A DNA stretch of 64,000 nt from Bradyrhizobium roseum (GTDB taxonomy: Bacteria > Pseudomonadota > Alphaproteobacteria > Rhizobiales > Xanthobacteraceae): positions 6,486,450 through 6,550,449 of the forward strand of contig NZ_CP129212.1 of NCBI RefSeq assembly GCF_030413175.1, in the 5' to 3' direction. The position numbers and the translations under genes are program-made. Below the pieces are notes generated by a model. It had not been told where the DNA came from, searched no databases, and worked only from the letters and a program-made list of their open reading frames with translations. Positions within the stretch are counted from its first letter, which is position 1. Each line of letters opens with the position of its first letter. Positions 1-64,000 of this stretch are shown here, piece after piece.

Positions 1-2
1 GC

Positions 3-680
3 GCCTATCTCGCCACCATCCAGGTTCAGGGCATCCAGCTCGGATGGATCAAGGGCACGCGCGAAGTGTGGGATTCCACCATGACGCTCGCGGAGAGCAG
101 TGTCCGGCTCGATCCCCGCTCGTCGTTCGCGTTTCAGATCCTCGCCTATGTGAATGCGTCGGAAGGCCACTATGAGGCCGCGATGGATGCCGCCAAGCGG
201 GCGGTCAGCCTCAATCCATATGACATGGGTGCCCGCGGCGTGCTCGGCGTGTGTCATCTCGTCTCCGGCGAACACCGGAACGCCATCGAACTGTTCACCA
301 TGGCGGCGCAGAGCGGCAGCAACGATCCGCGCTACCAATGGGCGGCGGTGAACGCGTTCGCGCATTACCTGCTCGGACAGTACGACGCCTCGCTGTCCTG
401 GGCACGCGAGCAGCTCTACATGAATCCCAATCATCTGCAGGCGCTGGCGATCCGGGCCGCGGCGCTGGCGCAACTGGGCCGCACCGCGGAGGCGGTGAAC
501 GCCGCCGACGTTCTGCTGGGCAATTATCCCGGCCTGACCGTCGATCGCCACCTGCGCAATTTCCACTGGAAGCTGCCGGCCGATCTTGCCCATTACCGCG
601 ACGGCCTTTTGAAAGCCGGCATCCCCCTGGGCAGATTGACGCTTGTCGAACCCTCGCCGACGCTGGCCGCTCATAACTGA
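3..680 (+). CDS. TPR-repeat protein, C-terminal part (5' end outside window)
   Basis: The frame is open from the first bases of the window, so the start lies upstream and only about 225 residues are visible. They contain at least three tetratricopeptide-like helix pairs with the usual small/aromatic pattern (ending in ALNP- or YPG-type turns around 'VSLNPYD', 'LYMNPNH', 'LLGNYPG'). The tail after the repeats resembles the ends of large adenylate-cyclase-like or winged-helix TPR proteins common in Bradyrhizobium, where TPRs follow a signalling domain. That parent architecture is inference because the N-terminus is missing. TPRs are protein-interaction scaffolds, and no catalytic motif is visible in this portion. 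Confidence 0.7.
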   Translation, partial: AYLATIQVQGIQLGWIKGTREVWDSTMTLAESSVRLDPRSSFAFQILAYVNASEGHYEAAMDAAKRAVSLNPYDMGARGVLGVCHLVSGEHRNAIELFTMAAQSGSNDPRYQWAAVNAFAHYLLGQYDASLSWAREQLYMNPNHLQALAIRAAALAQLGRTAEAVNAADVLLGNYPGLTVDRHLRNFHWKLPADLAHYRDGLLKAGIPLGRLTLVEPSPTLAAHN

Positions 681-850
681 CGATGCGGCAGGCCGTCGGT
701 TGACTCCGCACGGGATTCCGCCAAAAACTACCTGCACGTAGAAGTAGCACGACGTCGTTTCTTTTCTTAGAACCTTCATCCAGTTCGCTCTGGCATCCCG
801 TTTCGGGCGGCGGACCTATTTTCATACTGGCGCCTCGAGGATTTAAAGCC

Positions 851-1522
851 ATGTCGGACGGAACCATCGGCAACGCTCCCCGCGCCACGCCAGCAGGACA
901 GTTTCCCGTTTCGCCCAACAATCCCTGCCCGTTCCTGCGCGCGCTGGTCGCCAACGGCTATGTCGGCGGCCACGTCGTGCCGCTTTCGCAGATCGCCGAA
1001 ATGGTGGGATTGGCGAGCGGCGAGACCGGTTCGGCGCAACGAGACGTCCGAATAAAAACCAGGTTAGTCGCAGTCATCGCCAACGGCCTCGGACCGCTCA
1101 GCGTGCTGAAGAGCGCGACATCAGGCGCTGTTCTCGATGAATTGCGCGATGGTCCGCTCGACAAGCATGGCGGCGGCTCGCGCATCCTCGACGTCGATGC
1201 CAAGGTTCACGAGGACGAAATCGCGCGGCTCGCCGGCTTCGGCAAGGACCGCCAAGATCCCGACGGCGGCATCGAGCGCGGCCTGACGGCGGAGGAAATC
1301 GACATCTACATGAAGGCCAACCTCAAGCGCGACGGCGACAAGGCGCGTTGGTACTACCCCATGCTAATGAAGGGCGAATGGCCGGTGCTGCTGAAGATAC
1401 TCGGCAAGGGCAAAGGCAGCGAGCGCTACCTCAGCGTCGCCGAGGTCAGGACGCTGTTTGTCGAACGGCGGCTGCCCGAGCGGATCACGGCGCGGCTGCC
1501 GAAGCCGGCGGCTGGAAGATAG
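851..1522 (+). CDS. Short protein with Pro-Cys-Pro motif, possible heme-thiolate peroxidase relative
   Basis: This 223-residue protein starts at an ATG with GAGGA about ten bases upstream. Near the N-terminus is a Pro-Cys-Pro motif (residues 25-27) followed by FLRALVANGY, which resembles the PCP-x-LNxLANHGY signature that supplies the proximal heme cysteine in heme-thiolate peroxidases (chloroperoxidase/UPO family). An acidic His-Glu-Asp-Glu stretch (120-123) followed by IARL could correspond to the family's EHD/EGD acid-base motif. The end (about 199-210, VRTLFVERRLPE) resembles the family's C-terminal 'ffxExxLPeGW' pattern. No signal peptide is seen and the protein is shorter than fungal members. 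The assignment is by motif resemblance only. It has no operon partner: the flanking genes are a TPR protein and a convergent hydrolase. Confidence 0.5.
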   Translation: MSDGTIGNAPRATPAGQFPVSPNNPCPFLRALVANGYVGGHVVPLSQIAEMVGLASGETGSAQRDVRIKTRLVAVIANGLGPLSVLKSATSGAVLDELRDGPLDKHGGGSRILDVDAKVHEDEIARLAGFGKDRQDPDGGIERGLTAEEIDIYMKANLKRDGDKARWYYPMLMKGEWPVLLKILGKGKGSERYLSVAEVRTLFVERRLPERITARLPKPAAGR

Positions 1523-1708
1523 TTGCCGCAAGCGAGCGCGGCCGGCCGCGCGCTCGCTACGGCTTCGGCTCGTAACCCATTTTTCATTCTGGGCAAGTCG
1601 TCCTGAATTGTCCACCAGGGCGCGCGCGAAGATGTGAATACGTGCAGGCGCGGCCGATGGGATCGTCGTCGGACAACCCGGCTGAGCGAACGCAAGCCGC
1701 GACAAGAA

Positions 1709-2656
1709 CTATTTGAACAGCGGCGTGCCCGGCACGAAGGCGTCGAACGCGGCCCAGAATTGCCCGCGGTAGCGGTCCTGCTCCTGCAGGATCTCGTGCT
1801 TGGAGCCTGCGATCACCAGATGCGAGCCGGCGCGCAAGTGATAGGCGAACTCCTCGATCGCGGCCGTCGAAACGATGCTGTCGTTGCTGGCCGCCAGCAT
1901 CAGGATCGGCTGGCGGATTTCGGAGGGGTAGTTGATGCCGCGAAACGTGTGCATCGCGCGGAACGCGGTGTCGGCCCAGGCCACTGTCGGCGAGCCGATG
2001 CCCAGCGTCGGGTCTTCTTCCAGGATCGCCGCGTTGCGCGCGTAGCGCACGGGATCGCTGGTGAAGGGGTTGTTGATGAAGGACTCCATTCCGGTCAGCG
2101 CGTCGCCGCCGCCGGGCACGTAGCGGCCGCCCTGCCCGATCAGCCGCATCGCGCGAAGCAGCGCCCGCGCCGGGAACGAAGTTTTGCGCCCCGGCAGGTC
2201 GATCATCGGTGCCGAGAGCACCATGCGATCGAACCAGCGCTTTCCTGCGTGGGCGAGCCGCAGCATCACGGCGCCGCCCATGGAATGGGCCAGCGCGAAA
2301 TAGGGCGGCGGGCAATCCGGCAGCACCACCTGCTGCACGAAGGTTTCGACGTCGACCTCGTAATCGGAGAAGTCACGGACATAGCCCTTGCGCGGATCGC
2401 GCAGGCGGCGCGAGGAATGCCCCTGGCCGCGCCAGTCGATCATCGCGACCGCGAAGCCGCGATCACGCAGGTCGCGCACGGTCTCGAAATATTTCTCGAT
2501 CGGCTCGCTGCGCCCGGTGAAGACGCAGACCGTGCCCTTGCGGCCCGCCGGCGGCGCCCAGCGCGCGAACCGCAACTCGGCGCCGTCGGGCGTCTTGATG
2601 GTGCCCGAGACGACGTCATCCGGAACCGGATTGGCGGGGATGGAGACGAGCGTCAT
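1709..2656 (-). CDS. Alpha/beta hydrolase, lysophospholipase-like
   Basis: A serine hydrolase of the lysophospholipase L2/monoacylglycerol lipase type (Hydrolase_4 fold), cytoplasmic, expected to act on carboxylic or lipid esters. The early oxyanion region reads VCVFTGRSEPIEKY, followed by the characteristic DWRGQGHS strand-turn and the nucleophile elbow AHSMGGA, which carries the catalytic Ser. The distal part holds the IRQPILMLAASND acidic-residue region and the SKHEIL histidine region, so Ser/Asp/His appear intact. I start at the ATG giving MTLVSIPANP (315 residues), because the upstream extension would need a TTG start. The gene is convergent with the gene at 851-1522 and divergent from the Hsp20 gene. 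Confidence 0.85.
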   Translation of the reverse strand: MTLVSIPANPVPDDVVSGTIKTPDGAELRFARWAPPAGRKGTVCVFTGRSEPIEKYFETVRDLRDRGFAVAMIDWRGQGHSSRRLRDPRKGYVRDFSDYEVDVETFVQQVVLPDCPPPYFALAHSMGGAVMLRLAHAGKRWFDRMVLSAPMIDLPGRKTSFPARALLRAMRLIGQGGRYVPGGGDALTGMESFINNPFTSDPVRYARNAAILEEDPTLGIGSPTVAWADTAFRAMHTFRGINYPSEIRQPILMLAASNDSIVSTAAIEEFAYHLRAGSHLVIAGSKHEILQEQDRYRGQFWAAFDAFVPGTPLFK

Positions 2657-2731
2657 GGGGAGGCAACCGGCTAGGTAAAAAGGGCTGAAAATCAAGGCTG
2701 AGAGCGCAAAAAAGGGGGCTTGTCCGCCCCT

Positions 2732-2759
2732 CTTGAACGCCGTTTCACCCCTCCCATAT
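2732..2759 (+). promoter_or_regulatory. RpoH (sigma-32)-type heat-shock promoter
   Basis: A CTTGAA -35 element (2732-2737) is followed by a 14-base spacer and TCCCATAT (2752-2759), close to the sigma-32 consensus CTTGAA-N13-15-CCCCATnT. It sits about 120 bases upstream of the Hsp20 start and precedes the thermometer-like leader. The transcription start would lie near 2766. The call is from sequence match only. Confidence 0.75.
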
Positions 2760-2765
2760 CATTTC

Positions 2766-2881
2766 TGTGCAGGCCGCTACCAGTGTTTCGGATCGCTCCA
2801 GACACAAGGCTGCACAGGACTACGGCCCGGCCCGATGGCGGGCGGGTTAACCGAACCAGTCGCTCAATGGAGGACTATCCC
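2766..2881 (+). promoter_or_regulatory. ROSE-type RNA thermometer in the Hsp20 5' leader
   Basis: The leader of about 115 bases ends in a hairpin at 2859-2875. GUC-G-CUC pairs with the Shine-Dalgarno GAGGAC, leaving one bulged G within UCGCU. That is the conserved UYGCU element with the unpaired or non-canonical G opposite the ribosome site that defines ROSE thermometers in rhizobia. A second stem, GCCCG-AUGG-CGGGC (2830-2843), precedes it. The expected behaviour is that the ribosome site is sequestered at normal temperature and opens on heat shock. The 5' boundary is inferred from the promoter position. Confidence 0.8.
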
Positions 2882-3349
2882 ATGCGTACCTATGACCTCA
2901 CCCCGTTCTATCGTTCTACCGTCGGCTTCGACCGCTTCTTCAACCTGCTTGACCAGGTGACCTCTGACGGCAGCCCCGGCTATCCCCCCTACAATATCGA
3001 GCGCACCGGTGAGAACGCCTACCGCATCAGCGTTGCGGTGTCTGGCTTCTCGCAAGGCGAGCTTTCGATCGTCGCGAAGGAAAACACGCTGACGATCAAG
3101 GGCGAGAAAACCGCCAACGAGAACGGCAAGGACACTTCCGAAGTGCTCTACCGCGGCATCGCGGCGCGCGCCTTCGAGCGCGCCTTCCAGCTTGCCGATT
3201 TCGTGCAGGTGAAGAACGCCTCGCTTGAGAACGGTCTGCTCCACGTCGATCTCGTCCGCGAGATTCCCGAGGCCAAGAAGCCCCGCAGCATTCCGATCAA
3301 TTCCGGCGCCAAGGCGCCGCAGGTGGTCGACGCTTCGGTCGCGGCCTGA
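2882..3349 (+). CDS. Small heat-shock protein, Hsp20/IbpA family
   Basis: A 155-residue ATP-independent chaperone that holds unfolding proteins as large oligomers. The N-terminal segment MRTYDLTPFYRSTVGFDRFF is typical of rhizobial class A Hsp20 proteins. The alpha-crystallin domain spans about residues 35-130, including YPPYNIERTGENAYRIS, LTIKGEK and the ERAFQLADFVQVKNASLENGLL block. A short C-terminal tail follows, with an IPI tripeptide (RSIPINSG) as the usual I-x-I oligomerisation anchor. The start is the ATG directly after GGAGG; longer in-frame readings would run through the thermometer. Control appears double, by a sigma-32-like promoter and a ROSE leader, and the gene ends in a strong terminator. 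Confidence 0.95.
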   Translation: MRTYDLTPFYRSTVGFDRFFNLLDQVTSDGSPGYPPYNIERTGENAYRISVAVSGFSQGELSIVAKENTLTIKGEKTANENGKDTSEVLYRGIAARAFERAFQLADFVQVKNASLENGLLHVDLVREIPEAKKPRSIPINSGAKAPQVVDASVAA

Positions 3350-3381
3350 CACGCTCAGTCGATATTGGCTGAATGCCAAAA

Positions 3382-3409
3382 CGCCCCGGGAAACCGGGGC
3401 GTTTTTTTT
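3382..3409 (+). terminator. Rho-independent terminator of the Hsp20 gene
   Basis: Perfect 8-bp stem CGCCCCGG / CCGGGGCG with a GAAA tetraloop, followed by eight T residues, 32 bases after the Hsp20 stop codon. Confidence 0.95.
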
Positions 3410-3447
3410 GCGTGCATCCCTGATTTGCGCAGGAGCGATAGAGGAAT

Positions 3448-4197
3448 TTATTCGAGCCCCTGGGCCTTGGGCATTTCCTCGGTCGGCGCGGTCGAGGGGG
3501 CGGGCTTGGCCGCGACGGCATCAGCTGCCGCCGGAGCCGCTGTCTGTGCCTCGGCCGATTTTGGCGCAGGCGCGGCCGCCTGCTGGATCGGCGCCGGCGC
3601 GGCCGGTGCGGGCTTGGCCGCGAGCGGGCTGGCCTTCGGCATCGGCACCGCGCGGCTCGCAACCTGGGCCGGCCGTGACGGGCGCACCGCGGCGTGATCT
3701 GGCCCATGGGCCTGCGATGCCTGAGCCTGCGGGGCTTGGACTTGCGGCGCTAGAGCCTGCCGTGGCGGAGGCCCAAGAGGACCCGGGACAGGCCGGGGAA
3801 GTGCACTCTGCTCCTCATCGAAATTGTCGCTGCCCCAGCGGCGGGGCATAAAGCGGAGGATCCGGCCGTTACGGGCGTCGATCACAAGTCGCCCACCCGA
3901 GCCGTCGCGATCGAGCGCGGCGATGGTGTAGACGAAGCCGCGCAGCCGAGGGATGCCGAGCGGCGAGAAGCCATTGTCGCGCAGCACGGAATAGACTTCC
4001 GTCGACGGCAGCAGGCTTGGGCCGTATCCATAGCCCGGACCGGCGTCGTATGGCGACGGCGGAGCAACCACGCGGGGCCCGACCACATAGGGGGCCTCGA
4101 CGTCCGATGCCGCCATGTAACGTCCGGGCCCCTGCGCCTGCGCGCTGCCCGCCAGAAGGACCAGTCCCGCCGCCAAAGATCCCGTGAAAAACTTCAT
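3448..4197 (-). CDS. Secreted Ala/Pro-rich protein with a PepSY-like segment
   Basis: A 249-residue exported protein of unknown function. It starts at an ATG with AGGAG eight bases upstream and has a clear signal peptide (MKFFTGSLAAGLVLLAGSAQA). The middle (about residues 65-125) has a compact segment, STEVYSVLRDNGFSPLG...GFVYTIAALDRDG...LVIDARNGRILR, whose pattern resembles PepSY or similar beta-rich periplasmic domains. The last hundred residues are low-complexity Ala/Pro/Gln/Lys and probably disordered. Homologues of this architecture are common hypotheticals in Bradyrhizobium. It has no obvious operon partner, and the upstream region is shared with gltB. Confidence 0.75.
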   Translation of the reverse strand: MKFFTGSLAAGLVLLAGSAQAQGPGRYMAASDVEAPYVVGPRVVAPPSPYDAGPGYGYGPSLLPSTEVYSVLRDNGFSPLGIPRLRGFVYTIAALDRDGSGGRLVIDARNGRILRFMPRRWGSDNFDEEQSALPRPVPGPLGPPPRQALAPQVQAPQAQASQAHGPDHAAVRPSRPAQVASRAVPMPKASPLAAKPAPAAPAPIQQAAAPAPKSAEAQTAAPAAADAVAAKPAPSTAPTEEMPKAQGLE

Positions 4198-4682
4198 TAC
4201 CGAAAGCTCCTGTAAGCCCCGTCGCCGCTGGGCCCTGCCACACGGCATCTCGTTCGCTCGCCTGCCGGCCCAAGCTAATATTTCGTCGCGAAATCGGGCG
4301 GTCCTTGGGCAGGATCGCGGCGGGCCCAGCCTCAAACGCCGGCCCGCGGGTATTTTTCCCCGCCAACGGGCGCCGATCCGCATGCAAGCGAGGACTTTCA
4401 CGCGCTTGTGTGATAGATAAAAGTTTGGCATGGTCAGAGTTAGGACAGTATCACTGTCTCAAATGCGGCGCTTTCCCGGTACGGGGATTGCATCGAAACC
4501 GTGGTGCGACGAGCTCCAGGGCAGTGCAGGCAAGGCCGTTCCTCAGGGACGTTGAACGCCCAAGTCTGAATTTTAGAAATTGCGGCTCGCGGCGGACGAG
4601 CGGTGGCCCGGTGGGTGCCGCAAGCGTCCAAGGTGCGCCGAAGATGCGGTGAGGCCCTTAAGCCTTTTTTGAGAGGATTGAG
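4198..4682. other. Intergenic region between a secreted-protein gene and gltB
   Basis: 485 bases lie between divergently transcribed genes, so this region should hold both promoters. I see no sigma-54 TGGC-N9-TTGC element: the nearest look-alike, near 4427, lacks the second half. One perfect inverted repeat at 4444-4458 is listed separately. No small gene with a convincing ribosome site was found. Confidence 0.6.
4444..4458. promoter_or_regulatory. 15-bp palindrome upstream of gltB, possible operator
   Basis: GACAGT-ATC-ACTGTC is a perfect inverted repeat about 225 bases before the gltB start. Its size suits a dimeric regulator, but I do not recognise the protein that would bind it. Confidence 0.35.
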
Positions 4683-9431
<4,749 letters not shown>

Positions 9432-9440
9432 TTTCAGACC

Positions 9441-9529
9441 CGTCATTGCGAGCGCAGCGAAGCAATCCATGGCGCCACAAGCCGAACCATGGATTGCATC
9501 GTCGCCAGCGCTCCTCATAATGGCGACGG
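9441..9529. repeat. Dispersed palindromic spacer repeat between gltB and gltD
   Basis: About 89 bases with long imperfect inverted arms. The left arm begins CGTCATTGCGAGCGCAGCGA and runs to CAATCCATGG; the right arm is CCATGGATTGC...AATGGCGACG. The 'CGTCATTGCGAGCGCAGCGAAGCAATCC' type of sequence is a familiar dispersed intergenic palindrome in Bradyrhizobium and relatives. It can fold as a large hairpin in mRNA between the two subunit genes. Confidence 0.75.
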
Positions 9530-9573
9530 AAACAAAATAGATACGAACGAGAGATGCAGGGGCATCAGGTTTA

Positions 9574-11031
9574 ATGGGAAAAATCACGGGTTTTCTGGAA
9601 ATCGACCGGCATGACCGCAAGTATGCGCCGGTCGCCGACCGTCTGAAGCATTATCGCGAATTCGTCATTCCGCTGAGCGAGAAGGACACCCGCGACCAGG
9701 CCGCGCGCTGCATGAATTGCGGCATCCCCTATTGCCATGGCACCGGCTCGGTGGCGCCGGGCACGCCGGGCTGCCCGGTCAACAACCAGATCCCCGATTT
9801 CAACGATCTCGTCTATCAGGGCAATTGGGAAGAAGCCTCGCGCAACCTGCACTCGACCAACAATTTCCCCGAGTTCACCGGCCGCATCTGCCCCGCCCCG
9901 TGCGAGGCGTCCTGCACGCTGAACATCGACGACAACCCGGTCACCATCAAGACCATCGAATGCGCCATCGTCGACCGCGCCTGGGACAATGGCTGGCTGA
10001 AGCCGGAGATCGCAGCGATCAAGACCGGCAAGAAGGTTGCGATCGTCGGCGCCGGTCCCGCGGGCCTCGCGGCCGCGCAGCAGCTCGCGCGCGCCGGCCA
10101 TGACGTCCATGTCTACGAGAAATTCGCCAAGGCCGGCGGCCTGCTCCGCTACGGCATTCCCGATTTCAAGATGGAGAAGCACGTCATCGACCGCCGCCTG
10201 GCGCAGATGGAAGCCGAGGGCGTCACGTTCCATTACGGCGTCCATGTCGGCGGCAGCTCGGAGGGCGCGATCGATCCCCGCGAATTGCTCGCCCAATATG
10301 ACGCGGTGGCCTTGACCGGCGGCGCCGAAGCCGGCCGCGACCTGCCGATCCCCGGTCGCGACCTCGACGGCATCCATTTCGCAATGGATTTCCTGCCGCA
10401 GCAGAACCGTCGCGTTTCCTCCGAGCCGCTCGGTGGGGTCAAGGACATCCTCGCCGAGGGCAAGCATGTCGTCGTGATCGGCGGCGGCGACACCGGATCG
10501 GACTGCATCGGCACGTCATTCCGGCAGGGCGCGAAATCCGTCACCCAGCTCGAAATCATGCCGGCGCCGCCCGAACACGAGAACAAGGGCATGACCTGGC
10601 CGAACTGGCCATTGAAGATGCGGACCTCGTCGAGCCAGGCCGAAGGCGCCAAACGCGAATTCGCGGTGCTGACGCAGAAATTCTCCGGCGCGGACGGCAA
10701 GGTGCAGAAGCTGCACTGCGTCCAGGTCGACGACAAGTTCAAGCCGATTTCAGGCACCGAGTTCGAACTCGAGGCGCAGCTCGTGCTGCTCGCCATGGGC
10801 TTCGTGCATCCGGTGCACGAGGGGCTGCTGAAGAACCTCGGCGTCGATCTCGACCAGCGCGGCAACGTCCGCGCCAATACGCAGGACTACCAGACCTCGC
10901 TGCCCAACGTGTTCTCCGCCGGCGACATGCGCCGCGGCCAATCGCTGGTGGTGTGGGCGATCCGCGAGGGCCGGCTGTGCGCGCGGGCGATCGATCAGTA
11001 CCTGATGGGGACGACGACCCTGCCGCGGTGA
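9574..11031 (+). CDS. gltD: Glutamate synthase (NADPH) small subunit
   Basis: A 485-residue FAD protein that takes electrons from NADPH and passes them through 4Fe-4S clusters to GltB. The N-terminal Fer4_20 domain carries the cluster cysteines ([10 protein letters not shown] and, about 60 residues later, CPAPCEASC). The FAD-binding GxGxxG is [15 protein letters not shown] (about 150), and the NADPH-binding fold has [12 protein letters not shown] (about 303). The C-terminal [19 protein letters not shown] completes the FAD site. It is adjacent to and co-directional with gltB, but a palindromic repeat separates them, so relative expression could be adjusted at that hairpin. The start gives MGKITGFLE, the standard GltD N-terminus. 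Confidence 0.97.
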
Positions 11032-11213
11032 GCGGACCTGGGCAGCCACCTCGAACCGGAACTCGACGAGGCCGATGCGTCGGTCGGCCCACATATGTTG
11101 CGGTGCATATGGACAGTGCGCGGCATAACCCGCAATCTCGCTTGATTCAGGTCAATGCCCAATCGTTCCTCAGGCGGGCATCATCATCTGGAATGAAAAA
11201 GAAAGGTGGCAAA

Positions 11214-11597
11214 ATGAGAACTCAGGGAACGGGCATTTCCATGCGCCAGCGCTTCGCACGCGTTCTGGCAACCGGTGCGCTGATCTTCATGTACGGATTC
11301 GGCATGGTGGCCACGACCGGCGCCTTCGTTGCGGCGGGCGTCTCTCCGGCCTTCGCACAGCGCGGCCGGGGACGAGGCCGGGGCGGCGGCTGGGGCCGCG
11401 GTCGCGGTGGCGGCGGTGTCGGCGCCGCGGTCGGCATCGGCGTCGGCGCAGCCATCATCGGCGGTGCGATCGCGGCGAGCGCCGCCGAGCAGCAGCGGCA
11501 GCAGGCCGTCGGCTACTGCATGCAGCGCTATCGCTCGTACGATCCCAACAGCATGACCTATCTCGGCCGCGACGGCATGCGCTATTCCTGCCCGTAA
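11214..11597 (+). CDS. BA14K family secreted protein
   Basis: A 127-residue exported protein. After an N-terminal basic stretch and hydrophobic signal (ending about ...SPAFAQ), there is an Arg/Gly-rich linker (RGRGRGRGGGWGRGRGG) and a glycine-zipper-like hydrophobic segment (VGAAVGIGVGAAIIGG). The BA14K C-terminal signature follows, YCMQRYRSYDPNSMTYLGRD, ending in CP with two conserved cysteines. The Brucella founder protein is an immunoreactive, lectin-like surface protein; a role here in the envelope is inferred. I chose the ATG after AAAGGTGG. Longer in-frame readings extend back into gltD and are not supported. A terminator follows at 11626. Confidence 0.85.
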   Translation: MRTQGTGISMRQRFARVLATGALIFMYGFGMVATTGAFVAAGVSPAFAQRGRGRGRGGGWGRGRGGGGVGAAVGIGVGAAIIGGAIAASAAEQQRQQAVGYCMQRYRSYDPNSMTYLGRDGMRYSCP

Positions 11598-11625
11598 GGG
11601 CTACAGGTCTTCACGATGTTCCAAG

Positions 11626-11654
11626 ACCCCGGCCGAAGTGCCGGGGTTTTTGTT
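11626..11654 (+). terminator. Rho-independent terminator after the BA14K gene
   Basis: Stem CCCCGGC / GCCGGGG around CGAAGT, followed by TTTTTGTTT, 29 bases after the stop codon. Confidence 0.9.
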
Positions 11655-11660
11655 TGGAGT

Positions 11661-11757
11661 CCATCACTCAGGCCATCATCACCTGCGCATGCGGGTGATC
11701 CAGTATTCCAGAGACGTCGGTGATGTGCGGGTAAGCCGCGGCGTACTGGATGACGAG
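11661..11757. repeat. Probable remnant of a dispersed palindromic repeat
   Basis: The spacer between a terminator and a convergent gene has inverted arms ATCCAGTA (11698-11705) and TACTGGAT (11744-11751), plus CATCACC / GGTGATG-type pairs. The 'CCAGTATTCCAGAGACG...GGCGTACTGGAT' sequence resembles a repeat scattered in Bradyrhizobium intergenic regions. Confidence 0.5.
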
Positions 11758-11773
11758 TGGAGCGAACTCGCAC

Positions 11774-13480
11774 TCAATGCTGCAGCCTCACCCCCAGCAT
11801 CACCACCGTCGATGCCGTGCTGTTGCCCGCCAGGTTCGAATCCAGCCAGTCGCGGCGCAGCGTGCCGCGGAGCCAGAGGTTGCGGTTCATCTTGTAGATC
11901 GCCTCGCCCGACACGGTGTAGATCTTGTCGCGCCGGGGGTTGCCCTGATAGTCGAGTTCGCCCCAGGTGAATTTTCCGATCGCGGTCAGCCAGCGGCGGA
12001 AGTCGTGATCGACCTCGACGGTGTAGATGTGCGTCAGCACGCCGGAGGTGCCCGGCAGCGTGGTTTCAGTGACGGTGGTGTCTGAGATGAACTTGGCCGT
12101 GGTCAGCGGGGTCGCGGTCCACACCAGCGAGGACGAGACCAGCAGGCCATCGAGGCGGTTCAGCCTGGGATCGACATAGTCGCGCGCGGCGTAGCCGACG
12201 CCGATTTCGCCGGTCAACAGCCGCGTGAATTCAAAACTGGTGCCGCCCTTGACGTAACCACCGGTCGAGTCACGGGCGAAACCGGAGCGGTCGAGCTTGA
12301 CGTCATGCACGCGGTTGTCGGCCTGCACTTCGACAAACGGCTTCAGGCCGGGCATCCAATCGTAGCTGACGCGGCCGACGCCGCCATACTGACTGAAATT
12401 GCGGTCGTCGTTGGTGCTCGAACTGCCATCGGTGAGCTTTGAGTTGGTGTAGTCGGTGCGGTCGACGGTGGCGCCGGCGGAAACCTGCAGGCGGTTGAAG
12501 CTCTGGTCGATGCCGACGGTTCCGCCGAGCGTGGTGTAGATCGGATAGCGGGCGAGGCCCGCCTGCACGTTCGGGCTGCCCGGATTGTCGGTCGATACGA
12601 ACAGCCGCCCCTGCCCGGTCAGCCGTGTGTCGCGGCTGACATCGAGCCGGCCGTCAACATGGCCGATGAAACTGGGCCGGTCGATATCGAGCGGCGCCGA
12701 CAGCGGCGTGCCGTTGGCGTTCGGCGTGAGATTGCCGCCGTAGCCGGTGAAGGAGCCTCGCAGATCAGCGACCAGCGCGTGGCGTTCCCAGTCGGAGACC
12801 GCGAGGAATTCCGGCGCGATCACGTAGAGCGGTTTGCCCCGCGCCGCCGCGAGCCGGCCGGGATTGGTATCGTAGCCGCCGGAGACTTCGACCGCCGACT
12901 TGATCAAGAAGCTGCCGGCATAGTCGCCGACCGCGCCGAACGGATCGTCATCGACCTTGAGGCGCTTGCGCGGCGGCTGCCCGGCCACCGTGCCCGCCAT
13001 GGCCGGCGGGAGCGGTGTCTTGTGCGCCGAGTCTGATGGCGGAATCGAGAGCCGCAGCCCGGTGTTCGACGCGACCGGCGGCGGACTCCCGGGACCGACC
13101 GGCGGCTTCGGCTTGGCCTGCCCCGGATAGAATTTCGGCTTCTGGCGCTTGCGGTTGAGCGAGTCGTAGCCGGAACTGGCCGCGCCGCTTGCGGCCGGCA
13201 CGCCGTATTTCGGGATCTGTCCGATCCGTGACGGCGCGGGCCTTGTCCTGTCGGTATCCCCAGGCTTTGGGTTGTTGAACGGGTCGTTCACCTCCGCCGC
13301 GGTCCGGCGCAACGGCGAATCCGGCGACATCACCTGGCTGGTGCGCGTCGTGCTGAACAGGTCCGGCGTGACGGTCTGTGCCTTCGCCACGGTTCCCGAC
13401 AGGGCCGTCAGCACAAGACACGGCAAGGCGGCGCGGAGGAGGCGCGCGCAGCTGTTCCGGCCCGTTGCTGGCCTGGCCAT
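11774..13480 (-). CDS. Outer-membrane beta-barrel protein
   Basis: A secreted protein of about 568 residues. The N-terminus MARPATGRNSCARLLRAALP leads into a hydrophobic core ending ALSGTVAKAQ, a good signal peptide, so I use this ATG rather than an upstream GTG. About 140 residues of Pro-rich, likely disordered periplasmic sequence follow. From about residue 180 to the end there are alternating polar/hydrophobic strands with aromatic girdles (FLIKSAVEVSGGYDTNPGR, VSYDWMPGLKPFVEVQADNR, and a last strand ending VMLGVRLQH). This matches large alphaproteobacterial barrels of the BBP2 type, often near polysaccharide or surface functions. The transported substrate is unknown. It is divergent from kdsD, whose product makes an LPS core precursor. 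Confidence 0.75.
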   Translation of the reverse strand: MARPATGRNSCARLLRAALPCLVLTALSGTVAKAQTVTPDLFSTTRTSQVMSPDSPLRRTAAEVNDPFNNPKPGDTDRTRPAPSRIGQIPKYGVPAASGAASSGYDSLNRKRQKPKFYPGQAKPKPPVGPGSPPPVASNTGLRLSIPPSDSAHKTPLPPAMAGTVAGQPPRKRLKVDDDPFGAVGDYAGSFLIKSAVEVSGGYDTNPGRLAAARGKPLYVIAPEFLAVSDWERHALVADLRGSFTGYGGNLTPNANGTPLSAPLDIDRPSFIGHVDGRLDVSRDTRLTGQGRLFVSTDNPGSPNVQAGLARYPIYTTLGGTVGIDQSFNRLQVSAGATVDRTDYTNSKLTDGSSSTNDDRNFSQYGGVGRVSYDWMPGLKPFVEVQADNRVHDVKLDRSGFARDSTGGYVKGGTSFEFTRLLTGEIGVGYAARDYVDPRLNRLDGLLVSSSLVWTATPLTTAKFISDTTVTETTLPGTSGVLTHIYTVEVDHDFRRWLTAIGKFTWGELDYQGNPRRDKIYTVSGEAIYKMNRNLWLRGTLRRDWLDSNLAGNSTASTVVMLGVRLQH

Positions 13481-13676
13481 CACGACAGGAAATACCCCAA
13501 CAAAAACATACGCTTGATAGGTTCGCACATGGCGTACGCGAGGCGCGTTCGTTAACGGAGTTAAAACAACTATGGTTAATGAGCAGTTGAGGCCGCCGCC
13601 GCGCGCGTCGCATCGCGGGACGGGTCATGCTATGGAGAGTCCCGGGGACAACGTCCCCTCTTCCCTGGATACAGAC

Positions 13677-14696
13677 ATGGCTCATCCGAATCCGCTGATG
13701 GCAAAATCATCCGGCACCGACCCCGCTGACGCTGCCGTCCAGTCGGCCCTGCGTACGCTCGACGCCGAAGGCAGCGGGATCGCCGCGCTCACGGCGGCGC
13801 TGCAATCCGATCTCCGCGCCCCCTTTGCCGCCGCCGCCGAGCTGATCCGGAACGCCAAGGGCCGGCTGATCGTCACCGGGCTCGGCAAATCGGGCCATGT
13901 CGGCCGCAAGATCGCCGCGACCTTTGCCTCCACCGGTACGCCGGCCTTCTTCGTGCATGCCGCCGAAGCCAGCCATGGCGATCTCGGCATGATCACGGCC
14001 GACGACGTCATCCTGGCGCTGTCGTGGTCCGGCGAACAACCGGAAATGAAGAATCTGATCAGTTACGCCGCGCGCTTCGGGATTGCCGTGGTCGCGATGA
14101 CGTCGGAGCGGGAATCCTCGCTCAGCAAGGCGGCCGACGTCGCGCTGACGCTGCCCAAGGCGCGCGAGGCCTGCCCGCACAATCTGGCGCCCACCACCTC
14201 CTCCCTGATGATGCTGGCGCTCGGCGACGCGCTGGCGATCGCGCTGCTGGAAGGCCGCGGCTTTACTTCGGTCGATTTCAGCGTGCTGCATCCGGGCGGC
14301 AAGCTCGGCGCGATGCTGAAATACACCCGCGACCTCATGCACGCCGGCGACGCGGTGCCGCTGAAGCCGCTCGGCACAAAGATGTCAGACGCGCTGGTCG
14401 AGATGACATCGAAAGGCTTTGGCTGCGTCGGCATCATCGATGCGCGCGGCAATATTGCCGGCATCGTCACCGACGGCGATCTTCGCCGCCACATGGACAT
14501 GGGCCCCGGCCTGATGACGGCCACCGTCGATGAGGTGATGACGAAAAACCCGAAGACGATCGACCGCGACGTGCTGGCCGGTGAGGCGCTGGAGATCCTC
14601 AACTCCTCGAAGATCACGACGCTGATCGTCACCGACGCCGGCAAGCCGGTCGGCATCGTGCACCTGCACGATTTTCTGCGTGCGGGTGTGGCGTAG
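13677..14696 (+). CDS. kdsD: Arabinose-5-phosphate isomerase (KpsF/GutQ family)
   Basis: Converts ribulose-5-phosphate to arabinose-5-phosphate, the first step to KDO for the lipopolysaccharide core. About 339 residues: a SIS sugar-isomerase domain (about 45-180) with GRLIVTGLGKSGHVGRKIA, STGTPAFFVHAAEASHGDLG and SWSGEQPE, then two CBS domains (about 215-335; VGIIDARGNIAGIVTDGDLR and TLIVTDAGKPVGIVHLHD). The start giving MAHPNPLMAKSSGTD is chosen by family length. It has only a weak ribosome site, and an ATG 45 bases upstream is possible. The gene ends just before a palindromic spacer. Confidence 0.92.
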   Translation: MAHPNPLMAKSSGTDPADAAVQSALRTLDAEGSGIAALTAALQSDLRAPFAAAAELIRNAKGRLIVTGLGKSGHVGRKIAATFASTGTPAFFVHAAEASHGDLGMITADDVILALSWSGEQPEMKNLISYAARFGIAVVAMTSERESSLSKAADVALTLPKAREACPHNLAPTTSSLMMLALGDALAIALLEGRGFTSVDFSVLHPGGKLGAMLKYTRDLMHAGDAVPLKPLGTKMSDALVEMTSKGFGCVGIIDARGNIAGIVTDGDLRRHMDMGPGLMTATVDEVMTKNPKTIDRDVLAGEALEILNSSKITTLIVTDAGKPVGIVHLHDFLRAGVA

Positions 14697-14700
14697 GTTC

Positions 14701-14788
14701 GTAGGGTGGGTTAGCCGCAGGCGCAACCCACCGCCTTCGAGCCACCGGAGGGAATGGTAGGTTACGCCTGCGGCTAACCCGCCCTACG
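14701..14788. repeat. Palindromic spacer repeat between convergent genes
   Basis: Inverted arms begin GTAGGGTGGGTTAGCCGCAG and end with its near complement GCGGCTAACCCGCCCTAC. The repeat fills almost the whole gap between two convergent stop codons (14696 and 14794). The GTAGGGTGGG...CGCAG family is widespread in bacterial intergenic spacers. It would form a strong hairpin in transcripts from either side. Confidence 0.8.
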
Positions 14789-14793
14789 ATTCC

Positions 14794-15345
14794 TCACTCC
14801 GGAAACCGCGCCGCCTTCTCCTCCAGCGGCAGCGCCAGCCCGTTCGCGAGATACGATACGGTGCGGTAGAAGCCGCACAGCAGCATGATCTCCAATATCT
14901 GCGCGGCGTCGTAATGGGCAGAAAGCCCAGAGAATTCGGCGTCGCTGAGCGTCGCGCGGTCGTGCAGCGCGTCGACGGCCGCAATCAGCGCCTGCTCGGC
15001 CTGCGACCAGCAGGCCTCATTGGCAGTGCCGCGCGCGGTGGCGCGGATTTGCTGTTCGGTCAGGTGCGCGGCTTCGGCGAACGCCGCGACATGCACGCCC
15101 CACTCATACTCGCACCCGGTTCGCGCACAGGTGCGGTCGATGACGATCTCGCGCTCGCGCAGCGACAGCGGCCCGCGGTCGAGCAGGCTGCCGCCGCGAA
15201 ACTTCTCCCAGGCGCGGCCGTGGCCGGCCATGACGCGAAACAGCAGCAGCGGCGGCGCGCCGCGCATGATGCGGTCGAACTGGGAGGCGATATCAGGTGC
15301 ATAAGGCGGATCGAGCGGCGCGATCCGCGGCATGGTCTGTGACAT
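14794..15345 (-). CDS. Carboxymuconolactone decarboxylase family protein
   Basis: A 183-residue all-helical protein of the CMD/AhpD-like superfamily, probably cytoplasmic. The core shows RTCARTGCEYEWGVHVAAF, a Cys-x4-Cys-x6-His arrangement near the active-site helix, rather than the redox CxxC of AhpD. Family members act in protocatechuate breakdown, peroxide defence or unknown redox chemistry, so no substrate can be assigned. It starts at an ATG with AAGGATC upstream and is divergent from an HxlR regulator, sharing a 73-base promoter region with two operator-like palindromes. That strongly suggests direct control by that regulator. Confidence 0.85.
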   Translation of the reverse strand: MSQTMPRIAPLDPPYAPDIASQFDRIMRGAPPLLLFRVMAGHGRAWEKFRGGSLLDRGPLSLREREIVIDRTCARTGCEYEWGVHVAAFAEAAHLTEQQIRATARGTANEACWSQAEQALIAAVDALHDRATLSDAEFSGLSAHYDAAQILEIMLLCGFYRTVSYLANGLALPLEEKAARFPE

Positions 15346-15359
15346 CGATTGATCCTTAT

Positions 15360-15398
15360 GCTACAAATAACGTAGCAATACGCTACATTATCTGTAGC
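15360..15398. promoter_or_regulatory. Tandem operator palindromes between CMD and HxlR genes
   Basis: Two copies of GCTAC-N7-GTAGC lie at 15360-15376 (spacer AAATAAC) and 15382-15398 (spacer ATTATCT). Their starts are 22 bases apart, two helical turns, so they present on the same DNA face. The HxlR-family regulator encoded alongside is the obvious candidate ligand, controlling both divergent genes. Confidence 0.75.
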
Positions 15399-15418
15399 GA
15401 CGTGCAAGGGGATTTTCG

Positions 15419-15760
15419 ATGCCGAAAAAGGATGCCGCCGCCCAAAAGACCGCCGTTCGCGGCTCCCGATCAGGCCGGCCGATCATGGCGCTGCTCGATC
15501 TGCTGGGGCGGCGCTGGACGCTGCGGATCATCTGGGAACTGCGCGACGGCCCGCTGACCTCACGCGCGCTGCGCACCGCCTGCGACGACGCCTCACCGAC
15601 GGTGATGCAGGCGCGGCTGTCGGAATTGCGCGAGGCCATGCTCGTGGAGTTGCTGGCCGGCGACGGCTATCGCCTGACCCCGCTGGGCAGAGAACTAATG
15701 GAAGGCTTTCAGCCCCTGAATCGCTTTGCGGAGCGGTGGAGCAAGCGAACGTCCAGCTAG
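15419..15760 (+). CDS. HxlR-type winged-helix transcriptional regulator
   Basis: A 113-residue DNA-binding protein of the HxlR/YodB class, usually a redox- or aldehyde-responsive dimer that controls a neighbouring gene. The winged helix spans about residues 22-110: MALLDLLGRRWTLRIIWELR, the recognition helix TVMQARLSELREAMLV, and the wing GDGYRLTPLGREL. It lacks the N-terminal cysteine used for sensing by YodB and HypR, so any sensing mechanism differs. AAGGGGA precedes the ATG. Its stop overlaps the stop of the convergent NfeD gene by four bases. Confidence 0.88.
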   Translation: MPKKDAAAQKTAVRGSRSGRPIMALLDLLGRRWTLRIIWELRDGPLTSRALRTACDDASPTVMQARLSELREAMLVELLAGDGYRLTPLGRELMEGFQPLNRFAERWSKRTSS

Positions 15761-16203
15761 GCTGCCGCCACCGTCAGGCTTGCACCGTCGGCCTGCACCA
15801 CCTTCACCCGGCTGCCGGCCGGCGCATCCGGACCGGCGACGCGCCAGATCGTGTCGTCGATCCGCACGGTGCCCGTCCCGTCGACGATCGGCTTTTCCAG
15901 GGTGAATTCGCGGCCGATCAGCGCCTCGGTCCGCCTGTTGAGAAACGGGTTGCTCAGGCTGCGGCTGCCCTCGCTGCGCGCAAAATGGCGCCACGCCGGC
16001 ACCGCGGCAACCGCAAACACCGCAAACATCAGGATCTGCGTTTGCCAGGACGGGTTGACTGCAAACGACAACAGCCCGACCAGCAACGCCGCGAGCCCGA
16101 GCCAGAACAAGAAGATACCCGGCGCCAACAGCTCCAGCGCCATCAGGATGAAGCCGAAGATCAGCCAGTTCCAGGTGCCCAGGGTAGAAAACATCTCGGC
16201 CAT
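15757..16203 (-). CDS. NfeD family membrane protein
   Basis: 148 residues. Two or three membrane helices (about 10-70: WNWLIFGFILMALELLAPGIF, FWLGLAALLVGLLSFAV, ILMFAVFAVAAVPAW) are followed by a cytosolic or periplasmic OB-fold domain (about 92-145: GREFTLEKPIVDGTGTVRID...GSRVKVVQADG). This is the short NfeD form without the serine-protease domain. NfeD proteins pair with stomatin/SPFH proteins in membrane microdomains, and the SPFH gene lies 44 bases upstream on the same strand. AGAGG precedes the ATG. Confidence 0.9.
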   Translation of the reverse strand: MAEMFSTLGTWNWLIFGFILMALELLAPGIFLFWLGLAALLVGLLSFAVNPSWQTQILMFAVFAVAAVPAWRHFARSEGSRSLSNPFLNRRTEALIGREFTLEKPIVDGTGTVRIDDTIWRVAGPDAPAGSRVKVVQADGASLTVAAA

Positions 16204-16247
16204 GACACGAACCTCTCATCAACCAGAATGGTCCTCCGGATCGAACC

Positions 16248-17246
16248 TCACCGCTGCGGCGCGACCGGCGGCGGGGTGGGGCCGGTGTTCGGCACCGAGG
16301 ACGCCCGCCGTGCGGCCGTGGCTGATGTCGCAGCTTCGCCGAAGGTCGCCTTGGCGATCTCGCCGATGCCGGCCAGCGATCCCAAAATGCTCATCGCTTC
16401 GATCGGCAGCATGACGATCTTCTGATTCGGCGAATCCGCAAGCTGACCGAACGCCTTGATGTATTTGTCGGCGATGAAATAGTTCAGCGCGGCGACGTCG
16501 CCTTTGGCGATGGCCTCGGAAACCATCTGCGTCGCCTTGGCCTCGGCTTCGGCCGAGCGCTCGCGCGCCTCGGCGTCACGGAACGCAGCCTCCCTGCGGC
16601 CTTCGGCCTGAAGGATCTGGCCCTGCTTGGCGCCTTCCGCGCGCAGGATTTCCGACTGGCGCTGGCCCTCGGCCTGCAGGATGTCGGCGCGCTTGACGCG
16701 CTCGGCCTTCATCTGCCGGCCCATCGCCTCGACCAGATCGGCCGGCGGAACGATGTCCTTGATCTCGATACGGTTGACCTTCAGTCCCCACGGCGAAACG
16801 GCGGCATCGACCACGCGCAGCAGCCGCTCATTGATCTCGTCGCGGTGCGACAGCACCGCGTCGAGATCCATCGATCCCATCACCGAGCGGATGTTGGTCA
16901 TGGTCAGGACGATGATCGCCTGATCGAGATTGGATACTTCATAACTCGCCTTGGCGGCATCGAACACCTGATAGAAGGCGACGCCGTCCACCGTCACGGT
17001 GGCGTTGTCCTTGGTGATCACCTCCTGCTCGGGAATGCTGATCACCTGTTCCATCATGTTCATCTTGCGGCCGACGCGGTCGAAATAGGGAATGATGAGA
17101 TTGAGCCCCGGCGACAGCGTGCGGGTGTATTTGCCGAACCGCTCGATGGTCCAGTCGTAGCCCTGCGGCACCGTCTTGACCCCCGCGAACAGCGTGACGA
17201 TCACGAGCAGAACAAACGCGATCGCGAAGATATCAAAGCCGCTCAT
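16248..17246 (-). CDS. SPFH/band 7 (stomatin, QmcA-like) protein
   Basis: 332 residues anchored by one N-terminal helix (FDIFAIAFVLLVIVTLFAG). The SPFH domain (about 25-185) includes VPQGYDWTIERFGKYTRTLSPGLN and the band-7 signature around MDLDAVLSHRDEINERLL. A long Ala/Glu/Arg/Gln-rich coiled coil (about 185-255; AEGQRQSEILRAEGAKQGQI) follows, then a Pro/Ala tail. These proteins form large oligomeric rings that organise membrane domains and modulate proteases. It forms an operon with the NfeD partner just downstream. GGAGGG before the ATG decides this start over a longer reading. Confidence 0.93.
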   Translation of the reverse strand: MSGFDIFAIAFVLLVIVTLFAGVKTVPQGYDWTIERFGKYTRTLSPGLNLIIPYFDRVGRKMNMMEQVISIPEQEVITKDNATVTVDGVAFYQVFDAAKASYEVSNLDQAIIVLTMTNIRSVMGSMDLDAVLSHRDEINERLLRVVDAAVSPWGLKVNRIEIKDIVPPADLVEAMGRQMKAERVKRADILQAEGQRQSEILRAEGAKQGQILQAEGRREAAFRDAEARERSAEAEAKATQMVSEAIAKGDVAALNYFIADKYIKAFGQLADSPNQKIVMLPIEAMSILGSLAGIGEIAKATFGEAATSATAARRASSVPNTGPTPPPVAPQR

Positions 17247-17421
17247 AAATCCCTCCAAAGCCGGCAGGAACGCCGCCGGACGCACGATCGTTTGTCGGCG
17301 GCGCCACGGCTCCGGTTCAGCCGGCGCTCCCGGGTCCGCACTGTATAGCTAGGGAACGGTTTTTCGGCCACCAGATGTTCGAGTTCGAACGGCGGCAGGG
17401 TATCGACACATTCTCGACGGC

Positions 17422-18459
17422 TTATAGCCAGCCCTGCAGCTCGCGCAGCACGAGCTGGCGGATGACGTCCATGCCGGGATCGCTGTCGTTGAGGCAGGGA
17501 ATGGCGGAAAAAAGCTCCCCGCCATTATGCTCGAAGATCTCCGCATTCTCCTGCGCGATTTCCTCCAGCGTCTCGAGGCAATCGGCGGAGAAGCCGGGGG
17601 TCACGACGGCGATGCGCTTCACGCCATCTTTCGCGAGTTTTTCGATGGTCTTGTCGGTATAGGGCTGCAGCCACTCGTCGAAGCCGAAGCGCGACTGAAA
17701 CGTAAGGATCAGCTTTGAGGCATCAAGGCCCAGGCGCGCGCGCAATGCGTCGGTCGTTGCGACGCACTGCGCCTGGTAGGGGTCGCCCTTGTCGACATAC
17801 TTCTGCGGCATGCCGTGAAACGACGCCACGATCAGTTCGGGCTCGAACGGCAACGCCGCCAGATGCGCCTTGATCGAAACGGCGAGCGCCTCGATATACT
17901 CCGGGTCATCATAGTAAGGCGGGCTGACCCGCAGCGTCGGTTGCGCGCGCATGTCGGCGAGCGCGCGAAACGCCTCATCGCAGACCGTCGCCGACGTCGC
18001 GGCGGAATATTGCGGATAGAGCGGCACCACCAGCAAGCGGTCACAACCCTGCGCGGCCAGCGCCTCGATCCGCGAGCGCATCGACGGGTTGCCGTAGCGC
18101 ATCGCCCAATCGACCACGACGTGCTTGTGATCGGCGATCGCGGCTGCCAGCTTTTCAGCCTGCGAGCGCGTGATGGTCTTGAGCGGAGACTCGTTCTTCT
18201 CGGTATTCCATATCTTTTGATAATCGCGTGCTTTGCGGCCGGGACGCACGCGCAGGATGATACCGTTAAGGATCAGTTTCCAGAGCAGGCCCTGATCCTC
18301 GATCACGCGCGAATCGGAGAGGAATTCCTTCAGGTAGACCCGCACGCCACGGGCATCTGCCGTGTCGGGCGTGCCAAGATTGACCAGCAGCACGCCGACG
18401 CGGCGCGGCAGGGCAGCCGGTGCCGGCTCGGGATGTTCAATGGGGGCGACCGCGGACAT
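17422..18459 (-). CDS. hemH: Ferrochelatase
   Basis: Inserts ferrous iron into protoporphyrin IX, the last step of protoheme synthesis, at the inner membrane. 345 residues with the family's GVLLVNLGTPD opening, the SRV..Q stretch, LYPQYSAATSATV, and the catalytic histidine segment VASFHGMPQKYVDKGDPY. The conserved glutamate lies in GFSADCLETLEEI. A longer open frame upstream of MSAVAPIEHP has no family resemblance and was not used. No clear ribosome site is seen at the chosen ATG. It is divergent from the MAPEG gene, and I see no Irr/ICE-type box in the 81-base gap. Confidence 0.95.
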   Translation of the reverse strand: MSAVAPIEHPEPAPAALPRRVGVLLVNLGTPDTADARGVRVYLKEFLSDSRVIEDQGLLWKLILNGIILRVRPGRKARDYQKIWNTEKNESPLKTITRSQAEKLAAAIADHKHVVVDWAMRYGNPSMRSRIEALAAQGCDRLLVVPLYPQYSAATSATVCDEAFRALADMRAQPTLRVSPPYYDDPEYIEALAVSIKAHLAALPFEPELIVASFHGMPQKYVDKGDPYQAQCVATTDALRARLGLDASKLILTFQSRFGFDEWLQPYTDKTIEKLAKDGVKRIAVVTPGFSADCLETLEEIAQENAEIFEHNGGELFSAIPCLNDSDPGMDVIRQLVLRELQGWL

Positions 18460-18540
18460 GATGGCGATGGCTTCGCGCGTTGCACCATCCTTGTCAAGAT
18501 AACCGCCTGGCCGGTACGATTGCCGCGGGCGGGAGGAACC

Positions 18541-18939
18541 ATGACGATCGCCGAATGGTGCGTTTTCGGAACGCTGATGCTTTATCTGCTGACGATCGCC
18601 TCGGTCAAATGGGCCTGGCATCGCCAGTTCGACAACGCCAAGCCGCGCGATCCCGCCTTCTACGAGGACGCCATCCGCGCCCGCGCGCTCGGCGCCCACC
18701 AGAACGGGATCGAGGCGTTTCCCTTCCTTGCGGCCGCCGTCCTGCTGGCGGAATTCCGCCTGGCCCCCCAGCACCTGATCGATGAACTCGCGATCCTGTT
18801 CCTGATCGTCCGGGTCGCCTACGTCTTCACCTATCTCGGCAACCGCCCGACGCTGCGCTCGATCCTGTGGAGCACCGGCTTCGCCCTCAACATCGCGATT
18901 TTCTTTCTGCCGGCGATCAAAGCCTATCTGCCGACATAA
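18541..18939 (+). CDS. MAPEG family membrane protein
   Basis: 132 residues with four membrane helices (about 5-25, 58-78, 80-100 and 108-128). It is a bacterial relative of membrane-associated eicosanoid/glutathione proteins. Typical features are the first helix leading into WAWHRQFDNAKPR, the loop ARALGAHQNGIEAFPFLAAAVLLAE with the family's conserved NxxE-type pattern, and the last loop YLGNRPTLRSILW. GGAGGAACC directly precedes the ATG. The function of bacterial members is mostly unknown, with some showing glutathione-dependent activity. Confidence 0.88.
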   Translation: MTIAEWCVFGTLMLYLLTIASVKWAWHRQFDNAKPRDPAFYEDAIRARALGAHQNGIEAFPFLAAAVLLAEFRLAPQHLIDELAILFLIVRVAYVFTYLGNRPTLRSILWSTGFALNIAIFFLPAIKAYLPT

Positions 18940-19121
18940 ATTCGTCAGGTTAGGCCTCCAGCTCGCGGGGGTGGCATCGTTCGTATGACGGACGAATAAA
19001 GCCTCGATTTGCGTCTCGTTCACCTTCTTGAGAAGAACCAGCGCGGAGGCTCGAACCGGAGAACCTTGAATTCCGGGCTTCCCCGCGATATCTAGGGTGC
19101 GCGTGCAACAATAGGGCCGTC

Positions 19122-19550
19122 ATGGCAAAGCAGCAGATCATGCGGGTTTTGGGAGCGGCGATCGTCCTGATCGCGCTTTCGCTCGCGCCGTCTGTTGCCC
19201 GGGCCCATACCGGCCATCCGCACCTCGCGTCCGTTCATGACGGCCAAAGCCAAGCCGTATCTCAGGTCGCATCTCAAGCCGCTTTTGATGAGATTGAGCA
19301 GTCGGCCGGGTCTGCCTCGTTGCGGCAGGCGCGGTGGAAAGCCGACGGGATGCCGCCGGCTTCCGACCGGAACTGCGCCGGCGACTGCTGCCTGTCCGCA
19401 TGCGCCGCATGTTGCGCGACCGGGTTGCCCAGTCCCATGGCGTTCATCGCGTTTCCGCGAGCGATAACCCGGATCGCCTTCGGCCCCTCACCGATGTGGC
19501 CGGAGCGTGAGCCGGAGTCGCTCAGGCGGCCTCCCAAGACCTTCATCTGA
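19122..19550 (+). CDS. Exported His/Cys-containing protein, first gene of metal efflux operon
   Basis: A 142-residue protein with a signal peptide (MRVLGAAIVLIALSLAPSVARA) followed by HTGHPH. A dense cysteine cluster lies near residues 88-101 (CAGDCCLSACAACC), then a hydrophobic stretch and a basic tail. It is not a recognised family. His plus Cys clusters in an exported protein at the head of a heavy-metal RND operon suggest periplasmic metal binding, which is inference. The RND adaptor gene begins 80 bases downstream. The ATG at 19140 is an alternative start that keeps the whole signal peptide. Confidence 0.65.
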   Translation: MAKQQIMRVLGAAIVLIALSLAPSVARAHTGHPHLASVHDGQSQAVSQVASQAAFDEIEQSAGSASLRQARWKADGMPPASDRNCAGDCCLSACAACCATGLPSPMAFIAFPRAITRIAFGPSPMWPEREPESLRRPPKTFI

Positions 19551-19630
19551 ATCCGACCGAACAATGAGTTTGCGAGGCATGCCCAGTGCTGCCCGCAGAC
19601 GACGGCAATTCAGATTGAAGGACGACCGGT

Positions 19631-21295
19631 ATGCTTTCCCATTTTGGGCGTGCCTTGCGTGCTCTCGCAGCAGCCGCAGCTCTATGCGCTGCGATCGCCC
19701 CCGCTTCCGCCCATGAGGGCCATGAACATGGGGAACAGCCGCCCGTCTCGGCGAGCGCCCTGCCGCGCGGCGAGGCCGATTCCGACGCGTTCGAGGTCGT
19801 TGCGATCGTCCGCGGCGACAATCTTGAAATTTATCTCGACCGGTTCGCCACCAATGAGCCGGTAACCGGCGCAACGATCGAAGTCGAATCGCCCAACGGT
19901 CCGGTGAAAGCTGTGGCAAGCGCCGACGGCACGTACCGGGTGGCGGCGCCGTGGCTGGCAAAGAGCGGACGGACGGAGCTGATCTTCACGGTCACGGCGG
20001 GAGACACCACCGACATTCTGCCGCTGGCAATCCAGTCCACCCCCGCAGCTGCGCAAGGCGCAGCACAGCAGGATGCGGCTGCCGGCGGACACATCAACAA
20101 GACATCGGTGCTTCTCGTCCTGGGCGGCGCGCTCTTCGGGGCACTGCTCTCCGCCATTGCACTGCGCGGCAGGCGCAGGGTGGCAGCCCTTGTCGTCATG
20201 TTCCTTCCCATGCTCCTGGGGGCACGCGAGCCGGAGGCCCATAAAGGCCACGGCCACGAGGAGGAAAAGGCACAGATCGCCATCAGCACGGTCTCGGGCG
20301 AGCGCGCCCAGCGCCTTCCCGATGGGGCGGTCTTCGTGCCCAAATCGGTGCAGCGGATATTTGCGGTGCGGACGCTGGTCGCCGAGCCCGCCGGGCACAA
20401 GAAGGTCACCGAACTTCCGGGAAGGATCATTCCCGATCCCAATGCCAGCGGCTACGTGCAATCCGCCGTCGGCGGCCGTCTATCCGCGCCATCGGGCGGC
20501 TTTCCCCGGCTGGGCACACCGGTGAAGCAGGGCGACATCCTGGGCTATGTCACCCCGCCCATTGCGGCGATCGATGTTTCCGACATGCGGCAGCGCCAGG
20601 GCGAACTCGATCAGCAGATCTCGATCGTCGAACGCAGGTTCGCCCGCTACGAGCAGCTCGCGCCATCGGGCGCGATATCGCGCACCCAGCTCGAGGACAC
20701 ACGGCTCGAACTCGAAGGGCTGCGCGACCGGCGCGCATCGATCGAGAAATCGCGGCGCGAGCCCGAAGCGCTGATCGCGCCGGTGGCGGGCGTCATCGCC
20801 GAAGGCAGCGCCGTGGCGGGCCAGATCGTTCAACCAAGTTCCGTCGTCTTCAACATCATCGATCCCTCCCGGCTCTGGGTCGAGGCGCTGAGCTTCGAGA
20901 GCCTCGAACCGTCGCGCGGCGCGCGGGCGTCGACCTATACGGGCAGGAATTACGACCTTGTCTATCAAGGCACAGGCTTTGCCGATCGCAGCCAGTCCGT
21001 GCCGGTGCATTTTGCCGTGACGGGCGACACTGCGGGGCTGAGAGCCGGTCAATTTCTCACCGTGCTGGTCGCGACCGAAGATACCAAGGAAGGCCTCGCG
21101 GTGCCGCGCAGCAGCGTCGTTCGCGGCTCCAACGGCCAGGATTTCGTCTACGAGCACATCGCCCCCGAGCGGTTCATGCCAAGGAGTGTGCGCACGGAGC
21201 CGCTCGACGGCGATCGCGTGCTGATCGTGTCCGGCTTCACGCCCGGCAAGCGGATCGTGTCGCAAGGCGCGGACCTGCTCGATCACGTCCGCTGA
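19631..21295 (+). CDS. Heavy-metal RND efflux periplasmic adaptor (CzcB-like)
   Basis: 554 residues, longer than most adaptors because of an added N-terminal domain. A signal peptide ends about residue 28, followed by [10 protein letters not shown] beta-rich domain (about 50-140) resembles carboxypeptidase-regulatory-like folds, then comes a membrane helix (about 158-175) and a second His-rich motif ([11 protein letters not shown]). The usual adaptor core follows (about 235-554): the barrel-sandwich hybrid [20 protein letters not shown], a coiled-coil hairpin around [19 protein letters not shown], and beta-barrel and membrane-proximal domains. It links the permease to an outer-membrane channel. 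It is co-directional and ten bases before the permease gene. Confidence 0.9.
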
Positions 21296-21305
21296 GGAGG
21301 CGCGC

Positions 21306-24300
21306 ATGTTCACGTTCCTGGTCAGCGCCTCGCTCCGCAATCGCCTTTTCGTGCTTGCAATGGCGGCCGTCCTCGTTCTCCTGGGCGCCTACACCGCGCG
21401 CCAGCTGCCTGTCGACGTCTTCCCGGACCTGAACCGTCCGACCGTCACCATCCTGACGGAATCGGAAGGTTACGCCCCGCCGGAAGTCGAACAGCTCGTC
21501 AGTTTCCCGATCGAAACCCAGATGAACGGTGTGCCCGGCGTCAGCCGGGTACGATCGGTCTCGGGCATCGGGCTTTCGATCGTCTATGTGGAGTTCGACT
21601 GGGGCACCGATATTTTCCGCAACCGCCAATTGGTCGCGGAACGTCTCGCGCAAGTGCAGAGCCAGCTGCCTTTGAACATCACCCCGCAGATCGGCCCGAT
21701 CAGTTCGATCATGGGCCAGATCCTCCTGATCGCGGTGACGTCGAAGACGGCTTCTCCGATGGAAGTGCGCGAGATCGCCGACTTCACGATCAGGCCGCGC
21801 CTGCTCGCCGTGCCCGGTGTCGCACAGGTCATCCCGATCGGCGGCGAGGTTCGACAGTACCGGATCGCGCCGCTGCCGTCCGCGCTGCGCGCGCTTGCCG
21901 TGAGCTATGAGCAGATAGAACAGTCCCTCAGGCAGTTCGGCACCAATACCGGCGGCGGCTTCACCGACCAGAACGCCCGCGAATTTCTGATCCGCAATAT
22001 CGGGCGCACGACGAGCCTCGAAGACCTGCGCAACATCGTCGTTACCACCATCGAGGGGCGTCCCATCCTGCTTCGGCAGGTGGCGAACGTTGAATTTGCG
22101 CCCAAGGTCAAGCGGGGTGACGCCGGCTATATGAGCAAGCCCGCCGTGATCGTCTCGGTGGAGAAGCAGCCCGATGTCGATACGGTGAAGCTGACGCGGC
22201 AGATCACGCAGGTGCTCGCGGAGTTGGAGCCCAGCCTGCCGTCCGGCGTCAAGGCCAACGAGATCATCTTCAGGCAGGCGAGCTTTATCGAGAACTCGAT
22301 CCAGAACGTGGAGCGGGTGCTGCTCGAGGCCGCCCTTGTCGTCGCCGTCATCCTGTTCGCTTTCCTTCTCAACTGGCGTACGACGGCGATTTCGCTGACC
22401 GCGATCCCGGTCTCGATCCTGACCACGGCCATCATCTTCAAGCTGCTGGGCCTGTCGATCAACACGATGACCCTGGGCGGGCTTGCGATCGCCATCGGCG
22501 AGCTGGTCGACGACGCCGTCGTCGATGTCGAGAACATCTTTCGCCGGCTGCGCGAGAACCGGGAGCAAGGCAATCCGCGATCCGTGTTCGACGTGGTGGT
22601 TTCGGCTTCCAACGAGGTGCGGTCGGGCATCGTCTACGCCACGATGATCATCGTTCTGGTGTTCGTGCCGCTGTTTGCGCTTTCGGGCATCGAGGGGCGG
22701 CTGTTCGCGCCGCTCGGTCATGCCTACATCATCTCGATCCTCGCGAGCCTGTTCGTCTCGATCACCCTCACCCCGGTGATGGCCTATTACCTGCTGCCGC
22801 GGATGAAGCGCCTTGCGGAACGGGAGAGCTGGCTCGTCCGCAGGCTCAAATCCGCGAACCATGCGGCGCTCAGGCTTGCTTTCGCCCACAGGGGATTGCT
22901 GCTCGGCGTCACGGCGCTGGCGGTGCTGGGCGCAGGTTTGGGCGCGCTCGGCCTGAAGCGCGCGTTTCTTCCAGCCTTCAACGAAGGTACGTTCACGATC
23001 AACATCGCGTTCAACCCGGGAGTTTCGCTTTCCGAATCCACGCGCGTGGGCTCGATTGCCGAACGCCTTCTGCTCGACGTGCCCGAGGTGATCAGCGTCG
23101 GAAGGCGCACGGGCCGCGCGGAACTGGACGAGCACGCCGAGGGTATCCATTCGTCCGAACTCGAAGTCGACCTCAAGCGGTCGCAGCGGCCGAAGCCGGA
23201 GATTGTCGCGGACATCCGCTCGCGGCTTTCGGTGCTGCCGCTGTCGGTCAATGTCGGGCAGCCGATCTCGCACCGGCTCGATCATCTGCTCTCGGGCGTC
23301 CGCGCCGAGCTGGCCCTGAAACTGTTCGGCGATGATCTCGACACGCTGCGCAGCAGCGCGGAAGAACTTCGACTGCGGCTTGCGAAGATCGAAGGTATCC
23401 AGGACCTGCAGGTCGAAAAGCAGGTACGCATCCCGCAACTCGAAATCCGCGTCGACTATACGCGCGCCGCCTTGTACGGCGTGCAGCCGGGCGCGGTGAC
23501 CGATCAATTGTCGCGGCTGTCGAGCGGGCGCGTCATCTCGCGCGTGGTCGACGGCTACAAGCGCTACGACGTCGTGATGCGCCTGCCCGACCAGCTTCGC
23601 ACGACCGAGAAGCTCGGCGACCTCCTGATCAAGACCCCGTCCGGCTGGATCCCGGCGCGCCAGATCGCCGACGTGAAGGAGACCGACGGGCCAAACCAGA
23701 TCCTGCGAGAGAACGGCCGCCGCCGCATCGTCATCCTCGCCAACTCGGACGGCAGGACCGACATGGCGGAGATCGTGCGGCGCGTTCGTGCAGAACTGCA
23801 GGCGGCGAACCTGCCGCAGGGCGTCACGGCGAGCCTTGAAGGCACGTTCCAGGCCCAGGAGGAAGCCAGCCGCAGGATCGGTATCCTTTCACTCGTCTCG
23901 CTGGCGCTGATCTTTGCGATCCTCTACAGCCGCTACCGTTCCGCCGTGCTGGCGCTGATCATCATGGGCGGCGTGCCGCTGGCCCTGATCGGTTCGGTCG
24001 CGGCGCTGGCGCTGACTGAACAGCCGTTGTCGGTTGCCAGCATGGTTGGCTTCATCACGCTGGCGGGAATCGCGACGCGCAATGGCATTCTCAAGATCAG
24101 TCACTACATCAACCTCGCCCTGCGCGAGGGAATGGCGTTCGGGCCGGAGCTTGTGATCCGCGGAAGCCTCGAGCGCATGACGCCGGTCCTGATGACCGCG
24201 CTGTCCGCGGGGCTGGCGCTGCTGCCGCTGCTTATCGCGGCCGACGAGCCCGGCAAGGAGATTCTGCACCCGGTCGCGGTGACGATCTTCGGCGGGCTTG

Positions 24301-24434
24301 TCAGCGCGACCTTGCTCGATGCCCTGATCACGCCTGTGCTGTTCCTCATGTTCGGCAGGACGCCGCTCATGAGACTGATGCAACGGCAGTCCGAAGAGCG
24401 TCCCGGCGATCATGCCGCTTCGCATTCCTACTAA
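21306..24434 (+). CDS. Heavy-metal RND efflux permease (CzcA/CusA family)
   Basis: A 1042-residue inner-membrane proton antiporter exporting metal cations to the periplasm or outside. It has twelve membrane helices in two halves, each with a large periplasmic loop. [15 protein letters not shown] and [17 protein letters not shown] are heavy-metal RND hallmarks. The TM4 proton-relay region reads [18 protein letters not shown], a variant of the DFG-x-DGA-VVxVEN motif used to sort these pumps, so the metal is uncertain. GAGGAGG precedes the ATG. It forms one operon with the adaptor and two small exported proteins; no TolC/CzcC-type gene is present nearby. Confidence 0.95.
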
Positions 24435-24463
24435 TCGACCCCGCCTTGAAAAGGAGACGACGC

Positions 24464-24829
24464 ATGAAGTTCGGATATCTCATCCTCGGCATTGCCTTGC
24501 TCGCCGCGCTGCCTGCCAACGCACACGAACCGAAGGCTTCCCATGGCGGACGTGTCGCCGACGCCGGCCCTTACCATGTGGAACTCGTCGCAAAGGAAAC
24601 CGCCGTTGAAATCTTCCTAACCGGTGAAAACGACAAGCCGGTCGATCCGAAGGGCTTCAAGGGCGTCGCGATCTTCAATCTGCTTGGAAAGGCCGAACGC
24701 ATTACGCTCGCACCTACGGAAAAGAACAATTTGGCCGGAATGGCGGCTGCGCCCCTCCCGGCCAATCCCAAGGGCGCGATACAGCTCACCGCGCCGGACG
24801 GCAGAACTGCAACCGCGCGATTTGATTGA
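24464..24829 (+). CDS. Small exported protein of metal efflux operon
   Basis: 121 residues with a signal peptide (MKFGYLILGIALLAALPANA) and then HEPKASHGGRV, a His-containing mature N-terminus. The rest is a compact beta-rich domain (PYHVELVAKETAVEIFLTGENDKPVD...). It resembles the N-terminal domain of the adaptor upstream (HEGHEHG..., [14 protein letters not shown]), so both may bind the same ligand or each other. AAGGAG precedes the ATG, 29 bases after the permease stop. It is the last gene of the operon, followed by a terminator. The metal-chaperone role is inference. Confidence 0.75.
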   Translation: MKFGYLILGIALLAALPANAHEPKASHGGRVADAGPYHVELVAKETAVEIFLTGENDKPVDPKGFKGVAIFNLLGKAERITLAPTEKNNLAGMAAAPLPANPKGAIQLTAPDGRTATARFD

Positions 24830-24862
24830 GGCTGCCGAAGGTATGCACCCGCAGGAGCCTTA

Positions 24863-24892
24863 AAAAAAGCCCGGCGTCACGCCGGGCTTTTC
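24863..24892. terminator. Bidirectional Rho-independent terminator
   Basis: AAAAGCCCGGCG-TCA-CGCCGGGCTTTT forms a stem with A-run and T-run on opposite sides. It can serve both the metal efflux operon and the convergent outer-membrane protein gene. Confidence 0.92.
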
Positions 24893-24915
24893 GTTGGCGA
24901 TCTTGCGGGGTCGAA

Positions 24916-25731
24916 CTACCTCCCGCCCATTGCGCCGAACTTGTAGTTCAGGCCGGCGCGCACGATGTGACCATCGTTCTCGAACCGGCTGTTGTAGCCG
25001 GTGCCTCCGCCGCCGTTGCCGGGAACGACCGCAACGTTCACCGTTTCATCCCTGAAATCGTAGTACAGATATTCCGCCTTTACGCTCCAGTTCGAACCGA
25101 ACGCGTGCTCGATGCCGGCGCCGACGGTGTAGCCGGCCTCGGTACGGCGGTTGTTGCCGGCGAACTGAATCTGTCCGGCAGGACCGAAGAACGTGGCGCT
25201 GTTCTCGATATCCGCGTAGGCCAGACCGCCCGTCGCATACAGCAGGGTGCGATCCCAGGCATAGCCGATGCGGCCACGCACGGTGCCGAAATACTCCATC
25301 CGCGTGCGGAAGTTATTGTTGAGCGTGCCGATGCCGTTCAGCGGGATCGTCACGACGTTCGTGTCCTTGCGGATATAGACGTAGGAGATGTCCGTTTCCA
25401 GGCCCATGACCCAGTTCGGCGTGAGTTGCCAATTGTAGCCGGCCTGGCCGCCGCCGATAAAGCCCTCGCGTTCGAGACGAACCTGTCCCGGGCGCGCACC
25501 ACCGGCGACGTTGTTGATGTTCGCCAGGACCTGGCCGGTCGTGGAGATGCCGTCGTCCTCTTCGAACGTGTAGCCGGCGTGAACGCCAACATAGAAACCG
25601 GACCAATCGTAAGCCGGCGAGACCAACACCGGCGGCGCTTTTGTGACGCGGGCGGGAAGATCCGCGGCAAGCGCAGGAAGCGACAGACACAGCGTCGTCA
25701 GCGCCGCGGTGCCGAATTGAAAGCTCTTCAT
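24916..25731 (-). CDS. Omp25/Omp31-like outer-membrane beta-barrel protein
   Basis: 271 residues with a signal peptide (MKSFQFGTAALTTLCLSLPALA), then the family pattern DLPARVTKAPP and YDWSGFYVGVHAGYTFEEDD. Eight amphipathic strands end in LNYKFG close to the C-terminus. These small barrels are abundant structural and surface proteins in Rhizobiales. AGAGGAAC precedes the ATG. A 357-base leader or promoter region separates it from the thioesterase gene. Its transcript would end at the bidirectional terminator at 24863. Confidence 0.88.
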   Translation of the reverse strand: MKSFQFGTAALTTLCLSLPALAADLPARVTKAPPVLVSPAYDWSGFYVGVHAGYTFEEDDGISTTGQVLANINNVAGGARPGQVRLEREGFIGGGQAGYNWQLTPNWVMGLETDISYVYIRKDTNVVTIPLNGIGTLNNNFRTRMEYFGTVRGRIGYAWDRTLLYATGGLAYADIENSATFFGPAGQIQFAGNNRRTEAGYTVGAGIEHAFGSNWSVKAEYLYYDFRDETVNVAVVPGNGGGGTGYNSRFENDGHIVRAGLNYKFGAMGGR

Positions 25732-26088
25732 GTTAGTTCCTCTGAAGTACTGAAACGGTCCCGGAGGAACGATCTACACATTCCGAGGTAGAATGCTGTT
25801 GCACCGACATCACACCGCACCAGCGGCATGATCGCAGCCGGATTGATCAAAGCGCCGTGTTCGGAGATCAACGCTGATGAGATATCGAAAGTACCTGTGC
25901 TGCAGCCACTTCTTTCATTCCTCGGACGTCGCAGAGGGCACGATCATGACATGGATTGACGCCATGAACTCGATGCGGCATCTGGGCGCGCCGCATGTTT
26001 GAAACCCATTCCGCTCTTGATCGTACGCGGCCCACTCGCTCTGTGATTGCCGGTCCAACTGGGTTTATTCCGCGATCACGAGATCGTG
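25732..26088. other. Intergenic region upstream of the Omp gene
   Basis: 357 bases. It should contain the promoter and leader of the minus-strand barrel gene. I saw an 8-base TTGATCAA palindrome near 25843 but no convincing FixK/FNR-type site or small gene. Open frames here look like shadows. Confidence 0.5.
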
Positions 26089-26523
26089 TCAGGCCAGATG
26101 CATCTCGCGTGCCGCGATCCGCTCGCGGATCGCCTTCGGCACCGGGACCGGGCGATGGGTTTGCTGGTTGGTGTTGACCCAGACGATCTCGCCGGTCACC
26201 AGCGCTTCGTTGCCGCCCTTGAGGAAGATCGCGAGTTCGAAAACGATGCTCGAATTGCCGATCCGGGCCACGCGTGCGCAAACGTCGATCTCCTGATCGA
26301 ACCGCACCGGGGCCTTGTACTCGATCAGCGACTTGACGACGTGGTAATCCTCGCCCGTCCGTTTGGCGTCGGCATACTGGTCATATCCGAGCGCGCGAAA
26401 ATATTCGGTGATGGTCGTGTCGAAGTAGGTCAGGTAGTGCGCATTGAAGACGACGCCCTGGCCGTCGATTTCGGAATAGCGCACCCGAAAAGGATGAAAG
26501 AACCAGAACCGCTCACGTGTCAT
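26089..26523 (-). CDS. Acyl-CoA thioesterase, 4HBT hot-dog fold
   Basis: A 144-residue cytoplasmic thioesterase of the 4-hydroxybenzoyl-CoA/YbgC type, hydrolysing acyl-CoA esters. The active-site region is FRVRYSEIDGQGVVFNAHYLTYFD, matching the family's R-x-x-D-x-D-x-x-G-h-v-x-x-x-x-Y pattern with the catalytic Asp. Later conserved parts are VVKSLIEYKAPVRFDQEIDV and the closing GEIVWVNTN strand. A start giving MTRERFWFFHPF fits the family; a 30-residue upstream extension has none of its features. No operon partner is apparent. Confidence 0.9.
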   Translation of the reverse strand: MTRERFWFFHPFRVRYSEIDGQGVVFNAHYLTYFDTTITEYFRALGYDQYADAKRTGEDYHVVKSLIEYKAPVRFDQEIDVCARVARIGNSSIVFELAIFLKGGNEALVTGEIVWVNTNQQTHRPVPVPKAIRERIAAREMHLA

Positions 26524-26714
26524 TTGATTCCCGATCTCGCCTTGGCGGCTTTGCTTATTCCATCGCGACGTTCGGAGAAAGCCGCGCCCGCGAAAATGCG
26601 GAGCCGCAGCCACGATTAACCTTGTGTTAAGAGATTGTCCGCGCCTACGGCTCGAAAACGGGATTCCTGAGGTACTCTCATTCTCGCAAACGATCCAGCG
26701 AGTGGGGGCTCAAT

Positions 26715-27287
26715 GTGATCAGGACTATTTGGCTCGGCTTTACGTTTTTGATCATTGTGGCCGGTGCTGGTTCATTCAGGTTCGCCTTCGGTCATTTCGA
26801 CGTCGCCAACGCTTCCAGCGTTGTTCCTTCAGAGCACGATCGATCCATCGGCGTGAAAATCGTTGAGGATACTTTAACGAAAGCAGACCAGTTGCCGGTC
26901 GCTTACGTCGCTCCTGCGCCCGATGCCGCGGAATTGGCCAAGGCCGCGTACAGCGCCGTTGAGGCGCTGCATCCGATCCCGCAGGCCGTGGTCACTTCCG
27001 ACATTGTGAAGCCTGCACTGGATATCGTTGAGCTACAGGTGAAGGAGCCGGCCGCCCCGGTCGTTCGGCCCGCACCTCCCGTGGTTCGGAAAGCAAAATC
27101 CCAGAAACCCAAGCTCAAGCAGCCGAAGCCCGATGCGCTCGCCAGCAAGTCGACGCCGGCCACTGATCTTCAGGTCTGCCAGTTGGAAGAGTTCGAGGCA
27201 TTCCGTTACGCATTCAGTCTTCCGACCGGCTGCCACAAAGCTGCAGCGGCTATATCCAATCAGCTCGTTTCAGAGCCAGGAACCTGA
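26715..27287 (+). CDS. Membrane-anchored or exported Pro/Lys-rich protein, unknown
   Basis: A 190-residue protein I do not recognise. A GTG start with GGGGG upstream gives an N-terminal hydrophobic helix (IRTIWLGFTFLIIVAGAGSF) acting as anchor or signal. The middle is Ala/Val/Pro-rich, followed by a basic low-complexity stretch (KAKSQKPKLKQPKPDALASK). The end contains two cysteines (QVCQLEEFEAFRYAFSLPTGC) that could form a disulfide. The layout suggests an envelope protein with a flexible spacer. No neighbour points to a function. Confidence 0.6.
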   Translation: MIRTIWLGFTFLIIVAGAGSFRFAFGHFDVANASSVVPSEHDRSIGVKIVEDTLTKADQLPVAYVAPAPDAAELAKAAYSAVEALHPIPQAVVTSDIVKPALDIVELQVKEPAAPVVRPAPPVVRKAKSQKPKLKQPKPDALASKSTPATDLQVCQLEEFEAFRYAFSLPTGCHKAAAAISNQLVSEPGT

Positions 27288-27586
27288 CCGGGCGAGTTTG
27301 GTCAAGCGGCACGCTCGTCATTTTGGGATGACATCCTGATCAGCCGCCATTGCCGCGGTTCGGTGGAGATCGACGGACAATATTAAATAGTTCGCCCGGC
27401 GGTATTCGGGCGCGGGATTGCGGCAAACAGTCCGCCGATTCCGCTACGGGCCGACCACGCCGGCCTGTATGCTCCGGCCTGTCGGTGCAGGATCAGCGGA
27501 GCTTTCGTTCCCGGAATCGTCGGGCCGAAAAGCACAGCGCGGCCCCGCTCCTTCCAATCAAGCAAAATCCGATGATGGAGGAAGTC

Positions 27587-28585
27587 ATGCCGCTGCCTGT
27601 TTCAGTCAACCGCCGCACCTTGCTGACCCTGCTCGGCGGATCAATAGCCGCACCTTTGGCGGCGCCACGCGTTGTCAGCGCGCAGGAAGGCTGGCCCGCA
27701 CGGCCGGTGCGCTACGTCAACGGCTTCCCGGCAGGCGGAGCAACCGATTCGCTTTCACGCATCCTCTGCCAGAAGATGAGCGAACTCTCCGGACAATCCT
27801 TCGTGGTCGAGAATCGTGCTGGAGCGGGCGGCGTGTTGGGCGCGGATGCGGTCGCGAAGGCGCCGCCGGACGGGTATACGGTCGGGCTTGGCGGCATTGC
27901 CAGCAATGTGCTGGCGATCGGGAGCTACGCCAAGCTCCCCTACGACCCGGTGCGCGATTTCACGTTCATCTCCGGCATGTGGCAGCTGCCGAATATCCTG
28001 GTCGCCAAGAAGGAGCTGTTCTCCTCGGACCTGAAGGAGCTGCTCGCCGCATTCAAGAAGGAGCCGCGCAAATATACCTATGCGTCGGCGGGCTTTGGCA
28101 CCACATTGCATCTCTCGGGCGAGATGATGAACAGCATGGCGGGCGTGGACGTCCTCCATATTCCCTACAGGGGAGCCGGCCCGGCGCTGACCGACCTGCT
28201 CGGCGGCCGCGTCGACATGCTGTTCGACAATTTACCCGGCTCGCTGCCTAGCGTACGATCCGGCCTGATCAAGCCGGTCGCCGTCACCTCCGCGACGCGC
28301 ATCCCCGAGCTTCCCGACGTGCCTGCGATGGCCGAGTTGCTGCCCGGATATGCCATGACCTCATGGACGGCCATGATCGGGCCGGCCAACATGCCGGCCG
28401 ATCTGGTGTCGCAGATCAACGCGCTCACCGCGAAGGCGCTCGCCGATCCCCAGGTGAAGGCGCGGTACGGCGACCTCGGCGCATCGACCTGGCCGACATC
28501 GCCGTCCGAAATCGCGACCTTCCGGGACAGCGAGCAGGCGCGGCTGCTGCCGGTCATGAAGGCGGCGGGGATCAAGCCGGAGTGA
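27587..28585 (+). CDS. Tripartite tricarboxylate transporter substrate-binding protein (Bug/TctC family)
   Basis: 332 residues, exported. The N-terminus has a twin-Arg-like signal (NRRTLLTLLGGSIAAPLAAP). Family hallmarks follow: WPARPVRYVNGFPAGGATDSLSR, GQSFVVENRAGAGGVLGADAVAKAPPDGYT, and HIPYRGAGPALTDLLGGRVDMLFDN. Bug proteins bind carboxylates or related small acids with a two-domain fold. GGAGG precedes this ATG, which also follows an overlapping ATGATGG. The TctA/TctB membrane subunits are not adjacent, so this is an orphan binding protein, which is common in these genomes. Confidence 0.92.
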   Translation: MPLPVSVNRRTLLTLLGGSIAAPLAAPRVVSAQEGWPARPVRYVNGFPAGGATDSLSRILCQKMSELSGQSFVVENRAGAGGVLGADAVAKAPPDGYTVGLGGIASNVLAIGSYAKLPYDPVRDFTFISGMWQLPNILVAKKELFSSDLKELLAAFKKEPRKYTYASAGFGTTLHLSGEMMNSMAGVDVLHIPYRGAGPALTDLLGGRVDMLFDNLPGSLPSVRSGLIKPVAVTSATRIPELPDVPAMAELLPGYAMTSWTAMIGPANMPADLVSQINALTAKALADPQVKARYGDLGASTWPTSPSEIATFRDSEQARLLPVMKAAGIKPE

Positions 28586-28766
28586 CAGGGACCGGGCATC
28601 CGACGAGCTTAACGCGCAATTAACCGAGACTTTCCAACGGACGATCGGGCCATTCGCGCGGCCTTTACCGTGACGGCAACTCATTCGGAAGTTTAACGCC
28701 CATTTATCTCACAAAAGGTCACCTCAGCGGACGCCGCAGCCATCAGCCGCCCGCGAGGTGAAGCAT

Positions 28767-31415
28767 ATGACACCGGAGACCACCCTACCCGTGGCGACCA
28801 CGCCCCCCGGCCCGCCCGATCGCCCCATCCGCGTCCTCTTGCTGGCGACGGTTCTGGTCGCGGCGGCCCTGGTCGCCATGAGCTTTCTGATTGCCAACAA
28901 TCTGCGCGAAAGCGCGCTTAGCGACGCGGAGCGTGATCTCTCGCGTCACAGCCTGACGCTGGCCGGACAGGCCGAACGTTCGTTTCAATCCATCGATCTG
29001 ATCCTGTCCAACATCAACGACCATCTGGAATCGCGCGGTGTTTTCGACAGCGCCAGTTACAGCGTCGTGATGAGCGGCGAAGATACGCACCAGTTCCTCA
29101 AGGGAAAACTTGCGGGTCTCCCGCAACTGGAAGCGATCACAATGATCAATTCCGACGGAAAGCTGATCAATTTTTCCCGCTACTGGCCGATACCGGCGGT
29201 AAACGTTTCCGATCGCGATTATTTCAAGGCGCTCAAGAGCGACGGTTCGCGTAAGACGTTCATCAGCCAACCGGTCCAGAACCGCGGGACCGGAACCTGG
29301 AACATCTACATCGCGCGTCGCGTCAACGGCGGTTCCGGCGAATTCGCCGGCCTGATCCTGGCGGCAATGTCGCTCGAATATTTCGAGGATTTCTACAAGT
29401 CGATCTCGCTAGGCGAGGGCAGCGCCGAAGCGCTGCTTCGCGACGACGGCACCCTGCTCGCGCGCTACCCCAAAACCGCGGAAATCGGCAAGCTGGTCGC
29501 CGGCGCCGACACCCTCGCCCTGCTCAGATCCGGCGGCACCGTCCGCGGGATGTCACCCGTCGATCACGTGATGCGGATCAAGGCCGTCCGCAAGCTCGCG
29601 GGTGTTCCGCTCTCGATCATGACGACTCAAACCGAGGACAGCGTGCTGCAAGGCTGGCGGGACACCGTCAAGCTGCTGCTCGGCTTCACCGCGGCGATGA
29701 TCCTGGCGCTGACGCTGGCGGCCTTCGTCATTGTTCGCAAATGGCGGGAACAGGAGGTGCTGCGGCGCCTGCAATCGGAAAAGGCCGAGGCGGAGCGCGC
29801 CAAGGCGCTCGCAGAGACCGAGTTGCTGCGTCAGCAGGAGCGCACCGCGGAGGCGGCCAACCGCGCCAAATCGAATTTCCTGGCGGTGATGAGCCACGAA
29901 ATACGCACGCCGATGAACGCAGTTCTAGGCCTCACCAGCACCCTGCTGGAAACGAATCTCAGCCGCGACCAACGCGAATCGGTGCATGCCATTCACGTCG
30001 CCGGCGACAGCCTGCTGGAAATATTGAACGATATTCTGGACTTCTCCAAACTCGAAGTCGGCAACCTGACGCTCGAATCCGCCCCCTTCTCGCCCGCCGG
30101 GGTGCTGGAAAGCACGCTGAGCGTGGTCGGAGCAAGTGCAGCCGCCAAAGGACTCGAATTGCGGGTCGAACTCGATCCGAACCTGCCAACCGGCCTGCTC
30201 GGCGACGGCGGCAGGATACGGCAGGTTCTGCTGAACCTCGCCTCCAACGCGATCAAATTCACCGAGGCCGGAGAAATCAGGATCACGGTGGAGCGTCTTG
30301 AGGTCGAACAGGACTCCGCAAGGCTCCGCTGGTCGGTGACGGATTCAGGAATCGGCATTCCCGCCGACCGCCTGGGCGCGCTGTTCAACGACTTCGTCCA
30401 GGTGGACAGTTCGGTGAGCCGGCGGTACGGCGGATCCGGTCTCGGGCTTGCGATATGCCGACGCCTCGTCCGCCAGATGGGTGGAGATATCCACGTCGAG
30501 TCGAAGGTCGGCTATGGGTCGCGCTTCTTCTTCGAACTTTCCCTGCCCAAGGCAGAGCTGCCATCCGTCACAAAACGCGAGGACGATCCCTCGATCCTGC
30601 TGTTGAAAAAGCGGATCGAGCGGGCGGGAGTTCCGTTGCGGATTCTCATCGTTGACGACAACCAGACGAACCGGCTGGTTGCAGCCAAAATGCTCGGCGA
30701 ATTCGATATCGACATCAAACTGGCCTGCGATGGACTCGAGGCGGTTGCGGCGGTCTTCGAAAGCGATTTCGATCTCGTTTTCATGGATATGCAAATGCCC
30801 GAAATGGATGGATTGACGGCGACCCGGAAAATCCGGGCAGCAGGCGGGAAATACGAGCAGGTTCCGATCGTCGCCTTTACCGCCAATGCGTTCGCCGATG
30901 ATCGCGAGGCCTGCAAGGCCGCCGGGATGAACGACTTCCTCGCCAAGCCGGTCCGGAAGAAATTCCTGGTTCAGGCGGTGCTGCGCGGGCTTTCGGAGCG
31001 GGACCTGGAAGCCGGCAAAGGCAGCGTGACCGGGCAGGACAATGAACATGCGCCGCGTCGCGGTGCGGCCGAAGCACTGTTTGACCGCAGCGCGTTCGAC
31101 GCTCTGGTCGCCGAGATCAGCCTTGAAACGGCAATTCATACCTTCAGTGTCTTTGTCGAGGATACCCGCAAGCGGCTCGATGCGTTCAGCGCCATGAACA
31201 TTGCGGATGATCGAAGCAGGATTCGCCTTCAGGCCCACGCGTTGAAGTCGACCGCCGGGACATTCGGCTTCCGGCGGCTTTCGGCGCTCGCGGGCCGGCT
31301 GGAAAGCGATTCGGCAGAGATCGCCGAGGCCGATTTTCACGCGCTCGTACCTGAAATGGGCGAAGCCTTTGCATCGGGAATGGTGCAGTTTGCCAGCGCC
31401 CGCAAGGCGGCATGA
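28767..31415 (+). CDS. Hybrid sensor histidine kinase with receiver and Hpt domains
   Basis: 882 residues. A periplasmic dCACHE-like sensor (about 47-295) lies between two membrane helices (about 24-46 and 303-325), followed by a short coiled coil. The HisKA phospho-acceptor is His377 in VMSHEIRTPMNAVLG. The HATPase domain has N, G1 and G2 boxes (NLASNAIKFTEAG, VTDSGIGIPADRLG, GSGLGLAICRRL). The receiver has Asp674 in FMDMQMPEMDG, and the C-terminal Hpt has His824 in AHALKSTAGTFGF. The kinase therefore carries a full internal phosphorelay and must pass phosphate to a separate response regulator, none of which is adjacent. GAGG upstream favours this ATG over a GTG nine bases earlier. Confidence 0.95.
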   Translation: MTPETTLPVATTPPGPPDRPIRVLLLATVLVAAALVAMSFLIANNLRESALSDAERDLSRHSLTLAGQAERSFQSIDLILSNINDHLESRGVFDSASYSVVMSGEDTHQFLKGKLAGLPQLEAITMINSDGKLINFSRYWPIPAVNVSDRDYFKALKSDGSRKTFISQPVQNRGTGTWNIYIARRVNGGSGEFAGLILAAMSLEYFEDFYKSISLGEGSAEALLRDDGTLLARYPKTAEIGKLVAGADTLALLRSGGTVRGMSPVDHVMRIKAVRKLAGVPLSIMTTQTEDSVLQGWRDTVKLLLGFTAAMILALTLAAFVIVRKWREQEVLRRLQSEKAEAERAKALAETELLRQQERTAEAANRAKSNFLAVMSHEIRTPMNAVLGLTSTLLETNLSRDQRESVHAIHVAGDSLLEILNDILDFSKLEVGNLTLESAPFSPAGVLESTLSVVGASAAAKGLELRVELDPNLPTGLLGDGGRIRQVLLNLASNAIKFTEAGEIRITVERLEVEQDSARLRWSVTDSGIGIPADRLGALFNDFVQVDSSVSRRYGGSGLGLAICRRLVRQMGGDIHVESKVGYGSRFFFELSLPKAELPSVTKREDDPSILLLKKRIERAGVPLRILIVDDNQTNRLVAAKMLGEFDIDIKLACDGLEAVAAVFESDFDLVFMDMQMPEMDGLTATRKIRAAGGKYEQVPIVAFTANAFADDREACKAAGMNDFLAKPVRKKFLVQAVLRGLSERDLEAGKGSVTGQDNEHAPRRGAAEALFDRSAFDALVAEISLETAIHTFSVFVEDTRKRLDAFSAMNIADDRSRIRLQAHALKSTAGTFGFRRLSALAGRLESDSAEIAEADFHALVPEMGEAFASGMVQFASARKAA

Positions 31416-31440
31416 CAGGCTTTCGGAAGGCCTTTATGCA

Positions 31441-31465
31441 CAGCGCCGGACGTCGTCCGGCGCTG
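31441..31465 (+). terminator. Perfect hairpin after the hybrid kinase gene
   Basis: An 11-bp perfect stem (CAGCGCCGGAC / GTCCGGCGCTG) with a three-base loop lies 26 bases after the stop. No T-run follows, so it may mark a transcript end or stabilise the RNA rather than act as a classical terminator. Confidence 0.5.
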
Positions 31466-31532
31466 AACCGTATCGTCCGACATTGCCTTCAGAGGCATCA
31501 GCGGTGGAGCTGATTCACACACGCGCTGAAAA

Positions 31533-31557
31533 GAAAAGCCGCCCGAGGCGGCTTCTC
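31533..31557 (-). terminator. Terminator of the PEP-CTERM gene
   Basis: On the minus strand GAGAAGCCGCC-TCG-GGCGGCTTTTCTTTTC forms a stem followed by a T-rich tract, just after the minus-strand stop at 31582. Confidence 0.8.
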
Positions 31558-31581
31558 CCATCTCGAACCGGGTAACGCAGA

Positions 31582-32106
31582 TCAAGCTGCGGCGACCGCC
31601 CGCCTGCCCTTGCGACGATAGGCCATCAAGCTCACGCCGGCGAAACCCAGGATCATCATTGCCCAGGTTGACGCCTCGGGAACGGCGGCAACCGCCGAAA
31701 TGGTCAAGACATCGTTCTGTCCAAGGAACGGGTTTCTCAGGTTGAAGCTGCCCAATGTGAAAACCGGATCGGCCGGATTTCCTGTAAACAGGTCCGGACC
31801 ATTGCTGGTCAATTGAACGAAGCCGAGCGTTGTCCCCCCGATGTTGAAATCGGCGATCAGATTGGTGCCGAACGAAATCGACGCCACACCCGCAACCCCG
31901 CCAAAAATGCCGGAGACGTTGTCAAAGCCAACCTGATTGCCGAACAAGCTGCTTGAACTGAAGAAGTTCGGCATCGTCTCGGTATCGATCTGAAAGCTTG
32001 CCTGGTGGGACCCCGTCAGCTCGAAGTTCAACAAACTCGCGCTGGCTGGCGACGTGGCCAAGACGGCGAGCAGCGCGGCCACGGCCGCGCCGGTGTTCCT
32101 TCTCAT
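31582..32106 (-). CDS. PEP-CTERM sorting-domain protein
   Basis: 174 residues, exported. It has an N-terminal signal ([23 protein letters not shown]), a beta-rich Gly/Asn/Phe passenger domain, and a C-terminal sorting tag. The tag is [10 protein letters not shown] followed by a hydrophobic helix ([12 protein letters not shown]) and RRKGRR. Such tags are recognised by an exosortase (EpsH type) in bacteria making exopolysaccharide. No exosortase or polysaccharide locus is in this window. The mature domain has no recognised function. Confidence 0.88.
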
Positions 32107-32287
32107 TTTGATAATTCCTTCCTTTCTGTGACGGTCCCACGTCGATCACAGCACGGGAAGAAGCAGCTCGCACTACGAAACTTGCGGATTGAAAAATATA
32201 GCCTGGAAGGTGAAACGCATCTCGGGTTTTCCCGTACCCCGTCGAACGTCATCGCCGAAACCGAAACCACGATGACGTCTGTGATGT

Positions 32288-33346
32288 CTACAAACAGGTC
32301 GCGCGTTCGGCGGCGAGGTAGCCGAACAGCAGGCCGATGCCGAACAACAGCACGAGACCGGCGGCGCCGAACTCGATGCCGCGCATGATCAGCGTGCCGC
32401 CGCCGTCCCGACCGCGGCTGAACCGTGCGGCCAGGCCCTTGGCCGATACGGCGACCACGGCGATGGTCGCGACCATGATCGCGGTGCCGAGCCCCATCAC
32501 AAAAGTCGCGGCGATGCCGGCCCAGAACAGGCCCTGCGCCAGCGAAAACACCAGCACCAGGATCGCACCCGAGCAGGGCCGCATGCCGACGGCGAAGATC
32601 GTGCCCAGCCCTCGCCGCCAGCCGCCGGGACCGGCGAGTTGGTCCGGCGTCGGCCCATGCGAGTGGCCGCAATGCTCGTCATGGACGTGATGATCGTCGT
32701 GATGGCCATCATGATCAGGGTGGCCGTGATCGTGGCCATGATCATGATCGTGGTGATGATGTGCCGCCGCCGGCGCCGGCTTCGCCTGCAGCGCGCGGAT
32801 GAAACCGCCGCCCTTGGTCCAGACCAGGCGGGCGCCGACAGCCGCGATCAGGCCGTAGCTTGCGATCTCGATCGCCTTTTCCGCCGAACACATCGTCTTC
32901 GCCGTGGAAGACAGCAGCCAGGCGAACACCGCGACGATTGCGACCGCCACGACCGCCTGCAGCAGCGCCGATACGAACGACAGCACGATGCCGCGTCGCG
33001 CGGTCTCTTCGTTGGCGACGAGATAGGACGAGATCACTGCCTTGCCATGGCCGGGCCCGGCGGCGTGAAAGACGCCGTAAGCAAAGGAAATTCCGAGCAG
33101 CGACCAGACCGCGCTGCCGTCCGACTTCGCTGCGCGGATCGTCGAAGACATCTCACGATAGAATTCGGATTGCTTGGCGAGGATCCACCCGATGATGCCG
33201 CCGGCAGGTGGCTCGGCTGGCGGACGCGGGCCGCCGAATGGATTCTGCGCCAGCACGGCATGCAACGCGGCGTCAAAGACAATGATGGCCGCGAACGCCG
33301 CAGCCGCTACCGCCACGCCTCGCGCCAGACCCACAGGCAGCTTCAC
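32288..33346 (-). CDS. Nickel/cobalt transporter, NicO/RcnA family
   Basis: About 352 residues with six or more membrane helices. It moves Ni/Co ions (export for RcnA, uptake in other members). The signature histidine/acid motif lies in HAAGPGHGKAVISSYL. A long His-rich cytoplasmic loop (about 200-235, HHHHDHDHGHDHGHPDHDGH and onward) is followed by the second half with GMRPCSGAILVLVFSLAQG. The GTG start overlaps the stop of the upstream DUF1007 gene by four bases (GTGA), a translational-coupling arrangement that decides the start. Pairing with DUF1007 is a recurrent alphaproteobacterial arrangement. Confidence 0.93.
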   Translation of the reverse strand: MKLPVGLARGVAVAAAAFAAIIVFDAALHAVLAQNPFGGPRPPAEPPAGGIIGWILAKQSEFYREMSSTIRAAKSDGSAVWSLLGISFAYGVFHAAGPGHGKAVISSYLVANEETARRGIVLSFVSALLQAVVAVAIVAVFAWLLSSTAKTMCSAEKAIEIASYGLIAAVGARLVWTKGGGFIRALQAKPAPAAAHHHHDHDHGHDHGHPDHDGHHDDHHVHDEHCGHSHGPTPDQLAGPGGWRRGLGTIFAVGMRPCSGAILVLVFSLAQGLFWAGIAATFVMGLGTAIMVATIAVVAVSAKGLAARFSRGRDGGGTLIMRGIEFGAAGLVLLFGIGLLFGYLAAERATCL

Positions 33347-33978
33347 GGGCAATCGACCATGATCTTGTTGGCGAACATCGCGCCGTAGTTGGAATTGTCG
33401 CCGTTCATGAAATTGTTCTCGTTGAGGCGCTGGGCAGTAGCGGTGCCGTCATTCGGCCGCTGGAACTGCATCTTGCAGGTGGCCGGCGCGCCGTTGAGCT
33501 TGATCGGGTCCTTGTCGTCGAACTTGAAGTCGATGAAATAGGAGGGATCGAAGACTTCGAGCGCGGTCTGCTGCGCCTTGAACGGCGTCTTGAGCGGCAG
33601 CATGAAATGCAGCGTCAGCTCGCTGTCCTTGTATTCGAGGAAGTAATCGACCGGCTCGACGAACTTCTGCTTCTTGCCGTCGGCCCTGGCGAAGGTAAAG
33701 AAGTTGAACTCCTTCAGCGACTCGACATTGGTCTGCGCCAGCGGCGCCAGCTCTTCGCGGGTGTAGATCCCCTTGGTCTTGCTCGCCAGCCCCTGCAACG
33801 CGTAGGTCGTGAACATCTCGTCAAAGGTCCAGGCGTGGCGGACGCCCGTGATCGTGCCGTCGGGGGCGTAGACCACCTCGCTCTTGGCGGTGATCCAGAC
33901 GTGCGGATGCGCTTCGGCCGGCGAGGCGCCGAGCGACCACGCGAGGATGAAGGCAAATAAGCCAGACACCACACGCAA
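33343..33978 (-). CDS. DUF1007 family periplasmic protein, partner of NicO transporter
   Basis: About 211 residues, exported. A signal peptide (RVVSGLFAFILAWSLGASPAEA) is cut just before HPHVWITAKSEVVY, the family's conserved mature N-terminus, where the His-x-His and following residues likely bind metal. The rest includes AWTFDEMFTTYALQG and a late Cys pair (ATCKMQF and VDCP). I chose a TTG start with AGGGA seven bases upstream, because the open frame further up translates a dispersed palindromic repeat. An ATG at 34008 inside that repeat is the alternative. It is translationally coupled to the NicO gene. Confidence 0.82.
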   Translation of the reverse strand: MRVVSGLFAFILAWSLGASPAEAHPHVWITAKSEVVYAPDGTITGVRHAWTFDEMFTTYALQGLASKTKGIYTREELAPLAQTNVESLKEFNFFTFARADGKKQKFVEPVDYFLEYKDSELTLHFMLPLKTPFKAQQTALEVFDPSYFIDFKFDDKDPIKLNGAPATCKMQFQRPNDGTATAQRLNENNFMNGDNSNYGAMFANKIMVDCP

Positions 33979-33980
33979 GA

Positions 33981-34100
33981 CGTCGTCCCTGCGAACGCAG
34001 GCACCCATAACCCCGGTCGCTCGTTGAGGGGGAAGGCGTCTGGCAATGTGGCAGAAAGCTGCGGCACGGCGTATGGGTCCCCGCGTTCGCGGGGACGACG
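33981..34100. repeat. Dispersed palindromic repeat abutting the DUF1007 start
   Basis: 120 bases bounded by inverted arms: CGTCGTCCCTGCGAACGCAG...CACCCATA on one side and TATGGGTCCCCGCGTTCGCG...GGACGACG on the other. The 'GTCGTCCC-GCGAACGC' type of repeat is common between genes in Bradyrhizobium-like genomes. It lies between the M3 peptidase stop and the DUF1007 start and supplies the latter's ribosome-site region. Confidence 0.8.
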
Positions 34101-34121
34101 AGTAATGAGTGTCTCGGCTGG

Positions 34122-36212
34122 TCACGCCGCCTCCGGAGTTTCGAGCAGGCCGCGCCGGCGCAACAGCGCGTCGGCTTCCGGCTCACGGCCGCGGAAGGCG
34201 ACGTAGGCGTCCTCCGGGTCGCGGGAACCGCCAGACGAGTAGATGTCGTCATGCAGGCGTTTGGCGGTGGCGGTGTCGAAGATGTCGCCGGCTTCCTCGA
34301 AGGCGCCAAAGGCGTCAGCGTCCATCACCTCCGACCACATGTAGCTGTAATAGCCGGACGCATAGTGATCGCCGGAGAAGATGTGGCCGAACTGCGTCGG
34401 CCGGTGCCGCAGCGCGATTTCGGCGGGCATACCGATCTTCTCCAGTTCGGCCTTCTCGAATGCGCCGACGTCGCGGCTGGCTTCGGCCGGCTGGGTGTGG
34501 AATTCGAGGTCGATGAGCGCCGAAGACACGAACTCCACCGTAGCAAAGCCCTGATTGAACTTTCGCGCGGCGAGGAAACGCTGCAGCAGGTCGTCCGGCA
34601 GCGCCTCGCCGGTCTGGTAGTGCTTGGCGAACTGCCGCAGCACCTGCGGCTGCTCCTGCCAGTGCTCGTAGAGCTGCGACGGCAGTTCGACGAAATCGGT
34701 GAACACGGAGGTTCCCGACAGCGAGGGATAGGTCACGTTGGACAGCATGCCGTGCAGGCCGTGGCCAAACTCGTGGAATAGCGTCCGCGCGTCGTCTGGC
34801 GACAGCAGCGACGGCTGGCCATCGGCGCCCTTGGCGAAGTTGCAGACGTTGATGATCAAGGGCGCGACCTCACCGTCGAGCTTCTGCTGGTCGCGCAGCG
34901 AGGTCATCCAGGCGCCGGAGCGTTTTGAGGACCTGGCAAAGTAATCGCCGTAGAACAGCGCCTTGTGCTTGCCCTCGGCACCCCTGACTTCCCAGACCCG
35001 GACATCCGGGTGCCAGACCGGCACATCCTTGCGCTCCGAGAAGGTGATCCCGAACAGACGGGTGGCGCAGTCGAAGGCGGCCTCGATCATGTGGTCGAGC
35101 ACCAGATAGGGTTTTATGGCGGCATCGTCGAAATCGGCGCGGCGCTGGCGGAGGATCTCGGCGTAATAGCGCCAGTCCCACGGGGCGAGGGTGAAATTGC
35201 CGCCCTCCTCCGCGATCAGCGCCTGCAGGGCATCGCGGTCGGCGAGCGCTCGCGCCCGGGCCGGCTTCCAGACCCGCTCCAGCAGGCTGCGCACGGCTTC
35301 CGGCGTCTTGGCCATGGAATCCTCCAGCCGGTAGGCGGCGTAGGTTGGATAGCCCATGATCTTCGCGGCTTCCTCCCGCAGGGCAAGAATCTCCACGATG
35401 GTGGCGTTGTTGTCGTTGGCGTTGCCATTGTCGCCGCGCGCGGTGAAGGCCTTGAAAACCTTCTCGCGCAAGTCGCGGCGGGAAGAGCTTTTCAGGAACG
35501 GCTCCACGGAGGAACGCGACAGCGTCACGATCGCCTTTCCGGCCATGCCGCGCTCTTCTGCCGCAGCCTTGGCTGCGGCGACGAACGCCTCGGGAAGGCC
35601 GGCGCGGTCGTCCTCGCCGAGCTCCAGGAACCAGTCCTGCTCGTCGCCGAGCAGATGGTGGCTGAAAGAGGTCCCGAGCTGGGCCAGCCGCTCGTTGATC
35701 TCGGCCCGGCGCTTCTTGGCGCCCTCGTCGAGGCCGGCGCCGGCGCGGTGGAAGTTGGTGTAGGTGCGCTCCAGGAGCCGCATCTGTTCCGTGCTCAGGC
35801 CGAGCTTGGCGCGCTTTTCGTGCAGCATCGCGATGCGGCCGAACAGCACCGCGTTCATCATGATCGGGTTCCAGTGCCGCGCCATCCGCACCGAGACCTC
35901 CTTGTCGATCTCGAGGATGGCCGGATTGGAGTGCGCCGAGACCAAGTCGTAGAACACGGCCGCGACCTTGGACAGCAGCTTGCCGGAGCGCTCCAGCGCC
36001 GTGATGGTGTTGGCGAAGTCCGGCAGGGTCGGATCATGGGTGATCGCCTGGATCTCGGCGGCATGGTCGGCAAAGGCCTGCTCGAAAGCCGGCAAAAAAT
36101 GCTCCGGCTCGATCTCGGCGAACGGTGGCGTCTCGAACGGCGCCTGCCACGGCTGGAGCAGCGGATTTGTTCCGGCTTGCGGGGCGGCTGCCGCTTGCTG
36201 GGTTTCTGACAT
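34122..36212 (-). CDS. M3 family zinc metallopeptidase (oligopeptidase A/Dcp type)
   Basis: 696 residues, cytoplasmic (no signal). The zinc site is ARTLFHEFGHGLHGML, the HExxH thermolysin-type motif, with the downstream glutamate expected in the following helix (FTDFVELPSQLYEHW). Overall layout and the N-terminal helical region (NPLLQPWQAPFETPPFAEIEPEHF) match PrlC and peptidyl-dipeptidase Dcp, which cut short peptides released by proteases. The ATG of the MSETQQ start is used; the preceding GTG is less likely. It is upstream of the NicO-DUF1007 pair, separated by a palindromic repeat. Confidence 0.95.
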   Translation of the reverse strand: MSETQQAAAAPQAGTNPLLQPWQAPFETPPFAEIEPEHFLPAFEQAFADHAAEIQAITHDPTLPDFANTITALERSGKLLSKVAAVFYDLVSAHSNPAILEIDKEVSVRMARHWNPIMMNAVLFGRIAMLHEKRAKLGLSTEQMRLLERTYTNFHRAGAGLDEGAKKRRAEINERLAQLGTSFSHHLLGDEQDWFLELGEDDRAGLPEAFVAAAKAAAEERGMAGKAIVTLSRSSVEPFLKSSSRRDLREKVFKAFTARGDNGNANDNNATIVEILALREEAAKIMGYPTYAAYRLEDSMAKTPEAVRSLLERVWKPARARALADRDALQALIAEEGGNFTLAPWDWRYYAEILRQRRADFDDAAIKPYLVLDHMIEAAFDCATRLFGITFSERKDVPVWHPDVRVWEVRGAEGKHKALFYGDYFARSSKRSGAWMTSLRDQQKLDGEVAPLIINVCNFAKGADGQPSLLSPDDARTLFHEFGHGLHGMLSNVTYPSLSGTSVFTDFVELPSQLYEHWQEQPQVLRQFAKHYQTGEALPDDLLQRFLAARKFNQGFATVEFVSSALIDLEFHTQPAEASRDVGAFEKAELEKIGMPAEIALRHRPTQFGHIFSGDHYASGYYSYMWSEVMDADAFGAFEEAGDIFDTATAKRLHDDIYSSGGSRDPEDAYVAFRGREPEADALLRRRGLLETPEAA

Positions 36213-36341
36213 CACACTTCCCGTCTTTTCCTTGAAATATGCGGCAATCTATATCACGCCATACGGCATTTTTGGGCCTTTTGCGCTTGATAGATGGGGC
36301 CTTTTCGGAGAGATTGCGCCCCCTGAAAGGGATCTTTTTCC

Positions 36342-36599
36342 ATGAGCTCACAGCCCGCAACCACCTCCCGCGCCATCGCTTGGCCGAGCGTCATCACCGT
36401 GATCTCGGCGGCGATCCTGATCGGCGCCGAAGTGTTCGGTGCGGCATTCGCCGGCGGCTGGGCGCTCGCGATCCTGTTCGGCCTCGACGACACCGCTGCG
36501 CACATCCTGCAGGCGGTGCTGTTTGCGATCGGCGTCGTGATCATGGCGGCATTCATCCGCGCCGCTCAACGCATCGAGCCGTTCTTCAAACGCGGCTGA
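36342..36599 (+). CDS. Small two-helix membrane protein, unknown
   Basis: 85 residues with two predicted membrane helices (about 13-34 and 55-75), joined by GGWALAILFGLDDTAAHI and ending in a basic tail (RAAQRIEPFFKRG). AAGGGATC precedes the ATG by about nine bases. It is divergent from the M3 peptidase. It resembles short conserved hypothetical membrane proteins of Nitrobacteraceae. No function can be assigned. Confidence 0.7.
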   Translation: MSSQPATTSRAIAWPSVITVISAAILIGAEVFGAAFAGGWALAILFGLDDTAAHILQAVLFAIGVVIMAAFIRAAQRIEPFFKRG

Positions 36600-36824
36600 C
36601 GCGCGTTGGAAGAAAGCGCTGTGGCACAGGCCCAAAAGCGCTCACGGCACCTTTCAGAAATCTTAACACCCGTTCATGTTTGTCGCGATCTACGCGCTGC
36701 CAGCGCGTTCGTAAGCACGCGTTAGGGAAATTTGTCCCCAGCCTAAAAAAAATGTTGCGAAGCGAAATCAAAAGTCTTATTTCGAGCTTGCCCAATTTCG
36801 CACGTGCCTGTGGTCGTGTGTCAG
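36600..36824. other. Region upstream of the ornithine decarboxylase leader
   Basis: 225 bases without a convincing gene. It should contain the promoter of the decarboxylase transcript. A TTGCGA / TATTTC pair with a 17-base spacer near 36754-36782 is a weak candidate. No other structure stands out. Confidence 0.4.
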
Positions 36825-37251
36825 TCGGTAGGTATCCGGACAAGAGGCCGGACAGCCGCCAAGGGATGAAGAACCGAGGGTCGCTCACGTTCGAGTGGCC
36901 AGCATCTCTCTCAAGAGATGCCGTTGAAGGTCTCTCCATCCTTTGCAACCGTGACTGGCAGCCGGAGGCGAACCGGCGCACCCCGCTCTCAACGGGGGAC
37001 GCGACTTAAAGCAACGACGGATCGGGCTTTTTTGGTCTCTACCGGCATTCCACCGCCGGCGCGGGCTACTGAAAAGGCTTGTCCTTCATTGCCAGGTGTG
37101 CGGGCGGGAAATTCCCAACCAATCCACGGCAGCACAATTCGGTCTGAGTCCAAGGCCTTGTCGCGTCTCCATCGTGCGGCAGCGCCGGCAAACTCATGTC
37201 CGAGATCACATTTGAACGGGTCCTTGTCGCAAAGGCCGTTTGGAGGGTGCT
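36825..37251 (+). ncRNA. Structured leader of ornithine decarboxylase, speF-motif-like
   Basis: A leader of more than 400 bases with many stems. Examples are CCGG-N8-CCGG near 36837, a perfect 8-bp stem GCATCTCT/AGAGATGC (36902-36921), GCCGG/CCGGC (36961-36977), CCCCG/CGGGG (36981-36997), then a CTTTTTTGG tract near 37029. Rhizobiales ornithine decarboxylase genes are known to carry a conserved 5' RNA called the speF motif, and position and size fit. I could not run a covariance search, so the identity and exact ends are inference. The likely role is feedback control of polyamine synthesis. Confidence 0.65.
37215..37240 (+). promoter_or_regulatory. Hairpin next to the decarboxylase ribosome site
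   Basis: AACGG / CCGTT flanks CCTT / AAGG in a two-part stem ending one base before the GGAGGG ribosome site (37242-37247). It could alter ribosome access depending on the fold of the leader upstream. Confidence 0.45.
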
Positions 37252-38394
37252 ATGACCGAACGTATTCAGGAATTTCTGCGCAACCGCCGCAGCGAGGGCC
37301 AGGACACCGAGCCGTGCCTCGTCGTCGACCTCGAAGTCGTGCGCGACAACTACGCGACCTTTGCGAAGGCGTTGCCGGACAGCCGCGTGTTCTACGCGGT
37401 GAAGGCAAACCCGGCGCCGGAAGTGCTGTCGCTGCTCGCCTCCATGGGCTCCTGCTTTGACACTGCAACCGTCGCCGAGATCGAAATGGCGCTGGCTGCC
37501 GGTGCGACGCCGGACCGCATCTCGTATGGCAATACGATCAAGAAGGAGCGCGACATCGCGCGCGCCTTCGCGCTCGGCATTCGCCTGTTCGCGGTCGACT
37601 GCTCAGCAGAGGTCGAGAAGATCGCCCGTGCCGCCCCCGGCGCAAAGGTGTTCTGCCGCATTCTCTACGACTGCGCAGGCGCCGAGTGGCCGCTGTCGCG
37701 CAAGTTCGGCTGCGATCCGGAGATGGCGGTCGAGGTGCTCGACCTCGCCAAGCGTCTGGGCCTGGAGCCGTGCGGCATTTCGTTCCACGTCGGCTCGCAG
37801 CAGCGCAAGGTGAAGGCGTGGGACCGCGCGCTGGCGATGGCCTCGACGGTGTTCCGCGACTGCGCGGAGCGCGGGATCAGCCTGTCCATGGTCAACATGG
37901 GCGGCGGCTTCCCGACCCGCTACCTCAAGGACGTTCCTCCGGTCGTGCAGTACGGCCGGTCGATCTTCCGTGCGCTGCGCAAGCACTTCGGCAACCAGAT
38001 CCCGGAAACCATCATCGAGCCGGGCCGCGGCATGGTCGGAAATGCCGGCATCATCGAGACCGAAGTCGTCCTGATCTCCAGGAAGAGCGACGAGGACGAG
38101 GTGCGCTGGGTGTATCTCGACATCGGCAAGTTCGGCGGTCTCGCCGAGACGATGGACGAGTCGATCCGTTACGCCATCCGCACCCCGCATGACGGTGCGG
38201 AGATGACGCCGTGCGTGCTTGCAGGACCGACCTGCGACAGCGCCGACGTGCTGTACGAGAAGCTGCCGTATCCGCTTCCGGTAACGCTCGAGATCGGCGA
38301 CAAGCTGCTGATCGAAGGCACCGGGGCCTATACGTCGACCTACTCGTCGGTGGCGTTCAACGGCATCCCGCCGCTGCGGACCTACCACATCTGA
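37252..38394 (+). CDS. Ornithine decarboxylase, alanine-racemase-fold (type III PLP)
   Basis: 380 residues. It decarboxylates ornithine to putrescine (relatives also take lysine or diaminopimelate). The PLP lysine is in FYAVKANPAPEVL, the phosphate-binding glycines in VNMGGGFPTRY, the glutamate of EPGRGMVGNAG contacts the cofactor, and the catalytic cysteine is in GPTCDSADVLYE. C-terminal GTGAYTSTYSSVAFNG completes the dimer-interface active site. GGAGGG precedes the ATG. It is the first gene of a cluster ending in homospermidine synthase, so its putrescine probably feeds that enzyme. Equivalent rhizobial genes are called odc or speF. Confidence 0.93.
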   Translation: MTERIQEFLRNRRSEGQDTEPCLVVDLEVVRDNYATFAKALPDSRVFYAVKANPAPEVLSLLASMGSCFDTATVAEIEMALAAGATPDRISYGNTIKKERDIARAFALGIRLFAVDCSAEVEKIARAAPGAKVFCRILYDCAGAEWPLSRKFGCDPEMAVEVLDLAKRLGLEPCGISFHVGSQQRKVKAWDRALAMASTVFRDCAERGISLSMVNMGGGFPTRYLKDVPPVVQYGRSIFRALRKHFGNQIPETIIEPGRGMVGNAGIIETEVVLISRKSDEDEVRWVYLDIGKFGGLAETMDESIRYAIRTPHDGAEMTPCVLAGPTCDSADVLYEKLPYPLPVTLEIGDKLLIEGTGAYTSTYSSVAFNGIPPLRTYHI

Positions 38395-38420
38395 ACAGCC
38401 TCGCTTGAGGCTTGAACAAC

Positions 38421-38442
38421 GGGAGCCGGTGCGCCGGCTCCC
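38421..38442 (+). terminator. Strong hairpin after ornithine decarboxylase
   Basis: A 9-bp perfect stem GGGAGCCGG / CCGGCTCCC with a TGCG loop, 26 bases after the stop. C-rich sequence rather than a T-run follows, so it may attenuate or protect rather than fully terminate before the GNAT gene. Confidence 0.55.
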
Positions 38443-38516
38443 TCCCCTGCACATGCCAATTCAATGACAACGCTTGGCGCGGCTTGATGGCCGTTGCGAG
38501 CGGGGACTGACGTGCC

Positions 38517-39113
38517 ATGACTGCTTTGCGGAACACCACTGCTGCCCTCATCTCCGATGCCGCGCCGTTCGCGATCCGTGCGGAACGAGCCTCGGACGTC
38601 GCTGCGCGCGAGGCGCTGCTGGATGCCTGCTTTGGCGACAACCGCCATATGCGCACCTGCCAGCGCCTGCGCGAAGGACGCGCGCCCGCCGAAGGCCTTG
38701 CCTTGTCGGCCGTGCGCCAGGGCCGCGTGATCGGATCCGTGCGGTTGTGGCACGTCAGCGCCGGGGGCCAGCCAGCGCTCATGCTCGGCCCTCTGGCGGT
38801 GGAGGCCTCCTGTCGCCAGCTCGGCGTCGGGGCCGCGCTGATGGAGCAGGCGATCGCGGCGGCGAAAGCGCGCGGCCATCGCGCGGTCATCCTGCTGGGC
38901 GACGCGCCCTATTACGCCCGCTTCGGCTTCTCGACCGCCAAGACTGGCGAACTGGTACTGCCGGGCGCGTTCGAACGCGACCGGCTGCTCGGCCTCGAAC
39001 TTGGCGAAGGCGGACTCGATGGCGCCTGGGGCATGATCGCCGCGACCGGTGCGCCGCTCAAATCGAAGGCTTCGCGGGCTCGCAAGGCGCTGCTCGTGCC
39101 GCATGCGGCTTAG
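38517..39113 (+). CDS. GNAT family N-acetyltransferase (YhbS-like)
   Basis: 198 residues with a single GNAT domain (about 18-170). Motif A, the acetyl-CoA pyrophosphate loop, is RQLGVGAALMEQAIAAAK. GDAPYYARFGF is the motif-B region typical of YhbS-like enzymes. The substrate is unknown. Its position between ornithine decarboxylase and homospermidine synthase makes a polyamine an attractive guess, but YhbS-type proteins are not established polyamine acetyltransferases. The ATG start is 122 bases after the decarboxylase stop. Confidence 0.88.
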   Translation: MTALRNTTAALISDAAPFAIRAERASDVAAREALLDACFGDNRHMRTCQRLREGRAPAEGLALSAVRQGRVIGSVRLWHVSAGGQPALMLGPLAVEASCRQLGVGAALMEQAIAAAKARGHRAVILLGDAPYYARFGFSTAKTGELVLPGAFERDRLLGLELGEGGLDGAWGMIAATGAPLKSKASRARKALLVPHAA

Positions 39114-39119
39114 GGCATC

Positions 39120-39287
39120 ATGGCGGGAAGCCGGCCCGGACCAGGCGGAGGTTCGAACCGGCGCCTCCGCCGCATCGTCATGGCGGTCCTGATCGTGATC
39201 TCCGTGTTGATCGCGAGGGACTTTCTGGCGCGCCGCTGGGGCGGCTCTGCGCCGGCTGCCTCCGATGTGACCACGCCACTCCGATAG
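39120..39287 (+). CDS. 55-residue single-helix membrane protein in polyamine cluster
   Basis: A short gene with an ATG six bases after the GNAT stop and AGGGC upstream. The protein has a Gly/Arg-rich start (MAGSRPGPGGGSNRRLRR), one membrane helix (IVMAVLIVISVLI), then ARDFLARRWGG and a short tail ending PLR. Basic residues before the helix predict a cytosolic N-terminus. The tight spacing supports real translation in the operon. No family recognised. Confidence 0.6.
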   Translation: MAGSRPGPGGGSNRRLRRIVMAVLIVISVLIARDFLARRWGGSAPAASDVTTPLR

Positions 39288-39384
39288 CGCCGCGAGGGGT
39301 TGCACAGGCCGGCGAAAAGCCCTTAAACCGCGCCAAACTGTGCCCCGAACTTTTCCCGAGATCACTCCAGGATCGAGGTCAGCC

Positions 39385-39774
39385 ATGCCACGTCGCCTGA
39401 TTTCCACCGGCTCACCGTTCGAGAAGACCGCCGGCTACAGCCGCGCCGTCATCGACGGCGATTTCGCCTTCGTCGCCGGCACCACCGGCTACGATTACAC
39501 CACCATGGTCATTCCGGCCGATGTCACAAGCCAGGCACGCAACTGCTTTAGGAACATCGAGGCCGCCCTCAAGGAGGGTGGCTTCGCGATGGCCGATATC
39601 GTCCGCGCGACCTACTACATCACCGACCTCGCGGATGCGGACGCGTTCTTCGCGGTCTGCGGCGAGGTGTTCGGCGAAATTCGCCCGGCCACAACGCTCC
39701 TTGTCGTCGCGGGCCTCTACAAGCCTGAGATGAAGATCGAGATTGAAGTGACCGCCAAGCGCCGCACCGCCTGA
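39385..39774 (+). CDS. RidA family protein
   Basis: 129 residues with the YjgF/YER057c/UK114 fold, a trimer that hydrolyses reactive enamine/imine intermediates made by PLP enzymes. The conserved arginine needed for deaminase activity is in IRPATTLLVVAGL, and the last strand shows EIEVTAKR. GAGGTC precedes the ATG, which decides the start over an upstream ATG. Its location between a PLP decarboxylase and homospermidine synthase suggests it clears imine by-products of polyamine synthesis; this is inference. A role in another amine pathway remains possible. Confidence 0.9.
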   Translation: MPRRLISTGSPFEKTAGYSRAVIDGDFAFVAGTTGYDYTTMVIPADVTSQARNCFRNIEAALKEGGFAMADIVRATYYITDLADADAFFAVCGEVFGEIRPATTLLVVAGLYKPEMKIEIEVTAKRRTA

Positions 39775-39811
39775 TCCCCGTTACTGACAGACACGATTTG
39801 GAGACCCGCTC

Positions 39812-41254
39812 ATGAGCCCCGCCTCGCAGATCTACGCGAAAATTTCCGGCCCCATCGTGATGGTCGGCTTCGGCTCCATCGGCAAAGGCACGCTGCCGCT
39901 GATCGAGCGGCATCTCGACTACGACAAGTCGCGCGTCACCGTGATCGATCCGAAGGACGAGGGCCGCAAGGCGCATTGCGAGAAGCACAATGTACGCTTC
40001 ATCCAGAAGGGCGTGACCAAAGACAATTATCGCGAGTTGCTGACCCCGCTGCTCACCGAAGGCGGCGGCCAGGGCTTTTGCGTCAATCTCTCGGTCGATA
40101 CCGGCTCTACCGACATCATGGAGCTCTGCAACGAGCTTGGCGCGCTTTATATCGACACCGTCAACGAGCCCTGGCTCGGCTTCTATTTCGATGCTTCGAA
40201 GGGCCCGGAAGCGCGCTCCAACTACGCGCTTCGCGAAGCGACGCTGGCCGCCAAGAAGGCGCGTCCCGCCGGTTCGACGACGGCCGTCTCCTGCTGTGGC
40301 GCCAATCCCGGCATGGTCTCGTTTTTCGTCAAACAGGCGCTGCTCAATGTTGCCGCCGATCTGAAGCTCAATGCCCCCAAGCCGAAGACCAAGGCCGAAT
40401 GGGCGGACCTGATGCGGCAGGCTGGCATCAAAGGCATCCACATCGCCGAACGCGACACCCAGCGCTCCAAATCGCCGAAAGAGCCTGATGTCTTCGTCAA
40501 TACCTGGTCGGTGGAAGGTTTCCTGTCGGAAGGCGTGCAGCCGTCCGAACTCGGCTGGGGCACCCATGAAAAATGGATGCCCGAGAATGCGCGGACCCAC
40601 CAAGCCGGCTGCGGCGCCGCCATCTATCTGATGCAGCCCGGCGCCAACACGCGCGTGCGCACCTGGTGCCCGACCCGCGGCGCGCAGTATGGCTTCCTCG
40701 TCACCCACAACGAGTCGATCTCGATCGCCGATTATTTCACGGTGCGCGACGCCTCGGGCACGGCGGTCTACCGGCCGACCTGCCACTACGCCTATCATCC
40801 GGCCGACGATGCCGTGCTGTCGCTGCATGAAATGTTCGGCCGCGCCGCCAAGATGCAGGAAAAGCACCACATCCTCGATGAGAACGAAATCGTCGACGGC
40901 ATCGACGAACTCGGCGTGCTGCTGTTCGGCCACGACAACAATGCCTACTGGTTCGGCTCGCAGCTCTCCATCGAAGAGACCCGCCGGCTTGCGCCCTATC
41001 AGAACGCCACCGGCCTGCAGGTGACTTCAGCGGTGCTTGGCGGCATGGTGTGGGCGCTGGAAAACCCGAACGAAGGCATCGTCGAAGCCGACGAGATGGA
41101 TTTCGATCGCCTGCTGGAAATCCAGATGCCATATCTCGGCCCGGTGAAAGGCTATTACACCGACTGGACGCCGCTGACGGATCGTCCGGGCCTGTTCCCA
41201 GAGGACATCGACACGTCGGATCCCTGGCAGTTCAGGAACGTGCTGGTGCGATAA
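39812..41254 (+). CDS. hss: Homospermidine synthase
   Basis: 480 residues, the normal size. An NAD-dependent enzyme that joins two putrescines to give sym-homospermidine and ammonia, the main triamine of many Rhizobiales. The Rossmann start is GPIVMVGFGSIGKGTLPLIE, with the acidic strand end VTVIDPKDEG. Conserved features include NLSVDTGSTDIMELC, YIDTVNEPWLGFYFD (active-site region) and SCCGANPGMVSFFVKQALL. GGAGACC precedes the ATG. Together with the decarboxylase upstream it makes a complete ornithine-to-homospermidine route within 4 kb. Confidence 0.97.
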   Translation: MSPASQIYAKISGPIVMVGFGSIGKGTLPLIERHLDYDKSRVTVIDPKDEGRKAHCEKHNVRFIQKGVTKDNYRELLTPLLTEGGGQGFCVNLSVDTGSTDIMELCNELGALYIDTVNEPWLGFYFDASKGPEARSNYALREATLAAKKARPAGSTTAVSCCGANPGMVSFFVKQALLNVAADLKLNAPKPKTKAEWADLMRQAGIKGIHIAERDTQRSKSPKEPDVFVNTWSVEGFLSEGVQPSELGWGTHEKWMPENARTHQAGCGAAIYLMQPGANTRVRTWCPTRGAQYGFLVTHNESISIADYFTVRDASGTAVYRPTCHYAYHPADDAVLSLHEMFGRAAKMQEKHHILDENEIVDGIDELGVLLFGHDNNAYWFGSQLSIEETRRLAPYQNATGLQVTSAVLGGMVWALENPNEGIVEADEMDFDRLLEIQMPYLGPVKGYYTDWTPLTDRPGLFPEDIDTSDPWQFRNVLVR

Positions 41255-41286
41255 ACGCACTCGCCGCCCGTTGCCGTGCGAACGAT

Positions 41287-41309
41287 GCGCCGCCCATTAC
41301 CGGCGGCGC
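41287..41309 (+). terminator. Hairpin after homospermidine synthase
   Basis: A perfect 8-bp GC stem (GCGCCGCC / GGCGGCGC) with a seven-base loop, 33 bases after the stop and without a T-run. Probably the transcript 3' end structure. Confidence 0.5.
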
Positions 41310-41505
41310 GAATGCCCATGGTCTGGGTTGTTCCGCTGCAGTGCACAGGATGCCCCGTCAAACCCCGACGTAGAACTACGCATGGGAACTTGGTGTCGTG
41401 TAACGCTCGATTAATCCAATCACGCCACGCTGAGGGGTAGTTTTGCGATGGCACAGGGCCGTCGCCGAAACCCTGAAGCGAGGGCTCCCGGTTGGAGCGA
41501 CCAAC

Positions 41506-41727
41506 ATGCGAGTCATTCTTGCCATCGTCCTGTCGGCCGCAGCCTTGGCTGCCTGCACGCCCGAGAGCAACAACGACGTCACGGGCTCGATCGACACTTG
41601 CGCCCGCAAGCTCTACAGCGAGTACAATCCCAAGAACAAAAAACAGTGCGTCGCGGTGTGCATCGCCTGCGAGCGCGGCGTGACCACGACCTGCTCGACC
41701 GCCTGTACGCTGCGGGGGGCGCAGTAA
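41506..41727 (+). CDS. Small Cys-rich lipoprotein
   Basis: 73 residues with a lipoprotein signal peptide: MRVILAIVLSAAALAAC, where LAAC is the lipobox and the Cys the lipidation site. The mature part of about 57 residues contains six further cysteines (ARKLYSEYNPKNKKQCVAVC..CERGVTTTCSTAC), likely forming disulfides in the periplasm. GGAGCGACC precedes the ATG. It resembles conserved short lipoproteins of Bradyrhizobium with no known function, and it is convergent with the acetoacetate decarboxylase gene. Confidence 0.78.
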   Translation: MRVILAIVLSAAALAACTPESNNDVTGSIDTCARKLYSEYNPKNKKQCVAVCIACERGVTTTCSTACTLRGAQ

Positions 41728-41748
41728 GGGCGGGCACGTGGCCGTGCG

Positions 41749-42489
41749 TCACGTCTTCAGATAATCGAACGCCACCGTCCCCAGCCCCAACGTCAGATCC
41801 GCCTTGCAATGCAGCGCGGAGACCACCTCGCGCACCGGCAGCCGCGCCACGTCCGCGAGCGCGTGCGGAAACAGGCCGAGCGCGGCGGGGCCGGTCCAGG
41901 CTTCCTTCAGCGTGATGTCTTCCAGATAATAGCGCACCAGTTCGCAGATCCGCGGGCTGCCATCGACATGCGGGATGATCTTGAGCATGAAGTTCGGCGC
42001 CTGCATCGACTTCAGCACCGCATCATGATCGACGGCGCGGTGCTTGTAGCCCATGGTGGCGGAGGCGCACAGCACCGAGCCGTAATGTAGCGTGCCCACC
42101 AACACGTCACTCTCCACGGCGATCTTGGGCGACGCCAGTTTCTTCGGAAAGCCCCAGAGCTCGCGGCCGCCGGCGATCGGGCCCTCGTCGTCCAGATACA
42201 TCGAATGAACGTAGACACCCTCCTCGCCCTTGAATCGAACCGGGATCACCTGGCCGGTTTCGGTGTAATCGCCGAAGCCGGTCGAGTCGGGCATGCGGAT
42301 GAATTCGTATTTGACGATCGGCTCGGCGACTTCCAACGGCTCCGGCACCACAGCGGCGAGCGCCTCGGGATCGGTGCGATAGGTGATGATGAAATATTCG
42401 CGGTTGAAGAAGCGATAGGGCCCGGGCGGAAACGACGGGTTGGTCAGCGGCATCGAATAGGCGGTTCGCCTGACGTCGTCGATCTTCAT
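41749..42489 (-). CDS. adc: Acetoacetate decarboxylase family protein
   Basis: 246 residues, the size of Clostridium acetoacetate decarboxylase. The Schiff-base lysine pair is in [16 protein letters not shown], the central signature of the family. Other conserved stretches are [33 protein letters not shown] and [13 protein letters not shown]. The classic reaction is acetoacetate to acetone and CO2, but some family members act on other keto acids or as aldolase-dehydratases. It is the last gene of a run with a Liv-type importer and an intradiol dioxygenase, so it may act on a ring-cleavage-derived keto acid. AGGGGG precedes the ATG. Confidence 0.9.
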
Positions 42490-42603
42490 CGGTTGCCCCC
42501 TCTGCCTTGATACGATGAGGAAATATGGCGCAGCCGACGACGACAGGCGAGACTGTAAAATCGGCAGTACGGCCAAAACGCCGTCACGATGCCGTCATGC
42601 CGC

Positions 42604-43341
42604 TTAGGCGACGCCGCCGAGATAGAGCCGCTTGACGATATCGTTGGCCTTCAACTCGTCGACCGACTGCGCCGCCACCGCGATCTCGCCGTGCACGATG
42701 ATGTAGCCGCGGTCGGCGATCCGGATCGCCTGGTTGAAGTTCTGCTCGGCCATCAGCACCGTCAATCCTACGCGCGCCTTGAGTTCGCCGATCTTGGTAA
42801 TCGTCTGCGACACCAACAGCGGCGACAGCCCGACCGACGGTTCGTCGATCAACAGCAGCCGCGGCGAGGACATCAGCGCGCGGGCAATCGCCAGCATCTG
42901 CTGCTGTCCGCCGGACATGGTGCCGGCAAGCTGACTGCGGCGCTCTTTCAGCACCGGGAACGTCTCGAACACCAGCGCGAGATTTTGCTGGATGGCGCCA
43001 CGGGCCACTTTCCGGAAAGCGCCGAGCATCAGGTTTTCCGTCACCGTCAGCTTGGGAAACAGCCGCCTTCCCTCCGGCACCAGCGCGACGCCGAGGTCGA
43101 CGATCGCCTCGGGCGAGAGTTTTGCAAGATCGTGCACCGCGCCGTCGATCGAAAGCGCAAGCCGGCCGCGATCCGGGCGGACCAGGCCCATGATGCACTT
43201 CATCAGCGTGCTCTTGCCGTTGCCGTTGGTGCCGAGCAAGGCCACGGTCTCACCGGCCTCGACATTCAGCGTCACGCCGCGCAGCGCCTTGACCGCGCCG
43301 TAACCGGCATCGAGACCCTCGATGGCGAGGCTAAGTGCCAA
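42604..43341 (-). CDS. livF: Branched-chain amino acid-type ABC transporter, ATPase LivF
   Basis: 245-residue ATPase of the HAAT family. Walker A is LLGTNGNGKSTLM, the signature GTMSGGQQQMLAIARAL, Walker B LLLIDEPSVGLSP. The start is a TTG that overlaps the end of livG by 11 bases, a usual LivG-LivF arrangement. Together with LivG it powers import through LivH and LivM. Although named after Leu/Ile/Val transport, this family also imports aromatic acids and other compounds, and the neighbouring dioxygenase suggests such a substrate. Confidence 0.93.
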   Translation of the reverse strand: MALSLAIEGLDAGYGAVKALRGVTLNVEAGETVALLGTNGNGKSTLMKCIMGLVRPDRGRLALSIDGAVHDLAKLSPEAIVDLGVALVPEGRRLFPKLTVTENLMLGAFRKVARGAIQQNLALVFETFPVLKERRSQLAGTMSGGQQQMLAIARALMSSPRLLLIDEPSVGLSPLLVSQTITKIGELKARVGLTVLMAEQNFNQAIRIADRGYIIVHGEIAVAAQSVDELKANDIVKRLYLGGVA

Positions 43342-44059
43342 GATAGGCCTCCTGCACCCGCTTGTTGGCCATCACCTCATCGGGCGCGCCGATCGCGATG
43401 ATCCTGCCGGCGTCGAGGCACATCACCCGTTCGGAAAAACGCATCACCGCCTGCATGATGTGCTCGATCATGATGATGGTGATGTCCTCCTCGCCGAGGC
43501 TGATCAGGAGATCGAGCACTTCGTCGACCTCGGAATGGGAAAGGCCCGCCATGGCCTCGTCCGAAATCAGAAGTTTCGGCCGCATCGCCATCGCGCGCGC
43601 CAGCTCCATCTTGCGCAACTCCACCTGGCTTAGCGTGTCGCTTGGGGCATAGGCCTTTGCGGCGAGCCCCATCCGCGTCAGGATGGACATTGCGACGTCT
43701 TCTTCCGGGAGAGATGAATCGACATTGGCAAAGTCGAGCCCGACCATCAGGTTTTCCAGCACCGTCATGCTCTTGAACGGCCGTGGGATCTGGAAAGACC
43801 GGGCGATGCCACGACGCGCGCGCAAGTGCGGCGGCAATTGGGTGATGTCCTCGCCGCAAAATACCACGCTGCCCGTCTGCGGACGCAACGCGCCGGAAAT
43901 GCAGTTGATCAGCGTGGTCTTGCCGGATCCATTCGGTCCAATAAGGCCGAAGCGCTCGCCCTTCCTGATGTCGACGCTGATATTGTCGAGCGCGGTGAAG
44001 CCGCCGAATGTTTTGGTCAAGGTTTCGACCTGCAGCAGGGGCGCGTCCGTCACTGTCAT
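43331..44059 (-). CDS. livG: Branched-chain amino acid-type ABC transporter, ATPase LivG
   Basis: A 242-residue ATPase. Walker A is LIGPNGSGKTTLINCISG, the Q-loop region ARSFQIPRPFKSMTVLENLMVG is typical of LivG, and Walker B is LLISDEAMAGLSHSE with Ala-Met replacing the more common Pro-Thr. The signature reads LSQVELRKMELARAM instead of LSGGQ, a visible departure. The ATG overlaps the livM stop by four bases. It is the partner of LivF in the same operon. Confidence 0.92.
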   Translation of the reverse strand: MTVTDAPLLQVETLTKTFGGFTALDNISVDIRKGERFGLIGPNGSGKTTLINCISGALRPQTGSVVFCGEDITQLPPHLRARRGIARSFQIPRPFKSMTVLENLMVGLDFANVDSSLPEEDVAMSILTRMGLAAKAYAPSDTLSQVELRKMELARAMAMRPKLLISDEAMAGLSHSEVDEVLDLLISLGEEDITIIMIEHIMQAVMRFSERVMCLDAGRIIAIGAPDEVMANKRVQEAYLGT

Positions 44060-45021
44060 GGCTTGCCTCCCGCGCGCAGGCGGTAGCGCGGCCGCAATAG
44101 CCCGATGATGCCCTTGGGCGCGCCGACCACGAACAGCACCAGCATGATGCCGAGCACCAGCACGTTGACCTCAGACGAGATGGTCACGGCGAGAAGCTGC
44201 TGCGTCGAGCCGAGCAGGATGGCACCGAGTACCGGGCCGATCCAGTGCGCGGTGCCACCGATCAGCGCCATCGCCAGCGCCGACACCGAATAGTTCAGAT
44301 TGAACGCCGAGGAAGGATCGGCGTATTGCAGGTACATGGCGGCGGGCGCACCGGCCGCCGAAATCAGCGCGCCCGATATCATGCAGGCGACCAGCTTCAG
44401 CTTCAGCGTCGGCACCCCCGTGCATTCGGCAGCGAGTTCGTCGTCGCGCAGCGCCTGCAGGCCGCGCCCGATCCGGGAGTTCTGGATGTAGCGCGAGATC
44501 ACAACGGCAATGACCGCGAGCACGGCCTGCACGAAGAACAGCATCTTCACGTAACTGTCGAACGGCGCCATCACCGGCGGCCGCTGGAGCTGGATGCCTG
44601 CCGCACCGCCGACGAATCGCCAGTTCATCACGCAGGTCTCGATGATGATGGCGAGCGCGATGGTCGCGATCGAAAAGAAGATGCCGCGCATCCGCAACGT
44701 CAACAGGCCGACCGCGAAGCCGAGCAGCATGCCGATGAGGCCGGCGACCGCGATCTGCACCACCAGCGGCGCGCCCGTCGCCTTGAACAGCGAGACCGCC
44801 GTATAAACGCCGACGCCGAAAAACGCGTTGGTGCCGAAATTGACGTAGCCGGCATAGCCACCGAGGATGCTCCAGGCGACCGCGAGCGCGATGAATTGCA
44901 GGATGACGTAGCCCGCAAAGAACGGATATTCGTTGCGGACGATCTGGGTCATCGCCAGCACGGCGACGAGAAAGACGGCCACGCCGGCCCAGAATGCGAT
45001 GCTGTGGCTGCGCTTGTTCAT
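44056..45021 (-). CDS. livM: Branched-chain amino acid-type ABC transporter, permease LivM
   Basis: 321 residues with about ten membrane helices. The family pattern is GGYAGYVNFGTNAFFGVGVYTAV in the first half and, near the coupling helix, RDDELAAECTGVPTLKLKLVACMISGALISAAGA. It forms the heteromeric channel with LivH. Its ATG overlaps the livH stop (ATGA), indicating coupled translation. Confidence 0.93.
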   Translation of the reverse strand: MNKRSHSIAFWAGVAVFLVAVLAMTQIVRNEYPFFAGYVILQFIALAVAWSILGGYAGYVNFGTNAFFGVGVYTAVSLFKATGAPLVVQIAVAGLIGMLLGFAVGLLTLRMRGIFFSIATIALAIIIETCVMNWRFVGGAAGIQLQRPPVMAPFDSYVKMLFFVQAVLAVIAVVISRYIQNSRIGRGLQALRDDELAAECTGVPTLKLKLVACMISGALISAAGAPAAMYLQYADPSSAFNLNYSVSALAMALIGGTAHWIGPVLGAILLGSTQQLLAVTISSEVNVLVLGIMLVLFVVGAPKGIIGLLRPRYRLRAGGKP

Positions 45022-45893
45022 CGGCCGAGCAGACCTTGCGGCCGGACGGCGAGGACGCCGAGCAGCATCGCGAACGAGATCGCCGGCGCCCAGGAGGCGC
45101 CGAACATCGTCAGCACGATCGATTCGGCAACACCGAGGATGATGGCCGCGATCAGCGTGCCGCTGATGCTGCCGAGCCCGGCCATGACGACGACGCAGAA
45201 GGTGCGCCCGATATAGGCGCGGTCGAGTGTCGGCTCCACCGGCGCGACGATGATCAGGAGCGCGCCGGCGATTCCGAGCACGGCGGTGGCGATCCCGAAG
45301 GCGAACTGCTTGATGCGGACCGGGTTGGCGCCCATCAGCCGCAGCGCCTCTTCGTCCTGCGCCACCGCGCGGATCGCGCGGCCCATGAAGGTTTTCGACA
45401 GATACACCGCGAGCAGCACCGTCAGCCCCAGCGCCACCGCGAACGCCACCAGCTGCCGGATCGGGATCCGGAACTCGCCGAACCGCCAGGATTTGCCGAT
45501 ATAGGTCGCGGTCACCGAGCGCTGGTCGACGCCGAACTGCATGATGATCAGCACTTCGATGATGAAGGCGATGCCGAAGAAGAACGCGATGCCGCGCACC
45601 CCGGCGTCGCTGCCGCGCCGCTCGAAGGTCTCGTAATAGACGCGGTAGGCGAGGAGGCCGAACAGGAAAAACAGCGGGGTGATGATCAGGCCCGCCAGCA
45701 GCGGATCGATGTCGTAGCTTTCGTTGAGCTGGTACACGCCATAGGACGCGAGCACCAGGAAGGCCGGATGCGCGACGTGGGGGACGTCGAGCAGCCCGAA
45801 CGAAACGGACAGCCCGACGCTGACGGCCGCATAGAAGCAGCCGAGCAGCACCCCAAGCACCACTGCGCCAAGCAGCAGGTCCATCGAAAACAC
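45018..45893 (-). CDS. livH: Branched-chain amino acid-type ABC transporter, permease LivH
   Basis: 291 residues, about eight membrane helices. Family marks include LSVSFGLLDVPHVAHPAFLVLASYGVY, the coupling segment IRAVAQDEEALRLMGANPVRIKQ, and the end VRPQGLLGR. The GTG start has GGGGG upstream; an ATG nine bases further in is an alternative. It follows the binding-protein gene by 42 bases on the same strand. Confidence 0.93.
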   Translation of the reverse strand: MFSMDLLLGAVVLGVLLGCFYAAVSVGLSVSFGLLDVPHVAHPAFLVLASYGVYQLNESYDIDPLLAGLIITPLFFLFGLLAYRVYYETFERRGSDAGVRGIAFFFGIAFIIEVLIIMQFGVDQRSVTATYIGKSWRFGEFRIPIRQLVAFAVALGLTVLLAVYLSKTFMGRAIRAVAQDEEALRLMGANPVRIKQFAFGIATAVLGIAGALLIIVAPVEPTLDRAYIGRTFCVVVMAGLGSISGTLIAAIILGVAESIVLTMFGASWAPAISFAMLLGVLAVRPQGLLGR

Positions 45894-45935
45894 GTCAGGT
45901 CCCCCCTCGGCGACGCGCAGAAACAGCCACGAAGC

Positions 45936-47180
45936 CTACTTCCGGGCTGCCTCGAAGGGACTGATGAGCGTGCCGGTCTTCAATTTGTCGGGGTACAGGA
46001 TCACCTGTTTGCCCGGCTTCCGAAATTGTTCGACATCCTTGTCGACCACACCCCGGAACTGCGCCTGCACCGTTGCGCTTTCTTTCCACTCGCCGTCTGC
46101 CGCGAACACGATCGGGCCGACGATGGTCTTGTGCTCGTTCTCCCGCAAATACTTTGCGAGGCCCTTCTGGTCGAGCGACTTGGTCGCGTTGACCGCCGCC
46201 TCGATCATCTGCCCGGTGGCGTAACCGTATGGCGCCAGATAATAGCCGAGCGGGTCGACCTTCGCTTCGACGGCGCGCTTGGTGTAGACCTCGAAAAACT
46301 CCTTGGTGCCGGCGTGATACATGCTCTGTTCCGGCAGCCAGGTGTTGTAGTTGACGACGCCGTTGAGCAGCGAACCGAGATTCGACATCACGGCCGCGAA
46401 CTGCAGGCCGACCATGCCGCCGCCAAAGACCTTGACGTCGTCGCCGATGCCGATCTCGTTCACGGCACGCAAGATGCCGGCCGAATCCGGCGGATAGGAC
46501 GCGACGTAGACGATATCGGGCTTGGTCGCCTTGAGCGCGCGAATGATGGACGCAAACTCGACCGTGTTCGGCGGATAGGACTGATCGAACACGACGGGGA
46601 GGTTGCGCTTCTTGGCGACATCGCGGGCCGTCAGCGCCAGGTTCTGGGCGAACTCCTGGTCGGCCGCGAGCAGCGCCATGTTCTTGCCGCCGGCCTTCTG
46701 CGCCAGGTCGATGAACGACGAGGCCCAACTGTCCGCCGGCCCCCACGGCGCGTTATTGAACCACATGTCGTGGCCGACCTTGCTGTTCACCTGGAACGAG
46801 AAATTGCCCATCAACAGCAAGCCGCGCTGCTTGACGAACGGCATGATCGGCGCGGTCGGCACCGTCGCATAGGGCGCGAACAGCAGATCGACCTTGTCGA
46901 CATCGACCAGCTTGGAGTAGATCGCCGGCGTCTCCGAGGCGCTCGACTTGTCGTCGTAGACGATCAGCTCGACCTTGCGGCCGAGCAGGCCGCCCTTGGC
47001 ATTGATATCGTCGCGCCAGATTTCGATCCCGAGCAGCGAAGCCTTGCCGCCGCCGGCAAGCCCGCCGGTCTGCGGCATCGACATGCCGATCTTGATCGGC
47101 GGTTGTTGTGCGAGCGCGCCTGTAGCCCGCCCTGCGACCGCCGCGGCCATCGCGCCGCCGAGAAATGTCCTGCGTTTCAT
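45936..47180 (-). CDS. Liv-type ABC transporter substrate-binding protein
   Basis: A 414-residue periplasmic binding protein of the Peripla_BP_6/LivK family. The N-terminal MKRRTFLGGAMAAAVAGRATGALA contains twin arginines, a probable Tat signal. Then comes IKIGMSMPQTGGLAGGGKASLLGIEIW, the family opening. YDDKSSASETPAIYSKLVD and the second-lobe APYGYATGQMIEAAV are typical. AAGGGGGAA precedes the ATG. Its ligand is unknown; a ring-cleavage substrate or aromatic acid is inferred from the dioxygenase gene just upstream. Confidence 0.93.
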   Translation of the reverse strand: MKRRTFLGGAMAAAVAGRATGALAQQPPIKIGMSMPQTGGLAGGGKASLLGIEIWRDDINAKGGLLGRKVELIVYDDKSSASETPAIYSKLVDVDKVDLLFAPYATVPTAPIMPFVKQRGLLLMGNFSFQVNSKVGHDMWFNNAPWGPADSWASSFIDLAQKAGGKNMALLAADQEFAQNLALTARDVAKKRNLPVVFDQSYPPNTVEFASIIRALKATKPDIVYVASYPPDSAGILRAVNEIGIGDDVKVFGGGMVGLQFAAVMSNLGSLLNGVVNYNTWLPEQSMYHAGTKEFFEVYTKRAVEAKVDPLGYYLAPYGYATGQMIEAAVNATKSLDQKGLAKYLRENEHKTIVGPIVFAADGEWKESATVQAQFRGVVDKDVEQFRKPGKQVILYPDKLKTGTLISPFEAARK

Positions 47181-47269
47181 TACTTCCCCCTTATTCGTTT
47201 TGTTTTCTGTGTGATTTTGGTTTCGCCGGATCTTCGTCCGGTCGATGATCGGATGCGCCTATGCCGGGA

Positions 47270-48211
47270 TTATCCGGCGCCTGCCGGCGCGGTTTCGTTT
47301 CTGGCCGATTGTTTCATGATCGCAGACGGATCGGCGCCGACGCGCCCGCTGGTCTTGTCGGCCTCGCTCTCGCGCGACAGCCGCATGTCGAAGCGGATGC
47401 TCGGCATGCCCTTGATCGGGCAGTCCGGATCGTTGGCCTTGACCTCGACGGCGAGATCGCCCGACGAGCCGAACACCACATCGTCGGCGAGATGAGGATC
47501 GTCGCGCAGATAGAGCGCGGTGACCAGTTCGCGATAGCCGGACGCACCGACCAGGAAATGAATATGCGCCGGCCGCATGCCATGCCGCGCCTGCGCCTTC
47601 ACCATGGCGCCGACCGGCCCGTCCATGGGAATCGAATAGCCGAGCGGTTTGACTGTGCGCAGTACATAGAGGCCATCGGCATCGGTTGCGAACACGCCGC
47701 GATAATCGACTGATGTCGCGCTGGTCTGGATGTCGTACAGGCCGTCGGCGCCGGTCTGCCAGATCGAGACGGTGGCGCCCGCGACCGGCTTGCCGGCGAC
47801 CTCGGTGACGCGGCCGTAAAGCACGCATTCGCTGTCCGGCTTGGAATTCTTGGCGATCGAGCTGCCGGCGGCGAGCGTCGGTGTCGCCTCGCGGTAGAAC
47901 GGACCGAGCAGGCTGGTGTGGGTGGCGTCTTCCAGGGCGGTGGCGTCGTGCAGGCCATTGACCAGTGCCGAGAGGCCGAGCGTGTCGGACAACAGGATGA
48001 ATTCCTGCCGTTCCGGCGAGCACATCTTGCCGGCGGCGGTCATGAATTCGATGCCTTTGATCCATTCCGCGGGCGTCAGATTGACCTCGCGGGCGAAGGC
48101 GTGGAGATGCTTGACCGCCGACGCCATGATCGCCTTCAGGCGTGGGTCCGGCGTCGTCGCCATCTGGTCGAGCACGGCGTCCGTGATCGTTTCAGGCGTC
48201 AGCTCACGCAT
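47270..48211 (-). CDS. Intradiol ring-cleavage dioxygenase (catechol/hydroxyquinol 1,2-dioxygenase type)
   Basis: 313 residues. A non-heme Fe(III) enzyme splitting a catecholic ring between its two hydroxyls. The N-terminal helical dimer domain (about 1-100, DATHTSLLGPFYREATP) is that of catechol and hydroxyquinol dioxygenases. Metal ligands are visible: Tyr in GADGLYDIQ, Tyr in LGYSIPMDGP, and the histidines of RPAHIHFLV. Whether catechol, hydroxyquinol or another diol is the substrate cannot be read. GGGGAG precedes the ATG. It is the first gene of the transporter operon; no cycloisomerase or maleylacetate reductase is present here. Confidence 0.92.
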   Translation of the reverse strand: MRELTPETITDAVLDQMATTPDPRLKAIMASAVKHLHAFAREVNLTPAEWIKGIEFMTAAGKMCSPERQEFILLSDTLGLSALVNGLHDATALEDATHTSLLGPFYREATPTLAAGSSIAKNSKPDSECVLYGRVTEVAGKPVAGATVSIWQTGADGLYDIQTSATSVDYRGVFATDADGLYVLRTVKPLGYSIPMDGPVGAMVKAQARHGMRPAHIHFLVGASGYRELVTALYLRDDPHLADDVVFGSSGDLAVEVKANDPDCPIKGMPSIRFDMRLSRESEADKTSGRVGADPSAIMKQSARNETAPAGAG

Positions 48212-48418
48212 GCATCACTCCCCGAGCTGCCGGCTGTTTTTCGAGCTGCCGGCCGTTATTACGGCAAGCCTATCCGCTTGTTGGGGAGCAGCACAAGGCG
48301 TTCGAGGGAGGCGCCGACGCCGCCTCATACAAATTGATGGTTGCAGATTCGCGCTTCGGATCGACGTAGAGGCACCGGTCACCGATTTTGCGCGTGCACA
48401 ATCGACGGCGCAGAGCGA

Positions 48419-48754
48419 TCATTTCTCGCGGATCGGCGGCGCGATCTTCTCCGCGGGCGCCGGCGGCAGCGCAGGCTGGGCACCTGCCTTCTGCGCGTCC
48501 TCGTCGGGACGGGCCGGTTGCGGCGGAATGTCCGAGGGCCTTTGACCGGTCGTAGCCGGTTCGGACGGCGCAGACGGCTTTGTTTCTGCGCCGGGCGTCG
48601 ACTGCGTCGGCTGCGTTGCCTGCGCGATCTGCAAGGGTCCGCTGGTGCTCAGCACGGTCAGTGCCAGTGCCGAAATGCCCAACCCTGCCGCAATCAGCAT
48701 GGATGCCAGCAGCATTTCCCGTCGGTATTCGCGTTGGCGGCTTTCGGCAGACAT
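48419..48754 (-). CDS. Small single-helix membrane protein with Pro-rich tail
   Basis: About 111 residues. A charged N-terminus (MSAESRQREYRREM) precedes one membrane helix (LLASMLIAAGLGISALALTVL), followed by a Pro/Ala/Thr/Glu-rich, probably disordered periplasmic segment ending APPIREK. I use the ATG with GGGG upstream; a TTG 45 bases earlier is possible. It is not a recognised family. It lies 85 bases after the zinc operon end on the same strand, and co-transcription is uncertain. Confidence 0.6.
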   Translation of the reverse strand: MSAESRQREYRREMLLASMLIAAGLGISALALTVLSTSGPLQIAQATQPTQSTPGAETKPSAPSEPATTGQRPSDIPPQPARPDEDAQKAGAQPALPPAPAEKIAPPIREK

Positions 48755-48839
48755 CTCGGTCAACCCCACAAGATTGTTCGCGGGGTCAACGGCCGGCAAG
48801 GCGCAAGGTTCCGCGGCGGCTCAAGCCCGCCCGAACCGC

Positions 48840-49856
48840 CTAGAATTCGAGCATCCCTGCGTCGCCATCCTCGGTGCCGAAGGCCAGCAGCGTGCCCTTG
48901 GCGTTCCAGGCCAGCGCCGAAACCGGTTCGCCGCCATTGCGGCGCACCAGGATTTCCGCGCCGTCCTCGAGCCGGACGATCAGGATGGTGCCATCGCTGT
49001 AGCCCGCGGCCATGATGTCCTGCTTTGGATGACAGGCCACCGCGGAGACGCGCGCCTGCAGTGGCGCCAGCATCGCCGGCTCCTTGCCCATCGGACCGTC
49101 CTTGCTGGTGAACGGCCAGATGATCACGGTATCGGCGCCCGAGGTGGCGAGCCCCTTTCCGCCGACGCTCCACGACATCGAACGGACGCGGCCGGGATAG
49201 CCGCTCATCCGCATGTGCCTGTTGTCGGCCAGCCGCCAGCCGTGCAACGCCGGCTCATGCATGCCGGTGACCAGGAATTTGTTGTCGGGACTAAAGGTGA
49301 CGGCGAGGTGGGAGCCGGCCCATTCGAGATATTCCGGCTTGGCCGCCATGTTGGGAAACCACAGCGTCACGCCATTGTAGTGGGCGACCGCCACACGCAG
49401 TCCTTTCGGTGCGAAGGCGAGGCCGCCGACGGTCGAGGGCGCATCAAAACTCTTCTCGTCGCCCTTGCCGCTGCGGACGAACGCCGTCTTGCCGGCCGAC
49501 CACGCCACCGCGCCGTCGGGATGCAGCGCGACATTATCGATCCAGCGCCGCTTGGCGTCGGTCGCGAGCACCGTAACCTCGCCCTTCGCGTCGAGCGCAA
49601 CGACCTTGCCATCGTCACCGCCGGTGACGATTCGCTTGCCGTCGCATGCTGCGCAGAGCACGGCACCGCCATGGATGGCGACGGTCGAGATTTCACCGGC
49701 CTCGTTGACCATCGCCGCGGTTTCCTCGGCGCCGATAAACACCGCCGTGTCACCGAGGAAATGAACCGAGGTGACCGGCATGCCGACGGGGAGCTTTCTC
49801 ACCTGGTCGGTGAGGGAAGCGATGGAGGGCATTTCGCCCGGATCGAATTCTTTCAT
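48840..49856 (-). CDS. WD40-like beta-propeller protein, coupled to COG0523 GTPase
   Basis: 338 residues with no signal peptide, predicted cytosolic. It is made of repeated blades of about 40 residues with WD-type strand patterns (DGKVVALDAKGEVTVL, AVAHYNGVTLWFPN, ATSGADTVIIWPF, AAGYSDGTILIVRLEDG, FGTEDGDAGMLEF), enough for a seven-bladed propeller. WD40 proteins are interaction scaffolds and are uncommon singly in bacteria. The ATG overlaps the GTPase stop as TGATG, so the two are probably translated together. This places it in the zinc operon, where it might act with the GTPase; the function is unknown. Confidence 0.82.
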   Translation of the reverse strand: MKEFDPGEMPSIASLTDQVRKLPVGMPVTSVHFLGDTAVFIGAEETAAMVNEAGEISTVAIHGGAVLCAACDGKRIVTGGDDGKVVALDAKGEVTVLATDAKRRWIDNVALHPDGAVAWSAGKTAFVRSGKGDEKSFDAPSTVGGLAFAPKGLRVAVAHYNGVTLWFPNMAAKPEYLEWAGSHLAVTFSPDNKFLVTGMHEPALHGWRLADNRHMRMSGYPGRVRSMSWSVGGKGLATSGADTVIIWPFTSKDGPMGKEPAMLAPLQARVSAVACHPKQDIMAAGYSDGTILIVRLEDGAEILVRRNGGEPVSALAWNAKGTLLAFGTEDGDAGMLEF

Positions 49857-50908
49857 CACGTGGTAATACAGCTCTCAAAACCGTCGCGGATCATCTGTTC
49901 CGGCAATTCGCGGCCAATGAAGACGACCCGGCTTTCGCGCGCCTCGCCGTCCCTCCATTTCCGCTGGTGATCGCCCTCCAGCATCATGTGTACGCCCTGG
50001 AACACGTAGCGGTCGTCGTCATCGGTGAAGGCGAGGATGCCCTTCGACCGCAAAATCTTCTGGCCCTCGGTGGCGACGAGGTTTTGCAGCCACGGCATGA
50101 ATCTGGTTGGATCGAGCGGCTTGTCCGACCGCAGCGACAGCGATTGCATGTCCTCATCGTGGTAGTGCTTCAGCCCGCCATGGCTGTGGCCGTGATCGTG
50201 GTCATGGCCGTGGTGGTGATCGTGATCATGGTGATGATCGTGCCCGTCGCCGGCGTCGAGGAATTCCGGCTCGATCTCCAGGATGCGATCCAGATCAAAC
50301 GCGCCACGCTCCAGCACATCCGCCAGCGCCACCTTGCAGCGCTCGGTACGGTGCAGTTTTGCGTAGGGGTTGATTCCGCGGATGCGCGCCTCGACTTCGG
50401 CCAGTTCGGCCTTGGAGACGAGGTCGGTCTTGTTCAGGACGATGACGTCGGCAAACGCGATCTGGTTCTTGGCTTCAGGGGCATCCTTGAGACGGTCGCT
50501 CAGCCATTTGGCGTCAGCCACGGTGACGACGGCGTCGAGGCGGGCGTTCTTCTGCACGTCCTCATCGACGAAGAAGGTCTGAGCCACCGGCGCAGGATCG
50601 GCCAATCCCGTGGTCTCGACGATGATGGCGTCGAATTTGCCCTTGCGCTTCATCAGCCCGTCCAGGATGCGCACGAGGTCGCCGCGCACAGTGCAGCACA
50701 CGCAGCCATTGTTCATTTCGAACACTTCTTCGTCGGCGCCGATGATCAGATCGTTATCGATGCCGATCTCGCCGAATTCGTTGACGATGACGGCGTATTT
50801 CTTGCCGTGGTTTTCCGACAGGATGCGGTTGAGCAGCGTGGTCTTGCCGGCGCCGAGATAACCCGTCAGCACGGTCACTGGAATTTTTGGGGACGAAGGT
50901 TCAGACAT
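49856..50908 (-). CDS. COG0523 (CobW/ZigA-like) metallochaperone GTPase
   Basis: 350 residues of the G3E family. P-loop TGYLGAGKTTLLNRIL, metal-binding CxCC motif NGCVCCTVRGDL, Walker B/G3 region IIVETTGLADPAP, and the G4 motif VLNKTDLVSK. A linker rich in histidine (about 220-245, HDHHHDHDHHHGHDHDHG) joins the CobW C-terminal domain. Such proteins deliver Zn or Co to client enzymes under metal shortage. Its place downstream of zinc ABC-transporter genes and a Zur-type box points to the zinc-starvation subgroup. It is coupled to the WD40 gene downstream. Confidence 0.94.
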   Translation of the reverse strand: MSEPSSPKIPVTVLTGYLGAGKTTLLNRILSENHGKKYAVIVNEFGEIGIDNDLIIGADEEVFEMNNGCVCCTVRGDLVRILDGLMKRKGKFDAIIVETTGLADPAPVAQTFFVDEDVQKNARLDAVVTVADAKWLSDRLKDAPEAKNQIAFADVIVLNKTDLVSKAELAEVEARIRGINPYAKLHRTERCKVALADVLERGAFDLDRILEIEPEFLDAGDGHDHHHDHDHHHGHDHDHGHSHGGLKHYHDEDMQSLSLRSDKPLDPTRFMPWLQNLVATEGQKILRSKGILAFTDDDDRYVFQGVHMMLEGDHQRKWRDGEARESRVVFIGRELPEQMIRDGFESCITT

Positions 50909-50962
50909 AACAGCTCCGGGCGGAATTAATGGTCACGCCGGCAGACAGGGAGGGCCCCTGCC

Positions 50963-51832
50963 CTATGGGCTCAGCGCGCTGGTCAGCGCCTTTATATTGT
51001 GCCTGACCATTGCAATGTAAGTGGGAGAATCGCCCTTTTCGCCGGTCAGGCTGTCGGAATAGAGCGTTCCGCCGACCCGGACGCCGGTCTCGGCCGAGAT
51101 CCGGCCCATCAGGCGGGGGTCGCTGATATTTTCGAGGAAGACCGCCGGTATCTTGGCCGCCCTGATCTGGGTGATGATCCTTGCAACATCGCGGGCGCTG
51201 GCTTCGGATTCGGTCGAGACCCCGACTGGGGCAATGAACTGGACGCCGTAGGCGGCGGCAAAATAGCCGAAGGCATTGTGCGTGGAAATCACCTTGCGGC
51301 GGCTTTCGGGGATTTTTGCGATCCCATCGCGCACCTCGCGCTCCAGCGCGTCGAGACCGGCCAGATAGGCGGCAGCACGCGACTTGAAGCCTTCCGCTTC
51401 CGCAGGTGCTGCGGCTGCCAGCGCATCGCGGATATTGGTGACGTAGATCTTCGCGTTCGCGATCGATTGCCAGGCGTGCGGATCGGCCTCCGAGCCGAGC
51501 TTGAGCGGCGCGATGCCCGTCGTCGCAGTCACGACCGAAGCCTTGGCACCGGCGGATTTCACCAGCCGCGGCAGCCAGCCCTCAAAGCCAAGGCCGTTGA
51601 CAAAGACGAGCTTCGCATCTGCTACTTTTTTTGCGTCCGAAGGTGTCGGCGCATAGACATGGGCATCGCTGTCGGGGCCGACCAGCACGGTGACATTGAC
51701 GCGATCGCCTCCGACGTTGCGCACAAAATCGCCGAGGATCGAGAAACTCGCGACGACGTTGAGGCGCTCCTGCGCCTGCGCCGGAGCCACGGCCGCAAAC
51801 AAGGCGAAAGCGATGAGACATATCCGGATCAT
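50963..51832 (-). CDS. znuA: Zinc ABC transporter substrate-binding protein (ZnuA-like)
   Basis: A 289-residue cluster A-I metal-binding protein. Signal peptide MIRICLIAFALFAAVAPAQA, then ERLNVVASFSILGDFVRNVGG. Likely metal ligands are His in DSDAHVYAPTPSD, His in EADPHAWQSI, His in ISTHNAFGYFAAAYG, and the acidic residue in LYSDSLTG. The His-rich loop seen in E. coli ZnuA is absent, as in AztC/MntC-type proteins, so Mn cannot be excluded by motif alone. Zinc is favoured because the operon has a Zur-type box and a COG0523 gene. It starts two bases after the permease stop. Confidence 0.9.
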   Translation of the reverse strand: MIRICLIAFALFAAVAPAQAQERLNVVASFSILGDFVRNVGGDRVNVTVLVGPDSDAHVYAPTPSDAKKVADAKLVFVNGLGFEGWLPRLVKSAGAKASVVTATTGIAPLKLGSEADPHAWQSIANAKIYVTNIRDALAAAAPAEAEGFKSRAAAYLAGLDALEREVRDGIAKIPESRRKVISTHNAFGYFAAAYGVQFIAPVGVSTESEASARDVARIITQIRAAKIPAVFLENISDPRLMGRISAETGVRVGGTLYSDSLTGEKGDSPTYIAMVRHNIKALTSALSP

Positions 51833-51834
51833 GA

Positions 51835-52704
51835 CTAGGCCTCGAGATGGCGGCCGGGAAACATTTGCCGCACCAGTCCGCTGACGGGACCGAACAACAG
51901 TGACGCCACGTAGATTCCCGCCGCGATCAGGATGATTGCGGGTCCCGAGGGAATCCTGGTCTGGAACGACAGCACCAGCCCGGCATAGCCCGAAACGACG
52001 GCGCTGGCGACCGCGATGCAGATCATGCCGGTGATGTCGCGCGACCAGAACCGCGCAATGCCGGCGGGCAGGATCATCAGACCGACGCCGAGTAGCGTGC
52101 CCAGCGCGTGAAAGCCGTTGACGAGGTTGATCACGACCAGCGCGAGGAACGCCAGATGCGCGGGCGCGCCGGCACGCGAGACGGTCCGCAGGAACACTGG
52201 ATCGACGCATTCGATCACCAGCGGGCGATAGATCACCGCCATCACCAGGAGTGTGATGGTGGCGTTGAAGGCGATGACCAGCAGGGTCTGGTCGTCCATT
52301 GCGAGAATGTTGCCGAACAGCACGTGCAGCAGATCGATGTTGGTGCCCTTGACGGAAACGATGGTGACGCCGAGCGCCAGCGACACCAGATAGAAAGTCG
52401 CAAGCGAGGCGTCCTCCTTCAGCTCGGTATGGCGGGCGACGAGGCCGGCGAGCAGCGCGACCGTAAAGCCCGCGATCAGCCCGCCCGTCGTCATCGCGAA
52501 CAGGTTGAGGCCAGAGACGAGGAAGCCGATCGCCGCTCCCGGCAGGATCGCGTGCGCCATGGCGTCGCCGACAAGGCTCATCCGCCGCAGCATCAGGAAC
52601 ACGCCGATGGGGGCGGCGCCGAGCGCGAGCGCAATCACGGCGGCGAGCGCGCGGCGCATGAACTCGAATTCGGTAAAGGGCGCGATCAGCGCGTCGTACA
52701 ACAT
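51835..52704 (-). CDS. znuB: Zinc ABC transporter permease (ZnuB-like)
   Basis: 289 residues with eight or nine membrane helices of the ABC-3 family. Typical features are FEFMRRALAAVIALALGAAPIGVFLMLRRMSLVGDAMAHAILPG in the first part and ALGTLLGVGLMILPAGIARF later. The start overlaps the ATPase stop by one base (TGATG), so a longer upstream reading was rejected. It forms the import channel with the ATPase and ZnuA-like protein on either side. Confidence 0.92.
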   Translation of the reverse strand: MLYDALIAPFTEFEFMRRALAAVIALALGAAPIGVFLMLRRMSLVGDAMAHAILPGAAIGFLVSGLNLFAMTTGGLIAGFTVALLAGLVARHTELKEDASLATFYLVSLALGVTIVSVKGTNIDLLHVLFGNILAMDDQTLLVIAFNATITLLVMAVIYRPLVIECVDPVFLRTVSRAGAPAHLAFLALVVINLVNGFHALGTLLGVGLMILPAGIARFWSRDITGMICIAVASAVVSGYAGLVLSFQTRIPSGPAIILIAAGIYVASLLFGPVSGLVRQMFPGRHLEA

Positions 52705-53462
52705 CAGGCCGCCCGCGGCGCCGCGGCGTCCACGGCGCAAGCGGCCGCCGTGTCGTCGAATGCTTCGCACATCCGCCGCGCCTGTGTAAGGTTTTCGACG
52801 GTCAACACCTGCGCGGTCGGTCCCCACGCCACCGGTCCGCGCGCCAGCAGCAGCGTTTCCGGAAAATGCGCGCGCACCAGATCGAAATCGTGCAACGCCG
52901 CCAGCACCGTGCGCCCCTCGTCGTGCCAGCGCCGCACCAGCGCCAGCAGGTCGGTCGAGGTTTTGGCGTCGATGGCGTTGAACGGCTCGTCCAGCACGAT
53001 CAGCCGTGCATCCTGCAGCAGCGCGCGCGCGAACAGCATGCGCTGCATCTGGCCGCCGGACAGCGTGCCGATCGAACGGTTTTCAAAGCCGTTGAGCCCG
53101 ACCGAAGCCAGCGCCTGCGTGATCTTCTGCCGCGCTGTCTTGCCCATGCCGCCGAAGAAGCCGGTCGTGCGCCACAGGCCGGTGCCGACCAGATCGAACA
53201 CCGAGATCGGAAATGTCCGGTCGATGTCCACGCTCTGCGGCAGATAGGCGATGTCGCGAATATCGAGGCCGCCAAGATCGATCGAGCCCGCGAGCGGCTT
53301 CAGGATGCCGGCGAGCCCGCGAAACAGCGTCGATTTGCCGGCGCCGTTCGGGCCGACCACCGCCAGCAACGCGCCCTGCGCGACCTGGCCGTCGAGGTGG
53401 TGCACCGCCGGGTGGCGGTCATAGCCCAGCGTAACGTCGCGGAATGTGATCTGTGCGGCCAT
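52704..53462 (-). CDS. znuC: Zinc ABC transporter ATP-binding protein (ZnuC-like)
   Basis: A 252-residue ATPase. Walker A is VVGPNGAGKSTLFRGLAG, the Q-loop region AYLPQSVDIDRTFP is characteristic of metal-type ABC-3 ATPases, the signature is GTLSGGQMQRMLFARAL, Walker B LIVLDEPFNAID, and the switch His is in ALHDFDLVR. The C-terminus lacks the extra Zur-like zinc-binding domain of some ZnuC proteins. GAGGTG precedes the ATG and is part of the preceding small gene, whose stop is two bases upstream. Confidence 0.93.
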   Translation of the reverse strand: MAAQITFRDVTLGYDRHPAVHHLDGQVAQGALLAVVGPNGAGKSTLFRGLAGILKPLAGSIDLGGLDIRDIAYLPQSVDIDRTFPISVFDLVGTGLWRTTGFFGGMGKTARQKITQALASVGLNGFENRSIGTLSGGQMQRMLFARALLQDARLIVLDEPFNAIDAKTSTDLLALVRRWHDEGRTVLAALHDFDLVRAHFPETLLLARGPVAWGPTAQVLTVENLTQARRMCEAFDDTAAACAVDAAAPRAA

Positions 53463-53464
53463 GC

Positions 53465-53650
53465 TCACCTCATCGCCACCAGCACGACGGCCCACAGCGC
53501 CACGCTGACGGCGAGCGCGGCGGCCAGCCGCCCCGCCACGGTCATGCGCAGGATCGACCATGGGGCAGCCTGCGGCGGATGTGGCGTCGCCGGGCCATGG
53601 GCGTGACTGTGGTGATGATGGGCGTGATCGTGGGGATGGGCGTGCGGCAT
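53465..53650 (-). CDS. His-rich membrane microprotein, first gene of the zinc operon
   Basis: 61 residues. The first 26 hold eleven histidines (MPHAHPHDHAHHHHSHAHGP), then a linker, then one membrane helix near the C-terminus (LAAALAVSVALWAVVLVAM). The stop lies two bases before the ATPase ATG and the coding sequence contains that gene's ribosome site, so it is firmly in the operon. A Zur-type palindrome sits nine bases upstream of the start. A role in binding Zn at the membrane for the importer, or in sensing, is inference. No close named family is known to me. Confidence 0.72.
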   Translation of the reverse strand: MPHAHPHDHAHHHHSHAHGPATPHPPQAAPWSILRMTVAGRLAAALAVSVALWAVVLVAMR

Positions 53651-53658
53651 GGCTTGAC

Positions 53659-53671
53659 GTTATAATATAAC
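53659..53671. promoter_or_regulatory. Zur-type operator
   Basis: GTTATA-A-TATAAC is a perfect palindrome matching the core of alphaproteobacterial Zur boxes (ATGTTATAnTATAACAT type). It lies immediately before the zinc-uptake operon and also faces the decayed gene on the plus strand. The AT-rich core overlaps possible -10 elements in both directions, so bound Zur would block initiation. Confidence 0.8.
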
Positions 53672-53730
53672 ACTGCGGAAGTCCACGCGTCCCCGGGTGG
53701 CCAGCCCGCCCCTAATACCGTCCCCACGCC

Positions 53731-54240
53731 ATGTCAGTGAACGCGGCGCCCAATCCGGGCGACCAACTCCCGTGGTGACCACGAACCCCTGCCCGGAAAG
53801 CGCCCTGCCGGAGCCGGCCACGGTCTGCGCGCCCGGTTGTTCGACGCCGTGACGCTGGGCATGGGTTTGCTGGCTGTCTTCCACTACTGGCCGGACGGCT
53901 TCGTCGCCGAGCTTATTCGTCGGTGCCTAAACGCTGGCGCATGCGCTGCAGGGCCTGAACTGGCAATCGGTGCGGGGTATCTCTGAATTCCTGCTCTGCA
54001 TGCTTGGCATTCTGATCCATTCACCACGCTGCTGACCGCGCCCGCGAGTTTTACCGGGCTGGTGTTCACGTTCCTGCTGCCAAGCATCGCGCAGGCCTAC
54101 TGGCTCTGGGAATTGTGGCCGGCAACCGGCGCGTGGTCGCATCCGCTGACCCTGATGTGCGCGGCGTGGCTGGCCTTGTTCGGCGTGTGGCTTCTCACCA
54201 GAACGACGTTTGCCACTCGGCCTGCGCCACGAGTCAACCG
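53731..54240 (+). pseudogene. Decayed small membrane-protein gene
   Basis: Hydrophobic coding-like sequence is spread over different frames. It begins MSVNAAPNPGDQLP at 53731 and continues in another frame as GHGLRARLFDAVTLGMGLLA with VFHYWPDGFVAELIRR. It shifts again through LAHALQGLNWQSVRGISEFLLCM, and once more into PASFTGLVFTFLLPSIAQAYWLWELW to about 54230. At least three frame changes are needed to read one protein of about 160 residues with several helices. Its identity is unknown. It lies divergently across the Zur-type box from the zinc operon, so the intact ancestor may have been zinc-regulated. Confidence 0.5.
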
Positions 54241-54266
54241 AGCATCACAGCCGCGGGACGACCGCC

Positions 54267-54300
54267 AAAATAAAAACCCCAGGCTCACGCCCGGGGTTTT
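54267..54300 (-). terminator. Terminator of the 54-55 kb outer-membrane protein gene
   Basis: On the minus strand a stem AAAACCCC(G)GGC / GCC(T)GGGGTTTT with one mismatch is followed by TTTTTATTTT. It lies about 50 bases after the minus-strand stop at 54348, and the plus-strand T-run makes it usable in both directions. Confidence 0.88.
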
Positions 54301-54347
54301 CATTTCGAGTATGCGCCGCGCCGCCGCGTGGTCGGTATTCACACCGC

Positions 54348-55109
54348 TCAGAACTTGTACGCCAATCCGACGCGTGCGGTGTGCAGATGATCGTGGAAAG
54401 TATAGGGGCTCGGCTGGGTCGCCGGCGGAACGCCGCCGCTGCCGTCGCCGAGGTCGAACACCGTCTTGTTCTCGAACTGCATGTAGAGATATTCGCCGCG
54501 GATGGTCCAGTTGTTGGTGAGGGCATATTCGATGCCGCCGCCGGCGGCCCAGCCGACCCGCGTCGAATTGCTGCGGCCGATATGCTCGGGATCGGGCGTC
54601 GGAAAATCGTCCAACGCCTCGTTCTTGATGCTGGCGACGGCCAAGCCGCCCTTGGCGTAGAACAGCGCGCGATCGAAGGCGACGCCGAGCCGACCCGTGA
54701 ACGCGCCATAGCCGCCGTAGCTGGTTTCGAACCGATGATCCGGCGCAATCGCCGAGAACACCGTGTGGCGGGCACCGATGTAGCCGCCTTCCGCTTCGAG
54801 GCCGAACACGAAAGAGTTCACTTGCCAATTGTACCCGATGAAGCCGCCGCCGAAGGCGCCATTCACATCGTGCGCGATGCTTTCGCAACTCAGACCGCCG
54901 CCGCAGTCCAACGCGTCAGGCAGGCCGACGTCGGTCCGCGACCGGCCCCAGCCGTAGCCGACGTGCCCGCCTACATAGAAGCCGCTCCAGCTGAAAACCG
55001 TTGCCGCAATCGGCGACGCCTTGACCGGCATCCGCGCGGCGAGGTCGGCGGCCATCGCCGACGCTGGAAGGAAGACGCTCAAAGCAATGCAAGCAAAAAA
55101 CTTTTTCAT
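54348..55109 (-). CDS. Omp25/Omp31-like outer-membrane beta-barrel protein
   Basis: 253 residues with a signal peptide MKKFFACIALSVFLPASAMA, followed by DLAARMPVKASP and the family's FSWSGFYVGGHVGYGWG. Eight barrel strands end in ARVGLAYKF with the terminal Phe needed for outer-membrane assembly. Two cysteines (DCGGGLSCESI) lie in a surface loop. GGGGCTTCC precedes the ATG. It is similar in plan to the barrel at 24916-25731, but the two share only family features. A CRP-type palindrome lies about 310 bases upstream. Confidence 0.9.
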   Translation of the reverse strand: MKKFFACIALSVFLPASAMAADLAARMPVKASPIAATVFSWSGFYVGGHVGYGWGRSRTDVGLPDALDCGGGLSCESIAHDVNGAFGGGFIGYNWQVNSFVFGLEAEGGYIGARHTVFSAIAPDHRFETSYGGYGAFTGRLGVAFDRALFYAKGGLAVASIKNEALDDFPTPDPEHIGRSNSTRVGWAAGGGIEYALTNNWTIRGEYLYMQFENKTVFDLGDGSGGVPPATQPSPYTFHDHLHTARVGLAYKF

Positions 55110-55507
55110 GGAAGCCCCATTGTGGATGTATCTCACGCGCTGATGTTCGGTGAATACAGCGGTTCGGCCGGGAAAGCTGTTGTGCCCGTACAACGACGTG
55201 TCGGAATTCGACAGTGCGACAAGTTCGCCACAGCGATAATGCGCTGAACGACGCCGGCAGGCTTCATTTCAAGGCTCCGGCGTTGCCGGCGACGCATTGA
55301 AGCGAAGTGTGATCTCGGCCTGACGACTAAAAAACGTCGGTCTGCGCCGGCTAAACCGCCTTCATGATTCGCGTGAAGATCGGGGTTGCCAGACAAGCCC
55401 CCACGCCGTCGAAGCATCGACAGTGATCGGGATCACAGCGGATGCCACGTGCCGATCTGGCTGAGCACCCCGAAACGCGACATCAGGGCCGATGCCTTGG
55501 CGTAACG
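55110..55507. other. Intergenic region upstream of the Omp gene
   Basis: 398 bases with no convincing gene. It holds the promoter region for the minus-strand barrel gene, a GCTTCA / TGAAGC inverted pair near 55260-55310, and a CRP-like palindrome at 55414-55445 (listed separately). Confidence 0.5.
55414..55445. promoter_or_regulatory. CRP/FNR-type palindrome
   Basis: GTGATC-GG-GATCAC (55423-55436) is a perfect inverted repeat matching GTGA-N6-TCAC. It is bracketed by GCATC / GATGC at 55414 and 55441, which extends the dyad to 32 bases. It could be an operator for the barrel gene or a hairpin after the permease gene that ends at 55508. Confidence 0.45.
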
Positions 55508-56011
55508 CTACGGCTTTCCGATCGCCATCGCGATCGCTGCCGCCAGAAACGGAAACGGCACTGAGACCGCCGCGCGAAACCAGACGAAGCGGGCCGGCAT
55601 GAACGGGATTTCCCACAGGATCATCCGCTGGAAGGCGAACAGCGCCCAGGCCACGACATAGGCGATTACCTGCGGCGAGCCGCCACCAACCTTCAAGGCA
55701 ACCGCGCCGATCGAGAAGCCGACCACGGGACCGCCGGGGGTAGCCGCGCCCGCGATGACCGCGGCCAGCACGCCGAGCCAGCCGCTGTCGGGCCCGAGCC
55801 AGCCGGTGATGACTTCCGGCGGGATGACGGCGGCGATATAGCCGGAGCCGATCACGCCGAGCGCAATGCGCGGCACGATGTTGATGAAGTCCATGCTGCC
55901 TTCGCGCACCGACGACACCAGCACGACGCGGCCGCGCTGCCACGCCATGAAGCCCAGGATCAACACCGACCCCCACAGCGTCACGTCGATGATCAGCGCG
56001 GAGGCGCTCAC
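55508..56011 (-). CDS. Permease half-protein, second half of a split DUF318/YraQ-like permease
   Basis: 167 residues with four or five membrane helices. VIGSGYIAAVIPPEVITGWLG leads into GAATPGGPVVGFSIGAV, the P-G-G-P loop that marks this permease family. The GTG start overlaps the stop of the upstream half by four bases (GTGA), so the two are almost certainly made together. In many bacteria these halves form one polypeptide of about 300-350 residues. The family exports or moves unknown solutes; some relatives act on organoarsenicals. A start in the upstream frame was rejected. Confidence 0.85.
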   Translation of the reverse strand: MSASALIIDVTLWGSVLILGFMAWQRGRVVLVSSVREGSMDFINIVPRIALGVIGSGYIAAVIPPEVITGWLGPDSGWLGVLAAVIAGAATPGGPVVGFSIGAVALKVGGGSPQVIAYVVAWALFAFQRMILWEIPFMPARFVWFRAAVSVPFPFLAAAIAMAIGKP

Positions 56012-56601
56012 GACGGCTCGCCCTTCGGATACATCCGCACAAAGAGGAAGCGGCCAAGCGCGCCAGCCAGCACCGGGATCGGCAGCGAGATCACGATGCG
56101 CCATAGCGTGAACTCGGCACCAAGAATCGGCAGTTCCCAGGCGACAGCGCGGCCATAGCCGATCAGCGTCCAGCTCACCACCATCGCGATGGTGGCGCCG
56201 AAATCGGCGCCGACCGTAAGCAGCGCAGCCGCCACCGGATAGGCGGTGAAGGGACCGCCGGGCAGGATCGCGCCGAACGCCGTGCCGATCAGCAATCCCT
56301 TCAGTCCGGAGTTCGGCCCCAGCGATCGGGAAACCTTGTCGTGCGGCAGAATTTCCGCGATGAAGCCGCCGAGCAGGCAGCCCGCCAGCACGCGCGGCAT
56401 GATCTCGCCGAACAGCCAGAGGTCCTCGGTGAGGATCTTGAGTACGCCGTCGATGCCGTCGCGCCGCCAGACCAAGCCTGCGCAGACCGCGACCAGCGCG
56501 CCGATGAATATCATCGACCAGCCCACCGGCTTGCGGGCGCGGCGCGGCTTCGGCTCGGCGTCGTCGGCGGGCGCCGGGTCTTTGATCGGAGATTCTGACA
56601 A
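56008..56601 (-). CDS. Permease half-protein, first half of a split DUF318/YraQ-like permease
   Basis: 197 residues. A charged, Pro-rich N-terminus (about 1-25) precedes four or five helices. LLGGFIAEILPHDKVSRSLGPNSGLKG and GAILPGGPFTAYPVAAALL repeat the pattern seen in the second half (PPEVITGWLG..., ATPGGPVVGF), so each half carries one P-G-G-P loop. That internal symmetry supports a two-subunit transporter. The last gene of the pair follows with a four-base overlap. No arsenic or other regulator is adjacent. Confidence 0.87.
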   Translation of the reverse strand: MSESPIKDPAPADDAEPKPRRARKPVGWSMIFIGALVAVCAGLVWRRDGIDGVLKILTEDLWLFGEIMPRVLAGCLLGGFIAEILPHDKVSRSLGPNSGLKGLLIGTAFGAILPGGPFTAYPVAAALLTVGADFGATIAMVVSWTLIGYGRAVAWELPILGAEFTLWRIVISLPIPVLAGALGRFLFVRMYPKGEPS

Positions 56602-56732
56602 AGGTGATGGGTTCGGTGTGATGCTGCGGCATCCTGCTTAGTCCCGCCATGGAGGCGGCGCAACGATAGCCCTGCGCATCTCAGGCATGCCCATGCGGGG
56701 ACGCCACACGCCCTCGCCTGCGGACCGTCCGT

Positions 56733-57107
56733 TCAGGTGAGCTGCCGGACCAGCGCCAGACCGGCAAACAGCCCGGCCAGCGAGAGCAGGACCGAACCGA
56801 CCACGTAAAGCGCCGCAAGGCCCAGTTCGCCGCGCTCATAGAGCAGCGCCGCGTCGAGCGAGTAGGCCGAGAACGTCGTGTAGCCGCCCAGGATGCCGGT
56901 CATCAGAAACAGCCGCCACGGCTGCGAGGCCTCGCCCTTGAAGGCGAGATAACCCGCGATCAAACCCATCACGGTCGAGCCCGTAATGTTGATGATGAAA
57001 GTGCCCCAGGGAAACCCGGTGCCCATGCAGCGGGCGCAGGTGACGTTGATGAAATGGCGCAGACTGGCGCCAAGCCCGCCACCGACAAAGACCAGCAAAT
57101 AGCTCAT
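56733..57107 (-). CDS. crcB: Fluoride ion channel CrcB
   Basis: 124 residues with four membrane helices, forming a dual-topology dimer that exports fluoride (Fluc family). Signature stretches are FVGGGLGASLRHFIN, WGTFIINITGSTVMG (the conserved Asn of the pore) and GILGGYTTFSAYSLDA (the Phe box and central Na site region). I see no fluoride riboswitch in the 115 bases between this gene and sodB. The ATG giving MSYLLVFVGG fits the family; a ten-residue longer reading does not. Confidence 0.95.
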   Translation of the reverse strand: MSYLLVFVGGGLGASLRHFINVTCARCMGTGFPWGTFIINITGSTVMGLIAGYLAFKGEASQPWRLFLMTGILGGYTTFSAYSLDAALLYERGELGLAALYVVGSVLLSLAGLFAGLALVRQLT

Positions 57108-57139
57108 CGCAGCATTTCTATATCGGCAAAGCACCAACG

Positions 57140-57168
57140 AAAAGGGCGGCAGCCGCAGCTACCGCCCT
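57140..57168 (-). terminator. Terminator of sodB
   Basis: On the minus strand GGGCGG and CCGCCC enclose TAGCTGCGGCTG and are followed by TTTTCG, 55 bases beyond the sodB stop and before crcB. Confidence 0.8.
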
Positions 57169-57175
57169 GTTCTCC

Positions 57176-57213
57176 CGTCATTCCGGGTTCGCGCTGTGCG
57201 GGCCGGAATGCCG
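57176..57213. repeat. Short palindromic repeat remnant
   Basis: CATTCCGG (57179-57186) and CCGGAATG (57203-57210) are inverted arms around GTTCGCGCTGTGCGGG, resembling a shortened copy of the CGTCATTCCGGG-type intergenic repeat of these genomes. Confidence 0.5.
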
Positions 57214-57222
57214 TGATAATGC

Positions 57223-57825
57223 TCAGACGCCAGCCTTGCCGTAGAGCTCGTCGACATAATCCCAGTTGATCAGCGAATCGCAGAACGCCTTGAGATAGTC
57301 GGGACGGCGGTTGCGATAATCAATGTAGTAGGAATGCTCCCAGACGTCGCAGCCGAGAATCGGCGTGGCGCCGTGGACCAGCGGGCTCTCGCCGTTCGCT
57401 GTCTTGGAGATTTCGAGCTTGCCGTTCTTCACCGACAGCCAGCACCAGCCGGAACCGAACTGACCGACGCCGGCGGCGGCGAAATCGGCCTTGAACTTGT
57501 CGAGACCGCCGAGGTCCTCGGTGATCTTCTTTTCGAGACGGCCGGGCAGCTTGTTGCCGCCGCCGTTCGGCTTCATCCAATTCCAGAAATGCAGATGGTT
57601 GTAATGCTGGCCGGCATTGTTGAACACGGCCGGATTCTTGCCGAACGAACCCTTGACGATCTCTTCCAGGGACTTGCCTTCGAACTCGGTCCCCTTGATC
57701 GCGTTGTTTCCGTTGGTCACGTAAGCCTGGTGATGCTTGTCGTGGTGATATTCCAGCGTTTCCTTGGACATGTGGGGCGCAAGGGCGTCGTGGGAATAGG
57801 GCAGATTGGGCAGCGTGAAGGTCAT
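57223..57825 (-). CDS. sodB: Superoxide dismutase, Fe/Mn family
   Basis: 200 residues. Converts superoxide to oxygen and peroxide in the cytoplasm. Metal ligands are the His in LEYHHDKHHQAYV, the His in NNAGQHYNHLHFW, and the Asp and His in GCDVWEHSYYIDYRNRR. The glutamine in the NNAGQH segment is where Fe-type enzymes keep their second-sphere Gln, and the Mn-type Gln later in the chain is missing, so Fe is favoured, though related alphaproteobacterial enzymes can be cambialistic. The start MTFTLPNLPYSHDAL is the usual one. Divergent from the GNAT gene. Confidence 0.95.
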   Translation of the reverse strand: MTFTLPNLPYSHDALAPHMSKETLEYHHDKHHQAYVTNGNNAIKGTEFEGKSLEEIVKGSFGKNPAVFNNAGQHYNHLHFWNWMKPNGGGNKLPGRLEKKITEDLGGLDKFKADFAAAGVGQFGSGWCWLSVKNGKLEISKTANGESPLVHGATPILGCDVWEHSYYIDYRNRRPDYLKAFCDSLINWDYVDELYGKAGV

Positions 57826-57979
57826 GGGTGATGTCCGAACTGATGGGAGACGAAGTTTAACGGAAACCCTTATAGAAGGTTCCATGGCGGTTAAACACCG
57901 CAATTTGGCGAAGCCGGTGGGGCCTGCCTGGCGTCCTGCGCGTCGAGCGTATCACCGGACGCCCCCGACGAGGAATGAC

Positions 57980-58519
57980 ATGAGTATCGAGATCGACGTC
58001 CTGAACGGTGATTCCTCCTGGCCGCGGGCCGAACCGCTGCTGCAGGCGGTCTGGCCGCGCGCGGAAATCGAAAAATTGCCCTGGGGTCACGTCAAATGGG
58101 CCCATGCCGATTTGCGGGTGCTGATCGACGTGCCGGAGGATGCCGCCCAGCCGGGACTGTTGTGCCACGTCGGCATCTATTTCCGCACGGCGACGTGGGA
58201 CGGACGAAAGGTCGAGATCGGCGGCATCGGCGGCGTTTCGACGCGGGCGGATTGCCGCGGGCGCGGCTATGCCACGCTGGCGCTGAACGCCGCGATCCGG
58301 ACGCTGCGGGATCACGAGGCGGTGCGCTTTGCGATGCTGTTCTGCGAGCCGCGCAATGAGGCGTTCTACCAGACGCGGGGCTGGCATCCGTTTCAGGGCG
58401 AGGTCTATGCCGAGCAGCCGGAGGGAAAAATTCGCTTCCAGGCGATGGCGCCATATGTGTTCGATTTCACGCGCAAGCCGCGCGACGGAATTATCGACCT
58501 ATGCGGCCTGCCATGGTGA
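57980..58519 (+). CDS. GNAT family acyltransferase
   Basis: 179 residues with one GNAT domain. CHVGIYFRTATWDGRKVEIGGIGGVSTRADCRGRGYATLALNAAIR holds strands 2-4 and the acetyl-CoA loop (RGRGYA). CEPRNEAFYQTRGW is the motif-B region. The order and spacing resemble aminoglycoside 2'-N-acetyltransferases and NodA-like N-acyltransferases, but I cannot choose between these or assign a substrate. GAGGAATGAC precedes the ATG; a longer reading into the sodB promoter was rejected. Confidence 0.8.
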   Translation: MSIEIDVLNGDSSWPRAEPLLQAVWPRAEIEKLPWGHVKWAHADLRVLIDVPEDAAQPGLLCHVGIYFRTATWDGRKVEIGGIGGVSTRADCRGRGYATLALNAAIRTLRDHEAVRFAMLFCEPRNEAFYQTRGWHPFQGEVYAEQPEGKIRFQAMAPYVFDFTRKPRDGIIDLCGLPW

Positions 58520-58606
58520 CCCCTGCGCGATGCGCGGGTGGCTTGCGGCGCCGTCGCCGGATAATATGTCAGGCGTAATTTATTGAATTTGGATCACCTG
58601 CGCCGC

Positions 58607-59986
58607 ATGACCATTGACGCCCCGCTCGACGCGCGCCCCGCAGTCCCGTCCGCCCCGGCCAACAGCCTGCTCAACGCGCCGATATTGCCGACGCTGCTGA
58701 AGCTCGCGTTGCCCAATGCGATCGCCATGGTGGGAACCACCTTGGTCGCCGTGTTCGAGACCTCCTATATCGGCCGGCTCGGCACCGAACCGCTGGCCGG
58801 CATCGCGCTGGTGTTTCCGTTCGTCATGCTCACGCAGATGATGTCGGCGGGGGCGATGGGCGGCGGCGTCTCTTCCGCGATCAGCCGCGCGATCGGCGCC
58901 GGCGAACGCGATCGCGCGGCGACGCTGGCGCTGCATGCCGCAATGATCGGCGCCTGCGCCGGAATCTTCTTCACCGCTGTCATGCTCATGTTCGGCCGAA
59001 CTTTCTATACGCTGCTGGGCGGCAGTGGCGGCGTGCTCGAACAGGCCATGCAGTATTCGCACGTGCTGTTCTCGGGCGCGATTTCGATCTGGCTGGTCAA
59101 CACGCTGGCTTCCGTGGTGCGCGGCACCGGCGACATGCGCATTCCATCGGTGACCTTGATCGGCACCGCGCTGGTGCAGATCACTGTCGGGGGCGCACTC
59201 GGCCTCGGGCTGTTCGGTCTGCCGAAACTGGGCATGGGCGGCGTGGCCGCGGGCCAGCTCACCGCGTTCACGCTAGGTGCGCTGTTTCTGGCCTGGTATC
59301 TCCTGAGCGGCCGCAGCCGTCTGACTCTGAAGCTCAAGGGTTTTACGTTCCAGCGCGCCATGTTCTTCGACATCCTCAAGGTCGGCGCGGTGTCGTGCCT
59401 GTCGCCGCTGCAGACGGTGCTAACGGTCTTGATTTTCACAAAAATCCTCGCAGGCTACGGCACCGAGATTCTCGCCGGCTACGGCATGGGCTCGCGGCTG
59501 GAATTCCTGCTCACGCCGATCTCCTTCGCTTTCGGCGTCGCCTCGGTGCCGATGGTCGGCATGGCGATCGGGGCGGGTCTCGTCACGCGCGCGCGACAGG
59601 TGGCCTGGACCGCGGGGCTCGCCGCCGGCATCACGGTCGGCGCCATCGGGCTGATCGTCGCGGCGAAGCCTGCGCTTTGGGTGTCGCTGTTCACCAGCGA
59701 CCCCGGCGTCACGGCCGCGGCGCACTCGTATTTCACCTGGGCCGGACCAGCGTTCGCATTTTTCGGCATCGGCGCCTGCCTCTATTTCTCCTCGCAGGGC
59801 GCCGCAAAGGTCGGCGGTCCGGTCATGGCCGGAACCGCAAGGCTGCTGATCGTCGGTGGCGGCGGCTGGCTGCTGGCATCGGCGGGAGCTCCAGCGTGGC
59901 AGATGTTCGCGCTGGTCGGCGTCGCCATGGTCGTCTATGGCCTCGGCACGGCGCTGTCGGTCCGACTCACCCGCTGGGGCAAATAA
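58607..59986 (+). CDS. MATE family multidrug efflux transporter
   Basis: About 459 residues and twelve membrane helices in two six-helix bundles. The first bundle begins LPTLLKLALPNAIAMVGTTLV, with ETSYIGRLGTEPLAGIAL as the family's conserved loop; NTLASVVRGTGDMRIPSVTLIG closes its second half. The second bundle repeats the plan with GYGMGSRLEFLLTPISFAFG. These proteins exchange drugs or metabolites for Na+ or H+. The ATG gives MTIDAPLDA; a TTG 24 bases upstream is an alternative. No regulator is adjacent. Confidence 0.93.
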   Translation: MTIDAPLDARPAVPSAPANSLLNAPILPTLLKLALPNAIAMVGTTLVAVFETSYIGRLGTEPLAGIALVFPFVMLTQMMSAGAMGGGVSSAISRAIGAGERDRAATLALHAAMIGACAGIFFTAVMLMFGRTFYTLLGGSGGVLEQAMQYSHVLFSGAISIWLVNTLASVVRGTGDMRIPSVTLIGTALVQITVGGALGLGLFGLPKLGMGGVAAGQLTAFTLGALFLAWYLLSGRSRLTLKLKGFTFQRAMFFDILKVGAVSCLSPLQTVLTVLIFTKILAGYGTEILAGYGMGSRLEFLLTPISFAFGVASVPMVGMAIGAGLVTRARQVAWTAGLAAGITVGAIGLIVAAKPALWVSLFTSDPGVTAAAHSYFTWAGPAFAFFGIGACLYFSSQGAAKVGGPVMAGTARLLIVGGGGWLLASAGAPAWQMFALVGVAMVVYGLGTALSVRLTRWGK

Positions 59987-60071
59987 ACGGCCAGGTTGTG
60001 CAACGAACTTAATGTGAAGTTGCGCAAATCTGATTTGTTGCTATGCAAGCCTGCTTTTCGGGGAATGATTC

Positions 60072-60533
60072 ATGGCTGGCAAAACATCTTTCACCATTGC
60101 GACGGCTTTCATCATCGCGATCGCGGCAGCATGGCTGGCCGCTCCGCCGGTTCGCGCACAAGGCGCAGGCGAGCCGACCGGCGTCTGGCTGACGCAGTCC
60201 GGCGACGCACGGGTGAAGGTAAGCAAATGCGGCGGCGGCATTTGCGGCGTCATCGTCGGTCTCAAGGCACCGATCGATCCCGCCACCGGCAAGCCGCAGG
60301 TCGATGACAAGAATCCCAACCCGGCGCTGAGGCAGCGAGCCATGATCGGCCTGCCGCTGTTCAGCGGCATGCAGCCGGTCGCGCCCAGCAAATGGTCGGG
60401 CCAGATCTACAACGCCGATGACGGATCCAGCTACGCGAGCAGTATCTCGTTGGCCGGGCCGGACGCGCTGCGCGTAGAAGGCTGCGTCGGTGCGCTGTGC
60501 GGCGGCGAGACCTGGACGCGGGTGGGACGGTAG
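60072..60533 (+). CDS. DUF2147 family exported protein
   Basis: 153 residues with a signal peptide (TSFTIATAFIIAIAAAWLAAPPVRA). The small beta domain typical of DUF2147 follows: PTGVWLTQSGDARVKVSKCGGGICGVIVGL, then WSGQIYNADDGSSYASSISLAGPDALRVEGCVGALCGGETW. Four cysteines are paired in the order expected for two disulfides. GGGGAATG precedes the ATG. The family is periplasmic and of unknown function. It is convergent with the DUF3095 gene. Confidence 0.88.
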   Translation: MAGKTSFTIATAFIIAIAAAWLAAPPVRAQGAGEPTGVWLTQSGDARVKVSKCGGGICGVIVGLKAPIDPATGKPQVDDKNPNPALRQRAMIGLPLFSGMQPVAPSKWSGQIYNADDGSSYASSISLAGPDALRVEGCVGALCGGETWTRVGR

Positions 60534-60555
60534 ATTCTCCGCTACGGCACCTGCA

Positions 60556-61710
60556 TCAGGCCGCCATCGCCTTCAGCGCCGTCGCCGCCGACGCATATCC
60601 GCCGCGCGCGCCGTCGATGAAGTGGACGTGATCGCTACGCATCACCGAGGGCGTGAAGCAAGTCATCATCGCGGCGTCTTGCCGGTGCAGGCCGTAGCGC
60701 ACGATCCGCTCCGATGCCGCCTTCGCCAGCAGGTCCGCCAGCGCTTGCTGCATCTCCTCGGTGCAGTCGAGGATCATCCGCAGGCCGTCGTCATATTTGC
60801 GGAAGTCGGAATTCTCAATCACCTGCTGCACGTAATTCTTCGGCACGAATTTGCCGACCTTGATGCCGAAGCGCATCACGACATAGGCCCACAGCGTCAC
60901 CGCGAGCACGACACCGCGCCGTTTCAGCAGCGGCCCGCCGCGGGCGGCGCGCGCTTCATACTCGACGCCGGCCGGCGGCCAGCGCAGCGGCGGCCCGCCC
61001 GGCGGTACTGGCCGGCCGGCATCCGGAGATTGTTCGGCCAGGCGGATGATGTCCTCGATCACCTTGCGGAAACGATGCGGATCGGCGCCGCCGGCTGGCA
61101 CCACCAGCACCGACAGGATGAGCCCGCGCGTGGTCGGAATTTCCTCAAACCGGCACGACAGTCCGGACAGATCGGGCTGCGTGCCGGGCGGCGCCGCCGG
61201 CACCGCGAACGCGCCGCGCTTCATCGCGGCGTCCGCCCAGCCCAGACCACCGCCGGAAAACATCGCATAGGACAGGTTGGGTGACGGCCCGAATCGGGCC
61301 ACGCGCACATCGAGGCCCTGCGCCCGGATGTCTTTGACCGGCACCAGCGCCACGCGCATGGAAAGATTGAGACTCTCCTCGACCCAGGTCGCGGTCGCCG
61401 CCAACGCATCGCGCGCCCGCTCGAGATCGCCGGGCGACACCGCAAAGCTGGCGCCATCGCCACCGAACACGAACGGAAATTCGCGCCCTTCGAGCGCGTT
61501 GGCGACAGCGGCGATGACCGAGGCACCGGCCATGTTGACCGCCTTGTAGCGCTGGTTGGCGATCGCCCTGGTCGATTCCACGATATCGGCGACGCCGACC
61601 GCCCAGTCGTCCGGCAACGGCGAATACATCGCCGGGTCCATCAGGCTGGCAAAGCCACGAAAGACCGGAATCGCGCCGTAGAAGATGTCGGTGCCGTCAA
61701 GCGTCGTCAT
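60556..61710 (-). CDS. DUF3095 protein with nucleotide-cyclase-like N-terminal domain
   Basis: 384 residues, no signal peptide. The first half (about 35-190) shows VADIVESTRAIANQRYKAVN and FPFVFGGDGASFAV. These match the positions of the two metal-binding aspartates of class III nucleotide cyclases (Asp42 and Asp85, the latter in a GGDG loop). The second half (about 230-384) contains a possible hydrophobic segment (VVLAVTLWAYVVM) and the conserved FTPSVMRSDHVHFIDG end. The family is not biochemically assigned, and cyclase activity is inferred only from motif resemblance. It is monocistronic as far as can be seen. Confidence 0.85.
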   Translation of the reverse strand: MTTLDGTDIFYGAIPVFRGFASLMDPAMYSPLPDDWAVGVADIVESTRAIANQRYKAVNMAGASVIAAVANALEGREFPFVFGGDGASFAVSPGDLERARDALAATATWVEESLNLSMRVALVPVKDIRAQGLDVRVARFGPSPNLSYAMFSGGGLGWADAAMKRGAFAVPAAPPGTQPDLSGLSCRFEEIPTTRGLILSVLVVPAGGADPHRFRKVIEDIIRLAEQSPDAGRPVPPGGPPLRWPPAGVEYEARAARGGPLLKRRGVVLAVTLWAYVVMRFGIKVGKFVPKNYVQQVIENSDFRKYDDGLRMILDCTEEMQQALADLLAKAASERIVRYGLHRQDAAMMTCFTPSVMRSDHVHFIDGARGGYASAATALKAMAA

Positions 61711-61786
61711 GGCGATGCGGCCGCCCCTAGTTCGAGGTTTCTAGCAGATACGGCCGAACTTTTAATTGGGTTCGCGACAGATCGTC

Positions 61787-63655
61787 CTATCCCTTCACGA
61801 TCCCGCGCAGCACCAGCGCGTTGAGCCGGTTGGCAAACGCCGCCGGGTCCTCCGGCAACTCGCCGTCGAGGATCTGCGCCTGCTCCAGCAGCAGGAACGA
61901 CAGGTCCTTGGCCGCGTCCTTGTCGCCGGCGATCGCCGAGACCAGGGGATGGCGCATGTTGACCTCGAGGATCGGCTTGGTGGTGGGCGCCTTGTTCTGC
62001 ATCGCCAGCAGGCGTTCCAGCATGCGGTCATGCGCGCCGCCGCCGGCGACCAGGCATGACGCGCTCGCGGTCAGCCGCTGCGAGGCGCGGACGTCGGAGA
62101 CGCGTTCGCCGAGCGCGTCCTTGATCAGCGCAATCGTCGTGTCTTGATCCGCGGTTGCCTCGTCCCGCTTGTCCTCGGCCTTGTCGTCCAGCAGCGGAAT
62201 CAGGCCAAAATCGATGTCGCCCTGGCTCAGCGACTTCAGCGGCTTGCCGCCGAAATCGAGCGGCGCGGAGGTCCAGAATGCATCGACCGGATCGGTCAGC
62301 AGCAGCACTTCGATGCCGCGCGCCGTCGCGGATTCCAGTTTCGGGTTGGCCTTCAACCGTTCGACGCTTTCGCCGGTGAGATAATAGATGTCGGTCTGGT
62401 TCGGCTTGAGGTCCTCGACATATTGCTTGAGCGAGCGCTTCTCACCTTTGGTCGTGGTGAAGCGCGAGAGGCCCAGCAGTTTCTCGCGACGCTCAAAATC
62501 CTCCCAGATGCCTTCCTTGATCACGGGGCCGAACGCGTCCCAGATCTTGGCGAACGTCTCCGGCTCCTTGTCGCCGAGGCTTTCCAGCTCCGAAATCACG
62601 CGGCCGGTGACGGCCTTGCGGATCTGGCTGAGCTGCGGGTTATTCTGCAGCATCTCGCGCGAAATGTTGAGCGGCAGGTCCTCGCTGTCGATCACGCCGC
62701 GGATGAAGCGCAAATAGGCCGGCAGGATCTCGGCGTCGTCGGCGATGAAGACGCGGCGGACATAGAGCTTGACCTTGCCCTTGCGCGCCTGGTCGAACAG
62801 GTCGAACGGCTTGTTCGACGGCGCGAACAGCAGCACCGCATAGGACTGCCGGCCCTCGGCGCGGTAATGCAGCGTCATCGCCGGCTCGTCGAAGGCGCCC
62901 GCGATCTGCTGATAGGCCTGCTTGTAGTCCTCCGGCGTCAGATCGGACTTGGACCGCTGCCACAGCGCGCTGGCCGAATTGATCTGGCGCGGCTCGCCCT
63001 CCTCCGGCACCAGTTCGATCGGGAACTGGATGTTGTCGGACCAGGCGCGAACGATGCGTTCGATCTCGTGGGTCTCGATATATTTCGCCGCGTCCTTTTT
63101 CAGGTGCAGCACGATCTCGGTGCCGCGCGTGATGCGGGCGGCGTCCTCTTCGCTGGCCTGCGCGATTTCAAACCCGCTGCCGCCCGAGGACGACCAGACG
63201 AAGACCTGGTCCGAGCCGGCGCGGCGGCTGGTCACCACGATGCGATCGGCCACCATGAACGCCGCATAGAAGCCGACGCCAAACTGGCCGATCAGGTTGC
63301 TGCCGTCCTTGGCCTCGGTCAGGCGGGAGAGAAAGGATTTGGTGCCGGAGCGCGCAATGGTGCCGAGATTGTCGATCAGTTCCTGCCGGTCCATGCCGAT
63401 GCCGGTATCGACGACGGTCAACGTATCGGCCTTCTTGTTCGGCACGATGCGAATTTTGGGCGGCGCGCCGTCGGTGATCAGATCGGGCGCTGATATTGCC
63501 TCATAGCGCAGCTTGTCGCAGGCGTCCGATGCGTTGGAAATCAGCTCGCGCAGGAAGATGTCGGTCTCGGAATAAACCGAGTGCACCATCAGGTTCAGGA
63601 GTTCGGCGACCTCGGCCTGGAACGGCTGGGATTCGGGGGCGGTGGTGGTTGTCAT
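61787..63655 (-). CDS. htpG: Chaperone protein HtpG (Hsp90)
   Basis: 622 residues, the standard bacterial Hsp90 length. ATP-binding N-domain: [20 protein letters not shown], then [25 protein letters not shown], then [17 protein letters not shown]. The middle domain contains [12 protein letters not shown] with [20 protein letters not shown]. The C-terminal dimerisation domain follows from about 500 and lacks the eukaryotic MEEVD tail. The start [20 protein letters not shown] is typical. An RpoH-like element lies upstream at 63694-63721. Confidence 0.97.
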
Positions 63656-63672
63656 CAGGGGCTCGCAAGGAA

Positions 63673-63693
63673 CAGGGCTAAACCAAAGCCCTG
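63673..63693. terminator. Perfect hairpin between secretion adaptor and htpG
   Basis: CAGGGCT and AGCCCTG form a perfect 7-bp stem around AAACCAA. It lies after the stop of the secretion adaptor and just inside the presumed htpG leader, so it may end the former transcript or fold in the htpG 5' leader. There is no long T-run. Confidence 0.5.
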
Positions 63694-63721
63694 ATATAGC
63701 GATACCATCTGGGGTGGCAAG
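63694..63721 (-). promoter_or_regulatory. Possible RpoH-type promoter of htpG
   Basis: On the minus strand CTTGCC (63721-63716), 14 bases, then CGCTATAT (63701-63694). The spacing equals that of the Hsp20 promoter at 2732-2759 (CTTGAA-N14-TCCCATAT), and both end in ATAT. The transcript would begin near 63687. Confidence 0.5.
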
Positions 63722-63754
63722 ATTGAGCCGCTCCGTAACCCTATGCCCGCCCCC

Positions 63755-64000
63755 TCACCGCTCAACGAAAGCGCGCTGGAATTGATCCATGATGGGCTTG
63801 GACAGGTAGCTCAGCATGGTCCGGCTGCCGGTCTGCATGAATACCTCGGCCGGCATGCCCGACATCAGCTGAAGCCCGGCAAGCAGGCGGCGCTCCTCCT
63901 CAGGCAGCATGATCCGGACCGTGAAATAGGATGTACCGGTCTGCGGGTCCTTCGTGGTATCGGGCGAAATGAATGAGACCTGCCCCTTCAATTGCGGCGT
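63755..64000 (-). CDS. Type I secretion periplasmic adaptor (HlyD family), C-terminal part
   Basis: The frame is open to the window edge, so only the last 81 residues are seen. They match the C-terminal barrel and membrane-proximal end of HlyD/PrtE/RsaE adaptors: GQVSFISPDTTKDPQTGTSYFTVRI, then LLAGLQLMSGMPAEVFMQTGSRTMLSYLSKPIMDQF. This end is the usual signature of type I protein export adaptors. The ABC ATPase partner would lie upstream outside the window. No outer-membrane component is visible here. Confidence 0.9.
   Translation of the reverse strand, partial: TPQLKGQVSFISPDTTKDPQTGTSYFTVRIMLPEEERRLLAGLQLMSGMPAEVFMQTGSRTMLSYLSKPIMDQFQRAFVER

What the first reader, a model, noticed from the sequence alone, without database searches (positions are those of the whole stretch)
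48840..53671. Zinc-starvation operon headed by a His-rich membrane microprotein and ending in a coupled WD40 protein
A Zur-type palindrome precedes a 61-residue protein with eleven His in its first 26 residues and one membrane helix. Tightly packed ATPase, permease and binding-protein genes follow, then a COG0523 GTPase with a His-rich loop, and a WD40 propeller started by TGATG. Zinc uptake plus COG0523 is known. The microprotein and the propeller are not standard members and may form a new zinc acquisition and delivery unit.
Basis: partly seen in the sequence, partly recalled or inferred. Interest (0 to 1): 0.7.

Follow-up and report, generated by a model that had tools for sequence, protein, structure and literature searches.

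The report
Zinc importer's overlooked tiny membrane protein
A bacterial zinc-starvation operon begins with an unnamed tiny membrane protein that accompanies one branch of zinc importers in several groups of Proteobacteria, and ends with a metal-handling GTPase and a propeller protein whose link to zinc was already noted in 2009.

Summary
On the minus strand a Zur-type palindrome (53658-53672) precedes six packed genes: a 61-aa His-rich one-helix protein, an ATPase, permease and binding protein (closest to AztABC), a COG0523 GTPase with a His loop, and a WD40 protein, predicted to be an eight-bladed propeller.

The WD40-COG0523-znuABC-Zur link is not new: Haas 2009 states it for COG0523 subfamily 5. 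Here the pair co-occurs in 69 of 199 Hyphomicrobiales genomes (70 have the WD40, 73 the GTPase) and is adjacent in 53.

The microprotein is the new part. It belongs to a family that matched no Pfam or NCBIfam model, encoded directly before the ATPase of one AztABC-like branch. A profile without positional information hit 39 of 199 Hyphomicrobiales genomes, and in 37 the permease follows; outside the order, 9 of 10 examined hits lie beside the same importer. The helix core is conserved; the His tail is optional. Five AztD-type operons examined lack it. Rhizobium leguminosarum encodes such a protein, probably in the 153 bp before zniC (inferred).

Most likely it is a small accessory subunit of the importer. 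Zinc binding, topology and complex formation are inferred, not shown.

The parts
53658..53672 (.). Zur-type 15-bp palindrome (7-1-7), 7 nt upstream of the microprotein start
   Evidence: 1 mismatch to TGTTATANTATAACA; a comparable site upstream of the ATPase in 68 of 71 relatives; same 7-1-7 architecture as the published S. fredii Zur box (PMC7029138, passages)
53465..53650 (-). 61-aa microprotein: His-rich N-terminal tail plus one C-terminal hydrophobic helix with the core S-[IL]-L-R-x5-R-L...W
   Evidence: no Pfam or NCBIfam family; pN/pS 0.34
52704..53462 (-). ABC importer ATPase, AztA/ZnuC type
   Evidence: Pfam ABC_tran; best NCBIfam AztA at 218.1 bits against a cut-off of 220
51835..52704 (-). 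ABC importer permease, AztB/ZnuB type
   Evidence: Pfam ABC-3; best NCBIfam AztB at 257.4 bits, cut-off 280; tree
50963..51832 (-). zinc-type periplasmic binding protein, AztC type
   Evidence: Pfam ZnuA; best NCBIfam AztC at 303.3 bits, cut-off 350; best PDB sequence hits 5kzj, 5w56/5w57, 6xpn, 8svc (5W57 is AztC and 8SVC is ZniA)
49856..50908 (-). COG0523 (CobW family) GTPase with a His-rich loop and CxCC motif
   Evidence: Pfam cobW and CobW_C; alignment A3 of 5 sequences
48840..49859 (-). WD40 protein, predicted eight-bladed propeller; no signal peptide seen by eye (no predictor run); start overlaps the COG0523 stop (TGATG)
   Evidence: Pfam WD40; AlphaFold model pLDDT 94.7; nearest solved folds include TBLR1/TBL1XR1, Rsa4, ODA16 and the eight-bladed design Tako8

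Best explanation
This is a Zur-repressed zinc acquisition and delivery operon made of two modules. Module 1 is an AztABC-like zinc importer with a dedicated small single-helix membrane protein translated just before, and probably coupled to, the ATPase. Module 2 is a COG0523 GTPase of the kind called subfamily 5, with a WD40 partner. When zinc falls, Zur leaves the palindrome and all six genes are made (inferred). The binding protein, permease and ATPase import zinc (family knowledge). The microprotein most likely packs its helix against the permease as an accessory subunit. Its tail, probably on the cytosolic side, holds or senses zinc at the exit. The GTPase, with the WD40 protein as its docking partner, passes zinc to client proteins. 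Shown here: the gene order, its conservation, the two separable modules, the microprotein family and its linkage, the propeller fold prediction. Inferred: repression by Zur, membrane topology, zinc binding, complex formation and delivery.
For: All six genes in order in 65 of 80 fetched loci, and an annotated small protein-aztA-permease-binding protein-GTPase-WD40 run in Skermanella mucosa, of another order (the small protein scores 39.7 bits). The microprotein lies before the ATPase in 70 of 71 loci by ORF script; the 71st, L091, has a tblastn match there. Profile hits made without positional information land beside the importer: 37 of 39 in 199 Hyphomicrobiales genomes, and 9 of 10 examined of the 11 found outside the order. 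Core residues invariant where the tail varies. More Lys/Arg in the 15 residues before the helix (mean 2.03) than after it (0.93) in 70 proteins, which favours a cytosolic tail. COG0523 and WD40 co-occur in 69 of 199 genomes where 25.7 are expected, and are adjacent in 53. Elsewhere in this genome strong boxes lie between a receptor-like gene and a second gene that reads as COG0523 (my reading of the sequences). Zur regulation of related importers is published (PMC5387054, PMC12183173, PMC7029138; passages).
Against: No experiment on this operon. The AztD-type branch of the same importers does without the microprotein, so it is not needed by every AztAB. Of 76 Hyphomicrobiales genomes with this permease, 13 examined lack it. 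Many members lack the His tail (28 of 139 loci have 0-2 His), so zinc handling by the tail cannot be the shared function. 18 of 63 microprotein loci outside the set lack a good Zur-like site, and stand-alone WD40 genes showed none. The co-occurrence figure ignores relatedness of the genomes. PMC10642216 calls ZNG1 a eukaryote-specific subfamily (passage), so the client mechanism of ZNG1 may not carry over.
Confidence: 0.55

Rival explanations
1. The microprotein points the other way: its His tail is in the periplasm and feeds zinc to the binding protein, doing the job that AztD does in AztABCD systems.
For: Operons with AztD lack the microprotein: 0 of 5 azt operons from named plasmids, and the two AztD-linked importers among the 199 genomes (G161, G223) lack it too. 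The permease tree puts AztD operons in a clade of 16 rows with one weak microprotein hit.
Against: Charge distribution favours a cytosolic tail. Many members have no His tail. The exclusion may only reflect ancestry: 8 of the 15 microprotein-free rows of that clade come from genomes without an AztD match at E <= 1e-20, and two genomes carry both AztD and microprotein at different places.
Confidence: 0.22
2. The microprotein is a small regulatory subunit that shuts the importer when its cytosolic His tail fills with zinc (trans-inhibition), similar to intracellular autoregulation described for a ZIP transporter.
For: Tail probably cytosolic; tail length varies while the helix is fixed; precedent PMC10256678 (only title and start of abstract seen, in the listing; that a His-rich loop is involved is recalled).
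Against: No direct evidence; tail-less members exist.
Confidence: 0.2
3. The small ORF is a leader peptide or translational-coupling device for the ATPase gene, and its amino-acid sequence hardly matters.
For: It lies directly downstream of the Zur-type box, and its stop is a few nt from or overlaps the ATPase start.
Against: Purifying selection (pN/pS 0.34), core residues invariant in 70 of 70, a helix core recognisable outside the class, and no Rfam match at the gathering score.
Confidence: 0.06
4. The WD40 gene is a passenger of the operon with an unrelated function.
For: In 12 loci with the WD40 gene alone there is no Zur-like site and no importer in the stretch seen.
Against: 69 of 70 genomes with the WD40 also have this type of COG0523, and 53 have it just upstream on the same strand; the link was seen independently in 2009.
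Confidence: 0.12

Closest known systems
AztABCD zinc importer (Paracoccus denitrificans and others)
   Same: ATPase, permease and binding protein score best against AztA, AztB and AztC; Zur motif at the start (PMC5387054); gene order ATPase, permease, binding protein.
   Different: All three score below the NCBIfam cut-offs; no AztD match at E <= 1e-20 in this genome; an extra microprotein gene in front, which five AztD-type operons lack; GTPase and WD40 behind.
ZniCBA of Rhizobium leguminosarum (PMC12183173)
   Same: Zur-regulated ATPase-permease-binding protein operon (passages and section 13). The published 153-bp distance from Zur box to zniC fits a 42-aa microprotein, and R. leguminosarum encodes such proteins.
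   Different: Section 13 and the passages seen name three genes and do not mention the microprotein. That it lies in that gap is my inference from an unnamed relative (L281).
COG0523 subfamily 5 (Haas 2009; includes most eukaryotic COG0523 proteins according to that paper)
   Same: GTPase clustered with WD40 and znuABC genes and a Zur site, as that paper states for prokaryotic members.
   Different: No phylogeny against that paper's subfamilies or eukaryotic ZNG1 was made here. The microprotein is not in the passages seen.
AztD, periplasmic zinc-binding propeller
   Same: A propeller protein encoded in a zinc importer operon; both eight-bladed (AztD per PMC6689063; the WD40 protein by its nearest folds).
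   Different: The WD40 protein matches WD40 families by sequence, shows no signal peptide by eye, and is tied to the GTPase rather than to the binding protein.
CbtB and other small one-helix accessory proteins of metal transporters (recalled, from no call)
   Same: Small, one helix, His-rich stretch, encoded beside a metal transporter (recalled).
   Different: No CbtB model among the Pfam hits of the 18 members of A4 at E <= 1; here the His stretch is N-terminal, in CbtB C-terminal as I recall.

Membership tests
AztABCD zinc importer | ATPase, permease and binding protein reach the NCBIfam AztA/AztB/AztC cut-offs | tested here: not met
   218.1/220, 257.4/280 and 303.3/350 bits: nearest family, all below cut-off
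AztABCD zinc importer | AztD metallochaperone gene in the operon | tested here: not met
   Not among the operon genes; no AztD match at E <= 1e-20 in this genome
Zinc ABC importer of the ZnuA/ABC-3 class | ABC_tran ATPase, ABC-3 permease and ZnuA-family binding protein in one operon | tested here: met
   all above gathering scores
Zinc ABC importer of the ZnuA/ABC-3 class | Transports zinc | not testable with these tools
   Inferred from family and Zur-type box only
Zur regulon | Zur-type palindrome at the promoter | tested here: met
   architecture as in PMC7029138
Zur regulon | Zinc-dependent repression by Zur | not testable with these tools
   No expression data
COG0523 subfamily 5 | COG0523 GTPase clustered with WD40 and znuABC genes | tested here: met
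   against the description
COG0523 subfamily 5 | Falls in the subfamily 5 clade of the COG0523 tree | not tested
WD40 propeller | WD40 repeats and propeller fold | tested here: met
AztD | Structural or sequence relation of the WD40 protein to AztD | tested here: inconclusive
   AztD is not among the rows shown, which excludes nothing; the sequence families matched are WD40 type
Any named small-protein family (Pfam, NCBIfam) for the microprotein | Reaches a curated cut-off | tested here: not met
   0 families for the window protein at E <= 0.01 and at E <= 1. Among 18 members only weak hits, best 0.033 in Pfam and 0.0088 in NCBIfam, each family in at most 3 members
New microprotein family | Conserved helix core next to an AztA/ZnuC-type ATPase | tested here: met

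The most novel reading that the evidence does not exclude
The microprotein is a true fourth subunit of a separate branch of bacterial zinc ABC importers, overlooked because it is about 40-90 residues long. Where the His tail is present it receives zinc leaving the permease, or gates the permease, on the cytosolic side, and hands zinc to the His loop of the co-encoded GTPase, which the WD40 protein docks onto clients. Zinc would then pass from periplasm to client without joining the free pool.
Probability: 0.12. Interest if true: 0.85.

Novelty: new variant of a known kind. Interest (0 to 1): 0.6.

Why it matters
Zinc ABC importers are treated as three-part machines plus optional periplasmic helpers. 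A conserved helix encoded with one branch of them, in alphaproteobacteria and beyond, suggests a missing membrane subunit. It would also mean that a studied operon such as zniCBA may have an unstudied first gene in what is treated as promoter DNA. The GTPase-WD40 pair, known since 2009 as a gene neighbourhood, becomes testable in harmless rhizobia.

Tried and rejected
Considered and rejected: a strain-specific oddity; chance ORF or leader peptide; microprotein and WD40 as one joint unit; membership in AztABCD; CbtB (the family is recalled). P0120 carries a CbtA Pfam tag (PF09490, name recalled), but its sequence reads like a metagenome chimera joined in the His stretch; not used.

Weak points and dropped rows. 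Early tblastn 'micro' matches inside the His loop of COG0523 genes (L112, L141, and a distant one in L155) are spurious and were not counted. The first microprotein script ignored strand, so only its plus-strand loci were informative; one search replaced it. The regex missed real members; the profile replaced it. That profile was trained on many of the loci it then scored, so its counts are not independent; of 194 loci with the ATPase and at least 150 nt before it, 175 score 18 bits or more, and its control (opposite strand of the same stretches) peaked at 11.3. The 139 loci had repeat fetches removed by hand, and some may still be the same species (L244 and L106 encode the same protein). In the tree two genomes are in twice (L264/L182, L260/L178). 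'Neither' rows L292 and L308 do have AztD nearby and L317 an annotated aztD. L309, L311 and L312 fall outside the importer group. The genome searches score a limited number of candidates (at most 31 a genome), so 39 is a lower bound. L065, a GTPase-WD40 pair without importer, has a Zur-like site before the GTPase (13.0), against the trend for that group. Neighbours of GTPase-WD40 pairs without importer gave no single recurrent client. AztD did not appear in the structure listings.

Literature on a small protein before znuC/aztA: the searches (and 6, 10, 20, 27, 37, 101 for the wider subject) listed none that I could recognise from titles and abstract starts; the library holds open-licence papers only. 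Seen of papers: passages of PMC2770081, PMC6689063, PMC7029138, PMC10642216, PMC5387054 and PMC12183173 (of the last also section 13); of the others only listings.
Full report
CHECK. The window lies at 6,486,450-6,550,449 of a 7.3-Mb single-contig genome. I infer Bradyrhizobium, because most of the closest named loci for the WD40 protein are Bradyrhizobium. Reading the sequence confirms each item of the finding. The order on the minus strand is palindrome, 61-aa His-rich ORF, ATPase, permease, binding protein, COG0523 GTPase, WD40 protein. Neighbouring genes overlap or lie 2 nt apart, except for 54 nt before the GTPase gene. Pfam recognises all but the microprotein. NCBIfam puts the transporter nearest to AztA, AztB and AztC, each below the curated cut-off. 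The binding protein's best PDB sequence hits include AztC (5w57) and ZniA (8svc) (names).

PALINDROME. A whole-genome scan with TGTTATANTATAACA gave 8 forward hits at up to 2 mismatches, some overlapping, against 2 for the reversed control pattern. Four places have 0 or 1 mismatch: this operon; two boxes between a 792-aa receptor-like gene and a divergent 402-aa gene that reads as COG0523 (L167); and one at 3,214,007 without a clear target. A 2-mismatch overlapping pair lies before a 799-aa receptor-like gene (L169). 'Receptor-like' (TonB-dependent type) and 'COG0523' are here my reading of the sequences; no family search was run on them. This is what a Zur regulon would look like, and the box has the 7-1-7 architecture of the published one (PMC7029138, passages). 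Across 71 relatives, 68 have at least 12 of 14 matches upstream of the ATPase. In a wider set 45 of 63 microprotein loci have a site scoring 9 or more on a matrix built from those relatives, and 18 do not.

WD40 AND GTPASE. In the 199 Hyphomicrobiales genomes searched, the WD40 protein is found in 70 at E <= 1e-40 and the GTPase in 73 at E <= 1e-80. Both occur in 69, against 25.7 expected by chance, and in 53 the GTPase gene lies just upstream on the same strand (under 1.5 kb); relatedness is not corrected for. In the 80 loci fetched with the WD40 profile, 76 have the GTPase and 65 hold all six genes. A run annotated as small protein, aztA, permease, binding protein, GTP-binding protein and WD40 protein lies on a plasmid of Skermanella mucosa, in Rhodospirillales. 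The model of the WD40 protein has mean pLDDT 94.7; its nearest folds are WD40 propellers, including eight-bladed ones such as the Tako8 design. Haas et al. 2009 wrote that prokaryotic members of COG0523 subfamily 5 cluster with WD40, znuABC and creatinase genes, and that several are predicted downstream of a Zur site (PMC2770081, passages). So this half of the finding is known as a gene neighbourhood; I found no mechanism for it in the passages seen. In 12 loci where the WD40 gene stands alone there was no Zur-like site. Of the five GTPase-WD40 pairs without an importer scanned there, one (L065) has such a site.

MICROPROTEIN. The first search found it in 37 of 60 genomes: 35 of the 36 of the genus, this one included, and two weak hits outside. 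A script then found a one-helix ORF before the ATPase in 70 of 71 loci. Aligned, the tail varies in length and His number, while S, L, R, R and W of the core S-[IL]-L-R-x5-R-L...W, and one tail His, are invariant in 70 of 70. A profile of 18 members (A4) carries no positional information. In 199 Hyphomicrobiales genomes it hit 39; in 37 of these the permease gene follows on the same strand 728-974 nt downstream, the space of an ATPase gene, and in G215 and G106 it does not. In the 29 loci fetched for these hits (L171-L199), ATPase and permease both lie next to it. In 299 Pseudomonadota genomes the profile hit 29, of which 11 lie outside the order. Of these 11 I examined 10; 9 have ATPase and permease directly next to the hit, the tenth (G351) does not, and G233 was not examined. 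A wider core profile added members: of the 76 Hyphomicrobiales genomes with this permease at E <= 1e-50, 55 have the microprotein, 13 examined do not, and 8 were not examined (counted by hand). Of 139 loci with 18 bits or more, 101 have six or more His in the 50 residues before the helix motif, 10 have 3-5, and 28 have 0-2. So the shared function lies in the helix, and the His tail is an elaboration.

WHICH IMPORTERS HAVE IT. In a tree of 102 permeases (two genomes in twice), 83 rows carry the microprotein. One clade of 16 rows (support 100/98) holds the AztD operons and most of the microprotein-free rows, with one weak microprotein hit; outside it 82 of 86 rows have the microprotein. Five AztD-type operons from named plasmids (Paracoccus, Sinorhizobium, Klebsiella, Qingshengfaniella, Devosia) have none. 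In these the best Zur-like site starts 53 to 78 nt before the ATPase gene, with scores from 5.4 to 18.6, against 210 nt and 25.7 in the window's own locus; that leaves no room for the ORF. AztD is not excluded at genome level: two genomes have it elsewhere beside a microprotein importer.

A STUDIED OPERON. R. leguminosarum zniCBA is a Zur-regulated importer whose Zur motif is reported 153 bp before zniC (PMC12183173, section 13). In L281, an unnamed relative, Zur-like inverted repeats start 169 and about 155 nt before the ATPase gene. Between them and the ATPase lies a 42-aa ORF of the family whose stop overlaps the ATPase start. Rhizobium proteins named (R. leguminosarum, R. etli, R. johnstonii and others) are 79-93% identical to that 42-aa protein; most are named hypothetical protein, a few carry other automatic names. 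I did not have the R. leguminosarum DNA, so the placement is an inference.

HOW IT WORKS. Shown: gene order, conservation, linkage, purifying selection (pN/pS 0.34), fold prediction. Inferred: Zur repression; helix packed against the permease; tail in the cytosol, from a mean of 2.03 Lys/Arg before and 0.93 after the helix in 70 proteins; tail as zinc holder or gate; GTPase with WD40 delivering zinc. The delivery role of COG0523 GTPases rests on eukaryotic ZNG1, which hands zinc to methionine aminopeptidase 1 (as summarised in PMC10642216, passages). The same paper calls ZNG1 eukaryote-specific, and whether this bacterial GTPase is a close relative was not tested by a tree.

VERDICT. The operon is real, and its propeller half is already known as a neighbourhood. 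The microprotein is an unnamed, widely conserved companion of one branch of zinc ABC importers: a new variant of a known kind, worth an experiment.

Noticed in passing
window 48419-48799 (-): A 126-aa one-helix, Pro-rich protein without a Pfam match follows the WD40 gene; a relative lies in 61 of the 80 loci, at varying distance.
   Followed up: partly
window 47270-48211 (-): A catechol-type dioxygenase (Pfam Dioxygenase_N and _C) lies downstream; found in 2 of the 80 stretches.
   Followed up: no
L167 2707-7231 (this genome about 1,817,706-1,822,230): Two strong Zur-type boxes (L167 5661 and 5938) between a 792-aa receptor-like gene and a divergent 402-aa gene that reads as COG0523: probably a second zinc-starvation locus.
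   Followed up: partly
L220 3757-5976 and L169 1049-3507 (this genome about 2.940-2.946 Mb): Two adjacent genes that read as COG0523, one 74% identical to the window's GTPase over 222 aa but without a WD40 neighbour in the stretch seen, near a receptor-like gene with a weaker Zur-type box.
   Followed up: partly
window 53650-53672: The Zur-type box ends 7 nt before the start codon, and similarly close in many relatives, so the mRNA leader may be very short or absent.
   Followed up: no
L213 at 4012 and L214 at 3737: In one genus whose WD40 gene lies elsewhere, a Zur-like box (score 20.1) lies inside the 3' end of the permease gene, before the binding-protein gene.
   Followed up: no
L222, L224, L227, L232, L064, downstream of WD40: A small protein with a motif like Q(V/L/A)PEFxQQYRQRLGGA recurs behind GTPase-WD40 pairs without a listed importer.
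   Followed up: no
L065 4958-5746: A protein containing RRPIAVLPLGAHEQHGPHLP, which I recall as creatininase-like, lies just before a GTPase-WD40 pair; Haas 2009 mentions 'creatinase' neighbours. Possible zinc client.
   Followed up: no
P0120: A metagenome ORF joining a start tagged PF09490 to this microprotein through the His stretch; probably an assembly chimera.
   Followed up: partly
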